From assembly GCF_017094465.1 (NCBI RefSeq), contig NZ_CP064791.1:2046001-2110000 (forward strand): DNA of 64,000 bases. Direction: 5' to 3'. The stretch's first letter is position 1. Each line of letters starts with the position of its first letter. The notes under the pieces are model-generated. The model saw nothing but the letters and a program-made list of their open reading frames with translations, was not told the DNA's origin and ran no database searches. A program made the position numbers and the translations under genes. The stretch comes from Halapricum desulfuricans. Lineage in GTDB: Archaea > Halobacteriota > Halobacteria > Halobacteriales > Haloarculaceae. This document shows positions 1 through 64,000 of the stretch, piece after piece.

Positions 1-1
1 C

Positions 2-223
2 GAACGCAACAGCAGTCCGAGTACGCACATGACGCTGACCTGGGGCCATCTCCATCTCAGCGAGCAACGGGACGTGCTGGGAGACGACGCGTGGGAGTAC
101 GGCCTGACGGAGAAGACCCGCCGGGAGCTACGAACGTTCATCGGGTACGCGCACAATCAGGGGTTGATCCCCCGGAAATACGACATCGCCGAACTCTTCG
201 CCGAGGAGATGCTCGATCTGTAA
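2..223 (+). CDS. 4,5-dihydroxyphthalate decarboxylase-like protein, C-terminal part
   Basis: Only the last 73 residues are in the window; the frame is open from base 2 and the true start lies upstream. The segment closely matches the C-terminus of the complete paralogue at 3555-4550: both carry a TWGHLHL/TWAHLHL block, a WEYGL block and a GYAH-QGLIP block. That paralogue resembles 4,5-dihydroxyphthalate decarboxylase (Pht5 family), which has a periplasmic-binding-protein type 2 fold. It lies tail to tail with the ABC permease at 314-2095. The family assignment rests on the paralogue; the substrate is unknown. Confidence 0.75.
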   Translation, partial: ERNSSPSTHMTLTWGHLHLSEQRDVLGDDAWEYGLTEKTRRELRTFIGYAHNQGLIPRKYDIAELFAEEMLDL

Positions 224-313
224 GCAGTACGACGGAATTTAGGTGCGGTCGGGACTGGTAGATTCCGGACCGATATTCGACATAACGGCGTTCTGGTCGC
301 CCTATGCAGGCGT

Positions 314-2095
314 TCATCGCAACTGATAGAACCGGAGCCCGGAGAATCGGAGCACGACGATGGTGACGAACATCAGCCCCACGAAGACGACGGAGATGGC
401 GGACACGAACTCCAGATCAGCGTAATTTCGCCACTGCAGGAAGATGACGACCGAGACAGTTTCAGTTCCGCGAGTGTAGGTCATAATCGGGATCGTGAGC
501 AGCCGGAAGATGTGGATGAAGAGATAGAAGAGGATGACGCCGATGGTCGTCCGAAACAGCGGCAGGAAGACTTCACGGATCTGCTGGAACCAACTCGCAC
601 CGTGTATTCGGGCAGATTCTTCCAGTTCGTGGTGTATTTGGACGATATTCCCGACAGCGATTCGCGAAGTGACTGGGAGGAAGACGACGACACTGCCGAG
701 CATGATGATCCACAGCGTCCCGTAGATGTCCAGGAGGGGGTGTATCTTCCCGAGCCAGAGATACGTGAAGACGACCGCGGCCCCGAGGATGATGCTCGGG
801 ATCGCAAGCGGCGCCAGCGAGAGGAAATCGACGAAGCCCCGGAACCGATACTCGGTCCGCTCGGTGTAGTACGCCAGGAACGTGACCAGTATCGTGCCCA
901 GGATAGCGCCGCCGATGCCGATGACGAGACTGTTCGTGAACGCCCGCCGGACGAGTTCGGAGCCGAACACCTCGGCGTAGTGTGACAGGGTGAGGGCGCT
1001 CAGATCGACGTGACCGACCCACACGTCGTGCAGCGAGGCGAGGGCCATAACACCGAGCGGGAGGATCCAGAAGACGAACAACACACACCAGAGCGCCCCG
1101 GCGATCGGCCATCGCCAGTTCCCGAGGTCCCACTGTCTGGTCTGGTAGCCCTCTCCGCTGATCGTCATGAACGCCTCCGTTCGAGCGGTGACCTTCCGGT
1201 AGTACCAGACCAGTACGACCGTCACGGCGAGTAGACTCATGGACAGGGCAGCAGCCCCGCCGTACTGGGGCGGGACAGTGCCGGTGATCGACAGCCAGAT
1301 CTTGGTCGCGTAGACGTGGAACTGTTCGGGGGCCCCGAGGATCGCGACGACCGCGAACTCCCCGAGGCTGATGATGAACGTGAGCAAGACGGCCGAGAGG
1401 ATGGCCGGCTTGATCAGCGGAAACGTCACCGATCGGAGCGTCTGGAGTGGGCTGGCACCGTAGATCCGTGCGATCTCCTCGTAGGTCGCGTCCATGTCCT
1501 GCAACGCGGGCACGGTCAGCAAGTAGAAGGTCGTCGTCGAGTTGATCCCGACGATGAGGACGATCCAGTGGGGTGTGTAGATGTTGAACGGCGGGGAGTG
1601 CAACCCGAACAGATCCATGAGCGTGGTCGTCACCAGCCCGCTGTGTGGACCGAAGGTGACGATGTACATCATCGCGAACATGAAACTCGGAATGGCGTAG
1701 GGAGAGAGGATGACCAGTTCCATCCAGCCTTTCGTCGGGACGTTCGTGCGGGCCATGAGCCATGCGAACATGAGACCGAAGAACCCGGCGATACAGGTGA
1801 CGCCGAGACCGACCAGAACGGAGTTCAGAAAGAGACGGTACGTCTCGATCGATGAGTAGACTGCCTGGTAGTTCCGGAGCGTGAACGACGCATCGAACTG
1901 GCCGGGCCACCCGGACCAGACGCTCGTCCAGACCAGAAACACGACCGGCGACAGGACGAGAAAACCGACGAGACCGACGCCGACACCCAGTAGCAGCCGT
2001 TTCGTCGTGATCGTGGGGAGCCGATCGAAAAGCCGTATCCGCGGCCAGTCGTGGCGGTCACGCAGCGTCTGTTTGATCAGGTCTGAAACGGACAT
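314..2095 (-). CDS. ABC transporter permease, iron/thiamine type, two fused transport domains
   Basis: A 593-residue integral membrane protein with about 12 hydrophobic helices in two similar halves, each a binding-protein-dependent transport (BPD_transp_1) unit. Each half has an EAA-like loop that contacts the ATPase: one reads EEIARIYGASPLQTL, the other LEESARIHGASWFQQI. Two fused permease units are typical of FbpB (Fe3+), ThiP (thiamine) and related transporters. It lies 48 bases downstream of the substrate-binding lipoprotein gene on the same strand, so the two probably form an operon. The ATPase is at 4553-5692. Substrate cannot be read from the permease. Confidence 0.9.
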   Translation of the reverse strand: MSVSDLIKQTLRDRHDWPRIRLFDRLPTITTKRLLLGVGVGLVGFLVLSPVVFLVWTSVWSGWPGQFDASFTLRNYQAVYSSIETYRLFLNSVLVGLGVTCIAGFFGLMFAWLMARTNVPTKGWMELVILSPYAIPSFMFAMMYIVTFGPHSGLVTTTLMDLFGLHSPPFNIYTPHWIVLIVGINSTTTFYLLTVPALQDMDATYEEIARIYGASPLQTLRSVTFPLIKPAILSAVLLTFIISLGEFAVVAILGAPEQFHVYATKIWLSITGTVPPQYGGAAALSMSLLAVTVVLVWYYRKVTARTEAFMTISGEGYQTRQWDLGNWRWPIAGALWCVLFVFWILPLGVMALASLHDVWVGHVDLSALTLSHYAEVFGSELVRRAFTNSLVIGIGGAILGTILVTFLAYYTERTEYRFRGFVDFLSLAPLAIPSIILGAAVVFTYLWLGKIHPLLDIYGTLWIIMLGSVVVFLPVTSRIAVGNIVQIHHELEESARIHGASWFQQIREVFLPLFRTTIGVILFYLFIHIFRLLTIPIMTYTRGTETVSVVIFLQWRNYADLEFVSAISVVFVGLMFVTIVVLRFSGLRFYQLR

Positions 2096-2143
2096 GGATG
2101 GCCTTGTTCGCGTGTGTAGGTGTGGAAAGGTGACGAGCTGACG

Positions 2144-3364
2144 TTATAGATCCGTTTCGGGCTGGCCGAGTACCTCCTGATACACGCTCTCGGAGAGGCT
2201 CTTGTACTCGCTTTCCTCCTCGAACCCGATAAGCGAAACGGAGGTGTCCAGCGTTCGCTCGGTGTAGCTGTCGAGGCCGAGCCCCGAATAATCCACGTCG
2301 AGCCGGCCGGGCCCGAACTCGCCGACATCCTGGGCGATCCGTTTCTGCACCCAGCCCTCCATCAGGACGCTGATGAAAAAGCGCGCCGTCCACGGATGGG
2401 GGGCGTCGACGTATTCGCTCACGATGCCGGAGCTGAGGAACATCGGCACCGGATCGGGGAAGTGAACCTCGGCGTTCAGCTCGTCGACGAAGCGACGGAG
2501 CACCCAGGGGTAGTTGTGGTGCATCAGCGGCGCAGTGCCCTGTCCGAGGAACCGCGCACCGGGCGTGTGCGAGGAGACGATCCGCAGGTCGAGGTGGTCG
2601 ACCTGGGCCTGGAACCACTCTGCGGGTTCCATCCCCCTCTGCTGGGCGTGATGGGAGACGATCCAGCCGAACCGCTTGAGGTTCGGTGACTGGGGGAAGA
2701 TGACCGGAGTCCCCTCGTACTGGTCTTCGAAGAGGTCGTTCCAGGAGTTCGGCACGTCGAGTCCCCGGTTGTCGAGTTCGACGGGATTGATACCGATCGC
2801 GACCGACGGACCACCGTTCAGCGCCGACGCGAACCACTGGGTCGCGTACTCGGAGACGTCCGAATCGTCCGCGAACCAGTAGTTTTCGTCGTGGGTCGGC
2901 TCGATCAGCCGCTCCCGGAGATCCTCGTCGCTATATATTTCATCACCTTGACTGATGATGTCAACGCTGGGTTCGCCGGACTGGTGTTCCTGCAGGATCC
3001 GATTCGAGATCTGGCCGCCTTTGCCGGCGACGCCGTCGATCTCGAACCACGGATACTCCTCAGCGATCACCTCGCCGATCTGACTCCACGGTTTGAAACT
3101 CCCGGTCCCGGCGTACACGACGACTTTCCCGCTCTCGTCGGTTCGGGCTTTCTCGGCCAGTTCCTCCGTCGTCCACGGTGGTTCCGGTCCCTGTTCGCTG
3201 TCGTCGGAACCACTGCCGAACACGCCGGCACAGCCACTGAGTGCGGCCATCGCGGTTCCACTCGCTGCCAATAGGTGCCGCCGCGACGCTCGGGGCGGCG
3301 TTCGAGTGCCATCCGATATCTGCCGCAGTTTGCGATCAGACGGAGAATCCGAATTCGGAACCAT
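2144..3364 (-). CDS. ABC transporter substrate-binding lipoprotein (Tat-exported)
   Basis: A 406-residue extracellular binding protein. The N-terminus has a twin-arginine motif (SRRHLLAASG) followed by a lipobox-like LSGC, so it is probably exported folded by Tat and anchored by a lipidated cysteine, as usual in haloarchaea. The mature part has features of type 2 periplasmic-binding proteins of the iron/thiamine/putrescine group (VVVYAGTGSFKPW near residue 100, then KGGQISNRIL). AT-rich sequence with a gatatatc element lies about 35-45 bases upstream, in the 190-base region shared with the divergent gene at 3555. Ligand unknown; association with dihydroxyphthalate-decarboxylase-like genes suggests an aromatic acid or pyrimidine precursor rather than iron, but this is inference. 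Confidence 0.88.
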   Translation of the reverse strand: MVPNSDSPSDRKLRQISDGTRTPPRASRRHLLAASGTAMAALSGCAGVFGSGSDDSEQGPEPPWTTEELAEKARTDESGKVVVYAGTGSFKPWSQIGEVIAEEYPWFEIDGVAGKGGQISNRILQEHQSGEPSVDIISQGDEIYSDEDLRERLIEPTHDENYWFADDSDVSEYATQWFASALNGGPSVAIGINPVELDNRGLDVPNSWNDLFEDQYEGTPVIFPQSPNLKRFGWIVSHHAQQRGMEPAEWFQAQVDHLDLRIVSSHTPGARFLGQGTAPLMHHNYPWVLRRFVDELNAEVHFPDPVPMFLSSGIVSEYVDAPHPWTARFFISVLMEGWVQKRIAQDVGEFGPGRLDVDYSGLGLDSYTERTLDTSVSLIGFEEESEYKSLSESVYQEVLGQPETDL

Positions 3365-3522
3365 TCAATACAAACGGAGTACGCGATCCAGATAGTGATA
3401 TATCTTCATATGTTCTCTTTTCTTATATATTGTCATAGGACACCAATTGGCAAGGCGAGAATTACCCCAGCAACGCGGGTACGACCGAAATGAGCGCCGA
3501 GATCGATCGCTCGATTGGCAGG

Positions 3523-3530
3523 CTTATATG
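3523..3530 (+). promoter_or_regulatory. TATA element for the dihydroxyphthalate-decarboxylase-like gene
   Basis: The element cttatatg ends 25 bases before the ATG at 3555. This is the spacing of a leaderless haloarchaeal transcript, and it decides the start in favour of 3555 over the in-frame codons further upstream. Confidence 0.55.
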
Positions 3531-3554
3531 TTCTCCGCGACGCGACATCGGAAC

Positions 3555-4550
3555 ATGTCGATCGAGCTGACGCTGAGTTGCGATAACAGCGATCTCAACA
3601 GGGCGTTGCTGAACGGCGAAGTCGAACCGCGGGGGATCGATCTGACGACCACCGTCACGTATCCGCCGCGGCGTCACCGGCGGTTCTTCAGACAACAGGA
3701 GTTCGACATCTGTGAGGTCTGTCTGGCCTCGTACGTGTCCTCGCGGACGAACCCGGAAGCGTATCCGTTCACGGCGATCCCGGTGTTTCCGAGCCGGAAG
3801 TTCAGACACTCTTTCTTCTACAAGCACGCGGACGCGGACGTCGACGGCCCTGCCGATCTGGCGGGCAAGTCGGTCGGTGTGCAGTCCTGGCAAACCGCCG
3901 CGAACGTCTGGATGCGCGGGATCGCACAGGAGCGATACGGGCTCGATCTGGAAACCGTCGACTGGTATCGCCGCCGCGAGGACGACGTCCCGGTTGAGCT
4001 CCCCGAACGTTTCGATATCGACCCGGTGCCGGGCTCGCAGGGCGGCGACGCGATCGAGGAGCCCCGCGACATGAAAGCACTGCTCTTCGAGGGGGAACTC
4101 GACGCAGTCATGGACCCGTCCGGGTCGCTGTTCCGTGCCGTGGCCGCCGCGGACGAAGTCGAGTTCATGTTCGACGACCCGATCGCGACCGAGCGTCAGT
4201 ATTACACGGATACGGGTATCCATCCCCCGATGCACACGGTCGCCATCCGGGACGAGATCCTCGAGGAAAACCCCTGGGTGGCCGTCAGCGTCTACGACGC
4301 GTTCCGTGAAGCGCGCGATCGTGCGCTGGAGTGGAACACACGCCCGAGTTACAACATGTCACTGACGTGGGCACACCTCCACTTGCTGGAGCAAAACGAA
4401 CTCATCGGGGATCGCGCCTGGGAGTACGGGCTCTCGGAGGCGACGCGCCGGGAACTCGAAACGTTCGTCGGCTACGCGCACGACCAAGGACTGATCCCGA
4501 GCGAATACGCGCCCGAAACACTATTCGTCGATTCGACCCTCGACGTATAG
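3555..4550 (+). CDS. 4,5-dihydroxyphthalate decarboxylase-like protein (PBP2-like fold)
   Basis: A 331-residue protein beginning MSIELTLSCD; the start is set by the TATA element 25 bases upstream, although the frame is open further 5'. It resembles 4,5-dihydroxyphthalate decarboxylase of phthalate degradation, a family with a periplasmic-binding-protein fold: an N-terminal receptor-like strand, then DICEVCLASY, FPSRKFRHSF and a GVQSWQTAANVW block. No signal peptide is visible, so it should be cytoplasmic. It is a paralogue of the partial gene at 2-223; the pair brackets the ABC permease and binding protein. It ends 2 bases from the stop of the convergent ATPase gene. Catalysis is not proven; a ligand-binding role is also possible. 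Confidence 0.78.
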   Translation: MSIELTLSCDNSDLNRALLNGEVEPRGIDLTTTVTYPPRRHRRFFRQQEFDICEVCLASYVSSRTNPEAYPFTAIPVFPSRKFRHSFFYKHADADVDGPADLAGKSVGVQSWQTAANVWMRGIAQERYGLDLETVDWYRRREDDVPVELPERFDIDPVPGSQGGDAIEEPRDMKALLFEGELDAVMDPSGSLFRAVAAADEVEFMFDDPIATERQYYTDTGIHPPMHTVAIRDEILEENPWVAVSVYDAFREARDRALEWNTRPSYNMSLTWAHLHLLEQNELIGDRAWEYGLSEATRRELETFVGYAHDQGLIPSEYAPETLFVDSTLDV

Positions 4551-4552
4551 AG

Positions 4553-5692
4553 TCAAGCGTCGTCGACCGACGGGGCATCGGGCTGCCCGCGACCGCTGTA
4601 TACCTGCACCGACCCGAGGTCGAACTGAACGGGGACGTCCCCGCCCCGCGACAGGTCGTGGTGAGTCTCGGAGCGCACGACGATCTCGGTATCGGCGTCG
4701 TCGATAGCGATCGTCGTCTCGTATAGCTCCCCCAGGATGCCCTCCGTGACGACAGTACCGTGTGCCTCAAAGTGTGCCCCGGCGTCCGTCCGATCCGCTG
4801 TGACGGTAACGTCCGTCGGTCTGAGGAAACACTGAACGGGTCCGTTCGGGATCGATTCCGGGACAACGTCTACGTCCGCAAGCGGGAACACGCCGAACGG
4901 GACCTCGATCAGCCGCTCGCCGTCAACCTCGGTGAGTTCGCCGTCGAAGCGGTTCCAGCCCCCGAGGAACTGGCGAGTGAAGGGGGACTCCGGATTTCGC
5001 GACAGGGTCGACGGATCGCCCCGTTCGACGATCTCACCGTCGTTCATGATCAGGACGCGGTCGGCCAGATAGAACGCCTCCTCCTGGTCGTGGGTGACGT
5101 ACAGCACGCTGACGCCGACTTCGTGCTGGAGCTTCTGGAGTTCGTCCCGCATGCTCGTCCGCAGGTTCTTATCCAGGTTACTCAGCGGTTCGTCCAGCAA
5201 CAGGAGATCGGGGTCGTGCACGAGCGCGCGAGCCAGTGCCGCGCGCTGTTGCTGGCCCCCGCTCAAATTCGTCGCGGGTTCGTCCTTCAGATGGGCGATC
5301 TCGACCAGTTCGAGGAGTTCGGTCACGCGGTGCTCGTAGTCCGACTCCGGGAACGGATTGTCGGTGTACTTGAGCGGGAAGACGACGTTCTCGTAGACCG
5401 TCTTGTGCGGCCAGATGGCGTAGTTCTGGTACACCATCCCGACGTGTCTCTCCTCCGGTGGTTTCGATACGTCGCCGCTTTCGACGACGTCACCGTCGAT
5501 CGAGATCGTGCCCTCGTCCGGGGTCTCGACGCCCGCGATACACCGCAGCGTCGTCGTTTTCCCACAGCCGCTCGGACCTAACAGGGCGACGATCTCGTCC
5601 GGCCGGACGCTGAAACTGACGTCCGAAAGGACCGGTTCGTCCCCGAATTGCTTGCCGAGGCCCGCCACGTCCATCTGCGTTGTGCCAGACAT
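4553..5692 (-). CDS. ABC transporter ATP-binding protein (FbpC/PotA type)
   Basis: A 379-residue ATPase of the iron/polyamine/sugar importer group. Walker A is GPSGCGKTT (residues 39-47), the Q-loop lies near residue 89 (VYQNYAIWP), the signature LSGGQ at 143-147, and Walker B LLLLDEP at 163-169, followed by the D-loop SNLD. The C-terminal ~130 residues look like a TOBE domain, the usual regulatory part of this subfamily. It is the evident partner of the permease (314-2095) and binding protein (2144-3364), although the decarboxylase-like gene lies between them on the other strand. Confidence 0.92.
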   Translation of the reverse strand: MSGTTQMDVAGLGKQFGDEPVLSDVSFSVRPDEIVALLGPSGCGKTTTLRCIAGVETPDEGTISIDGDVVESGDVSKPPEERHVGMVYQNYAIWPHKTVYENVVFPLKYTDNPFPESDYEHRVTELLELVEIAHLKDEPATNLSGGQQQRAALARALVHDPDLLLLDEPLSNLDKNLRTSMRDELQKLQHEVGVSVLYVTHDQEEAFYLADRVLIMNDGEIVERGDPSTLSRNPESPFTRQFLGGWNRFDGELTEVDGERLIEVPFGVFPLADVDVVPESIPNGPVQCFLRPTDVTVTADRTDAGAHFEAHGTVVTEGILGELYETTIAIDDADTEIVVRSETHHDLSRGGDVPVQFDLGSVQVYSGRGQPDAPSVDDA

Positions 5693-5865
5693 CTGTGGAT
5701 CAGTGGCTCACTTCCGGGTGGTCCTGTCCCCAGACCTATTACGATTTCGAACGGTGGGACAACAGGCAGATCCGAAGAGGGGAACTCGGCCGGGCGGCTG
5801 TACGTCCGCCCCGCATCGACGGCCTGATAACGGGCGGCCGTGACGGGAGATCGACGGCGCCCGTC

Positions 5866-7242
5866 TCACGAGCCGTCGACGGCTGACCGTTCTTCAATCA
5901 TGGCCGCCGCCGTGTCGGCCCAGTTGCCCCGGACGAACCCGGCAGCGACGACACCGGCCCAGCAGGCGAACGACAGTCCCAGCCCGACGTAGGCCCCCAC
6001 GACCTGGTAGCCGGCGACGATACTCAGGGCGAACGAGACACCCAGGAGGAACACGGTCGAACCGAGAAACCGGGCGTAAAACGGCGTCCGCGTATCGCCG
6101 GCGCCGCGGAGGGCCCCGGAGAGCGGGTAGAACACGGCCATGAACACGACGGAAACGGCGAAGACCCGCGTGAACGACACGGCGTATCCGACCACTTCCG
6201 GATCCTGTTCGAAGAGGGAGACGAGCCGTCGAGCGCCGACGAACAGGATGGCCGCGACCGCCCCGAGGACGACGAGGCTGAGAGACAGGATGGCCCGCGC
6301 CTCGCGGCGCGCTCGAGTCGGCTTCCCCTCCCCGAGCGTCTGCCCGACGATGATGCTGGTGACGGTCGTCAGCGCGCGGGAGAACGGGGCGGCGAGCTGT
6401 TGATAGATGCGCCGTCCGACGTGATACGCCGCGTTCGGTGCCGTGCCGAAGGCCAACAGGATGGCGTTGAACGGGAAACGAGCGAGTGACGTGCTCATCC
6501 CTTCGGCGAAGTTCGGGAGACTCACGGCGATCAACTGCCGTGCGATAGTAGCGTCGCGCGACCACACCAGGGAGATGTCGTTTCGGGCATACGCGAGAAC
6601 GCCGACGACCGAGATCGCCTCGGCGGTTCTGCTGGTGAACGTGGCGATTCCGACGCCGACGATGCCGAGTGCCGGTGCGATCCAGAGACCGAGACCGAGA
6701 GTCAGTGTCAGGAGGATGTTGAGCACGCTCGCAGCGCTGTTGAGGACCATCGGCGTCTGCGTGTCGCCCGTTCCCTGCAGAGAACGGATCCCGACGAGGC
6801 CGACGATACGCATCGGTGCGGCGGCGAAGATGATGAACAGGTATCGTCCGCCGGTACGGACGACTTCAGCGTTGGCTCCGAGAACGCCGATGAGGGGACG
6901 ACTGAACAGATATCCGACGACGACGAGTGGGATGCCACAGAGGAACCCCAAAACGAGAGCCTGGGAGATGACTCTGTTCCGGCTTACAGTGGCTCCGCGA
7001 CCGGTGTCCTGGCTCGAAAGCGCAATCGCCCCGGTGCCAAAGCTCAACCCGACCCGGAGCGGGAACTGGGCGTAGAGATCAGCGATGCCGACAGCGGCGA
7101 TCGCGGCGGGCGAGAACAGGCCCGTGACGAAGATGTCGACCGTTCGCATCAAAGTGTTGAAAAATTGTTGAACGGCGATCGGCCACCCGAGAGACGCCGC
7201 TCGCCGCCAGATGCGCCTCGTCTGCTCAGCGACGCGAACCAT
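5866..7242 (-). CDS. MATE family multidrug/cation antiporter
   Basis: A 458-residue protein with about 12 hydrophobic helices in two pseudo-symmetric halves. The repeated block RSLQGTGDTQTPM (first half) and GALRGAGDTRTPF (second half) is the hallmark of MATE exporters, which expel cationic compounds using Na+ or H+ gradients. A gattttta element about 30 bases before the ATG fits a near-leaderless transcript. A second MATE gene is at 45238-46689. Substrate unknown. Confidence 0.9.
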   Translation of the reverse strand: MVRVAEQTRRIWRRAASLGWPIAVQQFFNTLMRTVDIFVTGLFSPAAIAAVGIADLYAQFPLRVGLSFGTGAIALSSQDTGRGATVSRNRVISQALVLGFLCGIPLVVVGYLFSRPLIGVLGANAEVVRTGGRYLFIIFAAAPMRIVGLVGIRSLQGTGDTQTPMVLNSAASVLNILLTLTLGLGLWIAPALGIVGVGIATFTSRTAEAISVVGVLAYARNDISLVWSRDATIARQLIAVSLPNFAEGMSTSLARFPFNAILLAFGTAPNAAYHVGRRIYQQLAAPFSRALTTVTSIIVGQTLGEGKPTRARREARAILSLSLVVLGAVAAILFVGARRLVSLFEQDPEVVGYAVSFTRVFAVSVVFMAVFYPLSGALRGAGDTRTPFYARFLGSTVFLLGVSFALSIVAGYQVVGAYVGLGLSFACWAGVVAAGFVRGNWADTAAAMIEERSAVDGS

Positions 7243-7377
7243 TCACGGGAGGAACTGTGAAGTCGACCGGTAAAAATCACGGTGGAAACAGGGGCAGGCT
7301 CAGCCGAATACGGTATGCGGAAATCGGCGTGGCGTCCCGGTGGAAGCCTCTGTGTCTCCCGCGTGATTGCTTGCCGC

Positions 7378-8082
7378 TCAGCCCCGTATCGAGCCGCTGA
7401 CCGCGACGAACAGCGCCATCGCAATCGAGCCGAGGAGGACGAGCCAGCCGCTCGCGACGAGAAGGCGTTCGGTGACAGCCGGAAACCGCTCGACGGTCGA
7501 AACAAAGATCCGCACGTCGAGGACGACCACCACCAGCGCGCCGACCACGTCGAAGACGAGATCTAGACCCGTGTCTTCCCAGCCGTAGTAGACGAGCACC
7601 GGCTCGATGTCGTACCAGTCACCGATCTCGCGTGCGACGAGTTCGATCAGTTCCCAGAAGACCCCGATCACGAGCGTGCACACGACCGTCAACGCGCCGA
7701 CTCCCCCCGGCCACGGCGTGTGCTCGGTGAGAGACGGGACCGTGACGACAAAGGCGGCGTAGAGCAGGGCCGCGACGAGTGCTGCCGAGACAGTGTGTGT
7801 GAGGTGATCCCACCACCACGTCGAGTCGTACGGCCCGAGCATCCCCAGCGAGTGTAGAAACCCGGCGACGCCGAGCCAGAGCGCAAGCGACGGATCAAAG
7901 GCGAGCGCCTGGCCTGACCCCGTCCGCACGACAGCGTCGAGGGCAGTCGGAAGCAATGCGAGGACGAGCGAACCGAAGGCATTGACCGCGGCCGCGACGT
8001 TCCGACGACGGACGGCGACGACCAACAGGCCGAGGATCGCACCCTGAAAAAGCAGTATACTGATAACCAACAGATCGATCAC
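7378..8082 (-). CDS. integral membrane protein, DUF2238/YjdF-like
   Basis: A 234-residue protein with about seven hydrophobic segments and a GTG start. It has the conserved polar motifs of the DUF2238 (YjdF-like) group inside its membrane helices: WWDHLTHT near residue 90, FWELIELVAREIGDWY near residue 145, and a following DTGLDLVFDVVGA. Biochemical role unknown. It stands alone between the MATE gene and the DUF457-like gene, all on the minus strand. Confidence 0.7.
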   Translation of the reverse strand: MIDLLVISILLFQGAILGLLVVAVRRRNVAAAVNAFGSLVLALLPTALDAVVRTGSGQALAFDPSLALWLGVAGFLHSLGMLGPYDSTWWWDHLTHTVSAALVAALLYAAFVVTVPSLTEHTPWPGGVGALTVVCTLVIGVFWELIELVAREIGDWYDIEPVLVYYGWEDTGLDLVFDVVGALVVVVLDVRIFVSTVERFPAVTERLLVASGWLVLLGSIAMALFVAVSGSIRG

Positions 8083-8197
8083 AATGTCTCAGTCCGTACC
8101 TAGGTGGTGGAGGCGGCGGTACCAAGGTTCTTTGGTCAGCCGGAGCGACGACAGCCGAGAGTGGCGCGTCGGGACGGGGCGACAGGCGCTTACTCCG

Positions 8198-8842
8198 TCA
8201 ATCAGAGAGATCCGAAGCGACGAGATTCGGGCCGCAATACCGCGGGGGGATAGACGAACGCACGGGCTCGGGCAGCCACGGTCCGACAACCGTCAGGACG
8301 GTGATGGCGAGCGTCGGCAGGTACCGACGGACGGCCGTGTACACGCTCGCGACGGTCAGGGCCGCGATCACCGTCCAGCGGAACGACCCCTCGAGCGCCA
8401 CCAGCAGCGGGACGGCCAGCGCATACGAAAGCAGGAGGTCCCCGGGCGAGCCGTCGTAACTGATCCACCGCCGGGGCGTGATCCACCGCTTCCGGTAGTG
8501 ATCGTAGACGGCACGCTCCGACGACCCTTCCCAGGGACGGAGTTCGAGGCCGCCTCCGAGCACGTCGGCGACGCTGTGGACGGCCGCTCCCATCAGGAAT
8601 ACGGCGGCAGAGACTGTCGCGACCGAGGGGGCGAGCCCTGCCACGAACAGCGACGGGACGGCCAGAGCGGAATAGTAAACCGGATAGTGGAGGGATTTCC
8701 GGTGGCCGACGTACATATCGAAGTCCGGGAAGCTCCCACCCAGTACTCCGGCGAGGAGGGCGACGCCGGCGAACTCCGGTGCGACGGAGAGCACCGGGAG
8801 CGCGAGCAGCATCCCCGCGAGCGCGTGGGTCGGGAGCATCAT
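8198..8842 (-). CDS. membrane-bound metal-dependent hydrolase-like protein (DUF457/YdjM)
   Basis: A 214-residue protein with about five or six hydrophobic segments. It carries the histidine/aspartate motifs of the DUF457 group: PTHALAG at the N-terminus, GSFPDFDMYVGHRKSLHY, then VHSVADVLGG. The frame is open to 8944, but the family begins right at the THxxxG motif, and a gatacattca element lies about 30 bases before 8842, so that start is preferred. Function is predicted, not demonstrated. A related protein is at 55737-56201. Confidence 0.7.
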   Translation of the reverse strand: MMLPTHALAGMLLALPVLSVAPEFAGVALLAGVLGGSFPDFDMYVGHRKSLHYPVYYSALAVPSLFVAGLAPSVATVSAAVFLMGAAVHSVADVLGGGLELRPWEGSSERAVYDHYRKRWITPRRWISYDGSPGDLLLSYALAVPLLVALEGSFRWTVIAALTVASVYTAVRRYLPTLAITVLTVVGPWLPEPVRSSIPPRYCGPNLVASDLSD

Positions 8843-9000
8843 TGTGTTGGACTGCATGGGACACGAGTTCATGAATGTATCGGTCATAGTCAGCGAGAAT
8901 CGGATCTCCTCCTCCGTAGCGACTATAGCCGCACTCTTCGGCATGTTCGACGTTAGTCGTCAGGAAACCGCCATCGAACGGGATCGATGGCTGGTGACAA

Positions 9001-9237
9001 TCACTCCGATTCCGGCTCGTCGGATAACAGACGCGACAAGACCGCCCAGAGGACGGCGAACAGTACGACGAACGCCGTCGCCCCCTGGAGAATCATCGTG
9101 AATCGGGATTTCGAGTCGGGGCTGCCGTCGGAAGTGATTTCGGTCTCGGTATCACCTTCCCAGTCCGTATCGATCGACTCGGGCCCGAACTGTGCATGTT
9201 CGAAATGCGGTTCGAATATGGTTATCTTGGAAACCAT
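9001..9237 (-). CDS. small tail-anchored membrane protein, hypothetical
   Basis: A 78-residue protein: an acidic soluble N-terminal part, then one hydrophobic helix (TMILQGATAFVVLFAVLWAV) close to the C-terminus and a short acidic tail. The start at 9237 is supported by an atctatatgt element (9261-9270) at leaderless spacing; the frame is open 12 codons further upstream, but those would overlap the promoter. No family recognised. Confidence 0.55.
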   Translation of the reverse strand: MVSKITIFEPHFEHAQFGPESIDTDWEGDTETEITSDGSPDSKSRFTMILQGATAFVVLFAVLWAVLSRLLSDEPESE

Positions 9238-9260
9238 ATGAGACACAACGATCGCGGAGT

Positions 9261-9270
9261 ACATATAGAT
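9261..9270 (-). promoter_or_regulatory. TATA element of the small membrane protein gene
   Basis: Read on the minus strand this is atctatatgt, centred about 28 bases before the ATG at 9237. It places the transcript start at or beside the start codon. Confidence 0.5.
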
Positions 9271-9404
9271 CAACTGTCACACCAGGCCAGTAGGAACAGG
9301 GGGAATGCTACGGGCGCGAGGGGCGCTCGTTCGATCGTCGAACGGATCGGCCTTTGTGGGGTGAGGAGGCTGAATTCGAAGGGTGTGAAATACACCAAAA
9401 GACA

Positions 9405-9432
9405 CAGTAATCTGTATACCCATAGATTTCTG
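9405..9432 (+). promoter_or_regulatory. inverted repeat before vapB, candidate autoregulatory operator
   Basis: CAGTAATCT (9405-9413) and AGATTTCTG (9424-9432) form a 9-10-9 inverted repeat with one mismatch, ending one base before the vapB start codon. VapB-type ribbon-helix-helix antitoxins normally repress their own operon by binding such repeats; binding here is inferred. Confidence 0.5.
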
Positions 9433-9433
9433 T

Positions 9434-9673
9434 ATGCCCAGTATCACCGTCAACGTTGACGACAATCTCAAAGAGCGAATGAACAACCACCCGGAAATCA
9501 ACTGGAGTGAAGTCACACGACAGGCCATCCAGGAGAAGATCGAAACACTGGAACTGATGGCGGAACTGACCAGCGAGAGCGAACTCACTGACAGCGACGT
9601 CAAGGACATCGCCCGGAAGATCAACGAGCGGGGACGCAAGCGAGTTGACGACGAGTTGGGGAAGACCGAATGA
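9434..9673 (+). CDS. vapB: VapB-like antitoxin (ribbon-helix-helix)
   Basis: A 79-residue protein. The N-terminus (PSITVNVDDNLKERMNNHP) is a ribbon-helix-helix strand and helix, followed by WSEVTRQAIQEKI and an acidic, charged C-terminal tail that would wrap the toxin. Its stop overlaps the start of the downstream PIN-domain gene by four bases (ATGA), the usual coupled arrangement of vapBC operons. A 9-bp inverted repeat overlaps the transcription start region. Confidence 0.85.
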   Translation: MPSITVNVDDNLKERMNNHPEINWSEVTRQAIQEKIETLELMAELTSESELTDSDVKDIARKINERGRKRVDDELGKTE

Positions 9674-10086
9674 AGCTGGTCATCGACGCCAACGTTGTCA
9701 TCGCCGCCCTCATCGCCGATGCGAAAACGCGGGAGCTCATCGTGACGCTTGAGCCCAAACTTCTGACGCCCGCGTTCGTCTCCGACGAGATCGAGAACTA
9801 CGAGGCGATGATCGCGGAGAAGTCCGGGATGGAACCGGACCGAGTGGCACAGTTCATCGATCTCCTGTTCCAGTATATCGACGTTGTCCCAGCGGAAGAC
9901 TTCCACCCGGCCATCGAGCGCGCAGACGAGGCGATCGGCGACACCGATCCCGACGCCGTGCTCTATCTAGCGTGTACGATTGCCAGCGATGGGGGCATCT
10001 GGAGTGACGATTCTGACTTCGATCAGCAGAATCTGGTCGAGACATACTCGACAAGCGAAGTGGTCGAGTCGTTCCAGACGGTCTAA
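9670..10086 (+). CDS. vapC: VapC-like PIN-domain ribonuclease toxin
   Basis: A 138-residue PIN-domain protein. The first acidic residue lies in KLVIDANVVIAAL, further acidic positions in FVSDEIENYE, and the C-terminal pair in GDTDPDAVLYLA and GIWSDDSDF, giving the four-acid metal site of PIN nucleases. VapC toxins cleave specific tRNA or rRNA sites. It is translated from an overlap with vapB, which should neutralise it. Confidence 0.88.
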   Translation: MKLVIDANVVIAALIADAKTRELIVTLEPKLLTPAFVSDEIENYEAMIAEKSGMEPDRVAQFIDLLFQYIDVVPAEDFHPAIERADEAIGDTDPDAVLYLACTIASDGGIWSDDSDFDQQNLVETYSTSEVVESFQTV

Positions 10087-10095
10087 CTCAACGTG

Positions 10096-10205
10096 CGGTT
10101 GATTTTCAGGAATCTGATCAGTTTAGCTGTACGTGACTTCCCCGTGACAGCCACTCGCCAGTTGACCCTCGAATGAAAGCATCGGCATTGCGTTCGTTGG
10201 ATCAT
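10096..10205 (+). repeat. diverged ~110-base repeat, copy 1
   Basis: Pairs with 16197-16305 at roughly 70% identity by eye, with at least one single-base indel. Shared blocks include cccgtgaca, ccactcg and ttgcgttcgt. Each copy contains an imperfect palindrome around gaaagca...ttgcgttcg. Both copies are in non-coding DNA; they look like remnants of the same mobile or palindromic element. Confidence 0.5.
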
Positions 10206-10548
10206 GTTTCGACGTTGTTAGTCGATGACGACCTCGAAGGGATTGGCACGAGTGGCACTCGTTCAATGGAAAAACGGATCAACTCTTCTGATGTGAGGCA
10301 ATCGAAATCGAGCGGCTGAAAAACGAACATTATATAATTCACATTATGTATTGATGGCATACTGCAAGAGACAGGGCGCATATCGATCACCGGTCTTTCG
10401 TCAACTGACGAGGAGACAGATCGGTAGAGGCAGAGTGTATACAGCACGACGGCGTCATTTGTTCTACGCCGAAGCCAGTGAACCTTCGGGAGTAAATTGG
10501 AACCGTACTCAAAGCCACTGATACCGTCGTCATCGACAGAACAGATGT

Positions 10549-10556
10549 CTTTATGA
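10549..10556 (+). promoter_or_regulatory. TATA element of the two-domain universal stress gene
   Basis: ctttatga lies 24-31 bases before the ATG at 10580, so the transcript should be leaderless from that codon; this excludes the in-frame start at 10553. Confidence 0.5.
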
Positions 10557-10579
10557 TTCTGTGTGATAGAATATGTTTC

Positions 10580-11449
10580 ATGCCAGCCAATTCGGATGGA
10601 TCTCCACAGATGCAGATGCTTGAGCACGAAGATGTGGCGTGGCCATCCGAAGATCAACGGATTCTCGTGCCATTCCACGAGGCTGTGAACGTCACCGAGA
10701 CCGGTCTTCTCGGGGCTAGTATCGCCAGCGGAACGAACGGCACACTCTATCTTCTCCACGCTGTCAAGCCGGGTGACACGAAGAATACAGATGTTATCCG
10801 CCATGACGCAGGCACCAAATTCCTGATCAAGCAGGAGTTCGACGTGCCTGTCGTTCAACAGCAAAAAGAGCTCTCTGACGATCTCTTGCGCGCGTTCATC
10901 GAGAGCCACGATATCACGAGTGTCCTCATCAACAGAGAGGAAGAGAGTTTCTTCTCTCGGGCGGGATCCGATCAGACGGACGGCTTGCAGTGTCACACTA
11001 TCGTCGGGTCAGGAATAGCCGCATTCGACTCACCGACAAGTATTCTCGTGCCAGTTGCTGGAGGTCCCCACTCCGGGCTTGCGATACGGATCGCGGAGGC
11101 GATCGCTACCGCGTACGACTGTTCGATCGAACTGCTTCACGTCATCTCCGAAGACGCCTCTGAACAGCAGGAAAACGATGCAGCGAAACTGCTCGATACC
11201 TACAGCTCTCGGGTCGCTGGGTCGATCGAAGTACATTGTGACGTTCTCCGCAAACCTGGTGTGGCCGACACGATCATCGAACAGTCTGAAACGCGTGATT
11301 TGACTGTTCTCGGCGCGCCAGAAAAAGGAGAACTCCGTCGATATGTCTTCGGATCCACAGTAGACGACATAATGAACAACACTGACCCACAGCCGATACT
11401 GACAGTCCATCGGAAAGATACAGAATCCTTGATTTCGCGCTGGTTCTGA
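10580..11449 (+). CDS. universal stress protein, two UspA-like domains
   Basis: A 289-residue protein. Two Usp units are visible: the first begins at RILVPFHEAVNV, the second at SILVPVAGGPHSG. The second ends in the typical DLTVLGAPEKGELRRYVFGS...PILTVHRK strand-helix pattern, close to the Gly-rich nucleotide loop of UspA. The first domain is degenerate. It is the first gene of a group with Trk potassium uptake genes, where Usp proteins often modulate transport or energy stress responses. Ligand unknown. Confidence 0.85.
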   Translation: MPANSDGSPQMQMLEHEDVAWPSEDQRILVPFHEAVNVTETGLLGASIASGTNGTLYLLHAVKPGDTKNTDVIRHDAGTKFLIKQEFDVPVVQQQKELSDDLLRAFIESHDITSVLINREEESFFSRAGSDQTDGLQCHTIVGSGIAAFDSPTSILVPVAGGPHSGLAIRIAEAIATAYDCSIELLHVISEDASEQQENDAAKLLDTYSSRVAGSIEVHCDVLRKPGVADTIIEQSETRDLTVLGAPEKGELRRYVFGSTVDDIMNNTDPQPILTVHRKDTESLISRWF

Positions 11450-11633
11450 CTGCCGGGACGTCCGGCAGTCGAAATCACACACGACACACTCCCGCGATTA
11501 ATTGCATCTCTGCACCTCTCAAAATCCATTTCAACAGTTGCGTCGCCGTGAGACAACACCACTGGTTGATTCGGCGCTCGGTATCTGAACCAACTATCAG
11601 ACAGAATTTACGACTGTCCCATCGATCGTGCCG

Positions 11634-11750
11634 CTATTGGGACTGGATTTGCTCCCAGACTTCAACACAGTCATCGCAGAGATATCCGGTGAATCCGTCT
11701 ACGTCGTACCGCTCAACAGACCCATCCGACCCACATCGCTCACATTTCAT
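11634..11750 (-). CDS. 38-residue zinc-finger microprotein
   Basis: A complete small frame starting MKCERCGSDG and ending in IQSQ. It has two Cys-x2-Cys pairs (CERC at residues 3-6, CDDC at 25-28), 18 residues apart, enough for one zinc ribbon. Such cysteine-rich microproteins are common in haloarchaea and some affect growth or biofilm behaviour. A ctattatagg element lies about 30 bases upstream. It sits between the universal stress gene and the AsnC-TrkA_C regulator. Function unknown. Confidence 0.65.
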   Translation of the reverse strand: MKCERCGSDGSVERYDVDGFTGYLCDDCVEVWEQIQSQ

Positions 11751-11801
11751 GGTTCTTCCGTTCGAAGTGCATGACCTCTATTATAGGTTTATTAATACCA
11801 G

Positions 11802-12545
11802 TCATCGTGTCCCAAACACCTCTAAGGCGTCTTTCTCTAGCCCCGTTTTCGAGAACAGGGAAATCACGTCCCCCGCCTCGATAACCGTTTCACCTTTTGG
11901 CGTGATGACATCACCGTCCCGTTCAACACCGACCACCAGCATCTCGTCAGCCAACAACCCCTCATCGACCGCCTCTTCGATAGTCAACCCGGCAACCTCG
12001 GCCCCCTCTGACACAGTGAATTCGACGACTTCCGCTCCGCCAGCGAGCCCCATGAAATCCGTCAATGACGGGCCCTTCGGGGCGTCTTCCGGTCCGAACG
12101 GGTCGTACGGTCGGTGGTACTCCTTTTCGATCACGCTCTCGTCCTCAATATCGAGCCCGATGTCCGACAGCTCACCCGCAATGCGGCCGATATCGCTCGT
12201 GTCCGATCCGACAGCCGTTATTGCCAGGTTCGCATTACCAGTCATCAACTCCCGGACGGTCACGACACCCGAAACCTCCAGGGCCGCCTGCGCGAGACGA
12301 TCACGATCCGGAATCGGGGCTGTACAGCTAAACTGGTAGGTGACGTGTCCCTCGATAGATTTGTAGTCGATGTCCGCAAGGTAGCCCCGCAGAACCCCCT
12401 CCTCTTCGAGTTGACGGATTCGATTCCGGATCGTCGCTGGTGTCACCTCCATCTCGTCGGCGATTTCCGGCGCTGCCGTGTTCCTCGCATCCTTTGCCAG
12501 ATAATAGAGGATGCGCTTATCGATCTCGTCGATGCGAGATACCAT
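11802..12545 (-). CDS. Lrp/AsnC-type regulator with C-terminal TrkA_C domain
   Basis: A 247-residue fusion. Residues ~1-60 (MVSRIDEIDKRILYYLAKDA) are an AsnC-type winged helix-turn-helix, residues ~65-150 resemble the Lrp ligand-binding/oligomerisation domain, and the last ~85 residues (EVVEFTVSEGAEVAGLTIEEA...) form a TrkA_C (RCK_C) domain like that of the TrkA protein nearby. The start at 12545 is backed by a ttaattatg element 30 bases upstream. The design suggests a transcription factor that senses the same small ligand as Trk channels. Two palindromes lie in the intergenic region between it and the trk genes. Ligand and targets are inferred. Confidence 0.85.
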   Translation of the reverse strand: MVSRIDEIDKRILYYLAKDARNTAAPEIADEMEVTPATIRNRIRQLEEEGVLRGYLADIDYKSIEGHVTYQFSCTAPIPDRDRLAQAALEVSGVVTVRELMTGNANLAITAVGSDTSDIGRIAGELSDIGLDIEDESVIEKEYHRPYDPFGPEDAPKGPSLTDFMGLAGGAEVVEFTVSEGAEVAGLTIEEAVDEGLLADEMLVVGVERDGDVITPKGETVIEAGDVISLFSKTGLEKDALEVFGTR

Positions 12546-12585
12546 ACGAGAGCTACGGTCATAACGCATAATTAACCCCCGATTT

Positions 12586-12597
12586 GGTTGCGCAACC
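12586..12597. promoter_or_regulatory. perfect palindrome upstream of the AsnC-TrkA_C gene
   Basis: GGTTGCGCAACC is a perfect 12-base palindrome (14 with the flanking T and A). It lies about 42 bases before the regulator start and just upstream of its TATA-like element, where haloarchaeal activators and autoregulators bind. Candidate operator. Confidence 0.45.
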
Positions 12598-12642
12598 ACT
12601 CACTGTTAGATGACCTATATATCATCCATACCCATCAATGTT

Positions 12643-12666
12643 CTGGAAGAGGGAAATACCCTCCAG
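12643..12666. promoter_or_regulatory. interrupted inverted repeat in the trk regulatory region
   Basis: CTGGA (12643-12647) pairs with TCCAG (12662-12666), and inside it GGG pairs with CCC around a 5-base AT spacer. It lies about 100 bases from the regulator start, 30-60 bases before the likely promoter of the trk genes (gttttatgc near 12697). Candidate operator. Confidence 0.4.
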
Positions 12667-12773
12667 TATATTTCTCCTTCGAAAATGAAACGCGAAGTTT
12701 TATGCTGTGTCGATAATCTAGGAGAGTGTAGATCACTTCCACGGCAAGACATCCGCACAGGTCGTTCGAAGCA

Positions 12774-12809
12774 GCCCATCCCGAATCATCGTCGTTCGAA
12801 TAGATGGGC
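12774..12809 (+). promoter_or_regulatory. stem-loop in the leader of the trk genes
   Basis: GCCCATC (12774-12780) pairs with GATGGGC (12803-12809), with an inner CGAA/TTCG pairing. It ends 11 bases before the GGGAGG ribosome-binding site at 12821-12826 of the gene at 12837. Together with the promoter-like sequence near 12697 it suggests an unusual, structured 5' leader of about 100 bases. Confidence 0.4.
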
Positions 12810-12836
12810 GAGAATCAGCAGGGAGGCACTCAACAT

Positions 12837-13091
12837 ATGACTGCAACTGACCCTACTCCGCCGGGAACAGACGCGATTGAACCACGGGCGGGCGAAGAAC
12901 TCGTTCATATGGAGGACCACGGCGCGTATACACTCGTGGTCGTCAAACGTCCGGATGCACCAGAGGGGGCGCGTGGCCCCTTCGCCTACCACGTCAGGTG
13001 GGTTCCGGATATCGACGGTGACGGTGGTTCATTTCGATGGCAGTACCTCGGGGAAACCTACAACGAAGAGGAGGAGAAGCAACATGACTGA
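12837..13091 (+). CDS. small acidic protein in the trk cluster, hypothetical
   Basis: An 84-residue protein with no recognised domain. The middle (HMEDHGAYTLVVVKRPDAPEGARGPFAYHV, in part) looks like a small beta-rich fold; the C-terminus is EEEEKQHD. The start at 12837 is chosen because GGGAGG lies 10 bases before it; an in-frame ATG at 12804 falls inside a stem-loop. Its stop overlaps the start of the universal stress gene by 8 bases, so they are co-translated. Confidence 0.65.
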   Translation: MTATDPTPPGTDAIEPRAGEELVHMEDHGAYTLVVVKRPDAPEGARGPFAYHVRWVPDIDGDGGSFRWQYLGETYNEEEEKQHD

Positions 13092-13527
13092 ATCAGTCCT
13101 CCAGCGAACCATTGTTCCAGTAGCTGACCCTGACGACGCAGCGGCAACTACAGAGGCAGTCGCTTCGCACGTTGACGACGTGGGTGGGACCGTGATCGCC
13201 GTCCACGTCATCGAAAAAGCCGGTGGTGCGCTCGATAAAGCCTCAGTTGAACAGCGTGAGCAGGCGGCACGAGACCTATTCGCTGTTGTCAGGGACGGCC
13301 TCAGCGATACTGATATCACCCTCGAAACGGAGATTCTGTACGGCACCGATGTCGCACAGACGCTCATCGATGCGGCTCACGACCTCGACGCAAGTGCTAT
13401 TGTGTTTACACCACGCGGTGGGAGTCGCTGGCAGAAATTGTTAAGTGGAGACGTTACCCACCACCTCCTCAACAACACCGACGTCCCGATCCTGGCCTTT
13501 CCCGAGGAAGACGTGAGTGAATCATGA
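13084..13527 (+). CDS. universal stress protein (UspA family)
   Basis: A 147-residue single-domain Usp. It starts with the strand TIVPVADPDD, has the alternating strand-helix pattern, and ends SAIVFTPRGGSRWQKLLSGD...VPILAFPEED; the G-G-S-x-W-x-K-L-L-S-G run occupies the ATP-binding loop position (Gx2Gx9GS/T-like). It overlaps the preceding small gene by 8 bases and is followed 56 bases later by trkA. A role in Trk regulation is inferred from context. Confidence 0.85.
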   Translation: MTESVLQRTIVPVADPDDAAATTEAVASHVDDVGGTVIAVHVIEKAGGALDKASVEQREQAARDLFAVVRDGLSDTDITLETEILYGTDVAQTLIDAAHDLDASAIVFTPRGGSRWQKLLSGDVTHHLLNNTDVPILAFPEEDVSES

Positions 13528-13583
13528 TCCGGATCGAACACCGCCTATCCAAGCAGACCACAGACCGCTAATTCATCTCAGAT

Positions 13584-14270
13584 ATGTACATCATCATTGT
13601 TGGCGCAGGCGATATCGGAACACCACTGATAGATATTGCGACTCGCTCCGGAAACGAGGTTGTAGTGATCGAGAGAGACGCACAGAGAGCCGACGCCGTC
13701 GCTGGCGAGCACGACTGCCTGGTGCTCAATGCGGATGCCACATCGAAAGAAACGCTCAGCGACGCGGGGGCTGAGCGAGCAGACGCCATCATCTCGACGA
13801 CTGATCAAGACGCGACGAACGTTATGGTTTGTCTGCTCGCGGAGGAATTCGAGATTCCGGCAATTACGTCAGTCGTTCACAATCCGGAGCACATGAATCT
13901 CTTCCGCCAGATCGGCGTGAATACGATCGAAAACCCGCAGCAACTCATTGCCGGACACCTGTATCGGGCAGTCGCCAGGCCAGCTATTGTCGATTACATG
14001 CGAATCGGCGACCAGGCAGAGGTCTTCGAAATCACAGTCACAGAGGGCGCACCGGTTGCTGGAAAGACACTCACTGAGGCTGGTAAAGAGGGGATCCTGT
14101 CGGACGATGTCTTGATTGTTGCCATTGAACGTGAGGACAACAACAAACCAATAACACCGCGCGGACAGACGCGAATCAAAGCGAACGATCTATTAACGGT
14201 CTATTCCGCATCTGGGGCCGACCCCGAACTTACAGACATTTTCGGCCATTACGAAGACCGAACGGTATAA
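13584..14270 (+). CDS. trkA: Trk potassium uptake regulatory subunit TrkA
   Basis: A 228-residue cytoplasmic RCK protein. Residues 1-135 are the NAD(H)/nucleotide-binding TrkA_N domain with GAGDIG at 7-12 and an acidic residue ending the second strand (VVVIERD); residues ~145-228 are a TrkA_C domain. TrkA forms a ring under TrkH and gates K+ uptake in response to nucleotides. It is followed 33 bases later by trkH on the same strand. Confidence 0.92.
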   Translation: MYIIIVGAGDIGTPLIDIATRSGNEVVVIERDAQRADAVAGEHDCLVLNADATSKETLSDAGAERADAIISTTDQDATNVMVCLLAEEFEIPAITSVVHNPEHMNLFRQIGVNTIENPQQLIAGHLYRAVARPAIVDYMRIGDQAEVFEITVTEGAPVAGKTLTEAGKEGILSDDVLIVAIEREDNNKPITPRGQTRIKANDLLTVYSASGADPELTDIFGHYEDRTV

Positions 14271-14303
14271 CGGACGAAATTAGATCTGGGCAGTGGATAT
14301 CAT

Positions 14304-15860
14304 ATGTTGAAAGTAGATACGAAGGCTGTCGGACGTGACGTTGGACGGATCGTGCAGGCGATCTCTCTGATGATGGTGGTGTCCATCTTTGTGGCAGCTG
14401 TGAACGCCGAGTTCTACGCGATTCCTGCATTCGTCGTCTCTGCGATCGTCATGGCCGGGATCGGGACTGGCCTCGTCTGGCGGTATCGTGGCGCGGATCC
14501 GCCGGAAAAACGCGAGGCGATGGTCACCGCTGCATCAGCATGGGCGTTGATCGGTGTCCTCGGTGGGTTGCCATTCCTCCTCATCGCCTGGACGATCCAG
14601 ATCGATCCGTTTCCTGTCTGGACCAACACGCCACCGATGGATTCGACAACGGAGGTATTCCTCCGTCCGCTGGATGCGGTATTCGAGAGCATGAGCGGAT
14701 TCACCGGGACCGGTCTCACGATGGCTGCTGTCGAAGAAGAACTGCCCCGATCGCTCCACTGGTGGCGATCGTTCATCGAGTGGGTCGGTGGCGTCGGCGT
14801 GATTGTGCTAACCGTCGCCATCCTCCGGCGGGGCGGGGGACGCAGTGGTTCGTACACCCTCTACGAGAGCGAAGCCCGCTCGGAAAAGATCCATCCGAGT
14901 ATCGTGACGACCGTCCGGGAGATTTGGAAGATCTTCGTGGGTCTCACGCTCGGCTCGATCATCCTGTTTGTGCTCGTCGGGATGCCGTTGTGGGATGCGA
15001 TTAACCACGGGATGACTGGTATAGCGACGGGCGGGTTCTCCGTGCACGCGGATTCGATTGGCCATTACGGCAGCCCATTGATCGAGTATGCAACGGTACC
15101 GGTGATGGTCGCAGGGAGTATCGCCTTTCCCGTCCACTATCTGATCTTCAAGGGAGAAATCCGGAACTTCTACACCGATCTGCAAACGCGGTGGGTGTTC
15201 ATCTGGTTTACTATCGGCTCACTCCTGTTGACAGTGATCCTCTACGCGAACGGCCAGTACTCTTCGCTCGAAGAGACGTTTCGGATCAGCCTCTTCCAGT
15301 TCGTCTCGGCGACGTCGAACACCGGCTTTGCCAGTACGACGATCGGCGGTGGGACGGAACAGGTCTGGAGTGCCGGCGCGACACTGCTTGCGTGTGTCGG
15401 GATGCTCACTGGTGCGGCGGCCGGTTCGACGGTCAGTGGCCTGAAACTCATCCGGGTAGCTACGCTTGTCAAAGGAACAGTCTGGCAGATTCAAGAGGTG
15501 TTCCACCCGTCGAGTGCGATTCGGTACCTGGAGATCGATGGCCGGCGACTCGACGAGGAACAGGCCCAGCGCGAGTACACGGAAGCGACAGTCGTGTTCG
15601 TCCTCTGGCTCACGTTTCTGGCGATCGGTGTTACTGTCCTTTTGCGGGTCCTCTCACCGGCCCATCCACTGGAATACGTGATCTTCGACGTGATGAGCGC
15701 CCAGAGCAACGTGGGACTCGATTCCGGGATTACCGGGCCGACCATGCCTGCTCCCGCCAAAGGGATGTTGATCATCAACATGTGGGTCGGGCGGCTTGAA
15801 ATTATTCCAGTAGCCGTGTTGGCCGGCTCGCTCCTCCAACGCCTTAATCTATACCGATAA
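14304..15860 (+). CDS. trkH: Trk potassium uptake membrane subunit TrkH
   Basis: A 518-residue membrane protein with about ten helices and four pore-loop repeats. Selectivity-filter-like segments are visible: GFTGTGLT, GIATGGFS, SNTGFAST and QSNVGLDS. TrkH conducts K+ (or Na+-coupled K+) inward, essential for the salt-in strategy of haloarchaea. It is the last gene of the cluster beginning at 12837. Downstream there is a strong hairpin at 15986-16028. Confidence 0.93.
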   Translation: MLKVDTKAVGRDVGRIVQAISLMMVVSIFVAAVNAEFYAIPAFVVSAIVMAGIGTGLVWRYRGADPPEKREAMVTAASAWALIGVLGGLPFLLIAWTIQIDPFPVWTNTPPMDSTTEVFLRPLDAVFESMSGFTGTGLTMAAVEEELPRSLHWWRSFIEWVGGVGVIVLTVAILRRGGGRSGSYTLYESEARSEKIHPSIVTTVREIWKIFVGLTLGSIILFVLVGMPLWDAINHGMTGIATGGFSVHADSIGHYGSPLIEYATVPVMVAGSIAFPVHYLIFKGEIRNFYTDLQTRWVFIWFTIGSLLLTVILYANGQYSSLEETFRISLFQFVSATSNTGFASTTIGGGTEQVWSAGATLLACVGMLTGAAAGSTVSGLKLIRVATLVKGTVWQIQEVFHPSSAIRYLEIDGRRLDEEQAQREYTEATVVFVLWLTFLAIGVTVLLRVLSPAHPLEYVIFDVMSAQSNVGLDSGITGPTMPAPAKGMLIINMWVGRLEIIPVAVLAGSLLQRLNLYR

Positions 15861-15985
15861 GACAGGCAGGCCGCACGTATTGACACCTCCAGACACTCAC
15901 TCGAATAATGCGCATTTACTCTGCAATCACCGTCTTCAGTATAAGCGAGACTAAAGAGTTCAGGAACCGTCACGGACTATTGTTC

Positions 15986-16028
15986 GCCTATTTCGGTCGG
16001 TTCGTCTCCTCACCGACCCGAAATAGGC
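15986..16028 (+). repeat. strong hairpin downstream of trkH
   Basis: GCCTATTTCGGTCGG (15986-16000) and CCGACCCGAAATAGGC (16013-16028) pair over about 15 bases with one bulge and a 12-base loop. It could be a mobile-element end hairpin. It lies 125 bases after trkH and lacks a T-run directly after it, so a terminator role is doubtful. Confidence 0.55.
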
Positions 16029-16196
16029 CGGTGACCGATACGCATCTTCTACCTACCACTGATTCAGGCCCAGAATCGTGAACTAAACCAACTCTGTATG
16101 CTGCGTTCAATCTCTGTATGCAGCACGGGCCTTTTGACAGATCACGAACGATTTGAACGACGATCTCTGCGGACTGCGGTCATATCTTGTCAATCA

Positions 16197-16305
16197 GCAA
16201 TTGCTTTTCTGAAAGGGCACCAGTTTGGCTATACGCGAATTCCCGTGACACCCACTCGGCCGCTCGCCCATCGAACGAAAGCAAGGCCTTTGCGTTCGTC
16301 CAATC
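16197..16305 (+). repeat. diverged ~110-base repeat, copy 2
   Basis: Matches 10096-10205 (about 70% by eye). It ends about 40 bases from the 3' end of tRNA-Arg. The palindromic core is cgaacgaaagcaagg with cctttgcgttcg. Confidence 0.5.
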
Positions 16306-16344
16306 TCACTCCCTCGATTTCGGGCGATTATAGGCGCGAAAATA

Positions 16345-16417
16345 CGGGCGCGAGGGGATTTGAACCCCTGACAACTTGGTCCGGAACCAAGCACTCTGTC
16401 CACTGAGCTACGCGCCC
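16345..16417 (-). tRNA. tRNA-Arg (anticodon CCG)
   Basis: A complete 73-base cloverleaf read on the minus strand: acceptor GGGCGCG/CGCGCCC, D-arm GCTC/GAGT, anticodon stem CTTGG/CCAAG around the loop TTCCGGA (anticodon CCG, codon CGG), T-arm AGGGG/CCCCT with loop TTCAAAT, discriminator G. No intron; CCA is not encoded. A TATA-like aatttag lies about 26 bases upstream. The DNA beyond its 3' end holds repeat remnants, consistent with tRNA genes as integration sites. Confidence 0.95.
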
Positions 16418-16440
16418 TCACGGGACCGTACCAGCGAAGA

Positions 16441-16448
16441 GAATTTAG
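16441..16448 (-). promoter_or_regulatory. TATA element of tRNA-Arg
   Basis: Minus-strand ctaaattc lies 24-31 bases before the first base of the tRNA, the standard archaeal distance. Confidence 0.5.
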
Positions 16449-16499
16449 TCGTTGTGAACGACAGGCGACAGCTGTGCGACTCACGCGACAGGCGTCGTC

Positions 16500-17072
16500 C
16501 TAGGGTTGTTCGGCCGTTTTGATCGTGAAGTCGGCGGTCGGATAGGCCACACAGGTCAGGCAGTACCCGTCGTCCATCTCCTCTTCGGAGAGTGTGTCGT
16601 TGTTGCTGTGGCGCACGAACTCCTCGGCCGGTCCCCCCTCGATGTGGCCGGCACAGGAGAGACACTGCCCCTGTCGACAGGAGTAGGGCATGTCCCAGTC
16701 CTCGTCCTCGCCGGCCTCGAGGATCGTCTCGTTGTTCGCGACTTCGATCGTCTCGCCCTCGTTTGCGAACTCGATCTCGTAGTACTCGACGTCCTCGATC
16801 GCCTCCGGATCGAACCCGGCGTCTTCGTCGTCGGTCTCCTCGAGTTCCCCCTCCGACGCACCGGACTCGATCGCGCCAGTCGGCGCGCCGCCGCCGACGC
16901 CGCGATTGTACGGCTCGGGGAAGTCCGTCTCCGGAACGGACGCGGCCCGCTGTTCGAGCACGTCACGGGAGATGTCCTCGCCGGCCTGCCAGCCGGTCCC
17001 GCGCGCGAAATGCAACACGACCGCCACAAGCGTCAACCCCAGGCCGAGCAAGAGGCCCACTGTCTGAACCAT
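16500..17072 (-). CDS. membrane-anchored 2Fe-2S ferredoxin
   Basis: A 190-residue protein. Residues ~5-22 form one hydrophobic helix, followed by an acidic ~75-residue linker and a plant-type ferredoxin domain at about 98-190. The cluster ligands are visible as CRQGQCLSC (Cys-x4-Cys-x2-Cys) plus a final cysteine in GYCLTC. Haloarchaeal ferredoxins are usually soluble; here the N-terminal helix should tether the domain to the cytoplasmic face of the membrane. Partner unknown. Confidence 0.88.
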   Translation of the reverse strand: MVQTVGLLLGLGLTLVAVVLHFARGTGWQAGEDISRDVLEQRAASVPETDFPEPYNRGVGGGAPTGAIESGASEGELEETDDEDAGFDPEAIEDVEYYEIEFANEGETIEVANNETILEAGEDEDWDMPYSCRQGQCLSCAGHIEGGPAEEFVRHSNNDTLSEEEMDDGYCLTCVAYPTADFTIKTAEQP

Positions 17073-17153
17073 GTGCCCGGGTATGAAACAGCGTCTTATA
17101 GGGATTGGTGCACCGGCAAATCACCCGGGGATGTTGCGCCGACGGGCGACACG

Positions 17154-18059
17154 CTACTTGCGCGCGATCTCGTGACGGCCGAACCCGTATCGCAGTCGGT
17201 TGGCCAGCCGACGGGAGAACCGCCCCTCGCCGTCGCCGGTTGCCCGGGAGTTGAACCGCTCGGAGAGCGCCTGGTAGATCAGCGGCACCGGCACCTCCTG
17301 TTCGAGCGCTTCCTGGACCGTCCAGGTGCCGGTCGAGCCGCCGGCGACGTAGTCCGCGACGTCCCCAAGGTCGTTGCCCTCCTCGCGGAACGCTTCCTCG
17401 GCGAGTTCCAGCAGCCACGATCGGATCACCGCGCCGTTGTTCCACGTGTGAGCGACAGCCTCCAGATCGAGGTCGTAGCGGCCGTTGGCAAGCAGCTCGA
17501 AGCCCTCGCCGTAGGCCTGCATCAGCGCGTACTCGACGCCGTTGTGGATCATCTTCACATAGTGGCCCGACCCCGAGGGACCCATTCGGTCGTGGCCCTC
17601 CGGCCCGGTCGCCACGGCGTCGAACGCCGGCGTCAGCTCCTCGTAGGCCCACTCGGGACCGCCGACCATCATCGAGAAGCCCAGTTCCGCGCCGGCCGGG
17701 CCGCCGCTAGTTCCACAGTCGAGATACGCGGCGTCGGTCGCCTCGCCGCGACGGATCGAGTTCTCGAAGTTGGAGTTGCCGCCGTCGACAATGATGTCGT
17801 CGCCGCCGACGTGCGGTTCCAGTTCTTCGAGGGCGGCGTCGACGGGATCCCCGGAGGGAACGACCATCCAGATCCGCTTCGGTGCCGAGAGTTGCTCGGC
17901 CAGGTCCGGGATCGATTCGGCGGGTGTGGCGCCGTCCTCGGCGGCCTCGGCGACAGTCTCCGGATCGACATCGTACGCGACCACGCTGTGCCCGTCCGCG
18001 AGCAGTCGATCCACCACGATACGTCCCATGCGACCGAGTCCGATGACTCCGATCTCCAT
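17154..18059 (-). CDS. gnd: 6-phosphogluconate dehydrogenase (decarboxylating), short form
   Basis: A 301-residue enzyme converting 6-phosphogluconate to ribulose 5-phosphate and CO2 with NAD(P)+ reduction. The Rossmann GLGRMG is at residues 7-12; VDGGNSNFENS and KMIHNGVEYALM hold the substrate-binding and catalytic lysine/asparagine positions. The length matches the short (~300) class. The frame is open upstream to 18479, but the N-terminal MEIGVIGLG fixes the start at 18059, with ggagag just before it. It is divergent from leuS. Confidence 0.92.
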   Translation of the reverse strand: MEIGVIGLGRMGRIVVDRLLADGHSVVAYDVDPETVAEAAEDGATPAESIPDLAEQLSAPKRIWMVVPSGDPVDAALEELEPHVGGDDIIVDGGNSNFENSIRRGEATDAAYLDCGTSGGPAGAELGFSMMVGGPEWAYEELTPAFDAVATGPEGHDRMGPSGSGHYVKMIHNGVEYALMQAYGEGFELLANGRYDLDLEAVAHTWNNGAVIRSWLLELAEEAFREEGNDLGDVADYVAGGSTGTWTVQEALEQEVPVPLIYQALSERFNSRATGDGEGRFSRRLANRLRYGFGRHEIARK

Positions 18060-18206
18060 ATCTCTCCCTGCTCTGCCCCCGGTAGTATGGGTTGTGGTTC
18101 GAGTTCGCGTGTGTCGGGCGAAGGGTTTTGGTCCGGTCCGCCGAAACAGGCGTAACGCGACCGGCGGCCGCGTCGCGACCCGCGCCACGACACTGGGGAG
18201 ATACGA

Positions 18207-20840
18207 ATGCACCGAGGACGCACTTACGACCACGAGAGCGTACAGGAGTTCTGGCAGTACCGCTGGAACCAGGAGAACGCCTACGAACTCGACGATCCCG
18301 AGGACCCGCTGTACGTCCTGGGGATGTTTCCCTACACGTCGGGCAACCTCCATATGGGCCACGTCCGCAACTACGCCATCACGGACGCCTACGCCCGGTT
18401 CAAGCGTATGCAGGGCCACGAGGTCCTGCACCCGATGGGCTGGGACGCCTTCGGGTTGCCCGCCGAGAACGCGGCCCACGAACGCGCGACCGACCCCCAG
18501 TCATGGACGGACTCCTGTATCACCCGGATGCGCGAGGAGATGGAGACGATGGGCTTTGGCTACGACTGGTCCCGCGAGATCACGACCTCCGAACCCGAAT
18601 ACTACCGCTGGAACCAGCAGTTCTTCCGGGAATTCTACGAGGCGGGGCTGGTCGACTACCGCGGTGCCGAGGTCAACTGGTGTCCCGACTGCGAGACCGT
18701 GCTGGCGGACGCACAGGTCGTCGACCCGCCGCCAGACGTCGATCTCGCTCCCGCAACCGAGGGAGTTTGCTGGCGATGTGACACGCCAGTCGAGACGCGG
18801 GAACTCGACCAGTGGTTCTTCACGATCACTGACTACGCCGAGGAACTGCTCGGGGGGCTCGACGACCTTGAGGGGTGGCCCGACAGCGTCTCCGAGATGC
18901 AACGCAACTGGATCGGCAGACGCGAGGGCGCACGGATCGCCTTCGAAGTCGCGGAGTACGGCCCGGTCGAGGTCTTCACCGCCCGACCCGAGACGATCCA
19001 CGGCGCGACCTACCTTGCGGTCGGCCCCGGTCACGACCTCGCCCAGGAGCTGGCAAGCGAGGACGCGACCGTCGCCGAGTACGTCGAGGCCTACGAGAAG
19101 AGCGAGGTCGCCGGCGTCGCGACCGACCGAACGGCGATCAATCCCGCGACCGGCGAGGAGATCCCGGTCTACGTCGCCGCGTACGTACTCGACGACGTCG
19201 GCACGGGCGCGGTGATGGGCGTCCCCGGGCACAACGAGCGCGATCACGACTTCGCGACAGCGATGGACCTGCCGATCCGCCAGGTCGTCGAGCCCGACGA
19301 GGGCGCGGTCGATCTCGATCGCGAGGCCTACAGCGGCGCGGGCGAGTTGCTCGACAGCGGCGAATACACCGGCCGCTCGACCGAGATGGCCCGCTCGGAG
19401 ATCGTCGAAGATCTCGACGCCGCACAGCCGGACACCCAGTATCGCCTGCGCGACTGGCTGATCTCCCGCCAGCGCTACTGGGGGACGCCGATCCCGATCG
19501 TCCACTGTGAAGAGTGTGGCCCAGTGGTCGTCCCCGAGGACGACCTCCCGATCGAACTGCCGGAGTTCGTCCAGACGCGGGGCAACCCCCTCGACGAGGC
19601 GACCGACTGGAAGGCGACGACCTGTCCCGAGTGTGGCGGGCCCGCCGAGCGCGAGACCGACACGATGGACACCTTCGTCGACTCCTCGTGGTACTTCCTG
19701 CGATTCCTCTCGCCCGACCGCGAGGACGTGCCGTTCGATCCGGAGGTCGCTGACGATATCCTCCCGGTGGACGTCTACGTCGGCGGGAAGGAACACGCTG
19801 TGTTGCACCTGCTGTACATCCGGTTTTTCGCCCGTGCGCTCTCGGATGTCGGCCTGCTCGACTGCCGGGAGCCGGTCGATCGACTCGTCAATCAGGGGAC
19901 GGTGCTCCACGGCGGCCGGAAGATGTCTGACACGGAGGGCAACGCGATCGCGCCCCACGAGTACGGCGCGGAGACGACGCGGCTGTTCGTCCTGAGCGCG
20001 GCCCACCCGAATCGGGACTTCGACTGGGCGGCCAAGGACGTCGGCGAAGCCTACGACCTCCAGCAGGGGATCTACAGCCTGGTCTACGAGTACGCCGACG
20101 GCCTCCAGCTGGCAGAGCGCGACGGCCCGGCCGAGCAATATCTCACGCGGGAACTCGACCGGGCGGTCGCGGCCGCAACCGAGGACTACGATCGCTTCCG
20201 GATCCACCAGGCGATCGACGAGGTCCGCCGACTCACACGGCTACTCGGTCAGTACCGCGCCTACGAGACGCCCGACGCCGGGACCTACCGGACGGGACTG
20301 AAGACCCTGCTTCGGCTGCTCGCGCCAGTCGCGCCATACCTGGCCGAGGAGTGCTGGAATATGCTGCAAGCTGACGGGCTGATCGTCGACGCCGACTGGC
20401 CGACCGTCGACAGCGAGATCGAGGCCTACGACCGCGAGCGGACGCTCGTCGCGACGGTTCGAGACGACGTGCGCGACATCGTCGAGACCGCGGGGATCGA
20501 CGACCCCGAGCGGATCGAGCTGGTCGTGGCCCCGGAGTGGAAGTATACCGCTTACGAGATGGCCAGCGAGTCATCGGGCGATTCGGTCGTCTCGAAAGTG
20601 ATGAGCGATCAGTCGATCCGCGAGCACGGTGAGGCCGCCGAGTCCTATGCGAAGTCCCTCCAGCAGGAGGGGCTGGAGCCGATCCTCTCGCGGGCCACCG
20701 AACGCGCAGAACTGGAGCGCGCCGCGTGGCTGCTTGAAGACGAATTCGACGCCGCGGTTGACGTGCGCGGGGCGGACGAGGCTGACGATGAACTTGCCGG
20801 GAGGGCCGAGCCCGGGCGGCCGGCGATTTACATCAGCTAA
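18207..20840 (+). CDS. leuS: leucyl-tRNA synthetase, bacterial-type
   Basis: An 877-residue class I synthetase. The HIGH-type motif is HMGH near residue 50, the KMSKS-type motif is KMSDT near residue 572, a zinc-binding CPDC...CWRC pair lies near residues 160-195, and an editing (CP1) domain with ARPETIHGATYLAV is inserted. GWDAFGLPAENAA is the bacterial version of the active-site block. A ggggag ribosome site precedes the ATG. The C-terminal ~30 residues (DVRGADEADDELAGRAEPG...) recur in diverged form 700 bases downstream. The convergent gene overlaps its stop by 3 bases. Confidence 0.95.
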   Translation: MHRGRTYDHESVQEFWQYRWNQENAYELDDPEDPLYVLGMFPYTSGNLHMGHVRNYAITDAYARFKRMQGHEVLHPMGWDAFGLPAENAAHERATDPQSWTDSCITRMREEMETMGFGYDWSREITTSEPEYYRWNQQFFREFYEAGLVDYRGAEVNWCPDCETVLADAQVVDPPPDVDLAPATEGVCWRCDTPVETRELDQWFFTITDYAEELLGGLDDLEGWPDSVSEMQRNWIGRREGARIAFEVAEYGPVEVFTARPETIHGATYLAVGPGHDLAQELASEDATVAEYVEAYEKSEVAGVATDRTAINPATGEEIPVYVAAYVLDDVGTGAVMGVPGHNERDHDFATAMDLPIRQVVEPDEGAVDLDREAYSGAGELLDSGEYTGRSTEMARSEIVEDLDAAQPDTQYRLRDWLISRQRYWGTPIPIVHCEECGPVVVPEDDLPIELPEFVQTRGNPLDEATDWKATTCPECGGPAERETDTMDTFVDSSWYFLRFLSPDREDVPFDPEVADDILPVDVYVGGKEHAVLHLLYIRFFARALSDVGLLDCREPVDRLVNQGTVLHGGRKMSDTEGNAIAPHEYGAETTRLFVLSAAHPNRDFDWAAKDVGEAYDLQQGIYSLVYEYADGLQLAERDGPAEQYLTRELDRAVAAATEDYDRFRIHQAIDEVRRLTRLLGQYRAYETPDAGTYRTGLKTLLRLLAPVAPYLAEECWNMLQADGLIVDADWPTVDSEIEAYDRERTLVATVRDDVRDIVETAGIDDPERIELVVAPEWKYTAYEMASESSGDSVVSKVMSDQSIREHGEAAESYAKSLQQEGLEPILSRATERAELERAAWLLEDEFDAAVDVRGADEADDELAGRAEPGRPAIYIS

Positions 20841-21355
20841 TCGGGTGTTTCGGTATGGTCTTCAATTGGATGAGACGGCACTGATGGGTACCACGGCCTG
20901 GTGCCGTTCATGTAGTGTTTAGCTAGCGCAGCAATTTGAGCGAGGATACCTCCGATGAGTAACACGTACCCCAACGTTCTGAGACCGGTCGCGAAAACGA
21001 AGACAAGACCACTGATAGCCCCCACGATCAAGAGCGATTTCAGAGCAAGCGTCCAGTGGAGTGCGCGTTGATAGTCGTCCGTTGGGAGTTCGCCAGGTGA
21101 TGTCGATGTCCATTCGACAGGTTCCCACGGTGCGAAACCATACCGGAGATCGCGGAGGAGTGACGCCACCACATACAGAGTCACAATACCAACTAGCGTG
21201 ATTGCCATTTGTATTGCCCCTGCCCGATAAATTACAGAGATGACGTACAGCACGAATCCAATCGCTGTAATGCGGCCAGCTATCCGCCCAATAGTCGCCG
21301 CGATAGCTGACTTCTTCAATACATCTCGGCGCCGATATCCGTGTTCACACATCAT
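20837..21355 (-). CDS. membrane protein, hypothetical
   Basis: A 172-residue protein with about four hydrophobic segments (residues ~25-45, 50-65, 105-125, 130-148). No family recognised. It is less GC-rich and less acidic than its neighbours, and is bracketed by leuS and by a second, diverged copy of the leuS 3' end (21550-21648), which suggests it arrived with an inserted segment. A promoter-like ttattacttaatata lies about 20-35 bases upstream. An N-terminal RRRDVLKK is not followed by a Tat-type signal. Confidence 0.6.
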   Translation of the reverse strand: MMCEHGYRRRDVLKKSAIAATIGRIAGRITAIGFVLYVISVIYRAGAIQMAITLVGIVTLYVVASLLRDLRYGFAPWEPVEWTSTSPGELPTDDYQRALHWTLALKSLLIVGAISGLVFVFATGLRTLGYVLLIGGILAQIAALAKHYMNGTRPWYPSVPSHPIEDHTETPD

Positions 21356-21717
21356 TTCTGTTCAATACTATATTAAGTAATAAGTTCTTTGTTATCCCAT
21401 ATGAAATAGAAGATATGTATTTTAACCTGAGTAGTAGCGATCAGATTATCTGGTTTCAGACGAATTCGAACGAGCGAGGCCAGTCGTCGGCTGTATCTGC
21501 TTCGGCGGTGCTGAGACTGAGGTGGTTCAGTGTTTTATATCACGAAAATATGTCCGACGCAACAGTCGACGTTCGCGGGGTGGGCGACGCCGACAATGAA
21601 CTTGCCAGGAGAGCCGAACCCGGACGGCCGGCATTGCATATCTCCTGACGGGGCAGCGGAGCCAGGTGTTCGACCTCCAAACCCACAAGTCGGTGCAGCC
21701 CCCAGTGGTGGTAAGCG
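21356..21717. other. intergenic region with leuS-tail fragment
   Basis: AT-rich from 21356 to 21430 (promoter of the minus-strand membrane protein), then a gttttatatc element near 21533, the leuS C-terminal fragment at 21550-21648, and ~70 bases of GC-rich leader before lhr. Confidence 0.5.
21550..21648 (+). pseudogene. duplicated leuS C-terminal fragment (32 codons)
   Basis: Encodes a 32-residue peptide starting MSDATVDVRG and ending with RRAEPGRPALHIS. It matches the last ~29 residues of LeuS at 20754-20840 at about 20 identical positions, with the same stop position. The rest of leuS is absent. Most likely it is the displaced original 3' end after insertion of the ~700-base segment 20841-21549; the diverged yet in-frame sequence indicates a donor from another strain or species, or an old event. 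Confidence 0.6.
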
Positions 21718-24456
21718 ATGGGAGGTCGCCAGTTGCTCGCGGAGGCCGACGTGTCCTTCGATCCCGAGACCGTCGAGATCGACGACCGGGACGTACTGGA
21801 GTTGCTCGATCCGGTCGTCCGCGAGTGGTGGGTCGAGCAGTTCGGCGAATTCGTGCCCGAGAACGGCGGCTTCTTCACCCCGCCACAGAAGGGAGCAATC
21901 CCGCACATCCACGGCGGCGAGAACGCACTGATCGCAGCGCCGACGGGGTCGGGCAAGACGATGGCGTCCTTCGTCGGCATCATCAATGAACTGTTCGCCC
22001 GCGACCGCGCCGACGACCTCGACAACTCCGTGTACTGCCTCTACATCTCCCCGCTCAAGTCACTGGCCAACGATATCCACCGCAATCTCGAAGTGCCGCT
22101 GGAGGGCATCACCGAGCGACTCGACGAGCGCGGCGAGGAGGTCGAGATCCGCCACGCGATCCGCCACGGCGACACCGACGACAGCGAGCGCCAGCGGATG
22201 CTCAAGGAGACGCCACACATCCTCAATACCACGCCTGAGACGCTGGCAATCCTGCTCAACTCCCCGAAGTTCAAGAAGAAACTCGAAACCGTCGAGTACG
22301 TCATCGTCGACGAGATCCACAGCCTCGCCGCGAACAAGCGCGGGACGCACCTCTCGGTGTCTCTGGAGCGTCTGGCAGCGATGGCCGAGCAGTCGCCGAC
22401 GCGGATCGGCTGCTCTGCGACCGTCGAACCCCTGGAGACGATGGCCGAGTTTCTGGTTGGCGAGGATGCTGACGACGGGCCACGCGACTACGAGATTGTC
22501 GACGCTCGCTTCGCCAGGGAGTTCGACATCGAACTGTCCTGCCCGACCGACGACCTGATCGACACGCCCCCGGCGGTCGTGACCGATCGCTTCTACGAGC
22601 AGTTACACGATCTCATACAGGAGCATACCAACACGATCGTCTTCACGAACACCCGATCGGGGGCCGAACGAGTCCTGCACAACCTGCGGGCGAACTTCGA
22701 GGCCTACGACGAGGACAACTCCGGCGCCCACCACGGCAGCCTCTCGAAGGACAGCCGCGAGACGATCGAACAGCGACTCAAGGACGGCGAGATCGACGTG
22801 GTGACGACCTCGACCAGCCTCGAGTTGGGGATCGATATGCCACACGTCGACCTGGTCGTCCAGGTCGGCTCGCCCAAGTCCGTGGCCGCGCTGCTCCAGC
22901 GCGTCGGCCGAGCGGGCCACCAGCTCGGGGAGACCGTCACCGGTCGCGTCGTCGCGCTCGACCGAGACGAGCTGATCGAGTGTGCGGTCATGCTCGAGAA
23001 GGCCGAAGCAGGATTCGTCGATCGCGTGTTCGTCCCCGAAAACGCCCAGGACGTCGCTACCCAGCACGTCTACGGGATGGCGATCAACGGACCCAGACCG
23101 GAGGCGGAGATCCGCGAGGTACTCACGCGAGCCTACCCCTACCGAAACTACACCGACGAGCAGTGGGAGTCGCTCATGCGGTATCTCACGGCTGACTATC
23201 CCGGTCTGGAGGAGAAGAACGTCTACGCGAAGATCTGGCGCGACACCAACGACCCGCCCGAGGGCGAGCACCACTACGAGTCCTTCGACGTTGGCGAGGG
23301 GCTGATCGGCAAGCGCGGCCGGATGGCCCGGGTCATCTACATGACCAACATCGGCACGATCCCGGACAGTTTCACCTGTGACGTGTTCACCCGCGCGGGC
23401 GACGACTGGGTCGGCCAACTCGACGAAGCGTACCTGGACAGCCTCGAGACCGGCGACGTGTTCGTCCTCGGTGGCGAGCACTTCGAGTTCCGATATCGCC
23501 GAGGGTCGAAGGTCTACGTCGACCGGACCGCAGCCAGGCCGACCGTCCCCTCGTGGTTCTCCGAGCGGCTGCCGATGAGCTACGATCTCGGCCGGGAGAT
23601 CCTCGCCTTCCAGCGGGACCTGCTCGACCGGCTGACCGACGGCGGTCGGCCGCGGGTCCGAACGTGGCTCCGGGAGTTCCCCATCGACGAGCACAGCGTG
23701 CGAGCGATCACGCGGCTGTTCGACGAACAGGTCCGATACGCCGGTCCCGAGAGCGTCGCGACCGACAGTCGTCTGGTCGTCGAGGAAGTGCGCGATCGCG
23801 GTGAGTACGAGCGCCGGTACCACGTCCACTCGACGTACGGTCGACGGTTCAACGACGGTTTTTCGCGGTTACTTGCGCATCATATCGCCCAGCAGGCGAC
23901 GGCCAACGTCCAGGTCGCGGTCGCGGACAACGGGTTCACGCTCTCGATGCCACTCAACCGGAAAGTCGATATCGAGGGGCTCGTTCGGGATCTCGATCCC
24001 GAAACGGTCAGAGCGGATCTGCGGGCGAGTCTGGACGGGACGGACCTGCTGGAGCGATACTTCCGGATCAACGCCACGCGAGCGCTGCTGATCCTCAAAC
24101 GCTACAAGGGCTACGAGAAGTCGGCCAGCGAACAGCAGTTCAACGCCGACATGCTGCTGGATTTCGCGACCGACCTCGAGGAGTTCGCCGTCACCGAGGA
24201 GACCTACCGGGAGATTCTCGAGGACAAACTCAACGTCGATGCGATCGAGGACGTGCTCGAATCGATTCAGGCCGGCGACGTCACCGTGCACGCGACCAGG
24301 ATGGACTCGCCGACGCCGCGGGCGTTCGGGCTGGCGACGCTGTCGGCCAGCGACGTCGTCCTCGCCGAAGACGAATCCGCGGTGCTGCAGGAGTTCCACC
24401 AGCGGGTGCTCGAAGCGATCGACGACGAGCCCGTCGAGAGCGCGGCTCCCGAATGA
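21718..24456 (+). CDS. lhr: ATP-dependent helicase, Lhr family
   Basis: A 912-residue superfamily 2 helicase of the Lhr-core type. Walker A is APTGSGKT near residue 80, the DExH box is DEIH near 200, motif III is GCSATVEP, and the C-terminal RecA domain has VFTNTRSGAE and QRVGRAGHQLG (motif VI). The remaining ~400 residues are the winged-helix and Lhr-specific domains. Lhr helicases unwind branched DNA-RNA structures during replication-coupled repair. The ATG at 21718 is plausible; a GTG at residue 12 is an alternative. Confidence 0.92.
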   Translation: MGGRQLLAEADVSFDPETVEIDDRDVLELLDPVVREWWVEQFGEFVPENGGFFTPPQKGAIPHIHGGENALIAAPTGSGKTMASFVGIINELFARDRADDLDNSVYCLYISPLKSLANDIHRNLEVPLEGITERLDERGEEVEIRHAIRHGDTDDSERQRMLKETPHILNTTPETLAILLNSPKFKKKLETVEYVIVDEIHSLAANKRGTHLSVSLERLAAMAEQSPTRIGCSATVEPLETMAEFLVGEDADDGPRDYEIVDARFAREFDIELSCPTDDLIDTPPAVVTDRFYEQLHDLIQEHTNTIVFTNTRSGAERVLHNLRANFEAYDEDNSGAHHGSLSKDSRETIEQRLKDGEIDVVTTSTSLELGIDMPHVDLVVQVGSPKSVAALLQRVGRAGHQLGETVTGRVVALDRDELIECAVMLEKAEAGFVDRVFVPENAQDVATQHVYGMAINGPRPEAEIREVLTRAYPYRNYTDEQWESLMRYLTADYPGLEEKNVYAKIWRDTNDPPEGEHHYESFDVGEGLIGKRGRMARVIYMTNIGTIPDSFTCDVFTRAGDDWVGQLDEAYLDSLETGDVFVLGGEHFEFRYRRGSKVYVDRTAARPTVPSWFSERLPMSYDLGREILAFQRDLLDRLTDGGRPRVRTWLREFPIDEHSVRAITRLFDEQVRYAGPESVATDSRLVVEEVRDRGEYERRYHVHSTYGRRFNDGFSRLLAHHIAQQATANVQVAVADNGFTLSMPLNRKVDIEGLVRDLDPETVRADLRASLDGTDLLERYFRINATRALLILKRYKGYEKSASEQQFNADMLLDFATDLEEFAVTEETYREILEDKLNVDAIEDVLESIQAGDVTVHATRMDSPTPRAFGLATLSASDVVLAEDESAVLQEFHQRVLEAIDDEPVESAAPE

Positions 24457-24484
24457 CGTCTGCCGATCTCAGCGTACGGACGGG

Positions 24485-25450
24485 TCAGCCGTCGAGTTCC
24501 CAGACGCGGACTTCGTCCATCCGGTCCTGTGGATTGAGATATCGGACGCTCGAGCCCGTGACAGTAACGAGTTTCCAGGCGGCTGCGACACCGGCCCGGA
24601 GCGCCTTCTCGTCACTCCAGCCCTGTTCGTAGGCCCACAGGATCGCCGCGAACATGGCGTCGCCGGCACCGACGGTATCGACCACCTCGACGTCGACAGC
24701 CGAGGAGTATAGCGTCTTCTCGGGCGTCACCATCACCGCTCCTTCTTCTCCCATCGAGGCGATAACGCGCTCGAAGCCCATCTCGTGGAGCTGGAGTGCA
24801 GCCTGCTCACAGTCAGTAATGTTCTCAACGGTGATGCCGGTCGCCGCTTCCAGCTCCGTACGGTTCGGTCGACAGTACTCGTAGGTCCCCTCCAGGTCGG
24901 TCAGTACGTCACCGTGGATGTCGACAGCTGTCTCCCAGTCACCGGCGGCAGCGATACGATCGACCGCCGCGGCATCCATACCGGGCGGCAGGCTGCCGCC
25001 GATGTTGAGAATCGCCGGATCGTGTCTCTTGACCGTCTCGATCAGCAGGTCGACAATGTGATCGGTCACCTCCGGACCGGTCTGCAACAGTCGATACTCC
25101 GCCCGATCGCGGTCGGGCACCTCGGCCATTCGAGACGTTTGCAGTTCCTCCCGTGCTGGCGCGAGGATGGTCGTGTTGATCCGGGTCGGTGCGGACTCAA
25201 TCGAACAGAAGTCAGTCGGGATGTCGAACTCGTCGAGGCTCTGTTCGAGGAAATACCCGGTGAAGCCGCCGGTGATCCCGGTCGCAGTCGTCTCGCCGCC
25301 GAGTGCGCGGACGAACTGCGAGACGTTGATCCCGTTGCCGCCCGCGTCGAACTGCGCGCCGGCGGATGTCTGGACGACGTCTGGTTCCAGCGGTTCGTCC
25401 ATCTCGATCGTCTGGTCGACCGCCGGGTTCGGCGTCAGCGTGAGTATCAT
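24485..25450 (-). CDS. PfkB-family sugar kinase, 1-phosphofructokinase-like
   Basis: A 321-residue ribokinase-fold enzyme. It has the N-terminal TPNPAVDQTIEMD and GGNGINVSQFVRALGG blocks of the 1-phosphofructokinase/tagatose-6-phosphate kinase group, and the catalytic anion-hole motif DTVGAGDAMFAAIL near residue 260. In haloarchaea such kinases phosphorylate fructose 1-phosphate in ketohexose breakdown. There is no phosphotransferase or fructose operon next to it here, so the exact substrate is open. An acttaat element lies 20-30 bases upstream. Confidence 0.85.
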   Translation of the reverse strand: MILTLTPNPAVDQTIEMDEPLEPDVVQTSAGAQFDAGGNGINVSQFVRALGGETTATGITGGFTGYFLEQSLDEFDIPTDFCSIESAPTRINTTILAPAREELQTSRMAEVPDRDRAEYRLLQTGPEVTDHIVDLLIETVKRHDPAILNIGGSLPPGMDAAAVDRIAAAGDWETAVDIHGDVLTDLEGTYEYCRPNRTELEAATGITVENITDCEQAALQLHEMGFERVIASMGEEGAVMVTPEKTLYSSAVDVEVVDTVGAGDAMFAAILWAYEQGWSDEKALRAGVAAAWKLVTVTGSSVRYLNPQDRMDEVRVWELDG

Positions 25451-25760
25451 ACCCGTATCGTCTCGTCGCGGGGACTTAATTGTCGTCGCATCGCATCCAC
25501 GTTTTCCGGCCCAGGCGTGCGTCGCTCGGAGTCGCGCTACCGTCTGACGACCTCGATCTCGTGGCCGTCACGGCCACTTTTTCCCGCTCGGGTGCGCTTT
25601 GCGCACCGCTCGCGGCAAAAACGTGGGGAAAAAGCCGGACTCTCACTACGTTCGAGTCCGAGGAAACGGCTCCCGCCGGTCGCCGTATGCTCACACCGTC
25701 TCTCGGATCACTTCGTTCTCCGGTCGATTGACGGTATGCCTCGCGTCGCTCGGAGTCTCG
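25451..25760. other. intergenic region with duplicated 3' end and hairpins
   Basis: No gene. Besides the kinase promoter it contains a 48-base duplication of the 3' end of the VOC gene (25520-25567 versus 25744-25791) and, between the copies, a perfect hairpin gtgcgc-ttt-gcgcac (25591-25605) flanked by T-rich and A-rich arms (ctttttccc...gggaaaaag). Confidence 0.55.
25520..25567 (-). repeat. 48-base copy of the VOC gene 3' end
   Basis: Differs at one base from 25744-25791, which spans the last codons and stop of the VOC gene and ~17 bases beyond. The copy would encode only GHEIEVVRR and a stop; it lies 176 bases downstream of the real gene end. Confidence 0.75.
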
Positions 25761-26522
25761 CTACCGTCTGACGACCTCGATCTCGTGGCCGCTCGGATCC
25801 TTGGTGAAGGCGTAGTTGTAGTCACAGGACTCCGGATCACGGTAGTCCTCGGCGTGGCGGCTCATCAGCATCTCCCAGTACTCCTCCAGATCGGATTCGT
25901 CCGCGCGCACGGCCACATGACCCCAGGCGTCGCCGAACTCGTAGCTGCGGCCGTCGTGGTTGTAGGTCAGCTCCATCGACATCGCCTCTTGAGGGGCGTC
26001 CTCGGGCTTGAGAAAGTACAGCGAGAAGCTGTCGTGCTCGCTACGGCGGAACATCTCGTAGTCCAGCTTGCGGGTGTACCAGCCGATGGACTGGTCGACG
26101 TCCTCGACGCGGATCATCGTGTGATCGATGGACCATTTCGCGCCGTAGTCGCGCTCGACGATCTCGATCTCGTGGCCGGTCGGACTCTTGACGAAGGCGT
26201 ACTGGCCGCCACAGGAGTCGGGATCGCGATAGTCCTCGACGCCCTCGTCCATCAGTTGCTCGTAGGCGTCGTAGACGTCCTCGACGCGCACCGCGATGTG
26301 GCCCCAGGCGTCGCCGAACTCGTAGCTGCGGCCGTCGTGGTTGTAGGTCAGCTCCAGCACCGCACCGTCCTCGTGCATGTCCTCGGGGCCGAGGAAGGCG
26401 AGCGTAAAGGAGGAATGCTCGCTCTTGCGCTTCAGTTCCCAGTCGAAATGCTCGGTGTACCAGTCGATCGATTCCTCGAGGTCCTCGACGCGGACCATCG
26501 TGTGGTCGAGAATACCGTCCAT
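25761..26522 (-). CDS. two-domain VOC (glyoxalase-like) protein
   Basis: A 253-residue protein of two tandem vicinal-oxygen-chelate units of ~125 residues. Each has DHTM(V/I)RVED at its N-terminus, ELTYNHDGRSYEFGDAWGH in the middle, and GHEIE near its end, which supply the metal-binding His and Glu positions of lactoylglutathione lyase-type enzymes. The start at 26522 is chosen over the longer frame because the family begins MDGILDHTM and a ctatct element lies ~20 bases upstream. Probably detoxifies methylglyoxal or a related alpha-keto aldehyde; the haloarchaeal thiol partner would be gamma-glutamylcysteine (inference). Confidence 0.85.
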   Translation of the reverse strand: MDGILDHTMVRVEDLEESIDWYTEHFDWELKRKSEHSSFTLAFLGPEDMHEDGAVLELTYNHDGRSYEFGDAWGHIAVRVEDVYDAYEQLMDEGVEDYRDPDSCGGQYAFVKSPTGHEIEIVERDYGAKWSIDHTMIRVEDVDQSIGWYTRKLDYEMFRRSEHDSFSLYFLKPEDAPQEAMSMELTYNHDGRSYEFGDAWGHVAVRADESDLEEYWEMLMSRHAEDYRDPESCDYNYAFTKDPSGHEIEVVRR

Positions 26523-26575
26523 GTGCAAGAGATAGGCTGGAGCGTCGAAAAACGTTCTGAAAGCGGGTGACGCTC

Positions 26576-28000
26576 TCACGATCGCGGACCGACGTTGATG
26601 TTCGTCCGGAAGCGGTTGTCCGGATCGTAGGTCGCCTTCAGTTCGGCGAGTCGATCGTAGCTCTCGCCGTAGACCAGCTTCGCCCAGTCCTCGTCGTTCT
26701 GTTCCTCGTAGCCGACGTAGCCAGGATACGCGTATTCACCGCCGATATCGCGGGCTTCGCGCTCACATCGCCGCACCCATTCGAGGTTCTGGTCGGTCGT
26801 CTCGGGGTCGACCCACTGTCCCTCGACGACGAGCAGGAACTCCTTGTCGGTCCAGGGCGCGGCCGTATCGTGATCGCTGCCCCCGATAGCGCCGCCCATC
26901 GGCCAGAGACCGATCCCGTCGAGCGGCGACGGCGCGTCGTCCGCGCCGGTCCGGACGAGTTCGAGGTGTTCGTCGGTCAGATCGTCGAGGAACACCGACC
27001 GCTGGCTGTACAGGTGGCCATCGGGAAACATCTCCGCGCCCAGTTCGTGCAACGCCATGTAGGGCATCTCCCCGGACATATCCAGGATAGGATCCCCGAG
27101 AGATCGGTACGAATCGAGCACCTGCGGGGCGTCGTCGGAATCGCCGAGATACGCACCCATGATCGCGATCGACGGCTTCCCCTGCAGGTCCTCCGGGACG
27201 TCGGGCAACGGCGGGACGTGCGTGTTCAGCAACATAGTGCTGAGCGCGTCCGGTGCCTCGGCCGTCAGCTCGCGGAAGTCTTCGAGAATCGCCTCAGCGC
27301 CGTCGAGCGGATAGAAGACGCCAAGTGCCGGGACGACGGGCGGTGTCTCGTATAGTTCGAACGTGAGTTCGGTGACGACACCGAAATTCGCGCCCGCGCC
27401 GCAGATCGCCCAGAACAGGTCCGGGTCGCCGTCCGGGCCGACAGTGCGAACCGTTCCGTCGGCTGTGACGAGTTCGACCTCCCGGAGGGCATCGAAACCG
27501 GCCCCGTGCTTGCGCCGCATCCAGCCCAGCCCGCCAGCGAGTGTCGATCCGGATATCCCGACCACGGACGCGCTCCCCGTGGGAAACGCGAGCCCGTGTT
27601 CGAGCGTCCGTTCGAGAGCCGCCCCGGCGGTCGCGCCGGCACCGACGGTGACGCGCCGTGCGTCGCTGTCGACGTCCACGGCAGTGAGATCCGCGAGGTC
27701 GATGACGAGCCCGTCCTCCACGAGGGCACTCCCAGCCTGATGGTGGGCGTTCCCTCGAATAGAGAGCTCGAGGTCGTGCTTTGCTGCGAACTCGAGGCCG
27801 GCCGCCACGTCCTCGGGGTGCCGGACCCGGACGATGACCGCCGGACGCTTGTCGACGAGTCCGTTCCACACGTCCCGAGCGTCCTCGTACGCTTCGTGAT
27901 CCGGGAGGATCAGGTCGCCGTCGAGTCGCTCGCCGAACGTGTCGACTTCCGCGGATGGGATCTCACTGATCGATCCGTTCGGTGATGAGTCTTCACTCAT
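26576..28000 (-). CDS. FAD-linked oxidase, berberine-bridge-enzyme-like
   Basis: A 474-residue oxidoreductase. The N-terminal PCMH-type FAD domain has RGNAHHQAGSA (the His usually bonded to the 8-alpha position of FAD) and VGAGATAGAALERTL; the C-terminus ends in the BBE motif YDPDNRFRTNINV. The second covalent FAD ligand, a Cys in the GLxCD block of many members, is replaced here by GAGFD. The start at 28000 has a [17 protein letters not shown] at leaderless distance. Substrate unknown, possibly a sugar or oligosaccharide given the sugar-oriented genome. Confidence 0.85.
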   Translation of the reverse strand: MSEDSSPNGSISEIPSAEVDTFGERLDGDLILPDHEAYEDARDVWNGLVDKRPAVIVRVRHPEDVAAGLEFAAKHDLELSIRGNAHHQAGSALVEDGLVIDLADLTAVDVDSDARRVTVGAGATAGAALERTLEHGLAFPTGSASVVGISGSTLAGGLGWMRRKHGAGFDALREVELVTADGTVRTVGPDGDPDLFWAICGAGANFGVVTELTFELYETPPVVPALGVFYPLDGAEAILEDFRELTAEAPDALSTMLLNTHVPPLPDVPEDLQGKPSIAIMGAYLGDSDDAPQVLDSYRSLGDPILDMSGEMPYMALHELGAEMFPDGHLYSQRSVFLDDLTDEHLELVRTGADDAPSPLDGIGLWPMGGAIGGSDHDTAAPWTDKEFLLVVEGQWVDPETTDQNLEWVRRCEREARDIGGEYAYPGYVGYEEQNDEDWAKLVYGESYDRLAELKATYDPDNRFRTNINVGPRS

Positions 28001-28064
28001 AATCGCCAATGAAAATAAAAGCGACATAATAGTCAGGGAACGAGCAGAAAGTTCCGGTGCAGCG

Positions 28065-28511
28065 TCAGGTCCGAACCTCGAAAAACACGCCTTTCAGATC
28101 CGACCAGTACACCCACCAGACCAGCGTCAGCGTCGTTATCGTCGCAATCGGGACCGCGAGATACGTGCGGCGGCCGCCCCACCCGAGCGCGAACTGCAAC
28201 TGTGTCAGTCCGACCAAAACCAGCAGTCCCGCCGTCAATCGGCGGTCTTCCAGATCTGCCAGTCCGAGCGCCGCCGAGACCAGTGCCAGTCCGTACAGGA
28301 CAACGCCGAGCGGCCACGCGTAGACGTACTGTGGCAGTCCTTGCGTGTACACGAACAGATACTCGTGGATCGTCACGATACGCCAGGGTTCGCCCACGCC
28401 GAGAAAACCGAACGGGAAGAACAGCGTCGTCACGCCGCCGGTCGTCACCACTGTCCAGGGGATCACGCCGACGAGTGCAACCAGTAGCAATCGGCCACGT
28501 GCGTCGGTCAT
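28065..28511 (-). CDS. haloarchaeal membrane protein, TIGR04206-like
   Basis: A 148-residue protein with four hydrophobic helices. It matches what I recall of the TIGR04206 haloarchaeal family: VPWxVV near the start, GLPQYVYAWPLGV, DRRLTAGLLVLVGLTQLQFALG, and a C-terminal VWWVYW. Its start codon overlaps the stop of the upstream DRG GTPase gene by one base, so it is translationally coupled. Function unknown. The reading frame continues upstream antisense-like over the DRG gene, but that part is not coding. Confidence 0.75.
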   Translation of the reverse strand: MTDARGRLLLVALVGVIPWTVVTTGGVTTLFFPFGFLGVGEPWRIVTIHEYLFVYTQGLPQYVYAWPLGVVLYGLALVSAALGLADLEDRRLTAGLLVLVGLTQLQFALGWGGRRTYLAVPIATITTLTLVWWVYWSDLKGVFFEVRT

Positions 28512-29623
28512 CACCGGTTCACGACGATCCGAAGGACGTCCTCGTCGGCCAGTTCGTGATCGCGTCCGACCTGCTGATCGTCGTGTTTGGCGCTCTCCCC
28601 GGACACGCGGGCGAACCGGAATCGCTCGTCGAAGCGACCGCCGATCTTCTTGCAGGCGTCGCCGACGGTGTCGCCCTCGAACAGCATCAGCGGGTCCTCG
28701 TAGTCGACGCCGCGGCCGGGCTTGTCCATATAGATCCGGATCAGCCCGAGTTCGTCGTAGATGCGCTCTTTCAGCGCGTCCAGGCCCTTTTCCTCGACAG
28801 CGCTGATGAAGATCGCGTCGTCGGGATCGATTCCGTGTCCGCGAAGGTTCTCGTCGACGGTCTCCTTGTAGTCGGGCTCGATGAGATCGGCCTTGTTGAC
28901 GGTCACGATCGACGGGAGGTACTCGCGGTTGTCCATGATCCCGTCGATGAGCCGGTCGATGTCGACGTGCTCGCCGATGGTGACGTCGGCGTTGACGTAG
29001 TCGTGTTCGCGCAGGACGCTCTTGATCGTCTGCTCGTCGAGATCCAGGTCGACCGAGGCGTTGACCGTGATCCCGTCCTTGTGCTTTTTCCGGACCGAGA
29101 CGTTCGGGGGCTCGGCGTCCAGGCGGACCTTGTTCCGGTAGAGCTCCTCGCTGAGGCGCTCGTACTGGTCGATCTCGAACACAGAGAGGACGAACACGAT
29201 CAAGTCGGCCGTCCGGACGACAGAGAGGACTTCCTTGCCGCCACCGCGGCCGCCGGCCGCACCCTCGATCAGTCCGGGCACGTCCAGCATCTGGATGTTC
29301 GCGCCCTTGTACTGGAGCATCCCGGGGTTGACGTTCAGCGTCGTGAACTCGTACTCGCCGACCTCGCTGTCGGCGTTGGTCATCGCGTTGATCAGCGTGG
29401 ACTTGCCGACGCTGGGAAAGCCCACGAGCGCGACGGTCGCGTCGCCGTGTTTCTCGACGGCGTACCCGGGGCCGCCGCCCGACCCCGACTGCTGGGCCTC
29501 GAGTTTGTCTTTCTTCTCGGCGAGTTTGGCCTTCAGACGGCCGATGTGCTCCTCGGTCGCCTTGTTGTAGGGCGTGTCGGCGATCTCCTGCTCGAGTTCC
29601 TCGATCTCCTCTTCGAGCCCCAT
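28511..29623 (-). CDS. drg: DRG-family GTP-binding protein
   Basis: A 370-residue TRAFAC GTPase. An N-terminal coiled helical region (GLEEEIEELEQEI...) is followed by the G1 motif GFPSVGKST, G3 DVPGLIEGAAGGRGGG, G4 NKAD and a C-terminal TGS domain ending EDVLRIVVNR. Archaeal and eukaryotic DRG proteins associate with ribosomes. The start is set at 29623, where family members begin MGLEEE and an aaaa-rich element lies 27 bases upstream; an alternative ATG is at 29641. Confidence 0.93.
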   Translation of the reverse strand: MGLEEEIEELEQEIADTPYNKATEEHIGRLKAKLAEKKDKLEAQQSGSGGGPGYAVEKHGDATVALVGFPSVGKSTLINAMTNADSEVGEYEFTTLNVNPGMLQYKGANIQMLDVPGLIEGAAGGRGGGKEVLSVVRTADLIVFVLSVFEIDQYERLSEELYRNKVRLDAEPPNVSVRKKHKDGITVNASVDLDLDEQTIKSVLREHDYVNADVTIGEHVDIDRLIDGIMDNREYLPSIVTVNKADLIEPDYKETVDENLRGHGIDPDDAIFISAVEEKGLDALKERIYDELGLIRIYMDKPGRGVDYEDPLMLFEGDTVGDACKKIGGRFDERFRFARVSGESAKHDDQQVGRDHELADEDVLRIVVNR

Positions 29624-29745
29624 TACCGGATACTCCGCCATCGTCGCTCAAAAGGGCTTCCGTCCGCGGTCGCACCTCGAGGGCCGAGACCGACGCCGGC
29701 ACGATTTCCGTGGGCAATCCTCGCACGCCGAACACGGAAAAGCAA

Positions 29746-29755
29746 TTCTTAAACC
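29746..29755 (+). promoter_or_regulatory. TATA element of the L11 gene
   Basis: ttcttaaacc lies 22-31 bases before the L11 ATG at 29777, indicating a leaderless mRNA. Confidence 0.5.
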
Positions 29756-29776
29756 CGCGCCGACGGATTCTCGGAT

Positions 29777-30265
29777 ATGGCAGGTACCATCGAAGTTCTC
29801 GTTCCGGGCGGCCAGGCCGATCCCGGCCCGCCGCTCGGCCCCGAACTCGGACCGACACCCGTGGACGTTCAGGCAGTCGTCCAGGAGATCAACGACCAGA
29901 CCGAAGCCTTCGACGGCACCGAGGTTCCGGTCACCGTCGAGTACGACGACGACGGCTCCTTCGAGATCGAAGTCGGCGTCCCGCCGACGGCCGAACTGGT
30001 CAAAGACGAGGCCGGCTTCGAGACCGGCAGCGGCGAACCCCAGGAGGAGTTCGTCGCCGATCTCTCCGTCGATCAGGTCAAGCAGATCGCCGAGCAGAAG
30101 CTGCCGGACCTGCTGGCATACGACCTGAAAGGCGCCGCCAAGGAAGTCGTCGGCACCTGTACCTCGCTGGGCGTCACCATCGAGGGCGAGAACCCGCGTG
30201 ACTTCAAAGAGAAGATCGACGCAGGCGAGTACGACGACGTGTTTGCGGAGGAGGCCGCGGCGTAA
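29777..30265 (+). CDS. rpl11: 50S ribosomal protein L11
   Basis: A 162-residue ribosomal stalk-base protein. GGQADPGPPLGPELGPTPVDVQAVVQ is the conserved N-terminal domain (proline-rich turn), and the C-terminal rRNA-binding domain has LPDLLAYDLKGAAKEVVGTCTSLGVTIEG (split here only for description). It binds 23S rRNA at the GTPase-associated centre. It stands alone with its own promoter, 145 bases before L39e, and divergent from drg. Confidence 0.96.
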   Translation: MAGTIEVLVPGGQADPGPPLGPELGPTPVDVQAVVQEINDQTEAFDGTEVPVTVEYDDDGSFEIEVGVPPTAELVKDEAGFETGSGEPQEEFVADLSVDQVKQIAEQKLPDLLAYDLKGAAKEVVGTCTSLGVTIEGENPRDFKEKIDAGEYDDVFAEEAAA

Positions 30266-30376
30266 GCCGCGTCCGACGACGCAAACACTCAAAAAGACGA
30301 ATTTTCGTGTAGCCGGTTCCTGATCACATTCGCTGTGGGACCGCAAGGCGTCGCCGGATCGACCGAAAAGGAACAC

Positions 30377-30385
30377 ACATTTAAG
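30377..30385 (+). promoter_or_regulatory. TATA element of the L39e operon
   Basis: acatttaag ends 25 bases before the L39e ATG at 30411. It drives a compact L39e-L31e-aIF6 unit. Confidence 0.5.
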
Positions 30386-30410
30386 CAGCCACACGGAAGA
30401 GACTGATACT

Positions 30411-30563
30411 ATGAGCAAGAAATCCAAAGGCAAGAAAAAGCGCCTGGCAAAACTGGATCGACAGAATAGTCGCGTGCCCGCGTGGGTCGTCATGAAGACA
30501 GACCGGGACGTGCAGCGAAACCCCAAGCGACGCCACTGGCGACGCAACGACACTGACGAATAA
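30411..30563 (+). CDS. rpl39e: 50S ribosomal protein L39e
   Basis: A 50-residue, very basic protein, [14 protein letters not shown] at the start, [12 protein letters not shown] in the middle and [11 protein letters not shown] at the end. Size and pattern are those of L39e, which lines the exit tunnel and exists only in archaea and eukaryotes. Its stop overlaps the L31e start by one base (TAATG). Confidence 0.95.
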
Positions 30564-30841
30564 TGAGCGCGAGTGATTTCGAGGAGCGGGTCGTCACGGT
30601 CCCGCTTCGCGACGCGAAGGCAGCACCGAAACACGAGCGTGCGGACAAGGCGATGGCGATCATGCGCGAACACCTCGCAAAGCAGTTCGCCGTCCCGGAA
30701 GACGCCGTCCGACTGGACCCGTCGCTGAACGAGGCGGTCTGGTCGCGCAGTCGGTCGAAGCCGCCGAGCAAGCTTCGGGTCCGGGCCGCTCGCTTCGAGG
30801 AGGAAGGCGAGGCGGTCGTTGAGGCCGAACCGGCCGAGTAG
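30563..30841 (+). CDS. rpl31e: 50S ribosomal protein L31e
   Basis: A 92-residue protein with ERVVTVPLRDAK, RADKAMAIMREHLAKQF and LNEAVWSRSRSKPPSKLRVRA, typical of archaeal L31e, which lies near the tunnel exit. The acidic tail EEGEAVVEAEPAE is a halophilic adaptation. It overlaps L39e by one base and precedes aIF6 by 3 bases. Confidence 0.95.
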   Translation: MSASDFEERVVTVPLRDAKAAPKHERADKAMAIMREHLAKQFAVPEDAVRLDPSLNEAVWSRSRSKPPSKLRVRAARFEEEGEAVVEAEPAE

Positions 30842-30844
30842 AGC

Positions 30845-31507
30845 GTGCCCCGCGCTGCATTCTCCGGATCGTCGTACGTCGGTGTGTTCGCCCGCGCCAC
30901 CGACGACTGTCTGCTGATCCGGCCGGACCTCGACGAGGATCTCGTCGCGACGATCAGCGACTCGCTTGCGGTGTCGGCCATCGAGACGACCGTCGGCGGA
31001 TCGGGAACGGTCGGCGCGCTGGCGACCGGCAACGAGAACGGGTTGCTGGTCAGCAGCCGCATCACCGACCGCGAACGAGAGCGGATCGCCGGTGAACTCG
31101 ATCGATCGATCGTCGAGTTACCGGGCCGGATCAACGCCGCTGGCAACGTTGTCCTCGCGAACGACGCCGGCGCGTACGTCCACCCCGACCTCTCGCGTGA
31201 AGCTGTGCTGGCGGTCAAAGACGCGCTGGAGGTGCCCGTCGAGCGCGGCGTCATCGCCGGTGTCGATACCGTCGGGACTGCCGCCGTCGTCACGAACGGG
31301 GGCGTACTCGCCCACCCGAAAGCGACCGATAGCGAGCTCGACGCGCTGGAGGAACTGTTCGGCGTCCCTGCCGACATCGGGACGGTCAACTACGGCGGTC
31401 CGCTGGTCGGCTCCGGGCTGCTCGCCAACGACGCCGGCTACGTCGCCGGTCAGGACACGACCGGACCGGAACTCGGCCGGATCGAGGACGCGCTGGGCTA
31501 TATTTAG
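30845..31507 (+). CDS. translation initiation factor aIF6
   Basis: A 220-residue protein with five repeated alpha/beta units (pentein fold), for example [24 protein letters not shown] and [21 protein letters not shown]. aIF6 binds the 50S subunit next to L24e/L14 and prevents premature joining with 30S. It starts with GTG three bases after L31e, so the three genes form a translation-coupled operon. Confidence 0.95.
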
Positions 31508-31593
31508 CGACTGTTTTCATTCCGTTTACAGCAGACCAGTCGTCCGAGAAGACGCGTCACTCCGCAGTACCGCGCCGTCCGCAAAAGGAGGAT

Positions 31594-31608
31594 GGGAAGA
31601 TTCTTCCC
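31594..31608. promoter_or_regulatory. palindrome before the L18a gene
   Basis: GGGAAGA-T-TCTTCCC is a perfect 7-1-7 inverted repeat whose AT-rich centre sits about 30 bases before the L18a start, at the TATA position. It could be a bound operator. Confidence 0.4.
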
Positions 31609-31630
31609 GCTGACTCTCCACCGTTCGTCC

Positions 31631-31804
31631 ATGAGCACGTTTACTGTTCGCGGATCGTTCCAGGCGCGGGACGGTCAGCAGACCTTCGAAAAGGAGATCG
31701 AAGCACCGAACGAGAACGTCGCGACCGAGCACACCTACGCGGAGTTCGGATCGAAACACGGCCTGAAACGCACACAGATCGAGGTCACGGAGGTGGAGGC
31801 ATGA
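31631..31804 (+). CDS. rplX: 50S ribosomal protein L18a (LX)
   Basis: A 57-residue protein starting MSTFTVRGSFQARDG, with TYAEFGSKHGLKRTQIEV in the C-terminal half, matching archaeal LX/L18a (also called L20a). It overlaps pfdA by four bases (ATGA). The gene order L39e-L31e-aIF6-L18a-PfdA-FtsY is the standard haloarchaeal one. Confidence 0.93.
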   Translation: MSTFTVRGSFQARDGQQTFEKEIEAPNENVATEHTYAEFGSKHGLKRTQIEVTEVEA

Positions 31805-32256
31805 GCCTCGGTGGCGGCGGCGGTCAGGCCCAGGAGATCGCACAGGCGATCGAAGCCCTCGAAGAGGAAAAAGAGGAACTCGAAGGCGACATCGAAGACC
31901 TGCAGACGGAGAAAGCCGAGACCGACGAGGCCATCGAGGCCATCGAGACGCTCGAGACCGGCTCGACCGTGCAGGTGCCACTGGGCGGCGGCGCGTACCT
32001 CCGCGCGGAAGTCCAGGACATCGACGAAGTCATCGTCGGGCTCGGCGCCGACTACGCGGCCGAGCAGGAACAGGACGACGCCATCGAGACCCTCGAGCTG
32101 AAAAAGGAGACGATCGACGAGCGCATCGAAGAGGTCCGCGAGGAGATCGAAGAGGTCGAATCCGAGAGCCAGGAACTCGAACAGCGCGCCCAGCAGCTCC
32201 AGCAACAGCAGATGCAGCAGATGCAGCAGATGCAGCAGGAGCAGGGCGACGAATAG
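31801..32256 (+). CDS. pfdA: prefoldin subunit alpha
   Basis: A 151-residue coiled-coil protein: long N- and C-terminal heptad helices flank a small beta segment (STVQVPLGGGAYLRAEV), as in archaeal prefoldin alpha. The hexamer hands unfolded proteins to the thermosome. The C-terminal Gln/Met repeat (QQLQQQQMQQMQQMQQ) is a low-complexity tail. Confidence 0.94.
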   Translation: MSLGGGGGQAQEIAQAIEALEEEKEELEGDIEDLQTEKAETDEAIEAIETLETGSTVQVPLGGGAYLRAEVQDIDEVIVGLGADYAAEQEQDDAIETLELKKETIDERIEEVREEIEEVESESQELEQRAQQLQQQQMQQMQQMQQEQGDE

Positions 32257-32259
32257 GCG

Positions 32260-33543
32260 ATGTTCGACGGACTGAAGGAGAAGCTCGGCCGCTTCAGCGA
32301 CGACGTCGAAGAGGACGTCGAGGACGCGGAAAGCGCCGAGGACGTATCGACGACCGAAAGCGAACCGTCCGAAGACGCCGATCAGCCGGCGGCAACTGCA
32401 GACGAGGACGAGCCGACGGTGCCCGAGAGCGAGCCGGCAAGCGAACCGGTAACTGCGACCGGGCCGGAGAGGACGGTCGACGCCGATGCACCCGGGCAGA
32501 CAGCTCCCGACGGCGATGCGCCGGTCGAGGAGACACAGGCGCCCGCGGCCACCGAGGACACGGGCGAGACAACGACCGAAGATTCGGGCGATGCGGGCGA
32601 GACGGTCGACGCGGGCAGCGACGGGTCGGCGGCGGAAGCGGTAGACGAAGACGACGACCGCGGGCTGGCCGAGAAGGCGAAGCTGTTCGCGACGGGCAAG
32701 ACGGTCATCGACGAGGACGACCTGCAGGATCACCTCGGCGACCTGGAGATCGCACTGCTCCAGAGCGACGTCGAGATGGACGTCGCCCAGGAGATCCTCG
32801 ACGGCGTCGAGGCCAACCTCACGGGCGAGACCCGCAGGCGGCTCGAATCGACCGGGAGTCTCGTCCGGGACGCGCTGCGTGAAGCGCTGTACGACGTGAT
32901 CAGCGTCGGCCAGTTCGACTTCGAGCAGCGGATCGCGGCGGCCGAAAAGCCGATCGTGATCGTCTTCACCGGCGTCAACGGCGTCGGGAAGACGACCTCG
33001 ATCGCGAAGCTCTCGAAGTACCTCGAGGACCACGGGTACTCGTCGGTGCTGGCCAACGGCGACACCTACCGTGCGGGCGCAAACGAGCAGCTCCGCGAGC
33101 ACGCCGAGAACCTCGATCGGACGTTCATCTCCCACGAGCAGGGCTCGGACCCGACGGCGGTCGTCTACGACGCCGTCGAGTACGCCGAGGCCAACGACGT
33201 GGACGTCGTGCTCGGGGATACTGCCGGTCGGTTACACACCAGCGACGACCTGATGGCCCAGCTGGAGAAGATCGACCGCGTGATCGAACCCGACATGACG
33301 CTGTTCGTCGACGAGGCCGTCGCCGGGCAGGACGCCGTCAACCGGGCGCGGGAGTTCGACGACGCCGCGGCAATCGACGGGACGATCCTCACGAAGGCCG
33401 ACGCCGACCCGCAGGGCGGTGCGGCGATCTCGATCGCCCACGTGACCGGCAAGCCGATCCTCTTTCTGGGGACCGGTCAGGGCTACGACGACCTCGAACG
33501 GTTCGAGCCCGAGGCGATCGTCGATCAGCTTCTCGAGGAATAG
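32260..33543 (+). CDS. ftsY: signal recognition particle receptor FtsY
   Basis: A 427-residue SRP GTPase. Residues ~8-130 are an acidic, low-complexity A-domain; the N-domain follows (LAEKAKLFATGKTVIDEDDL, helix bundle), then the G-domain with GVNGVGKTTSIAKL, DTAGRLHTSDDLM and LTKADADPQGGAAIS. FtsY docks SRP-ribosome complexes at the membrane for co-translational insertion. It is the last gene of the L18a-pfdA-ftsY unit and converges with the ABC-2 permease gene. Confidence 0.96.
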   Translation: MFDGLKEKLGRFSDDVEEDVEDAESAEDVSTTESEPSEDADQPAATADEDEPTVPESEPASEPVTATGPERTVDADAPGQTAPDGDAPVEETQAPAATEDTGETTTEDSGDAGETVDAGSDGSAAEAVDEDDDRGLAEKAKLFATGKTVIDEDDLQDHLGDLEIALLQSDVEMDVAQEILDGVEANLTGETRRRLESTGSLVRDALREALYDVISVGQFDFEQRIAAAEKPIVIVFTGVNGVGKTTSIAKLSKYLEDHGYSSVLANGDTYRAGANEQLREHAENLDRTFISHEQGSDPTAVVYDAVEYAEANDVDVVLGDTAGRLHTSDDLMAQLEKIDRVIEPDMTLFVDEAVAGQDAVNRAREFDDAAAIDGTILTKADADPQGGAAISIAHVTGKPILFLGTGQGYDDLERFEPEAIVDQLLEE

Positions 33544-33550
33544 TCTCTCG

Positions 33551-33555
33551 TTTTT
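33551..33555 (+). terminator. short T-run after ftsY
   Basis: Five thymidines lie 8 bases after the ftsY stop, in a 21-base gap between convergent genes. Archaeal termination needs only T-rich non-template sequence, so this is a plausible but weak terminator. Confidence 0.3.
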
Positions 33556-33564
33556 CGGCTCTCC

Positions 33565-35169
33565 TCACATATCGTCGAGCGTGAACGCATCGAAGCGACT
33601 GACCGCATAGCGATAGCCACCCCAGGACGCGACGCCGAGGATCGTCACGTACAGCAGCCAGCCGAACGCGACCGCCAGCACGTGCTCGCCCGACAGCGTC
33701 AGCCAGAGCAACAGGAATCCGATCGCGCCGACGATCATGCCGCCGAACAGAAAGCCCAGCAGGGCCCACTGAGAGGGATGCGCGCGCTCGACGTTCATGT
33801 ACTCGCGGCGCTCGAACTTCGGGGCGATCGCACCGAGTCCGACGGCAATTCCGGCACTGGCCGTCGTCAGTACGACAGCGAGTACCGACTGGCCGAGCAC
33901 GTACCCCGGACCGTGTTCGACCAGTGCAAGCGGCGTCCCGACGCCGATCGCGACGGCCAGACCGAAGGCGATACCGGCGAGCATCCGGCCACGAAGCATG
34001 ACATCGACGGAGGGGGAACTGGTCAGCAACAGTGGCAACTGATCGCGGTCGTCGCCCATCGGGTTCAGACAGTACGCGCCGCCGGCGAGGACGGCCCCGG
34101 CGACGACCGCCGCACCGGGGCCGACTGTGAGCAGGATACCGGGATCCTGGAACGCCGAACCGGCCATCCCGAACGCGCCGAACAGGAGCGGCGTGAGATG
34201 TGCGAGCATCCGGGGGTCACGTCGCGTCCGGACGAGATACCGCCAGGCGACGCGTGCCGACGTCGTCGCTTCGAACAGACGCGGGACGCCGTAACTTTCC
34301 TCGACCTGCCCGGCCGTCGACGAGTCGTTGCCGAGATCGGCGACGAGCATGTACGTTTCGAGGCGGATCGCTCCGAGTACTCCGGCAGGGATCGCTGCGA
34401 GGACCAGCCCTGTGACGGCAATGCCAAGCGGCCCCGGCGCCGTCCCGAACGGCGCGAAGACGACGGCTGCGTAGGACTGCAACGGTGTTCCGGGGATGAT
34501 TGGCCCCACCGCGAACTGGGAGCCGGTCTCGTATCGCGAACTGAGCAGGACCTGCGTCCCGAGGAAGATCGCGCCCATCAGTCCGAGTAGGAGGACCGCC
34601 TTCACCCACAGCGACACCTGCAGACGCTCGTTGACGTACCTGGCCGTTCCCCCGACGATTCGCCCGATGACCAGCCCGACCACCGCGAGTGGCAGAACAG
34701 CGACGAGCACGACCCCGGCGACGACCGGGCCGCCGCCGATCGCGACCCCCGCGAACAGCAGAGCGCCGATCGGGACGACGAGCCAGATCGACTGGACCGT
34801 CTGTGCGACGAGCCGGCCGATCGAGACCGCCCGCGGCGGTATCGACGTCCGGGCCAGCGGCTCGACGGTCCCGATCTGCGACCGGCCGAACCCGTTCGCA
34901 GCGCCGAAATACGCGATCGCCACCGTCACGGCCGACAGCGCCATGCCGGCCGTCCCGAGCGGGACATCGCTTTCGAACTCGCTCCCGAACGCGATTGCGC
35001 CGGGCAGGAAACTCACCGCCAGAAACAGGCCGAATCCAACGATACCGAAGAGTACCGCGAGCAAGCGCCGCCGGTCCGACCGGATCTGCCGGAACTGCGC
35101 GCGCAACTCCGCCCGGGCGAGCGTCCAGCCGTCTCGGAGATCGTCTCTAACGTGTCTCATATCTCTCAC
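33565..35169 (-). CDS. ABC-2 type exporter permease
   Basis: A 534-residue protein with about 12 hydrophobic segments. No typical EAA loop; the position directly after the ATPase gene (4-base overlap, ATGA) and the hydrophobic pattern indicate an ABC-2-type permease. An initial soluble segment (RDDLRDGWTLARAELRAQFRQI) is often seen in haloarchaeal copies of this class. Substrate unknown. Confidence 0.82.
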   Translation of the reverse strand: MRDMRHVRDDLRDGWTLARAELRAQFRQIRSDRRRLLAVLFGIVGFGLFLAVSFLPGAIAFGSEFESDVPLGTAGMALSAVTVAIAYFGAANGFGRSQIGTVEPLARTSIPPRAVSIGRLVAQTVQSIWLVVPIGALLFAGVAIGGGPVVAGVVLVAVLPLAVVGLVIGRIVGGTARYVNERLQVSLWVKAVLLLGLMGAIFLGTQVLLSSRYETGSQFAVGPIIPGTPLQSYAAVVFAPFGTAPGPLGIAVTGLVLAAIPAGVLGAIRLETYMLVADLGNDSSTAGQVEESYGVPRLFEATTSARVAWRYLVRTRRDPRMLAHLTPLLFGAFGMAGSAFQDPGILLTVGPGAAVVAGAVLAGGAYCLNPMGDDRDQLPLLLTSSPSVDVMLRGRMLAGIAFGLAVAIGVGTPLALVEHGPGYVLGQSVLAVVLTTASAGIAVGLGAIAPKFERREYMNVERAHPSQWALLGFLFGGMIVGAIGFLLLWLTLSGEHVLAVAFGWLLYVTILGVASWGGYRYAVSRFDAFTLDDM

Positions 35170-35918
35170 CAGGCGGCCGCCGGGTCGTCGGTCAGTTCCA
35201 GGAACGCCTCCTCCAGGTCGGCATCCCCGTCGCCCACGTCGTCGGTGAGTTCGGCGGGGGACCCTTCCGAGACCAGTCGACCGTCGTGCAGGACGCCGAC
35301 CCTGTTGGCGATCTCCTCGACGACCGGCAGGATGTGCGTCGAGAGAAACACCGTCGTCCCGTCGTCGGTCAACTCGACGATCAGCTCCCGGAGGGTGCGA
35401 GCCGCTCGCGGATCGAGACCGGACGTGGGCTCGTCGAGAAAGACCACGTCGGGGTCGTGCTGGACTGCCTGGATGAACGCCGTCTTCTGGCGCATCCCCT
35501 TGGAGTAGCCGTCGATCCGCCGGTCGAGATCGTCGTCGAGATCGAGCGTGTCGGCGAGTCCGAGCGCGCGATCTGAGACGCGCTCCCAGGGGATGTCCCG
35601 GAGATCGGCCGCGAACTGCAACTGCTCGCGGCCGGTGAGCTCGTTGTACAGCGGCGGTTCCTCGGGCAACAGTCCGATCTTTCCGACGAGGTGGCGACGC
35701 TCGCTGCAGTGGGTGTCGGCGACGAACGCGTCACCGTTCGTCGGTTCGACGAGCCCAGTCAGCATCCGCATCGTCGTCGTCTTCCCGGCTCCGTTCGGCC
35801 CCAGGAAGCCGTAGGTCACGCCCTCGGGAACGGACAGCGACACCCCATCGACGGCGGTTGTTGAACCGTACTGTTTGGTCAGCGACCGTGTTGAAATCGC
35901 AGGCGAGGACCCATCCAT
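35166..35918 (-). CDS. ABC-2 type exporter ATPase
   Basis: A 250-residue ATPase. Walker A is GPNGAGKTT near residue 39, the signature-like GYSKGMRQK near 138 and Walker B VVFLDEPTSGLDP near 158. The YSKGM signature and GLDP D-loop are typical of exporters such as CcmA/NatA. The start at 35918 is supported by a ttttatatcc element 25-30 bases upstream; it heads a two-gene operon with the permease. Confidence 0.92.
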   Translation of the reverse strand: MDGSSPAISTRSLTKQYGSTTAVDGVSLSVPEGVTYGFLGPNGAGKTTTMRMLTGLVEPTNGDAFVADTHCSERRHLVGKIGLLPEEPPLYNELTGREQLQFAADLRDIPWERVSDRALGLADTLDLDDDLDRRIDGYSKGMRQKTAFIQAVQHDPDVVFLDEPTSGLDPRAARTLRELIVELTDDGTTVFLSTHILPVVEEIANRVGVLHDGRLVSEGSPAELTDDVGDGDADLEEAFLELTDDPAAAW

Positions 35919-35940
35919 CGCCTGCCGGTTCGGACGAGGG

Positions 35941-35950
35941 ATATAAAACG
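35941..35950 (-). promoter_or_regulatory. TATA element of the ABC-2 exporter operon
   Basis: Minus-strand ttttatatcc, centred 27 bases before the ATG at 35918; it lies just past the end of pgi and decides the short start. Confidence 0.5.
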
Positions 35951-35971
35951 TCGCTGAAATGTCTCGCGTGG

Positions 35972-37264
35972 TTACTCGATGGTCAGCGTGGTCTTCTCGG
36001 CGACGGCGTCGGCTTCTTCGAAGTCCCCACCGCCGAGTAGGCCACGAGCGGCCTTCTTGCCCCACTCGACTGCCGGCTGGACGAACGTGTCCACGTCGTA
36101 GAGTTCGCCCGCCAGGACGGTCGCGGCCTCCATGCTGTAGAGCAACTCGCCGAGGCCGTATTCGTCGACGCTGTCGATCTCGATCCGGACGTTCGGCAGG
36201 TCCGCGGCGGCGAGGCTGGCCTCGGTCGCCTCGAACTCCGCGTCGAGCAACTCGCCCAGCGACGAGCCGCCGAGATACGAGAGCCCCTCGAGGTCGGTCT
36301 CCGGAATCGGCGTGTCCTCGCGGTCGGCCGCGCGGACGAGCGTGACCATCTTGTCGTTGGGGCCGGCGCGATAGAGCTGGAGCTGGGAGTGCTGGTCAGT
36401 CGCACCGAGTGCGCGCACAGGGGTCTGGCCCAGGCCGTCCTTGCCGAGGCTCTCGGCCCACAGCTGGGCGTACCATTCGGCGAAGGTCTCTAGGGACTCC
36501 TCGTAGGGCATCATCGCGTTGATCCCCGCGCCGCGGACGTCAAGCGCGTAGGCGATCGCCCCGTAGGCGTAGGCCGGCGACTCGTACAGCGACGGGGCCA
36601 GATCGGCTTCGGCGGCCGCGGCACCCTCGACGATCGCGTCGATGTCGTGACCTTGCAGCGCGGCAGCGGCCAGCCCGACCGTCGAGAGCACGGAGAACCG
36701 GCCGGGGACGCCGTCGGGCACTTTCAGCGACGGCAGATCGTGTTTGTCCGCCAGATCCCGGAGGTTGCCCGCCTCGCCGGTGGTGACCCAGGTGCGCTCG
36801 GTCCAGTCGACGCCCGCGGACTCCATGGCCTCCCGGACGACCAGGAAGTTCGACAGGGTCTCGGCGGTCGTCCCCGATCGGGAGACGACGTTGACGGCGG
36901 TCTTCGAGAGGTCGACGTCGTCGATGATCGACTCGACCCACTCGGGGTCGACGTTGTCCAGATAGTACGCTTCGACGTCGCTGTCTAGCGCGGCCGAGAG
37001 GGTGGCCGCACCCAGCGCGGAGCCGCCGATCCCGACGTTGAGGAGGTACTCGCTGTCGTCGAACGGTTCGACGGCCGCCCGAATCTCGTCGGTATCCACG
37101 GTATGGGGGAGGTTCAGCGACTCGTAGCCGTGTTCGTTGTTCGCACGCCCCTCCTCGATGCGGGCGTGGGCGTCGGCGACACGGTCGTCGAGTCGGTCGA
37201 GTGCGTCCTCAGGGACGCCCGGCGTCGCGACTCTGTCCAGTGCGTTTCCGATGTCTACTCGCAT
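35972..37264 (-). CDS. pgi: glucose-6-phosphate isomerase
   Basis: A 430-residue enzyme interconverting glucose 6-phosphate and fructose 6-phosphate. Two SIS-type units are visible; VGIGGSALGAATLSAAL binds the phosphate, NVVSRSGTTAETLSNF is the second sugar-binding block, and QLWAESLGKDGLGQTPVRALGATDQHSQLQLY contains the conserved catalytic region (quoted in two parts here: KDGLGQTPVRALGA and TDQHSQLQLY). It links the glucan locus to gluconeogenesis and the pentose pathway. Confidence 0.95.
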   Translation of the reverse strand: MRVDIGNALDRVATPGVPEDALDRLDDRVADAHARIEEGRANNEHGYESLNLPHTVDTDEIRAAVEPFDDSEYLLNVGIGGSALGAATLSAALDSDVEAYYLDNVDPEWVESIIDDVDLSKTAVNVVSRSGTTAETLSNFLVVREAMESAGVDWTERTWVTTGEAGNLRDLADKHDLPSLKVPDGVPGRFSVLSTVGLAAAALQGHDIDAIVEGAAAAEADLAPSLYESPAYAYGAIAYALDVRGAGINAMMPYEESLETFAEWYAQLWAESLGKDGLGQTPVRALGATDQHSQLQLYRAGPNDKMVTLVRAADREDTPIPETDLEGLSYLGGSSLGELLDAEFEATEASLAAADLPNVRIEIDSVDEYGLGELLYSMEAATVLAGELYDVDTFVQPAVEWGKKAARGLLGGGDFEEADAVAEKTTLTIE

Positions 37265-37369
37265 ACCCGGACGGTCGCCGCCCTCCTACCTACCTTTATC
37301 GGACTCCGATCGACGGCGAGGCGTCCAGGTCAAGCGGTCCGATCGTCGTCGGACGATCGGAGGGCACCC

Positions 37370-37969
37370 CTACTGGTCGATCTCGGCCCGGCCGCTGGTG
37401 GCGCTCCGAATGCGGTCCCGGAGCGCGGCCGCGTCGGGCCGGGGCACTCGCACCGCGAAGACCGCGTCTTCCCCGTACTCGGCCTCGAACTCAACGCCTT
37501 CGCTTTCGAGGATTCCCCGTACCGTGCCGCTGTCGTCGTACTCGACAGCGATCCCGAAGCGCTCGTGGGGACGCTCGGTGACGACGCCGGCGTCGTCGAC
37601 GCCTTCCTTGACGGCTCTGGAGTACGCCCGGGCCAGTCCGCCGACGCCGAGGTTCGTTCCGCCGTAATAGCGCGTCACGACGGCGACAGCGTTCTCGATC
37701 TCGCGCTGGACGAGGACGTTCAAGGCAGGCTTGCCGGCGCTACCGGAGGGTTCGGCGTCGTCGTTCTGGTATTCCCGCAGGGGATCCGCCCGGACGCGAT
37801 AGGCGGGGACATTGTGGGTCGCATCAGCGTATTCGTCGCGGATAGACTCGATGAAGGTCTCGGCTGCTTCGACGGTCGTCGCAGGGGCGACGTGGCCGAT
37901 GAACTCCGAGCCCCTGATCTCGAAGCGTGCCTGTCCCCGGCCACCGACGGTCTGGTACTGCTCGGACAC
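37370..37969 (-). CDS. IMPACT/YigZ family protein
   Basis: A 199-residue protein of the UPF0029/YigZ family. RGSEFIGHVAPA, ADATHNVPAYRV, EPSGSAGKPALNVL and VVTRYYGGTNLGVGGL are the conserved blocks; the C-terminal ~60 residues are the usual second domain. In eukaryotes IMPACT regulates GCN2; archaeal function is unknown. The GTG start at 37969 is chosen because the family begins SEQYxTV; the frame is open to 38053. Confidence 0.85.
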   Translation of the reverse strand: MSEQYQTVGGRGQARFEIRGSEFIGHVAPATTVEAAETFIESIRDEYADATHNVPAYRVRADPLREYQNDDAEPSGSAGKPALNVLVQREIENAVAVVTRYYGGTNLGVGGLARAYSRAVKEGVDDAGVVTERPHERFGIAVEYDDSGTVRGILESEGVEFEAEYGEDAVFAVRVPRPDAAALRDRIRSATSGRAEIDQ

Positions 37970-38070
37970 GCCCGGCGCTTGGCGGGCGAGTACCAAACTG
38001 CTTGCGTCTGGCAGGTGTCCCGACAGTGAGATAACAATAAAGCACTTGTACACCAGAACGAAGGGTAAAT

Positions 38071-38571
38071 ATGGCGTTCTCGAAGGTCGGCCCCGTCCTC
38101 ATCATCGTGGGGTTGCTCTGTCTACCTGCGCCCGTATATATCGGCGCGGTCGTGGACGCGACGACATCGGAGGAGACGACCACCGTGTACGAGGCGACGG
38201 TCATCGGAGATACGGAGCCCCCGTCGGATTCCGAGACTGCGGGCAATGGCACGCGAGAGCCGGTCGCCTACGAGAACCTCTCGGCCGACGAACGGGATCG
38301 GGTGGATCGGATCATCCAGTCGTCGGTGAACGCGTCGGGATCCGACACGGGCTGTTCGCTGCCGGACGATCGATCGGCGTTGGAGCGAGTGCCGATGGTT
38401 CTCGAACGGAACGGGACGCTCTACGAGATCGAACACTCGGACGAGGTCGAGTCCAGGCTGCCAGGGGTCGCCAACTACGGCCTACTCGTCACGTTCGTCG
38501 GGTTCGTGGCCGTCCTCGCCGGCATCGTGAAGACCCTCGAAGAAGCGATCGAATCGGGAAGACGTGGGTGA
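38071..38571 (+). CDS. membrane protein with extracytoplasmic loop, hypothetical
   Basis: A 166-residue protein with one helix at residues ~7-28 and another at ~134-155; the ~100-residue loop between them is acidic and rich in Ser/Thr, with N-x-S/T sequons, so probably outside the cell. A YENLSADERDRVDRIIQ stretch recalls a recurrent small haloarchaeal surface domain, but I cannot name it. Divergent from the IMPACT-family gene. Confidence 0.65.
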   Translation: MAFSKVGPVLIIVGLLCLPAPVYIGAVVDATTSEETTTVYEATVIGDTEPPSDSETAGNGTREPVAYENLSADERDRVDRIIQSSVNASGSDTGCSLPDDRSALERVPMVLERNGTLYEIEHSDEVESRLPGVANYGLLVTFVGFVAVLAGIVKTLEEAIESGRRG

Positions 38572-38578
38572 CGGGGCG

Positions 38579-41125
38579 CTATCGACCAGTGCGGTAGTTC
38601 TCCAGCAACCGCTCGACCTGTGCGTCGAGGTCGGCGAGCGCCGTCTCGACGCCGTGATCGCGGGCGTCGAGATAGGCTTCCTCGACGAGCGTCCGGACCG
38701 TGTCGAACGGACCGATCCGAGCACCGTTGGTTGCCGGGATATCCGAACTCGCGAGCAGCTCTTCGAGTGCGGTCTCGAAGTGGGGGTTCTCCCGGAACCA
38801 GCCGTCAGAGCGTAGCGTGTCGACCGCACCGTGGTTGATCGGGAAGTACCCCGTCTCGCGGTGCCAGCGAGCCTGCTGGGCTGGCTGGGCGAGCCACGCG
38901 AGGAACTCGCCGGCGAGTTGCTGCCGGGAGTCCGGGATCGCTTCGGGCACCCACAGCGAGGCCCCGCCGACGGCCAGCCCGTTGCGCTCCCCGGCGACGG
39001 GGATCGGGGCCGTTCCCAGCTCGAACCCGGCATCCTCGGCACCCGCCTGCACGTCCGCGAGCGACGAACTCGACGCGACGAGCATCGCCGCATCGCTATC
39101 GAGGAAGGTCGACCTGGCCTCCCCACGGGCCTCCACGCCGGGGTTGTGATAGAGCCCGTCAGTTTCCATCCCGGCCCACCACCCGAAGATATCGCGGCCG
39201 GCGTCGCTGTCGAAGTGCGCCTCGGTCGCGTCGCCGCCCCGACCGTTGCGCTTGTTCACGAGTGGCTGGCCGGCCTGTGCGAACCACTGCTCGACGTACC
39301 AGGCGTAGTTGGCGAAGGTGATCCCGGAGTCGGCGACGCCCGCATCGACGACGTCTCTGGCGGCGGTCCGGACGGCATCGAACGTCTCGGGCGGCCGGTC
39401 GGGATCGATCCCTGCCCGCTCGAAGGCCGTCCGGTTGTAGCACAGCACCGGCGTCGAGGAGTTGAACGGCAGCGAGTACAGCCGGTGATCGGTCGTGTAG
39501 TACGACCTGACCGGATCCAGCAGCTCCCCGGTGTCGAAGCCGGTCGGCAGGACGTCCTCGACAGGGACGAACCCGCCGCTGTCCATCGCCCGCTTGGTGC
39601 CGATCTCGAAGATCTGGGCGATCGTCGGCGGCTGGCCGTTCTCGATAGCGTTCAGCGTGGCGTTCAGCGTCCCGCGGTAGCTCCCCTTCGCGGTCAGCTC
39701 GATCGAGACCTCGCCGTCGTACTGGGATTCGAATTCGCGGGCCAGCGTTTCGAGCAGGACGCCCTTCTGGCCGCTCATCGCGTGCCACATCTCGATCGTA
39801 GTGCCGTCGGCGTCGGCCGCGCCCCGAGTCGTCTCGAAGCCTTCGAGCGATTCAGTCAGCGTTTCGGTCCGTTCGGCCAGCGTGTTGGTCGCGGTCTGAA
39901 CCTCGGTGAGGACGCTGGTCTGATCGCGGGCGGCCGCGGCGACGTCGTCGGCGGTCTCGGCGGTCTCCTCGCTGATCTCGCCGACGTCTTCGGCCATGAC
40001 CGCCACCTGCTGGGTGGACTCGGCCTGGGACTCGGTCGCGTTGCTGATCTCGCTGACCCGGCCGGACACCTCCTCGACGTCGTCGACGATGTCCTCAAGC
40101 GCCGTCAGCGCATCGTCGATCGTCGCCCGGCCGTCGCCGACCCGGTCGCGCGTCTCCCGCATGTCGGCGGCGGCCTCGTCGGCCTCCTCGCGGACCGCCT
40201 CGATCGCCCCCTCGATGTCATCGAGCGCCGACTGGGTCTCCTCGGCGAGGCCCTTGACCTCGTCGGCGACGACCGCGAAGCCGGCTCCTTCCTCGCCGGC
40301 GCGGGCAGCCTCGATCGAGGCGTTGAGCGCGAGGATGTTCGTCTGCTCGGCGATGTCGTCGATCACCTCGACGATCGACTCGATGTCCTCGACCGAGTCG
40401 GCCAGGTTCTCGACGCTCTCGAGGGTCGTCTCCGTGGTCGCCTCGATCTCGTCGAGCTCGTCCAGTGCGGCCGTCGCGGCCTCGCCGCCCGACTGGGCGC
40501 GATCCGCGGAGACTTCCGCCGCGTTGGCCACCTCCTCCGCCGAGGAGGCGACCTCCTCGACCGTCGCCGAGAGGTCCTCAACCTCCCCGGCGACGTCCTC
40601 GATGTGGTCGTGCTGTCGGTCGGCATCGGCCGAGATCTCGCGGATCGACTCGTTGACTTCCCGGCTCTGCTCGCGGACGGCTTCGGCCGTCGTGGCGACC
40701 TGCTCGGTCGCGCCGCTGACCTGCTGACTGAACTCCTGGACGCGTCTGATCGACTCTCCCCACTCGCCGATCAGTTCGTCACAGACCGCGCCGAGTTCCC
40801 GTACAGCCGGGTCTTCGGCCGCGATGTCCGTCCGAGCGGTCAGATCGCCGTCGATCGCGCGCTCCATGGTCTCCGTCGTCGCAGTAATGGCCGCCTCCAG
40901 CCGGTCGGCCCGCTCGCGTTCCCGATCGCGCTCGTCGCGAAGCTCGGCCACCTCCTCGCGAAGGCGCTCGAGTTCCGCCGGATCACAGTCCGGTTCAGCC
41001 CCCCCATCCACCGACGCCACCTGTTCTGTCGATTGTGCTGTCGATGGCTGGTCCCCGTCCTCGTCGCTCGTGTCCGACTGCCCGTCTGCGACCCCGAGGA
41101 GGAGACTGGTAACTGACGTGTTCAT
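38579..41125 (-). CDS. soluble chemoreceptor-type signalling domain fused to a solute-binding protein
   Basis: An 848-residue protein. Residues ~50-85 are a charged coiled coil; ~85-135 look HAMP-like (AIDGDLTAR); ~140-430 are an MCP signalling domain with the hairpin tip [19 protein letters not shown] at 260-278; from ~442 to the end it is an UgpB/MalE-like type 2 solute-binding protein ([14 protein letters not shown]..., then [13 protein letters not shown]). There is no signal peptide and no membrane helix, so the binding domain appears cytoplasmic. The start at 41125 ([11 protein letters not shown]) is preferred over an upstream TTG. It lies beside the alpha-glucan phosphorylase gene; a glucan or sugar phosphate ligand is inferred. 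Confidence 0.88.
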
Positions 41126-41360
41126 GAGCTCGGTGTGAGTACTATCGTTTACTCCCGTGCACAATAAGTATATTTATTTTTGATTCCCCGACCAGCGGTA
41201 AAGACCCGAAGCGGTTAAAACAGCGAGCAGAACGGTTCGTGCACGAGTTACAGACATCTGATCGTTCCGACACGGACGCCGGTTGGGACGCGGTCCGCTT
41301 CCGGAAACGGTGGCACGACAAAAGGGGAAAGTGGCTTCGAGAGCGAAGCGATGGATCGTC

Positions 41361-43055
41361 CTACTGCGAGTACGCGTCGTCGAGGTACTCACGGACCATG
41401 CGCTGGGTGTGGTAGTACGGGCCGTTGAAGGACATCGTGTTGCGCATGATGTCGATCCACTTCTCGCGGTCCTCGTAGTACATCGGGACGACCGTGTTCT
41501 CCAGCTGGTCGTACATGTCCATCGCGTCCTGTCGGTCCTCGTCCGCGGCTTCGGTCTCGTCGGGCTCGCTCTCTTCGGGCTCGGGGCCGATCTTCCAGCC
41601 GGTCTCGTTTTCGATGTGGCCTTCGACCCACCAGCCGTCGAGCGTGCCGAGTTGCGGGATACCGTTGTATGCGGCCTTCATGCCCGAGGTGCCACAGGCC
41701 TCCAGCGGCCGTCGCGGGTTGTTGAGCCAGACGTCGACGCCGGAGGTCAGCTTCGCGCCGACCTCCATGTCGTAGCCCTCGACGTACTCGACGTTGACCG
41801 CGTCGTTGAGCTGCCAGGCGTTGTGGAAGATCTCCTGGATGTTGCCGATCCCGTCCTCGTCGCCGGGGAACGCCTTCCCCGCGAACACGATCTGGAACTC
41901 GCCGACGTTCTCGGCGATGTGGCGCAGCCGCTCGTGTTCGTAGAAGATCAGGTCCGCGCGCTTGTAGGCGGTCGCCCGGCGGGCGAACCCGATCGTGAGT
42001 TTCTCGGGGTCGAGATCCGAGTCCTCGCGCTCGTTGATGAACTCGATCGTGTCCCGCTTTTCTTCCATGTGGGCCTCCCAGAGTTCGTCGTCCGGGATGA
42101 CCGAGGCGTGCTTGAGCTTGTAGGGGTTCTCGCGCCACCCCTCGACGTACTCGTCGTACAGCTCCTTGAAGGAGTCGCCGACCCAGAACGGGACGTGGAC
42201 GCCGTTGGTGATGGCGTCGATGTCGTACCCGGGGAACATGTTCCGGGAGACCTCCTGGTGTTTCTTCGCGACGGAGTTGGCGTACCGTGAGAGATTCAGC
42301 GCCAGGTACGTCATGTGCAGGTCCTCCTCGCGGCTGTACTTCTTGAGGACGTCCTGGGGCACGAACTCCCCGAGGACCTCGTTGACCAGTTCCCAGTCGA
42401 ACTGATCGTGGCCGGCTTCGACCGGCGTGTGAGTCGTGAAGACGGTCTGCTCTCGAACCGCCTCGGGGTCCATGTCGTTGCGCTTGAGCAGTTCCAGCGT
42501 CAGGAGGGCGGCGTGACCCTCGTTCATGTGGTAGGTGTCGACCTCGTAGCCGAGTTCGTCGAGGATCCGCGTCCCGCCGATCCCGAGGACGATCTCCTGG
42601 GCCAGCTGGACGTCCTCGCCGTAGCCGGGGCTGTACAGTCGCTGCGTGTACTCCCGGGCGTCCGGGTCGTTGCTCTCGACGTTCGTGTCGAGATAGATGA
42701 TCGGGACCGTCTCGCCGCTCTGCTCGGAGACGACGTCGTACTTCCAGGCCGTAACCGTCACGTCCCGACCGTAGACCGGGACCGTCACCTCAACGTCGAG
42801 TTTCTCACAGTACTCCTCAACCGGCCAGGGGTCCTCCTCGCTGATCTGTGTGCCGTCCTCTTCGAGCGTCTGCTTGCAGTAACCGCGCTCGTTGAGCTGA
42901 GCGACACAGACTGCGGGGACGCCCATGTCCGCAAAGGATCGGATCGTATCGCCCGCCAGGACGCCCAGCCCGCCGCTGTACGTCTTGACGTCGTTTTCGA
43001 TTCCGATTTCCATCGTGTAATACGCGATCCGTCCGTCCGGGTTGTCCGACACCAT
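41361..43055 (-). CDS. alpha-glucan phosphorylase (GT35)
   Basis: A 564-residue enzyme releasing glucose 1-phosphate from glucans. It belongs to the short TIGR02094-type phosphorylases: YYTMEIGIENDVKTYSGGLGVLAGD at the N-terminus (substrate channel), YHMNEGHAAL, FARRATAYKRADL and ACGTSGMKAAYNG, whose Lys region holds pyridoxal phosphate. A GTG nine bases upstream is an alternative start; AGGTGGAG precedes the ATG. Promoter: an inverted repeat (43098-43119) surrounds an AT-rich TATA-like core. Divergent from the amylase gene. Confidence 0.93.
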   Translation of the reverse strand: MVSDNPDGRIAYYTMEIGIENDVKTYSGGLGVLAGDTIRSFADMGVPAVCVAQLNERGYCKQTLEEDGTQISEEDPWPVEEYCEKLDVEVTVPVYGRDVTVTAWKYDVVSEQSGETVPIIYLDTNVESNDPDAREYTQRLYSPGYGEDVQLAQEIVLGIGGTRILDELGYEVDTYHMNEGHAALLTLELLKRNDMDPEAVREQTVFTTHTPVEAGHDQFDWELVNEVLGEFVPQDVLKKYSREEDLHMTYLALNLSRYANSVAKKHQEVSRNMFPGYDIDAITNGVHVPFWVGDSFKELYDEYVEGWRENPYKLKHASVIPDDELWEAHMEEKRDTIEFINEREDSDLDPEKLTIGFARRATAYKRADLIFYEHERLRHIAENVGEFQIVFAGKAFPGDEDGIGNIQEIFHNAWQLNDAVNVEYVEGYDMEVGAKLTSGVDVWLNNPRRPLEACGTSGMKAAYNGIPQLGTLDGWWVEGHIENETGWKIGPEPEESEPDETEAADEDRQDAMDMYDQLENTVVPMYYEDREKWIDIMRNTMSFNGPYYHTQRMVREYLDDAYSQ

Positions 43056-43097
43056 GTGCTCCACCTTTCTCGGAGTTACGGATCTCCAGGTATAACT

Positions 43098-43119
43098 GTT
43101 GTTGTTTTATTTCAACAAC
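43098..43119. promoter_or_regulatory. inverted repeat around the phosphorylase promoter
   Basis: GTTGTTG (43098-43104) and CAACAAC (43113-43119) form a perfect 7-8-7 inverted repeat whose centre, aaataaaa on the minus strand, is TATA-like. It lies 43-64 bases before the phosphorylase ATG. A protein bound here would block TBP, so it is a candidate operator. Confidence 0.5.
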
Positions 43120-43192
43120 GATAATCAGGCTGGAGCGCTCTCTTTCTCCTCGAAAACGGAGTATCTGATTATAGTGGTTAGATACGATGAGA

Positions 43193-43246
43193 TTCATTCA
43201 ATCTCCGGGAACTGTGTGGCACATCGATGTCGGAAGATTGATTGAA
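43193..43246. promoter_or_regulatory. inverted repeat before the amylase gene
   Basis: TTCATTCAATCTCCG (43193-43207) and GGAAGATTGATTGAA (43232-43246) are inverted copies with three mismatches and a 24-base spacer. They occupy the divergent promoter region between the phosphorylase and the amylase; candidate regulator sites or a stem-loop. Confidence 0.4.
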
Positions 43247-43269
43247 GGTCCGATCGCTGATATAGATAC

Positions 43270-45201
43270 ATGCACCATCCAGGCCCACCCCGGTTCATGG
43301 CAGTCGGAGAGACCCAGGAACTAGCCCCGCGAGATCCCGTCCCCGACGAGGAGTACAACTGGTCGATCACGGACGCGCCTGCGGCTAGTTCGGTCGTCCT
43401 CGGTGACGAGTCGATCACGTATCTCACGCCGGACGAACCCGGCACCTACACGGTCGAACTCGACGCACCGGACACCACTCACGAGCTGACCGTTCGAGTC
43501 TACCCTGGTGACAAATCAGTGACTCATCAGCCGGGTAGTGGCGGCTACAGTGGCCAGAGCGGCTACAGCGGCTACAGCGGGGTCTCGGGCGGTTCGGGCG
43601 GTTCGGGCGTCTCAGGCGGACAGAGCGGTAGCGGCGCCGGCTCCGGACTGTCTCGCGACGTCGGCGAGCGTGGCCGCCCCCGGGTCACGCTCACGGGCGA
43701 ACGAGTCGGCGACGAGGTCGTCATCACGGCCCACCCCAAGACCGCGCCGGGCGCCCCCGAGGAAGACCTCGACGTCGAGTTCTTCGTCGACGACCGCGAC
43801 GACCTCGAGGAGTACGAGGTCGACGGGTACGAGTTCCGCGCCCCGCTCGATGCGGTCGCGGAGCCCGTCCGCGTACACGGTGTCGCGATCGGCCACCAGT
43901 ACAGCGTCCCGGACACCGTCTCGATCCATCCCGACGGCGGTGTCGAGCGGCTCAACAAACCGCCGGAGTGGACCTCCGAGATGTCCGTCTACGAGCTGTA
44001 CGTCCGCGGGTTCGTCGACCCCGACGACGACCAGACGATCCTCGGAGCGATCATCGACCGGCTCGACTACATCAGGGACCTCGGGCTGAACACGCTGTGG
44101 TTCACGCCCGTTCTGCAGAACGACGACTTCGATCACGGCTACAACATCACGGACTTCTACTCCATCGCCGACGATCTGGGTGGCGAGGAGGAGTTCCAGC
44201 GACTCGTCGAGGAAGCTCACGAGCGCGATATGAAAGTCCTGTTCGACCTCGTTCTCAATCACTCCGCGCGCGAACACGAGTTCTACCAGCGCGCCATCGG
44301 AGGCGACCCCGAGTATCGCGACTGGTACGACTGGCAGGACGAGGAAAACGACGTGCCGGATACGTACTTCGACTGGCCGTACATCGCGAACTTCAACTAC
44401 GACAACCTGGAGGTTCGTCGACACCTGCTGGACGCCGTCGAGAAGTGGGCCGAATACGTCGACGGGTTCCGCTGTGACATGGCCTGGGCCGTCCCGCGCC
44501 CGTTCTGGCAGGAGATCCGTGACCTCACGAAATCGAAAGACAGCGAGTTCCTGCTGATGGACGAGACGATTCCCTACGTCGCGGACTTCCACAACCTCTG
44601 TTTCGACGTCCACTTCGACGCCGGACTGTACTTCGATCTGCTCCAGATCGGCCAGGGCAACCAGTCGGCCGATCAGATCTTCGATTCGATCGAGAACCGC
44701 TATCAGATCGGCTTCCCGGATCACGCCGGCTTCCTCACCTACATCGAGAACCACGACGAGGACCGATACATCGAGCAGGCCGGTGAACACGCCATCCGAG
44801 CGGCCGCGACCGCGTCCTGGACGGTTCCGGGTATTCCGATGATCTACGCTGGCCAGGAGATCGGCGAACGCCAGCGTCGCGGCCACACCCACTGGGAGTA
44901 CGCCAACGAGGAACTCCGGGAGTTCTACCACCAGCTGACCGAGACCTGGGAGGAGATCGACGCGCTACACGTCGACGCCGACTTCGAGCGCGTCGAGTAC
45001 GAGAGCGACAACGACGGCGTCACCGCCTACGCCCGCGACGGCGAGGACGGCCGCTATATCGTCGTGCTGAACTTCTCGGACGGATCCGAAGTCGTCGGAC
45101 TCGACGAGAAAGTCGAAGCGATCGACCAGATCACCGGCGAGAACGTCGCCGCCGAGAACGGCGTCACCGTCGAGGACGCGGTCGTCTTGCCCACGGAGTA
45201 A
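43270..45201 (+). CDS. GH13 alpha-amylase, intracellular
   Basis: A 643-residue enzyme. Residues ~1-85 are a beta-rich N-terminal domain; ~90-125 a linker of Gly/Ser with GYSGQSGYSGYSG repeats; then the GH13 barrel with DLVLNHS, GFRCDMAWAV (nucleophile Asp), LLMDETI (acid Glu) and IENHDEDR (transition-state Asp), and a C-terminal beta domain. No signal peptide is visible, so it probably works on intracellular dextrins together with the phosphorylase and MalQ. The start at 43270 (MHHPGPPRF) follows the family; a tgatataga element only 3-11 bases before it makes 43297 (MAVGETQ) an alternative. Confidence 0.9.
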   Translation: MHHPGPPRFMAVGETQELAPRDPVPDEEYNWSITDAPAASSVVLGDESITYLTPDEPGTYTVELDAPDTTHELTVRVYPGDKSVTHQPGSGGYSGQSGYSGYSGVSGGSGGSGVSGGQSGSGAGSGLSRDVGERGRPRVTLTGERVGDEVVITAHPKTAPGAPEEDLDVEFFVDDRDDLEEYEVDGYEFRAPLDAVAEPVRVHGVAIGHQYSVPDTVSIHPDGGVERLNKPPEWTSEMSVYELYVRGFVDPDDDQTILGAIIDRLDYIRDLGLNTLWFTPVLQNDDFDHGYNITDFYSIADDLGGEEEFQRLVEEAHERDMKVLFDLVLNHSAREHEFYQRAIGGDPEYRDWYDWQDEENDVPDTYFDWPYIANFNYDNLEVRRHLLDAVEKWAEYVDGFRCDMAWAVPRPFWQEIRDLTKSKDSEFLLMDETIPYVADFHNLCFDVHFDAGLYFDLLQIGQGNQSADQIFDSIENRYQIGFPDHAGFLTYIENHDEDRYIEQAGEHAIRAAATASWTVPGIPMIYAGQEIGERQRRGHTHWEYANEELREFYHQLTETWEEIDALHVDADFERVEYESDNDGVTAYARDGEDGRYIVVLNFSDGSEVVGLDEKVEAIDQITGENVAAENGVTVEDAVVLPTE

Positions 45202-45237
45202 CGTTTCCGGTCGGCCTGTTGTTTTGATCGTCGGCTT

Positions 45238-46689
45238 CTAGTCCGATTCGTCTACCGTCGCGTCCGCGACGACCGTCTCGCGCTCGTCCTCGATGACGCC
45301 CTCCTGCCAGCGACCCAGCCGGAACCAGGCCACCGCCACCAAAAACGACAGGAACCCGCCGACCGAGAAGGCGATCCAGATCCCCACGACGCCGATCCCG
45401 AGCGTCTCGAGAGTGTGACCGGTCGGGAGCGCGACCGAAAGCGAGAACGCCAAGACGATCGCCACGGGCACCCGGAACACCCACCGGGAGAGCAGCGAGA
45501 GTGCCATCGCGACTTTCGTCTGGCCGGCACCACGGAACGCGCCCTGAATGACCATCGTGCCGCCGAAAAATGCCCAGAACGGAGCGATAACGTACAGGAA
45601 GGTCGCGCCCTCGCTGACGGTCGCAGGGTCGTCGAGAAACACCCGGATCAGCAACTCGGGGACGAGTAGACAGATCCCCGCCGCGACGCCCAGAAGCGCC
45701 ATCGTCCCGCCGGTAGCGACCCAGGTGACCCGGCCGGCCCGGTCGGGCGTCTTCGCGCCGAGGTTCTGGCCGACGCCGGTCGCGGTGGCCTGTCCGACCG
45801 CGCCCGCGACCGACCACGTCACCGACATCAGGCGGACGCCGACGCCGTAGGCGGCGATGGCAGCGTCGCCGAAGGGCGTGACGAACGCCGCCATCACGAC
45901 CGCGGCGAAGCTCCGGGCCCAGCCATCCAGCGTCCCCGGGTAGCCGATATCGATCAGCTTTCGGAGAATACGGGGGTCCGGACGGAGGTCGCCCACGTGG
46001 AGTTTGACGCCGAACCCGCCGCGCAGGAGGATCCCGATCCCGGCGGCAGTCGCGAGCCCCCGAGAGACGAACGTCGCCCAGCCGGCACCCCGCGTCCCCA
46101 TCGCCGGGAACGGTCCCCAGCCGAGAATGAGGAACGGGTCGAGGACGACGTTCACGCCCGCCGACAGCAGCACCAGCCACATGGCAGTCTTGGTGTCACC
46201 CGCGCCCTGCAGGGACGCACGGAAGGCAAAGAACAGGAACGTCAGCGGCAGCGCGAGAAAGATGATCTCGATGTACGCCAGGGCCTCGGTGAACACCTGT
46301 CCGTCGGCACCCATCAGCGAAAGCAGGTCCACTCGGAACGTCCACCCGAGCGCGGCCAGAGCGATCCCGACCACGAGTGTCAACAGCACCGTCTGGGCGA
46401 CGACCCGATCGGCCCGGCGCTCGTCGCCGGCTCCGACGTGCTGTGAGACCAGCGCGATCGTCGCGGCGGTGATCCCGATCGACGTGGAGACGAACATCCA
46501 CGACAGCGGAAACATCAGTGCGACCGCGGCGACGGATTCGCGACCCACCCGACCGACCCAGAACATATCGGCGAGGTTGTACGCTGTCTGGAGGAGGTTC
46601 CCGAGCACGAGCGGCCAGGCTAGGTGGAGCAGCTTCGGCGAGATCGCACCCGTCGTCATATCGACGCCACGTCGCTCTGGAGAGGCCAC
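45238..46689 (-). CDS. MATE family exporter
   Basis: A 483-residue protein with about 12 helices in two halves. RASLQGAGDTKTAM (first half) and QGAFRGAGQTKVAM (second half) are the paired MATE motifs. It sits between two glucan genes, so it may export a by-product, but nothing in the sequence defines the substrate. M11 (TTGAISPKLL) is an alternative start. Confidence 0.9.
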   Translation of the reverse strand: MASPERRGVDMTTGAISPKLLHLAWPLVLGNLLQTAYNLADMFWVGRVGRESVAAVALMFPLSWMFVSTSIGITAATIALVSQHVGAGDERRADRVVAQTVLLTLVVGIALAALGWTFRVDLLSLMGADGQVFTEALAYIEIIFLALPLTFLFFAFRASLQGAGDTKTAMWLVLLSAGVNVVLDPFLILGWGPFPAMGTRGAGWATFVSRGLATAAGIGILLRGGFGVKLHVGDLRPDPRILRKLIDIGYPGTLDGWARSFAAVVMAAFVTPFGDAAIAAYGVGVRLMSVTWSVAGAVGQATATGVGQNLGAKTPDRAGRVTWVATGGTMALLGVAAGICLLVPELLIRVFLDDPATVSEGATFLYVIAPFWAFFGGTMVIQGAFRGAGQTKVAMALSLLSRWVFRVPVAIVLAFSLSVALPTGHTLETLGIGVVGIWIAFSVGGFLSFLVAVAWFRLGRWQEGVIEDERETVVADATVDESD

Positions 46690-46733
46690 TATCCGAACGT
46701 TCGTCGGGAGGGAAATGAAGGCGGCGCTTGTAC

Positions 46734-46806
46734 TGGTGGCTATAGCATTTCGAACTGATCCGGCACGCCGTCGTGCCGGATATCGTTACGAACGTATAGC
46801 CACCAA
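46734..46806. repeat. 73-base palindromic element with 11-base terminal inverted repeats
   Basis: TGGTGGCTATA (46734-46744) and TATAGCCACCA (46796-46806) are perfect inverted ends; in the centre atccggcacg and cgtgccggat form a second perfect stem around ccgt. The parts between the two stems do not pair. It lies in the 137-base gap between the MATE start and the end of malQ. No target-site duplication is evident. It looks like a MITE/REP-type unit, or a large regulatory stem-loop. Confidence 0.55.
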
Positions 46807-46826
46807 TATGAGGAGGTGTCGAGTCC

Positions 46827-48320
46827 CTAGTCGGTCAGTCGGCCGCTCGATTCGGTGATCTCGTACAGTCGCTCGGCGACGTCCGCCGAGAGGGCGTCCT
46901 CGCTGACCCGCCAGGCCCAGTTGTCCTCCTCGGTCCCGGGGACGTTGAATCGTGCGTCCGACCCGTATCCGAGAGGGTCCTGTACCTGTGCGAGCGTGAT
47001 GACCGAGTCGGACCCCCAGATGGTATCGAGAATGTCCCAGTGGACGTCCCCGCCCTCGTAGTCGACGGCGTAGTGCAGGCAGTCTTTCTGTTGCTCGTCG
47101 AGATCCGCGTACCAGCCCGCGACGGTGTCCGTGTCGTGGGTGGACGTGTACGCGACGGAGTTCTCGTCGTAGGAGGAGGGATGGTAGCGGCTGTCCCCGT
47201 CACACCAGTCGGTGAAGGCCGCGACGTTCATACCCGGATACCCCAGATCCTCCCGGATCCGGTCCATCTCGTCGGTGATCTCCCCGAGGTCCTCGACGAC
47301 GATCGGCAGTTCGCCCAGTTCGTCCCGAACGGCGTAGAAGATGTCCTCGTGGGGGCCATCGACCCATTCGCCTTCGCGGGCGGTGTCGGCGTCGGCCGGG
47401 ATCTCCCAGTAGCTCTCGAATCCTTTGAAGTGGTCGATGCGGAAGATATCGACCCGCTGGAGGAGCCGTTCGAAGCGGCTGACCCACCAGCCATAATCGC
47501 GCTCGGCCAGCGCGGCCCAGTCGTAGACCGGGGTCCCCCACATCTGACCGTCGTCGGAGAACTCGTCCGGCGGGACACCGGAGACATACTTCGGCTCGCG
47601 TTGCTCGTCCAGCTTGAAGATCTCCGGGTTGGCCCAGACGTCCGCGCTGTCCAGGTCGACGTAGATCGGCATGTCGCCGACCAGATCGACGCCGCGCTCG
47701 TTCGCGTAGGCTTTCAGTTCGGACCACTGCTCGTCGAACAGCCACTGGAGGAACTTCCGGTACTCGATGGTCTCGGAGAGCTCCTCGCGATACTCCGCGA
47801 GCACCTCGGGATCACGCATCTTCGCGCCCTCGGGCCAGTCCAGCCAGGAGACGCCATCGAAGTGCGTTCGCAGCGCTCGATAGAGCGCGTATTCGTCGAG
47901 CCAGTCGCCGGCATCGTCCGTGAATGCCTCGAAGTCCGCTCGGTCGTCGTCGGACGCGTCGGTTTTGAACGTCTCGAAGGCGTCCTCGAGACGCGCTTCC
48001 TTGTACTCCCTGACCGGCCCGTACTCGACGTTCCCGTCGTCGAAGTCGGGACGATCGAGGTCCTCGAGCCAGCCGCGCTCGACCAGCTCGTCCAGATCGA
48101 TGAACAGCGGGTTGCCAGCGAAGGCCGAATACGATTGATACGGCGAGTTGTCGTGAATCGGGATCGTCGGACCGAGCGGGCAGAACTGCCACAGCGACTG
48201 CCCGGAGTCGGCGAGAAAGTCGACGAATGTTTTGGCCGGATCGCCGAGGGTGCCGATACCGTCCGGTCCGGGTAACGAAGCGACGTGCAGGAACAGTCCG
48301 CTCTGTCTATCGAAGTCCAT
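46827..48320 (-). CDS. malQ: 4-alpha-glucanotransferase (amylomaltase, GH77)
   Basis: A 497-residue enzyme transferring maltosyl and longer units between glucans, releasing glucose. SGLFLHVASLPGPDGIGTLG is the GH77 N-terminal block; FRIDHFKGFESYW holds the nucleophile Asp, VVEDLGEITDEM the acid/base Glu, and STHDTDTVAGW the third acidic residue. The ATG at 48320 is preferred to an upstream TTG. It shares a 208-base divergent promoter region with trmB. Confidence 0.95.
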   Translation of the reverse strand: MDFDRQSGLFLHVASLPGPDGIGTLGDPAKTFVDFLADSGQSLWQFCPLGPTIPIHDNSPYQSYSAFAGNPLFIDLDELVERGWLEDLDRPDFDDGNVEYGPVREYKEARLEDAFETFKTDASDDDRADFEAFTDDAGDWLDEYALYRALRTHFDGVSWLDWPEGAKMRDPEVLAEYREELSETIEYRKFLQWLFDEQWSELKAYANERGVDLVGDMPIYVDLDSADVWANPEIFKLDEQREPKYVSGVPPDEFSDDGQMWGTPVYDWAALAERDYGWWVSRFERLLQRVDIFRIDHFKGFESYWEIPADADTAREGEWVDGPHEDIFYAVRDELGELPIVVEDLGEITDEMDRIREDLGYPGMNVAAFTDWCDGDSRYHPSSYDENSVAYTSTHDTDTVAGWYADLDEQQKDCLHYAVDYEGGDVHWDILDTIWGSDSVITLAQVQDPLGYGSDARFNVPGTEEDNWAWRVSEDALSADVAERLYEITESSGRLTD

Positions 48321-48329
48321 CCGTATCAA

Positions 48330-48346
48330 CCGGGTTGTTCACCCGC
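48330..48346. promoter_or_regulatory. inverted repeat just before malQ
   Basis: CGGGT-TGTTC-ACCCG (48331-48345) is a perfect 5-5-5 repeat 11-25 bases before the malQ ATG, likely overlapping its transcription start. Candidate operator or leader hairpin. Confidence 0.35.
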
Positions 48347-48383
48347 TGACTTGAAAGTAGCAGATTCGTTTCGCCTCGCTCAT

Positions 48384-48393
48384 GTGTATACAC
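48384..48393. promoter_or_regulatory. palindrome GTGTATACAC between malQ and trmB
   Basis: A perfect 10-base palindrome in the divergent region, about 64 bases before malQ. It could serve as an upstream regulator site or a TATA element for malQ. Confidence 0.3.
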
Positions 48394-48423
48394 CGGGGAG
48401 CAGGTGTGAAGAAAGATTACAAA

Positions 48424-48448
48424 CAATATATGTACTCCGAGTGAGTAC
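48424..48448 (+). promoter_or_regulatory. trmB promoter: TATA element followed by a TrmB-type palindrome
   Basis: A TATA-like caatatatg (48425-48432, approximately) directly precedes GTACTC-CGAGT-GAGTAC (48432-48448), a perfect 6-5-6 palindrome. It matches the TACT-N-GAGTA consensus reported for Halobacterium TrmB. Placed after the TATA, bound TrmB would repress its own gene and perhaps influence divergent malQ. Confidence 0.6.
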
Positions 48449-48528
48449 GTGGGAAGTAGGATGTGGCCTCACAACTCGGTGTCAGATCAGATCGGATACG
48501 TCGTCCGGGCGTCGGGAGGCGAGCATCG

Positions 48529-49587
48529 ATGAACACCGTCGCGCTAGAAAACCAGCTCAAACAGTTCGGCCTCTCTGAAAAAGAGATTCAGACGTATCTG
48601 ACGATCCTCGAACACGGGGAGGCGAAAGCGAGTACGATCGCGGACGACACGGGCGTCTCGAAACGGTACGTCTACAGCATCTGCGAGGAGCTCGAAGAGC
48701 GGGGGTTCGTCGACGTCGACGATCACGTCGTGCCGACGAAGATCCGGGCGAAACCCCCAGAAGAGGTCATCGAAATGCTGTCGAACCGGCTCGAAGACAT
48801 CGAGCCGGTATTGAAACAGCGCTACTCGGAGACCTCCTCGCGACCCCAGCGGTTCGACGTCATCAAATCCCGCGTCACCGTCATCAAGCGCCTGCGGGAG
48901 TACATCGAGAGCGCCGAGCAGGAGCTGGTCGTCGCCGTTCCGGAGGGCTATCTCCCCGAAGTCGCGGAGCAGCTGCGGGCCGCGGTCGATCGCGGCGTCC
49001 TCGTCCTGCTGTTGATCAGCGACGTCGACGATCCCGAACACGTCCTCGACGGCGTCGACAGACCGGTGGGGAGCGTCATTCGGACCTGGGAACTCGGTAT
49101 GCCCGTCCTGCTCGCGGTCGACGAACAGCTGGGAATCGCCTCGCCCGCCGAGATGGTCTCGCGGGCCAACAGCGACGATCGCGCGATCGCGATCGTGCAG
49201 GGACAGATCGTGCCGATCATCGCCGGTTCGTTCCTGGCGAACTACTGGCCGTTCGCCCAGCAACACACGGTCGTCGACCCGGTCGAGCTCCCGGCGACCT
49301 ACCGGAGCTTCCGCCACGCGACGCTGCAGGCGACGCTGCACAATCAGGCCGAAGCGACGGTCTACGCCCGGGCGACCGCCCAGCCCGTCGACACTGACGA
49401 TCCCTTCACGACGCTCGAGGGAACCGTCGTCGAGACCCGCCAGGGGATGGTCGAACCGCGGACGAACACGATCCCGATCGAACATACGATCATCATCGAA
49501 ACCGACGAGGAGACCGTCTCCGTCGGCGGTCCGGACTCGTTCCTCGAAGACTACGAGGCGCGCAAGGTCACGCTGGAACGACCGTAA
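48529..49587 (+). CDS. trmB: TrmB-family sugar-sensing transcription regulator
   Basis: A 352-residue regulator. Residues ~1-75 form a TrmB-type winged helix (FGLSEKEIQTYLTILEHGEA, then SKRYVYSICEELEERG), residues ~85-110 a coiled linker, ~110-230 a phospholipase-D-like sugar-binding core (VVAVPEGYLP; VLLLISDVDDP), and the rest the C-terminal TrmB domain. In Halobacterium TrmB represses glycolytic and activates gluconeogenic genes in the absence of glucose. GGGAGG nine bases before the ATG at 48529 supports this start, and the palindrome upstream suggests autoregulation. Confidence 0.9.
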   Translation: MNTVALENQLKQFGLSEKEIQTYLTILEHGEAKASTIADDTGVSKRYVYSICEELEERGFVDVDDHVVPTKIRAKPPEEVIEMLSNRLEDIEPVLKQRYSETSSRPQRFDVIKSRVTVIKRLREYIESAEQELVVAVPEGYLPEVAEQLRAAVDRGVLVLLLISDVDDPEHVLDGVDRPVGSVIRTWELGMPVLLAVDEQLGIASPAEMVSRANSDDRAIAIVQGQIVPIIAGSFLANYWPFAQQHTVVDPVELPATYRSFRHATLQATLHNQAEATVYARATAQPVDTDDPFTTLEGTVVETRQGMVEPRTNTIPIEHTIIIETDEETVSVGGPDSFLEDYEARKVTLERP

Positions 49588-49643
49588 GATCCGTCCCCCG
49601 AACCCCGGAGTCAGTGTTTCACTTTCACCGCGGCACCGAGAAG

Positions 49644-49653
49644 GCTTTAAGCC
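49644..49653 (+). promoter_or_regulatory. TATA element of the topoisomerase VI operon
   Basis: gctttaagcc lies 26-35 bases before the top6B ATG at 49679; a leaderless top6B-top6A transcript is expected. Confidence 0.5.
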
Positions 49654-49678
49654 GGGCAGAACTGGGTTTGTCTAACGA

Positions 49679-52600
49679 ATGCCATCGATGCAGTCGACGC
49701 TGGGCGATTCGGGGATCGCCGAGGAGCTGGCCGAGAGCCAGCGACAGATCTCTATCGCCGAGTTCTTCGAGAAGAACAAGCACATGCTCGGGTTCGACTC
49801 GGGAGCCCGGGCACTCGTCACGGCCGTCAAAGAGGGCGTCGACAACAGCCTCGACGCCTGTGAGGAAGCCGACATCTTCCCCGACATCTACGTCGAGATC
49901 GAGGATCTGGGGGATTACTACCGGCTGGTCATCGAAGACAACGGCCCCGGAATCACCAAAGAACAGCTCCCGAAAGTCTTTGGGAAGCTACTGTACGGTT
50001 CGAGATTTCACAAGCGTGAGCAGTCGCTAACTCCCGATCAGCAGGTACTCGTCAGACGTGATGACACGATAGAGACTATCCCGATCGGCGTCCTCTGTGA
50101 TGCGTACTTACCGGAGGGCGGAGAAGCGACGCAGCCGGTGCCTGACGACATCGAAGTACCGTCTTTCAACCGTGAAACGCAGGAGATGTCGTGGGAGTCA
50201 ATCACCCACGCGATTCGACACGAAACCGACGAGGCCACGTACGAGATCACGACCGAGAAAGGCCGGACTGTCGAAGTGACAGGGAATCACAGCCTGTTCT
50301 CAGTGACGAGCATGGGAGAGACAAAAGAAATCAAAGCTGGTGATCTAGAGGCCGGTGATACGGTTCTCACTCCCAGAACGCTCCCATCTTTCGAGGAATC
50401 GATCGAATCGGTGAACCTGCTGGGGCACATCACGCCGGACCAACTCGACGGTCGGCGCGTGTACGTGTACGGGTTCGACCGGGAGACGCTCGAACAACTG
50501 CAAGACGGAGAAAAGATCCGAAAGAAGCCGTCACCGGACAGCGACCGAAAACGGACCTACTATCGGTACGACGGTGTCGACATTCTCAAAGACAGTCTCG
50601 AAACGAACTACCTCGAAAAGGGCTACTTGCCAGCGGAGACAGTAATCGAACTGGGCTGGGAAGAGAAAGCAGCCGATTGCCGGTTCAAAACGTACCAGGT
50701 TGGCGGAGAGGAGACGACGATGCCGGTGTCCGTTCAGCTCGATCAGTCGTTCATGCGCCTGCTGGGGTACTACGTCGCCGAGGGACACGTCGACGACCGG
50801 CAAGTCGGCTTCACCTTCGGTTCCCACGAGCAAGAGCTGATCAAGGAGACCGAGGCTACCGTCGCTACTGTGGGCGGGAGGACAAAGACTGTCGATCGCG
50901 AGCGTAACTCGACGCGAGTGAAAGCGTTTGGATCAGTGCTCTCGATGTTCCTCGAAACCGCCTGTGGCGAGGGGGCAGAGAACAAACGGATTCCGGACTT
51001 CGTGTTCAGGACAGGTCGCGAACGCCAGCAGGAGTTTATCACGGGACTCTACCAGGGAGACGGCTCCGATTCGCATCCGAGTAACGAACTTTCGCACACG
51101 ACGGTCAGTGAAACACTCGCACAGCAACTATCAGTACTGTGGAACATGCAAGGCGTCCTGGCGAGTACGGAAGTCGTGACCGATGGCAGTGGCTACAGCG
51201 ACGACCCCAGCACGCGCTACAGGACGAAGGTCTACGGCGAGGACGTCAATCTGTCCGACGTATTCGGTGAGCGCCGGCGACCGGGCGAACAACAGTACAA
51301 GCGCGTCCCCATATCGTTGCTCTCTGATCACCGGGTAGGACACGTCGGTCACGAAACTGTTCCGGATACGATTCCAGGGTTGTTGCTCGGAGTCGGTGTC
51401 GGTTCGAACCTTGAACACGCCGAAGTGTACGAGTCGTTGATCGAACGGGCCCTCGATGGGGAATACGTCGAGAAGCCCCGATACGTGCACAATCTCAAAG
51501 AGATGGGGCTGCTCCACGACGACCATCAGCCGACGGAAACGCTCGAAGAGCTCTGGGAGACGATCCACGAGCTTCAGGGGATCACCGAGACGGATATGTG
51601 CCTGCTTCCGGTGAAAAATGTCGAACGGACGGACCCGCCCGAATACGTCTACGACATTTCGGTTCCGGGAGCGACCGGCCACGACGAGAACTTCGTCGTG
51701 GTCAACGAGGGGGCACTCTCAGTCAAGAACAGCCGCGGCCAGCAGGGGATCGGGATCTCCGCCGCGGTGCTGTACTCCCAGCTCACCAGCGGCAAACCCG
51801 CGCGGATCACCTCCCGGACCAAGGGATCCAGCGACGCCGAGTACTTCGAGTTGATCATCGACACCGACACCAACGAACCGGAGATCAGCGTCGACGAGAC
51901 GACGACCTGGGACCGGCCACACGGCACGCGCATCGAACTGGAGATGGAAGCCAACATGCGCGCGCGCCAGAGTCTCCACGAATACATCGAGCAGACGGCC
52001 GTGGTCAACCCCCACGCTCGTATCGAGTTCGTCGAGCCCAGCCTGGACGAGCCGGCGAAGTTCGAGCGCGCCGAGGACGCCACACTTCCGGACGAGACCG
52101 AGGAGATCCGCCCGCATCCCCACGGCGTCGAACTCGGGACGCTGTTGAAGATGCTGGAGGCGACCGATTCCTACTCGATCTCCGGGTTCCTGCAGGAGGA
52201 GTTTACCCGCGTCGGGCAAAAGACCGCAGACAGCGTCGTCGACCGGTTCCGGGACCGCCACTTCGGCCGGGAAATGGCCTGGCGACCGCCACAGGCCCAC
52301 GAGAACGCGGACGTCACAGCAGCCGTCCGGGGCGCGGTCGCCAACAAGGGCAAAGAGGCGACGAAAACCTTCGCGGCGGCGGTCGCCGAGGCCGTCGACG
52401 ACCACGACCGCCTCGCCCATCACGAACTCCGTGGGATCGTCGATAGCGAGGCCGAGGCCGTCGAATCGGAGTCCGGGACGACCTTCGGTTCGACAGTCCG
52501 GGAGAAGGCCACTGAGGCCGCCTGGACACAGGTGCTGGGCGGCGACGAGGAGGAGGTTCGCACGGACGCGATCACCTCCGATCTCTATACGCTGATCGAC

Positions 52601-53806
52601 GAGGCGACCAGCACGCGGAAAGACGACGCCACGCTCCAGGGGCTTGCCGAGCGACTGGCCGCGAAGTTCGTCGGGAGCGAGGACCGTCAGCACCGACTGA
52701 CGCGCGAGGAGCTGGCCGAGTACGTCTCCCGGGCAGCCGACGCGACCGAGGAGTACGATGACGCAACCTTCGGCGAGACGGCCCGCGAAAACGTGATCGA
52801 GGCGATATGGGACGTGATGGCGACGGTACCGGACGATCCGCCGACAGTCTCGTCGATCGCGGACGACCGGGACGCGTCGTCAGAACTGCTGGAGGCGATG
52901 CGGGAGACCGACATCATGTCGCCGCCGACGGGTTGTCTCGCACCGATCACCGAGGAGCTGGTGTTGTCGGGGCTACAGAAGGAGTTCGACGCGGACTTCT
53001 ACGCCGCCGCCACCCGGGACGCCGCGGTCCACGGCGGTGACCCGTTCATCGTCGAGGCCGGGATCGCCTACGGCGGCGACCTCGAAGACGGCGGCTCCGT
53101 CGACGTGATGCGCTTTGCCAACCGCGTGCCGCTGGTCTATCAGCGCGGGGCCTGTGCGACGACGGACGTGGTCAAGGCGATTAACTGGCGCAACTACGGT
53201 CTGGATCAGCCGGGTGGGAGCGGCATCCCGAACGGCCCCGCGGTGATCATGGTCCACGTCGCCTCGACGAACGTGCCGTTCACCAGCGAATCGAAAGACG
53301 CCGTCGCGAACGTGCCCGAGATCGAAAGCGAGATCGAACTCGCGATCCGGGAGGCCGCCCGCGACCTGAAGAGCTACCTCAACAAGCGCCGCTCGATGCA
53401 GCAGCGCCGGGAGAAACAGGACAAGCTGGCGACGATCCTGCCGGAGATGGCCGAGAAACTGGCCTCGGTGACGGGACAGGACGAGCCCGACATCGACGAG
53501 GCGCTGGCCCGCATCATGAACAACGTCCTGGTCGAGCGCACCGTCGAGGACGGCACGGCGACGATCAGCGTCGAGAACAACGCCGATCGCAACGCCGACA
53601 TCGAGGTGACCGAGATCCTCGACGCCGAGCCAGGGGACGTCAACGGCGCGAACGTCGTCGAGATGGACGGCGAGTACTATCTCAAGTGGTCGCCGACGGT
53701 GGGCAGCGGCGAGACCGAACGGCTGGAGTACCGCATCGACGAGGCCGCCAACAGTGAGGTCGCCGTCGAGGGAATCAACGAGGAGAAACTCACGATCCAA
53801 TCATGA
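49679..53806 (+). CDS. top6B: DNA topoisomerase VI subunit B, interrupted by an intein
   Basis: A 1375-residue precursor: residues 1-115 and 685-1375 are the topoisomerase (806 residues after splicing), 116-684 an intein. The GHKL ATPase parts are visible: EGVDNSLDA (N box), IEDNGPGI (G1) and, after the intein, [12 protein letters not shown] (G2). The C-terminal ~600 residues are the H2TH and transducer domains with a haloarchaeal acidic insertion around residues 860-1060. Topo VI relaxes and decatenates DNA by ATP-driven double-strand passage. It overlaps top6A by four bases. Confidence 0.95.
50024..51730 (+). other. intein in Top6B with LAGLIDADG homing-endonuclease domain
   Basis: 569 residues from Ser116 to Asn684, between FHKREQ and SRGQQG. 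Block A is [10 protein letters not shown], block [10 protein letters not shown] (residues 201-209), block [17 protein letters not shown], block G ALSVKN followed by Ser+1. Two LAGLIDADG-like motifs are LLGYYVAEG (361-369) and [10 protein letters not shown] (454-463); both retain an acidic residue at the catalytic position, so the endonuclease may be active. The penultimate residue is Lys683 instead of the usual His. The site sits in the ATP-lid motif, so splicing is required for activity. Confidence 0.93.
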
Positions 53807-54909
53807 GCACAGACGACGACACCAACTACGGCGAGGGCGATGCACGCCAGCGACTGCTGAACCTGGCCGAACAGTTCTACGAGCAGTTCGAGGAGGGCGA
53901 CGTGCCGCGGCTGCAGGTTCCGACCCGGACGAAGACCAACATCGAGTACGACGAGGATAGCAACGTCTGGGTGTACGGCGACCGCACGTCCACCCGCAGC
54001 GCCAAGACGATCTCGGGCGCCCAGAAGCTCCTGAAGGCGGTGTACACGATCGATTTCCTGGCCCAGCAACTCGGCGAGGACCGTTCCTCGACTCTGCGTG
54101 AGTTGTACTACCTCAGCGAGTCATGGGATCTCGACGAGGCGCAGTTCAACAGCCAGGACGAATCGAACCAGCTGATCGAGGACCTGGAGATCGTGTCCGG
54201 GGTCACCCGGGAGGACTTCCACATGCGTCCCGAGGAGTCGGGCGCGACGCTGATGGGACCGCTCCTGTTGCGTGAACAGACCCGCCGGGGCGAGCGGGAA
54301 ATTCACTGCCAGGAGGACGTCGGCGAAGGTGGCTATCAGATCCCGAACAACCCGGATCAGATCGAGTTCCTGGAGTGTGACGCCGACTTCGTGCTGGCAG
54401 TCGAGACCGGCGGGATGCGCGACCGACTCGTCGAGAACGGCTTCGACGAGGAGATGAACGCGCTGATCGTCCACCTGAAAGGCCAGCCTGCCCGTGCGAC
54501 CCGCCGGATCACGAAGCGGCTGCACGACGAACTCGACCTGCCGGTGACGGTGTTCACTGACGGTGACCCCTGGTCGTATCGCATCTACGGATCGGTCGCC
54601 TACGGTTCGATCAAGTCGGCGCATCTCTCGGAGTATCTGGCGACGCCCCAGGCGCAGTTTGTCGGCGTCCAGCCCGAGGACATCGTCGAGTACGACTTGC
54701 CGACCGACCCCCTTTCGGATTCGGATATCAACGCCCTGGAATCCGAGCTGGAGGATCCGCGCTTCCAGACCGACTACTGGGAGGAACAGATCGAACTCCA
54801 GCTAGAGATCGACAAGAAGTCCGAACAGCAGGCGCTGGCCTCGCACGGGCTTGACTTCGTCACGGAGACGTACCTGCCCGAGCGCCTGGACGCGATGGGC
54901 GTCCTCTAG
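53803..54909 (+). CDS. top6A: DNA topoisomerase VI subunit A (Spo11-like)
   Basis: A 368-residue DNA-cleaving subunit. RELYYLSE (residues 99-106) contains the active-site tyrosine of the 5Y-CAP domain; the Toprim domain has [13 protein letters not shown] (catalytic Glu) and [14 protein letters not shown] (DxD metal site). It pairs with Top6B in an A2B2 enzyme. The gene begins within the top6B stop (ATGA), giving coupled synthesis. Confidence 0.96.
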
Positions 54910-55096
54910 ACGCGCGGGGGCCGGGCGCAACTTCTTTGTCCTACGACGAATTGATCGACGACGAGACCGCGGAGGCGATGAACCGGCCCACAAAACTGTC
55001 TCGTTCTACCATCCCCCTGATCACCCCCGTTTATACACCCCCGTTATGCACGATAGTTGCTGATAGTTATAGGAGAACAATTACCATATGAGAACG

Positions 55097-55354
55097 ATGG
55101 CAACTATAGAAGTCAGCGACGCAGTCTACGAGATCCTGGACGAGGAAACGGGGGAGAACGAGTCGATCGACGACTTGCTGGTGGACCTGCTGGGGATCGA
55201 GGACGAAGAGCCACCGAAACCGGACGTCTCCGAGGTCGAATCGGGCGACATTCACGGGGGCGATACGAACATGTGGACCGTTTACGACCAGCTCGACCGG
55301 GAACGCGCGGAAGGCGAATCGCTCGCGGACACGTTCCGCAGGATCCAGGGGTAA
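55097..55354 (+). CDS. antitoxin-like small protein without visible toxin partner
   Basis: An 85-residue acidic protein. The N-terminus MATIEVSDAVYEILDEE resembles the strand-helix start of haloarchaeal VapB-type antitoxins; the C-terminus (WTVYDQLDRERAEGESLADTFRRIQG) is helical. Members of such families normally precede a PIN-domain toxin, but the next 380 bases hold no PIN gene. A tagttatagg element 27-36 bases upstream favours 55097; an ATG at 55088 is also possible. Could be a solitary regulator. Confidence 0.5.
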   Translation: MATIEVSDAVYEILDEETGENESIDDLLVDLLGIEDEEPPKPDVSEVESGDIHGGDTNMWTVYDQLDRERAEGESLADTFRRIQG

Positions 55355-55736
55355 GTATAGCCGGCAGTGTACGGATCCGGTTTCGGAACGAAGAGAAGCC
55401 GCGGTAGCCGCCGCCGGGAAGCGGATGGGCTCGCGGCACCGTCACGGACCGGCGGTCAGGGGCACCGATCCGGGATAGACCGGCGAGGTCGGAGCACACT
55501 CGACTCGCCTTCCGTCGGACACTGGTTGCACGCTCACGGGCACGTGAGATCGGTTTGCGAACGATACGATCAGTCTGCCGTTTGGTCTCTGTGTATGTTC
55601 TCCCTCGATTTTCTTACTATCCTATCGACGTGTGCGGGTGAAATGCCACGTCCTTGTGTTTTCATCGGCAATTAGTCGCAGGAACGAGTAACATATAAGG
55701 ATTTTGTGCAGATGTGCTTAGTTGATTGGAGGATCA
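55355..55736. other. 382-base intergenic region, no gene seen
   Basis: GC-rich to about 55560 and AT-rich (55590-55740) near the convergent gene end. Open frames here have no haloarchaeal protein character. No toxin remnant, RNA gene or clear repeat was recognised. Confidence 0.45.
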
Positions 55737-56201
55737 TTATATTATATCAAGCGGTGAGTCCTCGCTGTCGCGACGCAGCCGGAGAACGCCCAGACAACAC
55801 ATCCAGAGGGCGACAGTCGGCACGAGCGAGTGGCCGGTCGTCCCCGGATCGAAGTGGTACGCCGTCTCGACCAGCGGGGAGAGAAACGGGACGCCCTTCG
55901 GCGTCGTCGTATCGAGGAGTAGATGCGATCCGTAGGCGGCTGCGACCGCCAAGGCCGTCCGTCGGTCCCGATACGCCACTACCCCGGCTGTGAGTCCGCC
56001 GACAAATAGCGTGTGCGTGATCCCGCGGTGGATGAACGGCCAGCCAAGCGCGGCAGGAAAGAGAAAATCGACGTCCGGGGCAACCCCGGCGGCCAGCCCG
56101 GCGACCGGGCGATCGAACAGTGCCGTCCCGAGCGTGTAGCCGACCACGGCGTGCGTGGCGATCGCGACAGTCAGGAAAGCGGCCTGCGCGAGCGGGACCA
56201 T
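55737..56201 (-). CDS. membrane-bound metal-dependent hydrolase-like protein (DUF457/YdjM)
   Basis: A 154-residue membrane protein with about four helices and the conserved polar motifs of the family: THAVVGYTLG, APDVDFLFP, HRGITHTLF and SHLLLDTTTPKG. The frame is open to 56405, but the family starts just before THAVVG, so 56201 is used. Related to 8198-8842. Reaction unknown. Divergent from the TatD-like gene. Confidence 0.75.
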   Translation of the reverse strand: MVPLAQAAFLTVAIATHAVVGYTLGTALFDRPVAGLAAGVAPDVDFLFPAALGWPFIHRGITHTLFVGGLTAGVVAYRDRRTALAVAAAYGSHLLLDTTTPKGVPFLSPLVETAYHFDPGTTGHSLVPTVALWMCCLGVLRLRRDSEDSPLDII

Positions 56202-56299
56202 CAGTTCCAACCGGCATCCGAGTCGGCAAAACGCTGTCGTCCGCCCGCCTCGCTTGCGGAGACGAACGGCTTTTGCGATCGCCGCCCTCACTTTCGAAT

Positions 56300-57145
56300 A
56301 TGAATATCGACGACACGCCGGTACTTGACAACCACATGCACCTCGATCCGATCGAGGGCCGGAACACCGACGCCGTCGAGGATTTCGTCTCAGTCGGCGG
56401 GACACATCTGCTCGTGCTCAACAAGCCCTCGTGGCACCTCCGTGAGGCCGCCACCGACGAGGCGATCTTCGAGGAGGTGTTCGAACTGACGATCGACGCG
56501 GCCGCCGACGCGAGTGAGGTGTTGCCGGGTCGGGCCTGGCCCGTCCTGGGCGTACACCCGGGGTTGATCTCGCAGTTGGTCGAGGAGGGATACACGCCGG
56601 CAGCGGCACGCGACATCATGCAGGCCGGGCTCGACATCGCGGCTGGATACGTCGCCGACGGGCCGGCACTGGCGATCAAGTCGGGTCGCCCGCATTACGA
56701 CGTGAGCGACGAGGTCTGGGCGGCCTCGAACGCGGTGATGCGCCACGCGTTTGATCTGGCAGGCGAAGTCGGTTGTGTCGTCCAGTTGCACACCGAAGGG
56801 AGTGAGGACCTCACTGAGATCACCGAGTGGGCACAGGCGGAGGGACTGCCGCCCGAACAGGTCGTCAAGCACTACTCCGGCGGTCGGCTCGAGGGGCCGA
56901 TCAAGAGCGTCATCGCCGAGAAGGACGAACTGGAGATCGCCGTCGAGGCCGACGAGCCGTTCCTCATGGAGACGGACTTCATCGACGATCCCGAGCGGCC
57001 GGGCGCGGTGCTGGGTCCGAAGACCGTCCCGCGGCGGGTGCGGTGGATGCTCGAAAACGGCTGGGACGACGCCGTGCGACGCGCGCACGTCGAAACACCT
57101 GCGAGGGTGTACGGAATCGACACCGAAGCGACGCTGGATCGGTGA
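56300..57145 (+). CDS. TatD-like metal-dependent hydrolase
   Basis: A 281-residue amidohydrolase-fold protein. DNHMHLDP at residues 10-17 is the first metal-binding motif, LGVHPGLI near residue 85 the typical TatD strand, VQLHTEGSEDL the second histidine, VKHYSGG the third, and METDFIDD the final aspartate. The family includes DNases and unspecified hydrolases; this archaeal branch is uncharacterised. The start at 56300 has a gcttttgc element 26-33 bases upstream. Confidence 0.85.
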   Translation: MNIDDTPVLDNHMHLDPIEGRNTDAVEDFVSVGGTHLLVLNKPSWHLREAATDEAIFEEVFELTIDAAADASEVLPGRAWPVLGVHPGLISQLVEEGYTPAAARDIMQAGLDIAAGYVADGPALAIKSGRPHYDVSDEVWAASNAVMRHAFDLAGEVGCVVQLHTEGSEDLTEITEWAQAEGLPPEQVVKHYSGGRLEGPIKSVIAEKDELEIAVEADEPFLMETDFIDDPERPGAVLGPKTVPRRVRWMLENGWDDAVRRAHVETPARVYGIDTEATLDR

Positions 57146-57378
57146 GCGATTCTGTCGTTCCACGCAGTCGTCCCCCACGCCGAATCTTCTTCCTGTCGCC
57201 GATCGAATCGGCGGGCATGCAACAGCGACGGTGTCCCGGGTGTGGGCTGCTGCGTCAGTACGTCGATCCGGATTTCTGACCGTGTCCGCCGGTCGCTATC
57301 ACGAAAGCGGTATGCGGAGTCCCCGCAGACGGATCTGGCAACGAAAACCCTATCCCCCGACGCACGAACAGGGTTGAC
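57146..57378. other. short intergenic region with a tiny CPGCG frame
   Basis: Contains a 20-codon frame at 57217-57279 whose peptide starts MQQRRCPGCG; a single CxxC pair is too little for a confident zinc-finger gene. The rest is the promoter of the DUF2150 gene. Confidence 0.3.
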
Positions 57379-57960
57379 ATGAGCACACCGCCAGGGGAAT
57401 ACTACACCGAGGAACGGTGGCAGAACTGGCTGGACCGTATCGCAGCGGAAGACATCGATCCCGAGGACGAGGACTCGGCGCGCCTGCTGTTGAATCTGCA
57501 GGACGACACGGCTATCGCCGTCGCGAAGATCGTCATCGATTACCAGGACGATGAACTCGACGAAGACGTCGCCCTTGAGGAGCTGGCCGACATCCGCGAG
57601 GTCGTCCTCTCGGAAGTCGACATCGACGACGAGGAGAAGCTCATGCTGGTCGACGGCGTCCAGACGTCGCTGGTCTGTGTCTTCTACGCGGCCGAGGAAT
57701 ACGTCGCCGGAGGTCCGCCGTCGGATGGAACTGTCGGCGAGTACATCGAAGCCGCGAGCGAGGCCGAAGGCGAGGAGGAACTCGATGCCGCGCTGGGCTA
57801 CTGCGCCCAGGCAGGCACGCTGATCATCGACGGCGCGGAACTGGACCGGGACGTGACCGAAGACCTGGAGTTCGGGCTGGTCGCCGAGTGGGTCAACGGA
57901 CTCGATAGCCTGCAGACGGCGATGAGCGATCCGGAAGTCGTCGAAGAGGACGAGGAGTAG
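57379..57960 (+). CDS. DUF2150 family protein
   Basis: A 193-residue, very acidic all-helical protein. PPGEYYTEERWQNWLDRI at the N-terminus and LVDGVQTSLVCVFYAAEEYV in the middle match the haloarchaeal/methanogen DUF2150 family. No known function or motif for catalysis. It is followed by the large pilin-like protein gene 40 bases later. Confidence 0.85.
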   Translation: MSTPPGEYYTEERWQNWLDRIAAEDIDPEDEDSARLLLNLQDDTAIAVAKIVIDYQDDELDEDVALEELADIREVVLSEVDIDDEEKLMLVDGVQTSLVCVFYAAEEYVAGGPPSDGTVGEYIEAASEAEGEEELDAALGYCAQAGTLIIDGAELDRDVTEDLEFGLVAEWVNGLDSLQTAMSDPEVVEEDEE

Positions 57961-58000
57961 CGCGGCAGCTTTTTGCGTGTCGGGCAGTGATATGGTGCCA

Positions 58001-60655
58001 ATGCAGTTCCGGGGCGACCGCCGCGGCCAGGCGATCCAGATCGGTGCCGTGCTGTTGCTCGGCGCGATAGTCATCTCCTTCGGGATCTATCAGGCGACGG
58101 TCGTCCCCGAGCAGAACCGCGAGATCGAGTTTAAACACAGCCAGACCGTCCAGGGGCAACTGGGGGATGCACGCAACGCCATCGTCTCGACTGGCTCGAC
58201 CGGTGACGGTCGCTCGGTATCGGTAACACTTGGCACGCAGTATCCCTCGCGTATCATCGCGATGAACCCCGGTCCCCCGTCGGGACAGCTTTCGACCGTC
58301 GGGACGACGGACGAGTCGATCAATGCGACGATCGCCAACGCGGAGGCAACTGGCGAGACGGGCGACTTCTGGACGGGCGAAAACCGGTCGTACAACACGG
58401 GGTCGCTGGCCTACCGACCGGGGTACAACGAGTACCGGAACGCGCCGACGACGTGGTACGAGCACTCGGTGCTGTTCAACCAGTTCCGGGACGCGAACCT
58501 GACGGAAACCGGCCAGCGACTGATCGACGGGACGACGATCTCGCTCGTGGCGCTCAACGGGTCCTATCAGGCGAGCCAGTCCGGGAGCGTCTCGCTTGAT
58601 TTCCGCGGGGCGAGCGTGTCGAGTCGGACTGTTTCGGTCACTAATGAAACTGATTCGAACGTCTCGATCACGCTGCCGACACGGCTGGATGAAAAGAGCT
58701 GGGAGGAGGTGCTCGACGGGGAGCGCCGGGTTGCAAGCGTGCGTACGTCCTCGGTCGCCGGAGCGGACTATCAACTGGTACATATCGTCCTCGAACGGGG
58801 CGTGATCTACGACCTGCAACTGTCGCGGGTCGGCGTCGGCACCGGTGTCGTCAAGCCGGAACCGGCCTATCTGACGCGAGTCTCGGAAAACACGCCGACA
58901 GTGCCGGAGGACGGGGAGATTGACATCGCCGTCGAAGTCCGAGATCGGTTCGACAATCCGAAGCGAAACGTGCCGGTGGTCGCCGGGACCGAGCGAAGTG
59001 ACTCGTCAGTCTCGCCGAACAGCACCGCAAGCGACGGCGACGGACAGGTGACGGTGACCTACGAGGCACCGAATATCTCAGACGCAGGCCAGCGGACTGA
59101 TTACGTCCAGGTGAGTCTGAATACGTCGCTTTCGGGTGCGGTGAACGAGTCGGGTTTCAACGGTTCGACGCCGGTCAACGTCTCGGTGCCGATTCGGGTC
59201 GACAACAGCGACGGGAGTGGACTTGGTGGTGACGGTGGCACGGCACCATCGCGAGCGGGACAGGGCGGCGAGTCGACGTACTCCCCATCGCAGTCGACCG
59301 AACTCCTGACCGACGAGAACGGCGTCTGGTCGGCGATCAACAAGACCGATCAGATCATCTTCAGCGACGGCTACCCGGTGGTGGAGCCAGATGATAGCGA
59401 CGAATACGTTCTCTCTGAATTCACAATCGCGAACGCAAGCGAGGCCTTCTCGGTTGAAACGGAGGCCTACCGGACGACCGGCGGGACCTACGGCGGGACG
59501 GTCAGTATCTATTCGTTCGCAGCGGATGACCAGCGAACGTCCTCGCTGACGCCCGCCGCTGCCGAGGACGTACTCACCGCCGACAGATACAACGGAGCTG
59601 ACGTGATCAACCGGGCGAGTTACGCAAGCACAGATGCTACGTTCCGCTCGTATCTGCGAGCGATCGCTGAGATGGATCGCTCGACGACGGGGGTCATCTT
59701 CTCGGATCAGGACGGCCGCGTGAACCTGACGCTGCAAGGCGAAAGTCTGTTTACAGCGGTCATGGCCAATTCGAGTACGGCCAACGACGGAGACGAGTTC
59801 GCCCGACTGTACTTCGAGAACGAGACCGACACGGGCGGTTGGACGATCTCTGATACTGATGACACGGCGTCGCTACCCGACGAGCGACTGCAGGGAGAGT
59901 ACTACTTCACGAAGAACAAAACGGCGCTGTTGAACGCCGACTCGGATCTCGACCCTGCCCGAGTCTACAACACCTCGCTCCGGTTGGCCGACGGTGGCGA
60001 GGCGCTGGAACTCAGGGACGCACAGGGAGATCTCCGTGACGAACTCGCGTACGGGACCGAGCAGACGAGTCACGGATGGAATCTGACACTCGGTGAAGAC
60101 GAGGTAGCCAACCGGACGACCTATGATGACGGCGTCTACGTCGATACTGACAATGCCAGCGACTGGACAGTCGAAACCAGAGGCGAGTTCTTCGATGAGG
60201 CGGTCGCCGATAGTATCTCTTACAACGGTGACGGGACGGCTGACGGGCCCAACGGGGACCAGACTGGTGTGAGCTTTAGCGTCACCAACAACGGCAGCAG
60301 TGACGCAAACTTGACCCAGATATCGATCGATTCGTCCAGCGCGGCGATCAAGGTATACGAAGGCAACACCAGTGGTGGCCAGTGGGGCCGGGAAGTGTTC
60401 GTGAACGCGAATACTGACGGGTATCTCGAAGCTGGTAACGGCAACTACAACCAGGATGGATACACACTAGGAAGCGGACCAACACCGCTCACTTCGAATG
60501 CCGTGATCGGCAGTGGCGGGACGGCGACGGTCTCTATTTACGAGTTCCGCGACGGACAGGGGAATAACCAATATATCAATATGAATAGTAAATCGGTAAC
60601 AGTGACGCTGACGTTCAGCGACGGATCGACCAAAACGGTCACGTTCACTGGGTGA
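58001..60655 (+). CDS. large pilin-like surface protein with lamin-tail-like segment
   Basis: An 884-residue protein. RRGQAIQIGAVLLLGAIVISFGIYQA (residues ~7-32, quoted in part) is a type IV-pilin-like signal: basic residues and a Gly before a long hydrophobic helix. The rest is a Ser/Thr-rich, acidic extracellular region with many N-x-S/T sites. Residues ~590-685 (ARLYFENETDTGGWTISD to LELRDAQGDLRDELAYG) recall lamin-tail (LTD) beta sandwiches. A ttttgcg element about 27 bases upstream favours 58001 over the GTG at 57977. The next gene, 6 bases away, is also pilin-like. Assembly into pili is not shown. Confidence 0.75.
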   Translation: MQFRGDRRGQAIQIGAVLLLGAIVISFGIYQATVVPEQNREIEFKHSQTVQGQLGDARNAIVSTGSTGDGRSVSVTLGTQYPSRIIAMNPGPPSGQLSTVGTTDESINATIANAEATGETGDFWTGENRSYNTGSLAYRPGYNEYRNAPTTWYEHSVLFNQFRDANLTETGQRLIDGTTISLVALNGSYQASQSGSVSLDFRGASVSSRTVSVTNETDSNVSITLPTRLDEKSWEEVLDGERRVASVRTSSVAGADYQLVHIVLERGVIYDLQLSRVGVGTGVVKPEPAYLTRVSENTPTVPEDGEIDIAVEVRDRFDNPKRNVPVVAGTERSDSSVSPNSTASDGDGQVTVTYEAPNISDAGQRTDYVQVSLNTSLSGAVNESGFNGSTPVNVSVPIRVDNSDGSGLGGDGGTAPSRAGQGGESTYSPSQSTELLTDENGVWSAINKTDQIIFSDGYPVVEPDDSDEYVLSEFTIANASEAFSVETEAYRTTGGTYGGTVSIYSFAADDQRTSSLTPAAAEDVLTADRYNGADVINRASYASTDATFRSYLRAIAEMDRSTTGVIFSDQDGRVNLTLQGESLFTAVMANSSTANDGDEFARLYFENETDTGGWTISDTDDTASLPDERLQGEYYFTKNKTALLNADSDLDPARVYNTSLRLADGGEALELRDAQGDLRDELAYGTEQTSHGWNLTLGEDEVANRTTYDDGVYVDTDNASDWTVETRGEFFDEAVADSISYNGDGTADGPNGDQTGVSFSVTNNGSSDANLTQISIDSSSAAIKVYEGNTSGGQWGREVFVNANTDGYLEAGNGNYNQDGYTLGSGPTPLTSNAVIGSGGTATVSIYEFRDGQGNNQYINMNSKSVTVTLTFSDGSTKTVTFTG

Positions 60656-60661
60656 CAACAA

Positions 60662-62776
60662 GTGTCGCGCTCCCTGCACGACAAGTGGACGCGTGCCCAG
60701 TCGGAAGTCGTCGGCGTCGCCCTCCTCGTCGGTGTGTTCGCGCTTCTCGCGTTACTCGTCGGCACTGTCGTCATCGGCAATGTCACCGACCAGGCGAGCA
60801 ACGAACCGCTGGCCGAGATCAACACCTCAGCGACGGCAGAGAACCTCACGCTAACCCACGGCGGCGGTGATGGCTTCGAAGAGACTGCTATCACCGTCAT
60901 CCTCCGACAGAACGGAGACGAAACACGGTACGGACTCGAATCGTTCACCGAAAACCGGGGCAGCGATACAGCGCGCTTCTCGGCCGGCGAGCGATGGGTC
61001 AGAAGCCATACCCTTACCACTGGGCTGGCACGCGTGCTTGTCGTCCACGAACCGTCGAACGCAGTCGTCCACGACGAGCAGATCGTCGTGCCGGCTGCTC
61101 CGAACCGCGAGCCAGTCGCCGCGTTCGAGTATAGTCCTGAAGCCCCTGGGGCCAACGAGTCGATCACATTCAACGCCAGCGACTCATACGATGGCGATGG
61201 GAACATCACTAGCTACGAGTGGGACTTCAACGGCGACGGGAGTACGACTACGACGACCGAGCCAGTGATCAATCACACCTACGACAGCGGCGACACCTAC
61301 AACGTGACGCTGACGGTGATTGACGACGATGGCGCGACGAACACGACGGCCGAAACCGTCCCAGCCACGGTTGTCACGGTCGTCACGGCGATCAACGCCG
61401 GCGGGAACGACTACACGGCCAGTGACGGTACCGAGTATGTTGCCGATACGAGCTACACGGGTGGGTTGACGTATGCTACTGGGGATCCGATCGCAGACAC
61501 GAGCGATGACCCGCTGTATCAGTCTGAACGCTACGGTGACTTCAGCTACGAGATACCGATCGAAAATGGCGAGTACCGCGTAACCTTGCAGTTCGCGGAG
61601 ATCTATTGGGGTGGCAACGGCAACGGCGGCGGGGACGGGTCGCGCGTGTTCGATACGAGTATCGAAGGTCAGCAAGTGCTCTCGGCGCTGGATATCCACC
61701 AGCGGGTGGGCCACGACCGCGCATTCGACGTCCGGAACGTGACGACGGTCACGGATGGGGCGTTGACGATCCGGTTCTCGACGATCCAGGACAACGCCAA
61801 GGTCAGTGCGATCGTCGTCGAGAATGCCACGGGACCCAACCAGCCACCGACGGCGAACTTCACGCCCTCGGACACAGCGGTTGGGGTTGGCGAGACGGTA
61901 CAGTTCAACGATACTTCGACCGATTTCGATGGCGTTGTCCAGAGCTGGCAGTGGGATTTCGACGACGGGACGACCTCGACCGGACGCAATCCAACCCACA
62001 ACTACAGCCAACCCGGCAACTACACAGTGAGTCTGACGGTGACCGACGACGACGGCGCAACGGATACCGTGTCTCGGGAGATCGAAGTCAGCCAGCCGCC
62101 CACAGCGTCGTTCACGTACGACTGCACCGGGACGAACTGCACGTTTGATGCCTCCGATTCTTCCGATCCGGACGGGACGATCCAGACCTACGAGTGGGAC
62201 TGGACTGACGACGGCGCGGTCGATCAGACCACGACGACAGCGACTACTACTCACACGTACGACCAGGCGGGGACGTACACGGTGACTCTCGTCGTCACTG
62301 ACGACGACGGTGTCACCGACACTGTTCGACAGACGGTTTCGACTGGCGGTGGTATCTCATACGGCTCCACGGCGCGAGGGCCAAATTACGATTCTGTGGT
62401 CGAACAGGTGTTTACCAGCAATCGAAACGACGATGTCACTGTCGTCAGAGCGAAAACCAATGAGACAAGCAACAACTTGGTCCAAATCGACGCGAGCGGG
62501 ACACGCTACTATGAGGTCGAATGGTATGACGCGTATGGGCTCGTGGGGTATGGAAGTCCCGAAAGCGGATACACTCTCCCTGCTGACGTGAATTTGTCTG
62601 CTGACGGCGTCCCGGCACTGTTCGAGGCTGGCGAGTACAGAACCTTGTATCTCACTCGCTTCCTAAACAATGGAGGACAACCGGTAGATATGAGCGGCGA
62701 ACAGTTGCGAATTACGATCACGTATGAAGTCGGAGGCCGCCGTTACACAGCCAGCGAAGTTGTGACTGTCGGCTAA
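60662..62776 (+). CDS. pilin-like surface protein with PKD and malectin-like domains
   Basis: A 704-residue protein with a GTG start 6 bases after the preceding gene. Residues ~10-40 ([20 protein letters not shown]) are an archaeal pilin-type N-terminus with a Gly-containing hydrophobic helix. Then follow a PKD domain (~150-235, [10 protein letters not shown]), a malectin-like domain (~240-385, [29 protein letters not shown]), two more PKD domains (~395-475 SWQWDFDDG; ~480-560 [10 protein letters not shown]) and a beta-rich tail. Malectin and PKD units bind carbohydrates or mediate adhesion, so a surface role with glycans is likely. Confidence 0.78.
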
Positions 62777-62847
62777 TTTGCAGTGGCACCTGCAGACCAG
62801 TGTCGACTCGCCGCAGGTGTTTACTTGCTGCTATGAGTACTAGAAAT

Positions 62848-63585
62848 ATGCCCACAATTACAGTCTGGAACGAGTACATCCACGAGAAAGAGAACGACCG
62901 CGCTGCCGAACTCTATCCCGACGGCATCCACGCCCATATCGCGGACGTGCTCGCCGAGGCTGGCCACGACACCCACACTGCAACCTTACAGGAACCCGAT
63001 CACGGCCTCACCGAAGACGTCCTCGAGGACACTGACGTCCTCTACTGGTGGGGCCACATCGCCCACGACGAGGTCGACGACGCCGTCGCTGACCGCGTCG
63101 CCCGCCACGTCCGCGAGGGGATGGGACTGATCGTGTTGCACTCGGGCCACCACGCCAAACCCTTCCGGCAATTGCTGGGGATGGACGCCGACCTGACCTG
63201 GCGGGAGGCCGAGGAGCGCGAGCGCCTGCACGTGATCGATCCCGGTCATCCGATCGCCAGTGGCTTGCCCGAGAGCTTCGTCGTGCCCGAGGCCGAGATG
63301 TACGGTGAGCCCTTTACCGTGCCTGAGCCCGACCGGCTGGTGTTCGTCTCCTGGTTCGAGGGCGGGGAAGTCTTCCGCTCGGGCTGTTGCTATCGCCGCG
63401 GCAAGGGCCGGATTTTCTACTTCCGACCCGGCCACGAGACCTACCCGGTCTACCACCAGGACGAGATCCAGACCGTCCTGCGCAACGCCGCCGAGTGGGC
63501 CGCGCCCGTCGAGGGCAGCCCCTACCCGACGGCGCCGCGCAACGTTCCCGATCCCGCCGAAGACATCGACGGCTACGACCGCTGA
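62848..63585 (+). CDS. ThuA-like (trehalose utilisation) protein
   Basis: A 245-residue protein with a class-I glutamine-amidotransferase-like fold. [12 protein letters not shown] at the N-terminus, [37 protein letters not shown] and [13 protein letters not shown] are the conserved ThuA blocks, with histidines that probably bind metal. ThuA family proteins act on disaccharides such as trehalose after oxidation. The start at 62848 has a tgtttactt element at leaderless distance; 62833 is an alternative. It precedes a GH15 gene. Confidence 0.88.
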
Positions 63586-63630
63586 ACGCGACTCGCTACC
63601 GGTCCGCTCGTCACCGGTCGCAATGATCAG

Positions 63631-63638
63631 GATTAATG
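63631..63638 (+). promoter_or_regulatory. TATA element of the GH15 gene
   Basis: gattaatg lies 23-30 bases before the ATG at 63661, separating this gene from the ThuA-like gene. Confidence 0.45.
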
Positions 63639-63660
63639 CATCCTGGGGGAAACTCGACCT

Positions 63661-64000
63661 ATGACGCTCCGTAGCGCTCTCGACGATTACAAGCGCACCC
63701 GCAACGACGCGCGCGTGTTCCCTGGTGAACGTCGCTCGACGACCGGTACGTTCTCGGGACTGGACGAACGGCTCGTCTACGTCGACCAGGACGGCTGGCA
63801 TCGCGATTACTCGTATCCAATCTCGGGCCTCTCCGGCGTGAACCGATCGCGGTTCGGGATCGAACTGCTCGATGGAACGACCTGGCTCGGCGACCTCGAA
63901 ACCGTCGAACATGGGTACGTCGACGATACCGCGCTCGTCCGAACCGTCCACGAGGCGGGCGATTATACAGTCACCCAATACGATCTAACGCTCGGTGCCG
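63661..64000 (+). CDS. GH15 glucoamylase-like protein, N-terminal part
   Basis: 113 codons are present before the window ends. The N-terminus reads TLRSALDDYKRTRND, then FPGERRSTTGTFSGLDERL, YVDQDGWHRDYSYPISGLSG and RFGIELLDGT, which matches the N-terminal beta domain of haloarchaeal GH15 glucan 1,4-alpha-glucosidase-like proteins as I recall them. The catalytic (alpha/alpha)6 barrel would lie beyond the window. It fits the starch-degrading gene set; activity cannot be judged from this part. Confidence 0.65.
   Translation, partial: MTLRSALDDYKRTRNDARVFPGERRSTTGTFSGLDERLVYVDQDGWHRDYSYPISGLSGVNRSRFGIELLDGTTWLGDLETVEHGYVDDTALVRTVHEAGDYTVTQYDLTLGA

Follow-up and report, generated by a model that had tools for sequence, protein, structure and literature searches.

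Architecture and cellular location of the fusion receptor

In the window analyzed here (the whole stretch of 64,000 nucleotides of Halapricum desulfuricans DNA), a gene on the minus strand (38579..41125) encodes an 848-residue protein in which an MCP signalling part is joined to a UgpB-like binding domain, as indicated by ORF and Pfam analyses. Its neighbours include a UPF0029/DUF1949 gene (37370..38053; domain matches and locus comparison) and a glgP-like glucan phosphorylase gene (41361..43064; PF00343), both on the minus strand, and the phosphorylase, amylase, MalQ and TrmB genes listed by an earlier reading made from the letters alone (the sequence-only reading) were all present. The ORF starts with an ATG at 41125 and its stop ends at 38579. 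An alternative TTG lies upstream at 41164, and an in-frame TAA immediately before this TTG closes the frame, so that the protein cannot be extended upstream by a signal or membrane segment. Four genomes of the window's genus share the ATG start and a TATA-type promoter-like element (41162..41181, minus strand; AAATAAATATACTTATT), while the flanks of the element diverge. The sequence-only reading had named two circumstances that could overturn it, a missed start encoding a signal or transmembrane helix and an assembly error joining two genes. Both were excluded, since the uninterrupted fusion recurs at 56 distinct loci from 15 genera of haloarchaea and the TAA additionally rules out the first; the probability that an assembly or sequencing error created the fusion from two genes is negligible.

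All parts of the protein described below are encoded on the minus strand. The N-terminus (residues 1-47; 40985..41125) is hydrophilic and predicted to be disordered (pLDDT <50), with no signal peptide or hydrophobic segment. It is followed by a HAMP-like module (residues 49-105; 40811..40981), in which a modelled helix leads to a predicted break (residues 92-105) with a conserved G93-D94-L95 motif. The earlier assignment of this segment thus gained the motif and the helix break but no Pfam HAMP match, for which reason we keep the label as "like" only. The MCP signalling coiled coil (residues 106-428; 39842..40810) was modelled as helical throughout, and was recognized by PF00015 (E 1.9e-45) and aligned with PDB 2ch7 over residues 136-423. 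The MCPsignal match itself (PF00015, E 2e-45) covered residues 218-382 and scored 155 bits against a curated cut-off of 34.6. Together with a canonical hairpin tip for CheA/CheW contact (residues 259-282; 40280..40351), which is kept across the fusions, this marks the signalling coiled coil as canonical, in agreement with the sequence-only reading. Two motif-like methylation stretches of 10 residues each, at 137 and 186, are both located on the N-terminal arm of the coil. A short linker (residues 429-440; 39806..39841; pLDDT <50 for 434-438), which is short in relatives too, connects the coiled coil to the binding domain.

No signal peptide, lipobox or membrane helix was found in the 848 residues, which bears out the sequence-only reading, and the hydropathy maximum ahead of the binding domain was only 0.75 (19-residue Kyte-Doolittle window). 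Between the end of the coiled coil (about residue 428) and the start of the binding domain (about residue 441), no relative contained a hydrophobic stretch. In an MCP, the tip that contacts CheA and CheW has to be in the cytoplasm; since the linker is only about 12 residues long, the binding domain is cytoplasmic as well. Thus, the view that the protein is a one-piece soluble receptor with its binding domain in the cytosol, as proposed earlier, is well supported by this topology logic, by the missing export and membrane signals and by the recurrence of the architecture. Five relatives from family f4 (L069-L073) have an extra N-terminal hydrophobic stretch, which is probably a membrane hairpin anchor. 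Their MCP tip still has to face the cytoplasm, and their binding domain should therefore be cytoplasmic too.

The UgpB-like domain and its pocket

The predicted glycerol-phosphate-binding domain comprises residues 441-848 (38582..39805, minus strand). SBP_bac_8 was matched at residues 461-785 (Pfam, E 5e-37), the best NCBIfam match was UgpB (232 bits, below the equivalog cut-off of 411), and the best match in a PDB sequence search was Escherichia coli UgpB (E 9e-60). In structural comparison of the AlphaFold model of the domain (pLDDT 96) by Foldseek and VIA-align, the top structures were the UgpB entries 6x84, 4aq4 and 9lff (Z 54.1, 48.4 and 48.1, respectively), and the next match had a Z of 41.7. 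A UgpB fold is therefore well supported by the predicted model, and the UgpB/MalE-like domain described in the sequence-only reading, which is complete, could be narrowed to the UgpB type.

To compare the pockets, we read the ligand contacts reported for Phaeobacter UgpB across 55 fusions and the standalone haloarchaeal homologues. In the Phaeobacter protein, which binds G1P and G3P alike, Gly303, Arg393 and Glu88 hold the glycerol hydroxyls, Tyr64, Ser143, Ser266 and Tyr342 bind the phosphate, and Trp188 and Trp191 form a clamp whose Trp residues were shown by mutagenesis to be important; the Tyr/Ser set was tied to phosphate-containing ligands, and GPC-binding relatives do not have the Trp clamp (PMC12718374). 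Eight of these nine contacts (Y, E, S, W, S, G, Y and R) were identical in all 55 fusions. In the window protein they are Y483, E507, S557, W609, S685, G721, Y760 and R811, so that the phosphate and glycerol contacts are all present. The clamp is incomplete: W609 is retained, and the equivalent of Trp188 is N606. This position was Asn in 44 fusions and Thr in 11, and was also Asn or Thr in the standalone homologues, which were looser than the fusions at Glu88 and Arg393. The change from Trp to Asn could result in a wider pocket or an altered affinity.

The strict conservation also bears on the idea that the domain binds no small molecule and instead acts as a structural or protein-docking module, for instance one that docks a Glp enzyme to the receptor array. 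Nothing directly favors such a role, although the conserved gene neighbours described below would fit docking too; since the eight pocket residues are kept more strictly than in transport homologues, we consider it improbable.

Distribution, origin and gene neighbourhood

The search for the same architecture in other haloarchaea, which the sequence-only reading had suggested, covered 392 genomes of the order together with loci fetched from it, and yielded the 56 loci mentioned above, a few of which are cut by contig ends. The nearest named relative was the fusion of Halapricum hydrolyticum (86% identical). A search of 393 genomes of the phylum gave no UgpB-like match at E <=1e-30 beyond the order, and no MCP-UgpB fusion was found in the plasmid collection.

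Phylogenetic analysis separated the MCP halves of 26 fusions, as a single clade, from 15 other MCPs (SH-aLRT 95). In the SBP tree, the intact standalone proteins also formed one clade (100/100). This tree alone placed the fusions of genus g60 beside the standalones, and monophyly of the SBP halves of the fusions was not rejected (p-AU 0.32). We therefore set aside two independent fusion events, given the single clade of MCP halves and a single origin that was not rejected. The long branch of the bacterial outgroup makes the root between the fusion and standalone SBP clades uncertain. The simplest reading is one ancient fusion that was afterwards lost in many lineages. One locus in a glp cluster (L132, genome G230) matched the binding domain over no more than its first 250 residues, had no in-frame MCP part and is apparently a broken fusion. 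In genus g60 (L087, L116, L117 and L118), the opposite strand carries a second MCP gene at a distance of 1.5-2.3 kb from the fusion.

Analysis of the surrounding genes revealed glpK within 3.5 kb of the fusion, the threshold used for linkage, at 20 of the 56 loci, which represent seven of the 15 genera and two families. The commonest order was glpA divergent from a series of fusion, glpK, membrane protein and AAA ATPase, and dhaK was also close to the fusion in several f4 loci. By genus, the chance of such glpK linkage was about 4e-9, a rough estimate that ignores shared ancestry of gene order. The remaining 36 loci had no glpK within this distance; among them are all 15 loci from genus g20 and every locus from the window's genus.

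The standalone homologues appeared in a different setting. All 23 intact copies (a count that omits L129, cut by a contig end, the broken L132 and one duplicate record) precede two permeases and an ATPase, which is the layout of a Ugp importer, and 21 of them matched a Tat-lipobox pattern, the exceptions being L144 and L147. In one case (L083), the standalone operon itself adjoins glpK and glpA. Neither Ugp-type ABC permeases nor a Tat-lipobox pattern was found at the fusion loci, and we accordingly rejected a role of the fusion as an import protein.

Two further members of the glpK neighbourhood were observed. A conserved hydrophobic protein of 326-377 residues (L078:4162-5295 and counterparts; L155:7695-8696 in the window genome) is encoded behind glpK in many haloarchaea; its L078 copy had no NCBIfam or Pfam match, and it is probably a multi-pass membrane protein and a candidate glycerol facilitator. 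The other is an Orc1/Cdc6-like AAA_16 ATPase (L078:2932-4107; window-genome copy L155:9767-10879), a conserved member of this neighbourhood that is odd company there for a replication-initiator-like protein.

Four genomes of the window's genus have the fusion between UPF0029/pgi and glgP. The window genome keeps a cluster of glpA, glpK, membrane protein and AAA ATPase at C1, about 1834-1841 kb; it lacks the fusion, and its divergent glpA and glpK are only some 250 bp apart. As this cluster persists without the fusion, the position of the gene differs in the window's genus, and the simplest reading is a relocation, which may have gone in either direction. The genome also contains three glpA-type genes and a CheA, and none of its other SBP_bac_8 matches is a closely UgpB-like standalone protein.

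On the basis of the adjacent glucan genes, the sequence-only reading had suggested that the receptor senses an intracellular oligosaccharide or a sugar phosphate, here a hexose phosphate, derived from glucan breakdown. The position between pgi and glgP in these four genomes is consistent with that suggestion, but this glgP context was not seen in any of the other 14 genera. Furthermore, the domain is of the UgpB type, its glycerol-phosphate contacts, including the phosphate-linked Tyr/Ser set, are intact in the window protein, and the fusion adjoins glpK/glpA in seven other genera. A glucan-derived ligand is therefore not supported, and we regard it as very improbable.

Proposed ligand, mechanism and related systems

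Based on the pocket residues and gene order, we propose that the fusion senses intracellular glycerol phosphate as a soluble chemoreceptor, with sn-glycerol 3-phosphate (G3P) as the most likely ligand, and give this a probability of roughly two in three. The clamp position that is Asn or Thr, in fusions and standalones alike, speaks against G3P to some extent. G1P, sn-glycerol 1-phosphate, is the archaeal lipid precursor. Given this role and the similar binding of both isomers by Phaeobacter UgpB, a UgpB domain might be an unspecific reporter of glycerol, and the replaced Trp leaves room for G1P or a glycerophosphodiester. The same cytosolic receptor could thus have G1P, or a glycerophosphodiester released by lipid turnover, as its ligand in place of the G3P made from glycerol, which would fit a pocket that keeps its phosphate and glycerol contacts and, like the GPC-binding relatives, does not have the full clamp. 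The conserved neighbours glpK and glpA, whose products make and consume G3P, argue against it, and we consider this alternative unlikely, if less so than a glucan-derived ligand or a docking role.

For the G3P receptor, we infer the ligand, the sign of the response and a conformational relay as follows. Glycerol would enter the cell, where GlpK makes G3P and GlpA removes it, so that the G3P level would report usable glycerol. G3P would close the C-terminal UgpB-like domain, which lies at the point where the returning coiled coil reaches the HAMP-like end, and the movement might be passed down the coil to the CheA/CheW-binding tip, a relay that may resemble the regulation of TlpD by its C-terminal CZB domain (PMC12871147). 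The altered CheA activity would then change archaellum switching, and the cell would steer by glycerol that it has already phosphorylated.

More generally, we lean slightly toward a widespread haloarchaeal family of metabolism-dependent glycerol receptors, in which the binding protein of an importer came to lie in the cytoplasm through fusion to an MCP, was placed in the glp operon and reads G3P made by GlpK. If so, an archaeal receptor must also cope with G1P, the mirror-image lipid precursor, which raises the question of whether it distinguishes the two. Dunaliella supplies hypersaline water with glycerol, which is a major carbon source there. The usual role of a solute-binding protein would be reversed in a chemoreceptor that uses one as its intracellular ligand domain, and the fusion offers a ready test of whether taxis follows an external nutrient or an internal product. 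In the open-access full-text literature, we found no paper on a fusion of a solute-binding protein with a chemoreceptor or on a receptor for glycerol or G3P taxis in archaea, which is not proof of absence.

Several known systems share part of this design. BasT/BasB and CosT/CosB of Halobacterium also mediate haloarchaeal taxis via a solute-binding protein, which is a separate extracellular lipoprotein acting on a membrane transducer, whereas the binding domain of the fusion is in the same chain and has no lipobox. SgrR of E. coli is a transcription factor with a solute-binding-like domain as cytosolic sensor, and resembles the fusion in this respect although the SBP family differs. Car, which to our knowledge contains no UgpB domain and has arginine as its ligand, is closest in function as a soluble haloarchaeal transducer for an intracellular metabolite; it is reportedly a cytoplasmic arginine transducer of Halobacterium salinarum, from work said to be that of Storch et al. 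in 1999. UgpB itself (E. coli 4aq4/6x84; Phaeobacter 9lff) resembles the fusion domain in fold along some 400 residues (Z 48-54) and has eight of its nine ligand contacts in common with it, but is exported and feeds an ABC importer, whereas the fusion domain is cytosolic, joined to an MCP and short of one clamp Trp. The closest in layout are TlpD-type cytosolic receptors (PMC12871147, PMC6715182), which, like the fusion, have no membrane segment and carry a C-terminal ligand domain after the returning coil. Unlike the fusion, TlpD has a Zn-binding CZB bundle at its C-terminus and an N-terminal PAS domain and senses HOCl; no CZB domain was among the Pfam matches of the fusion. PacP and other sCache_PC3 receptors (PMC12395807) also prefer G3P, but are bacterial and sense external G3P through an unrelated extracytoplasmic sCache domain; no Cache domain was among the Pfam matches of the fusion either. 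Finally, solute-binding proteins are described as extracytosolic, and their Pfam profiles also pick up proteins of the cytosol, as well as the sensor domains of signalling systems located there (PMC9602780). A cytosolic sensor of this type is therefore unusual, yet precedented in kind.

Elsewhere in the window, the gene for topoisomerase VI subunit B (49679-53806) contains an intein with a splicing domain and a LAGLIDADG-like domain.
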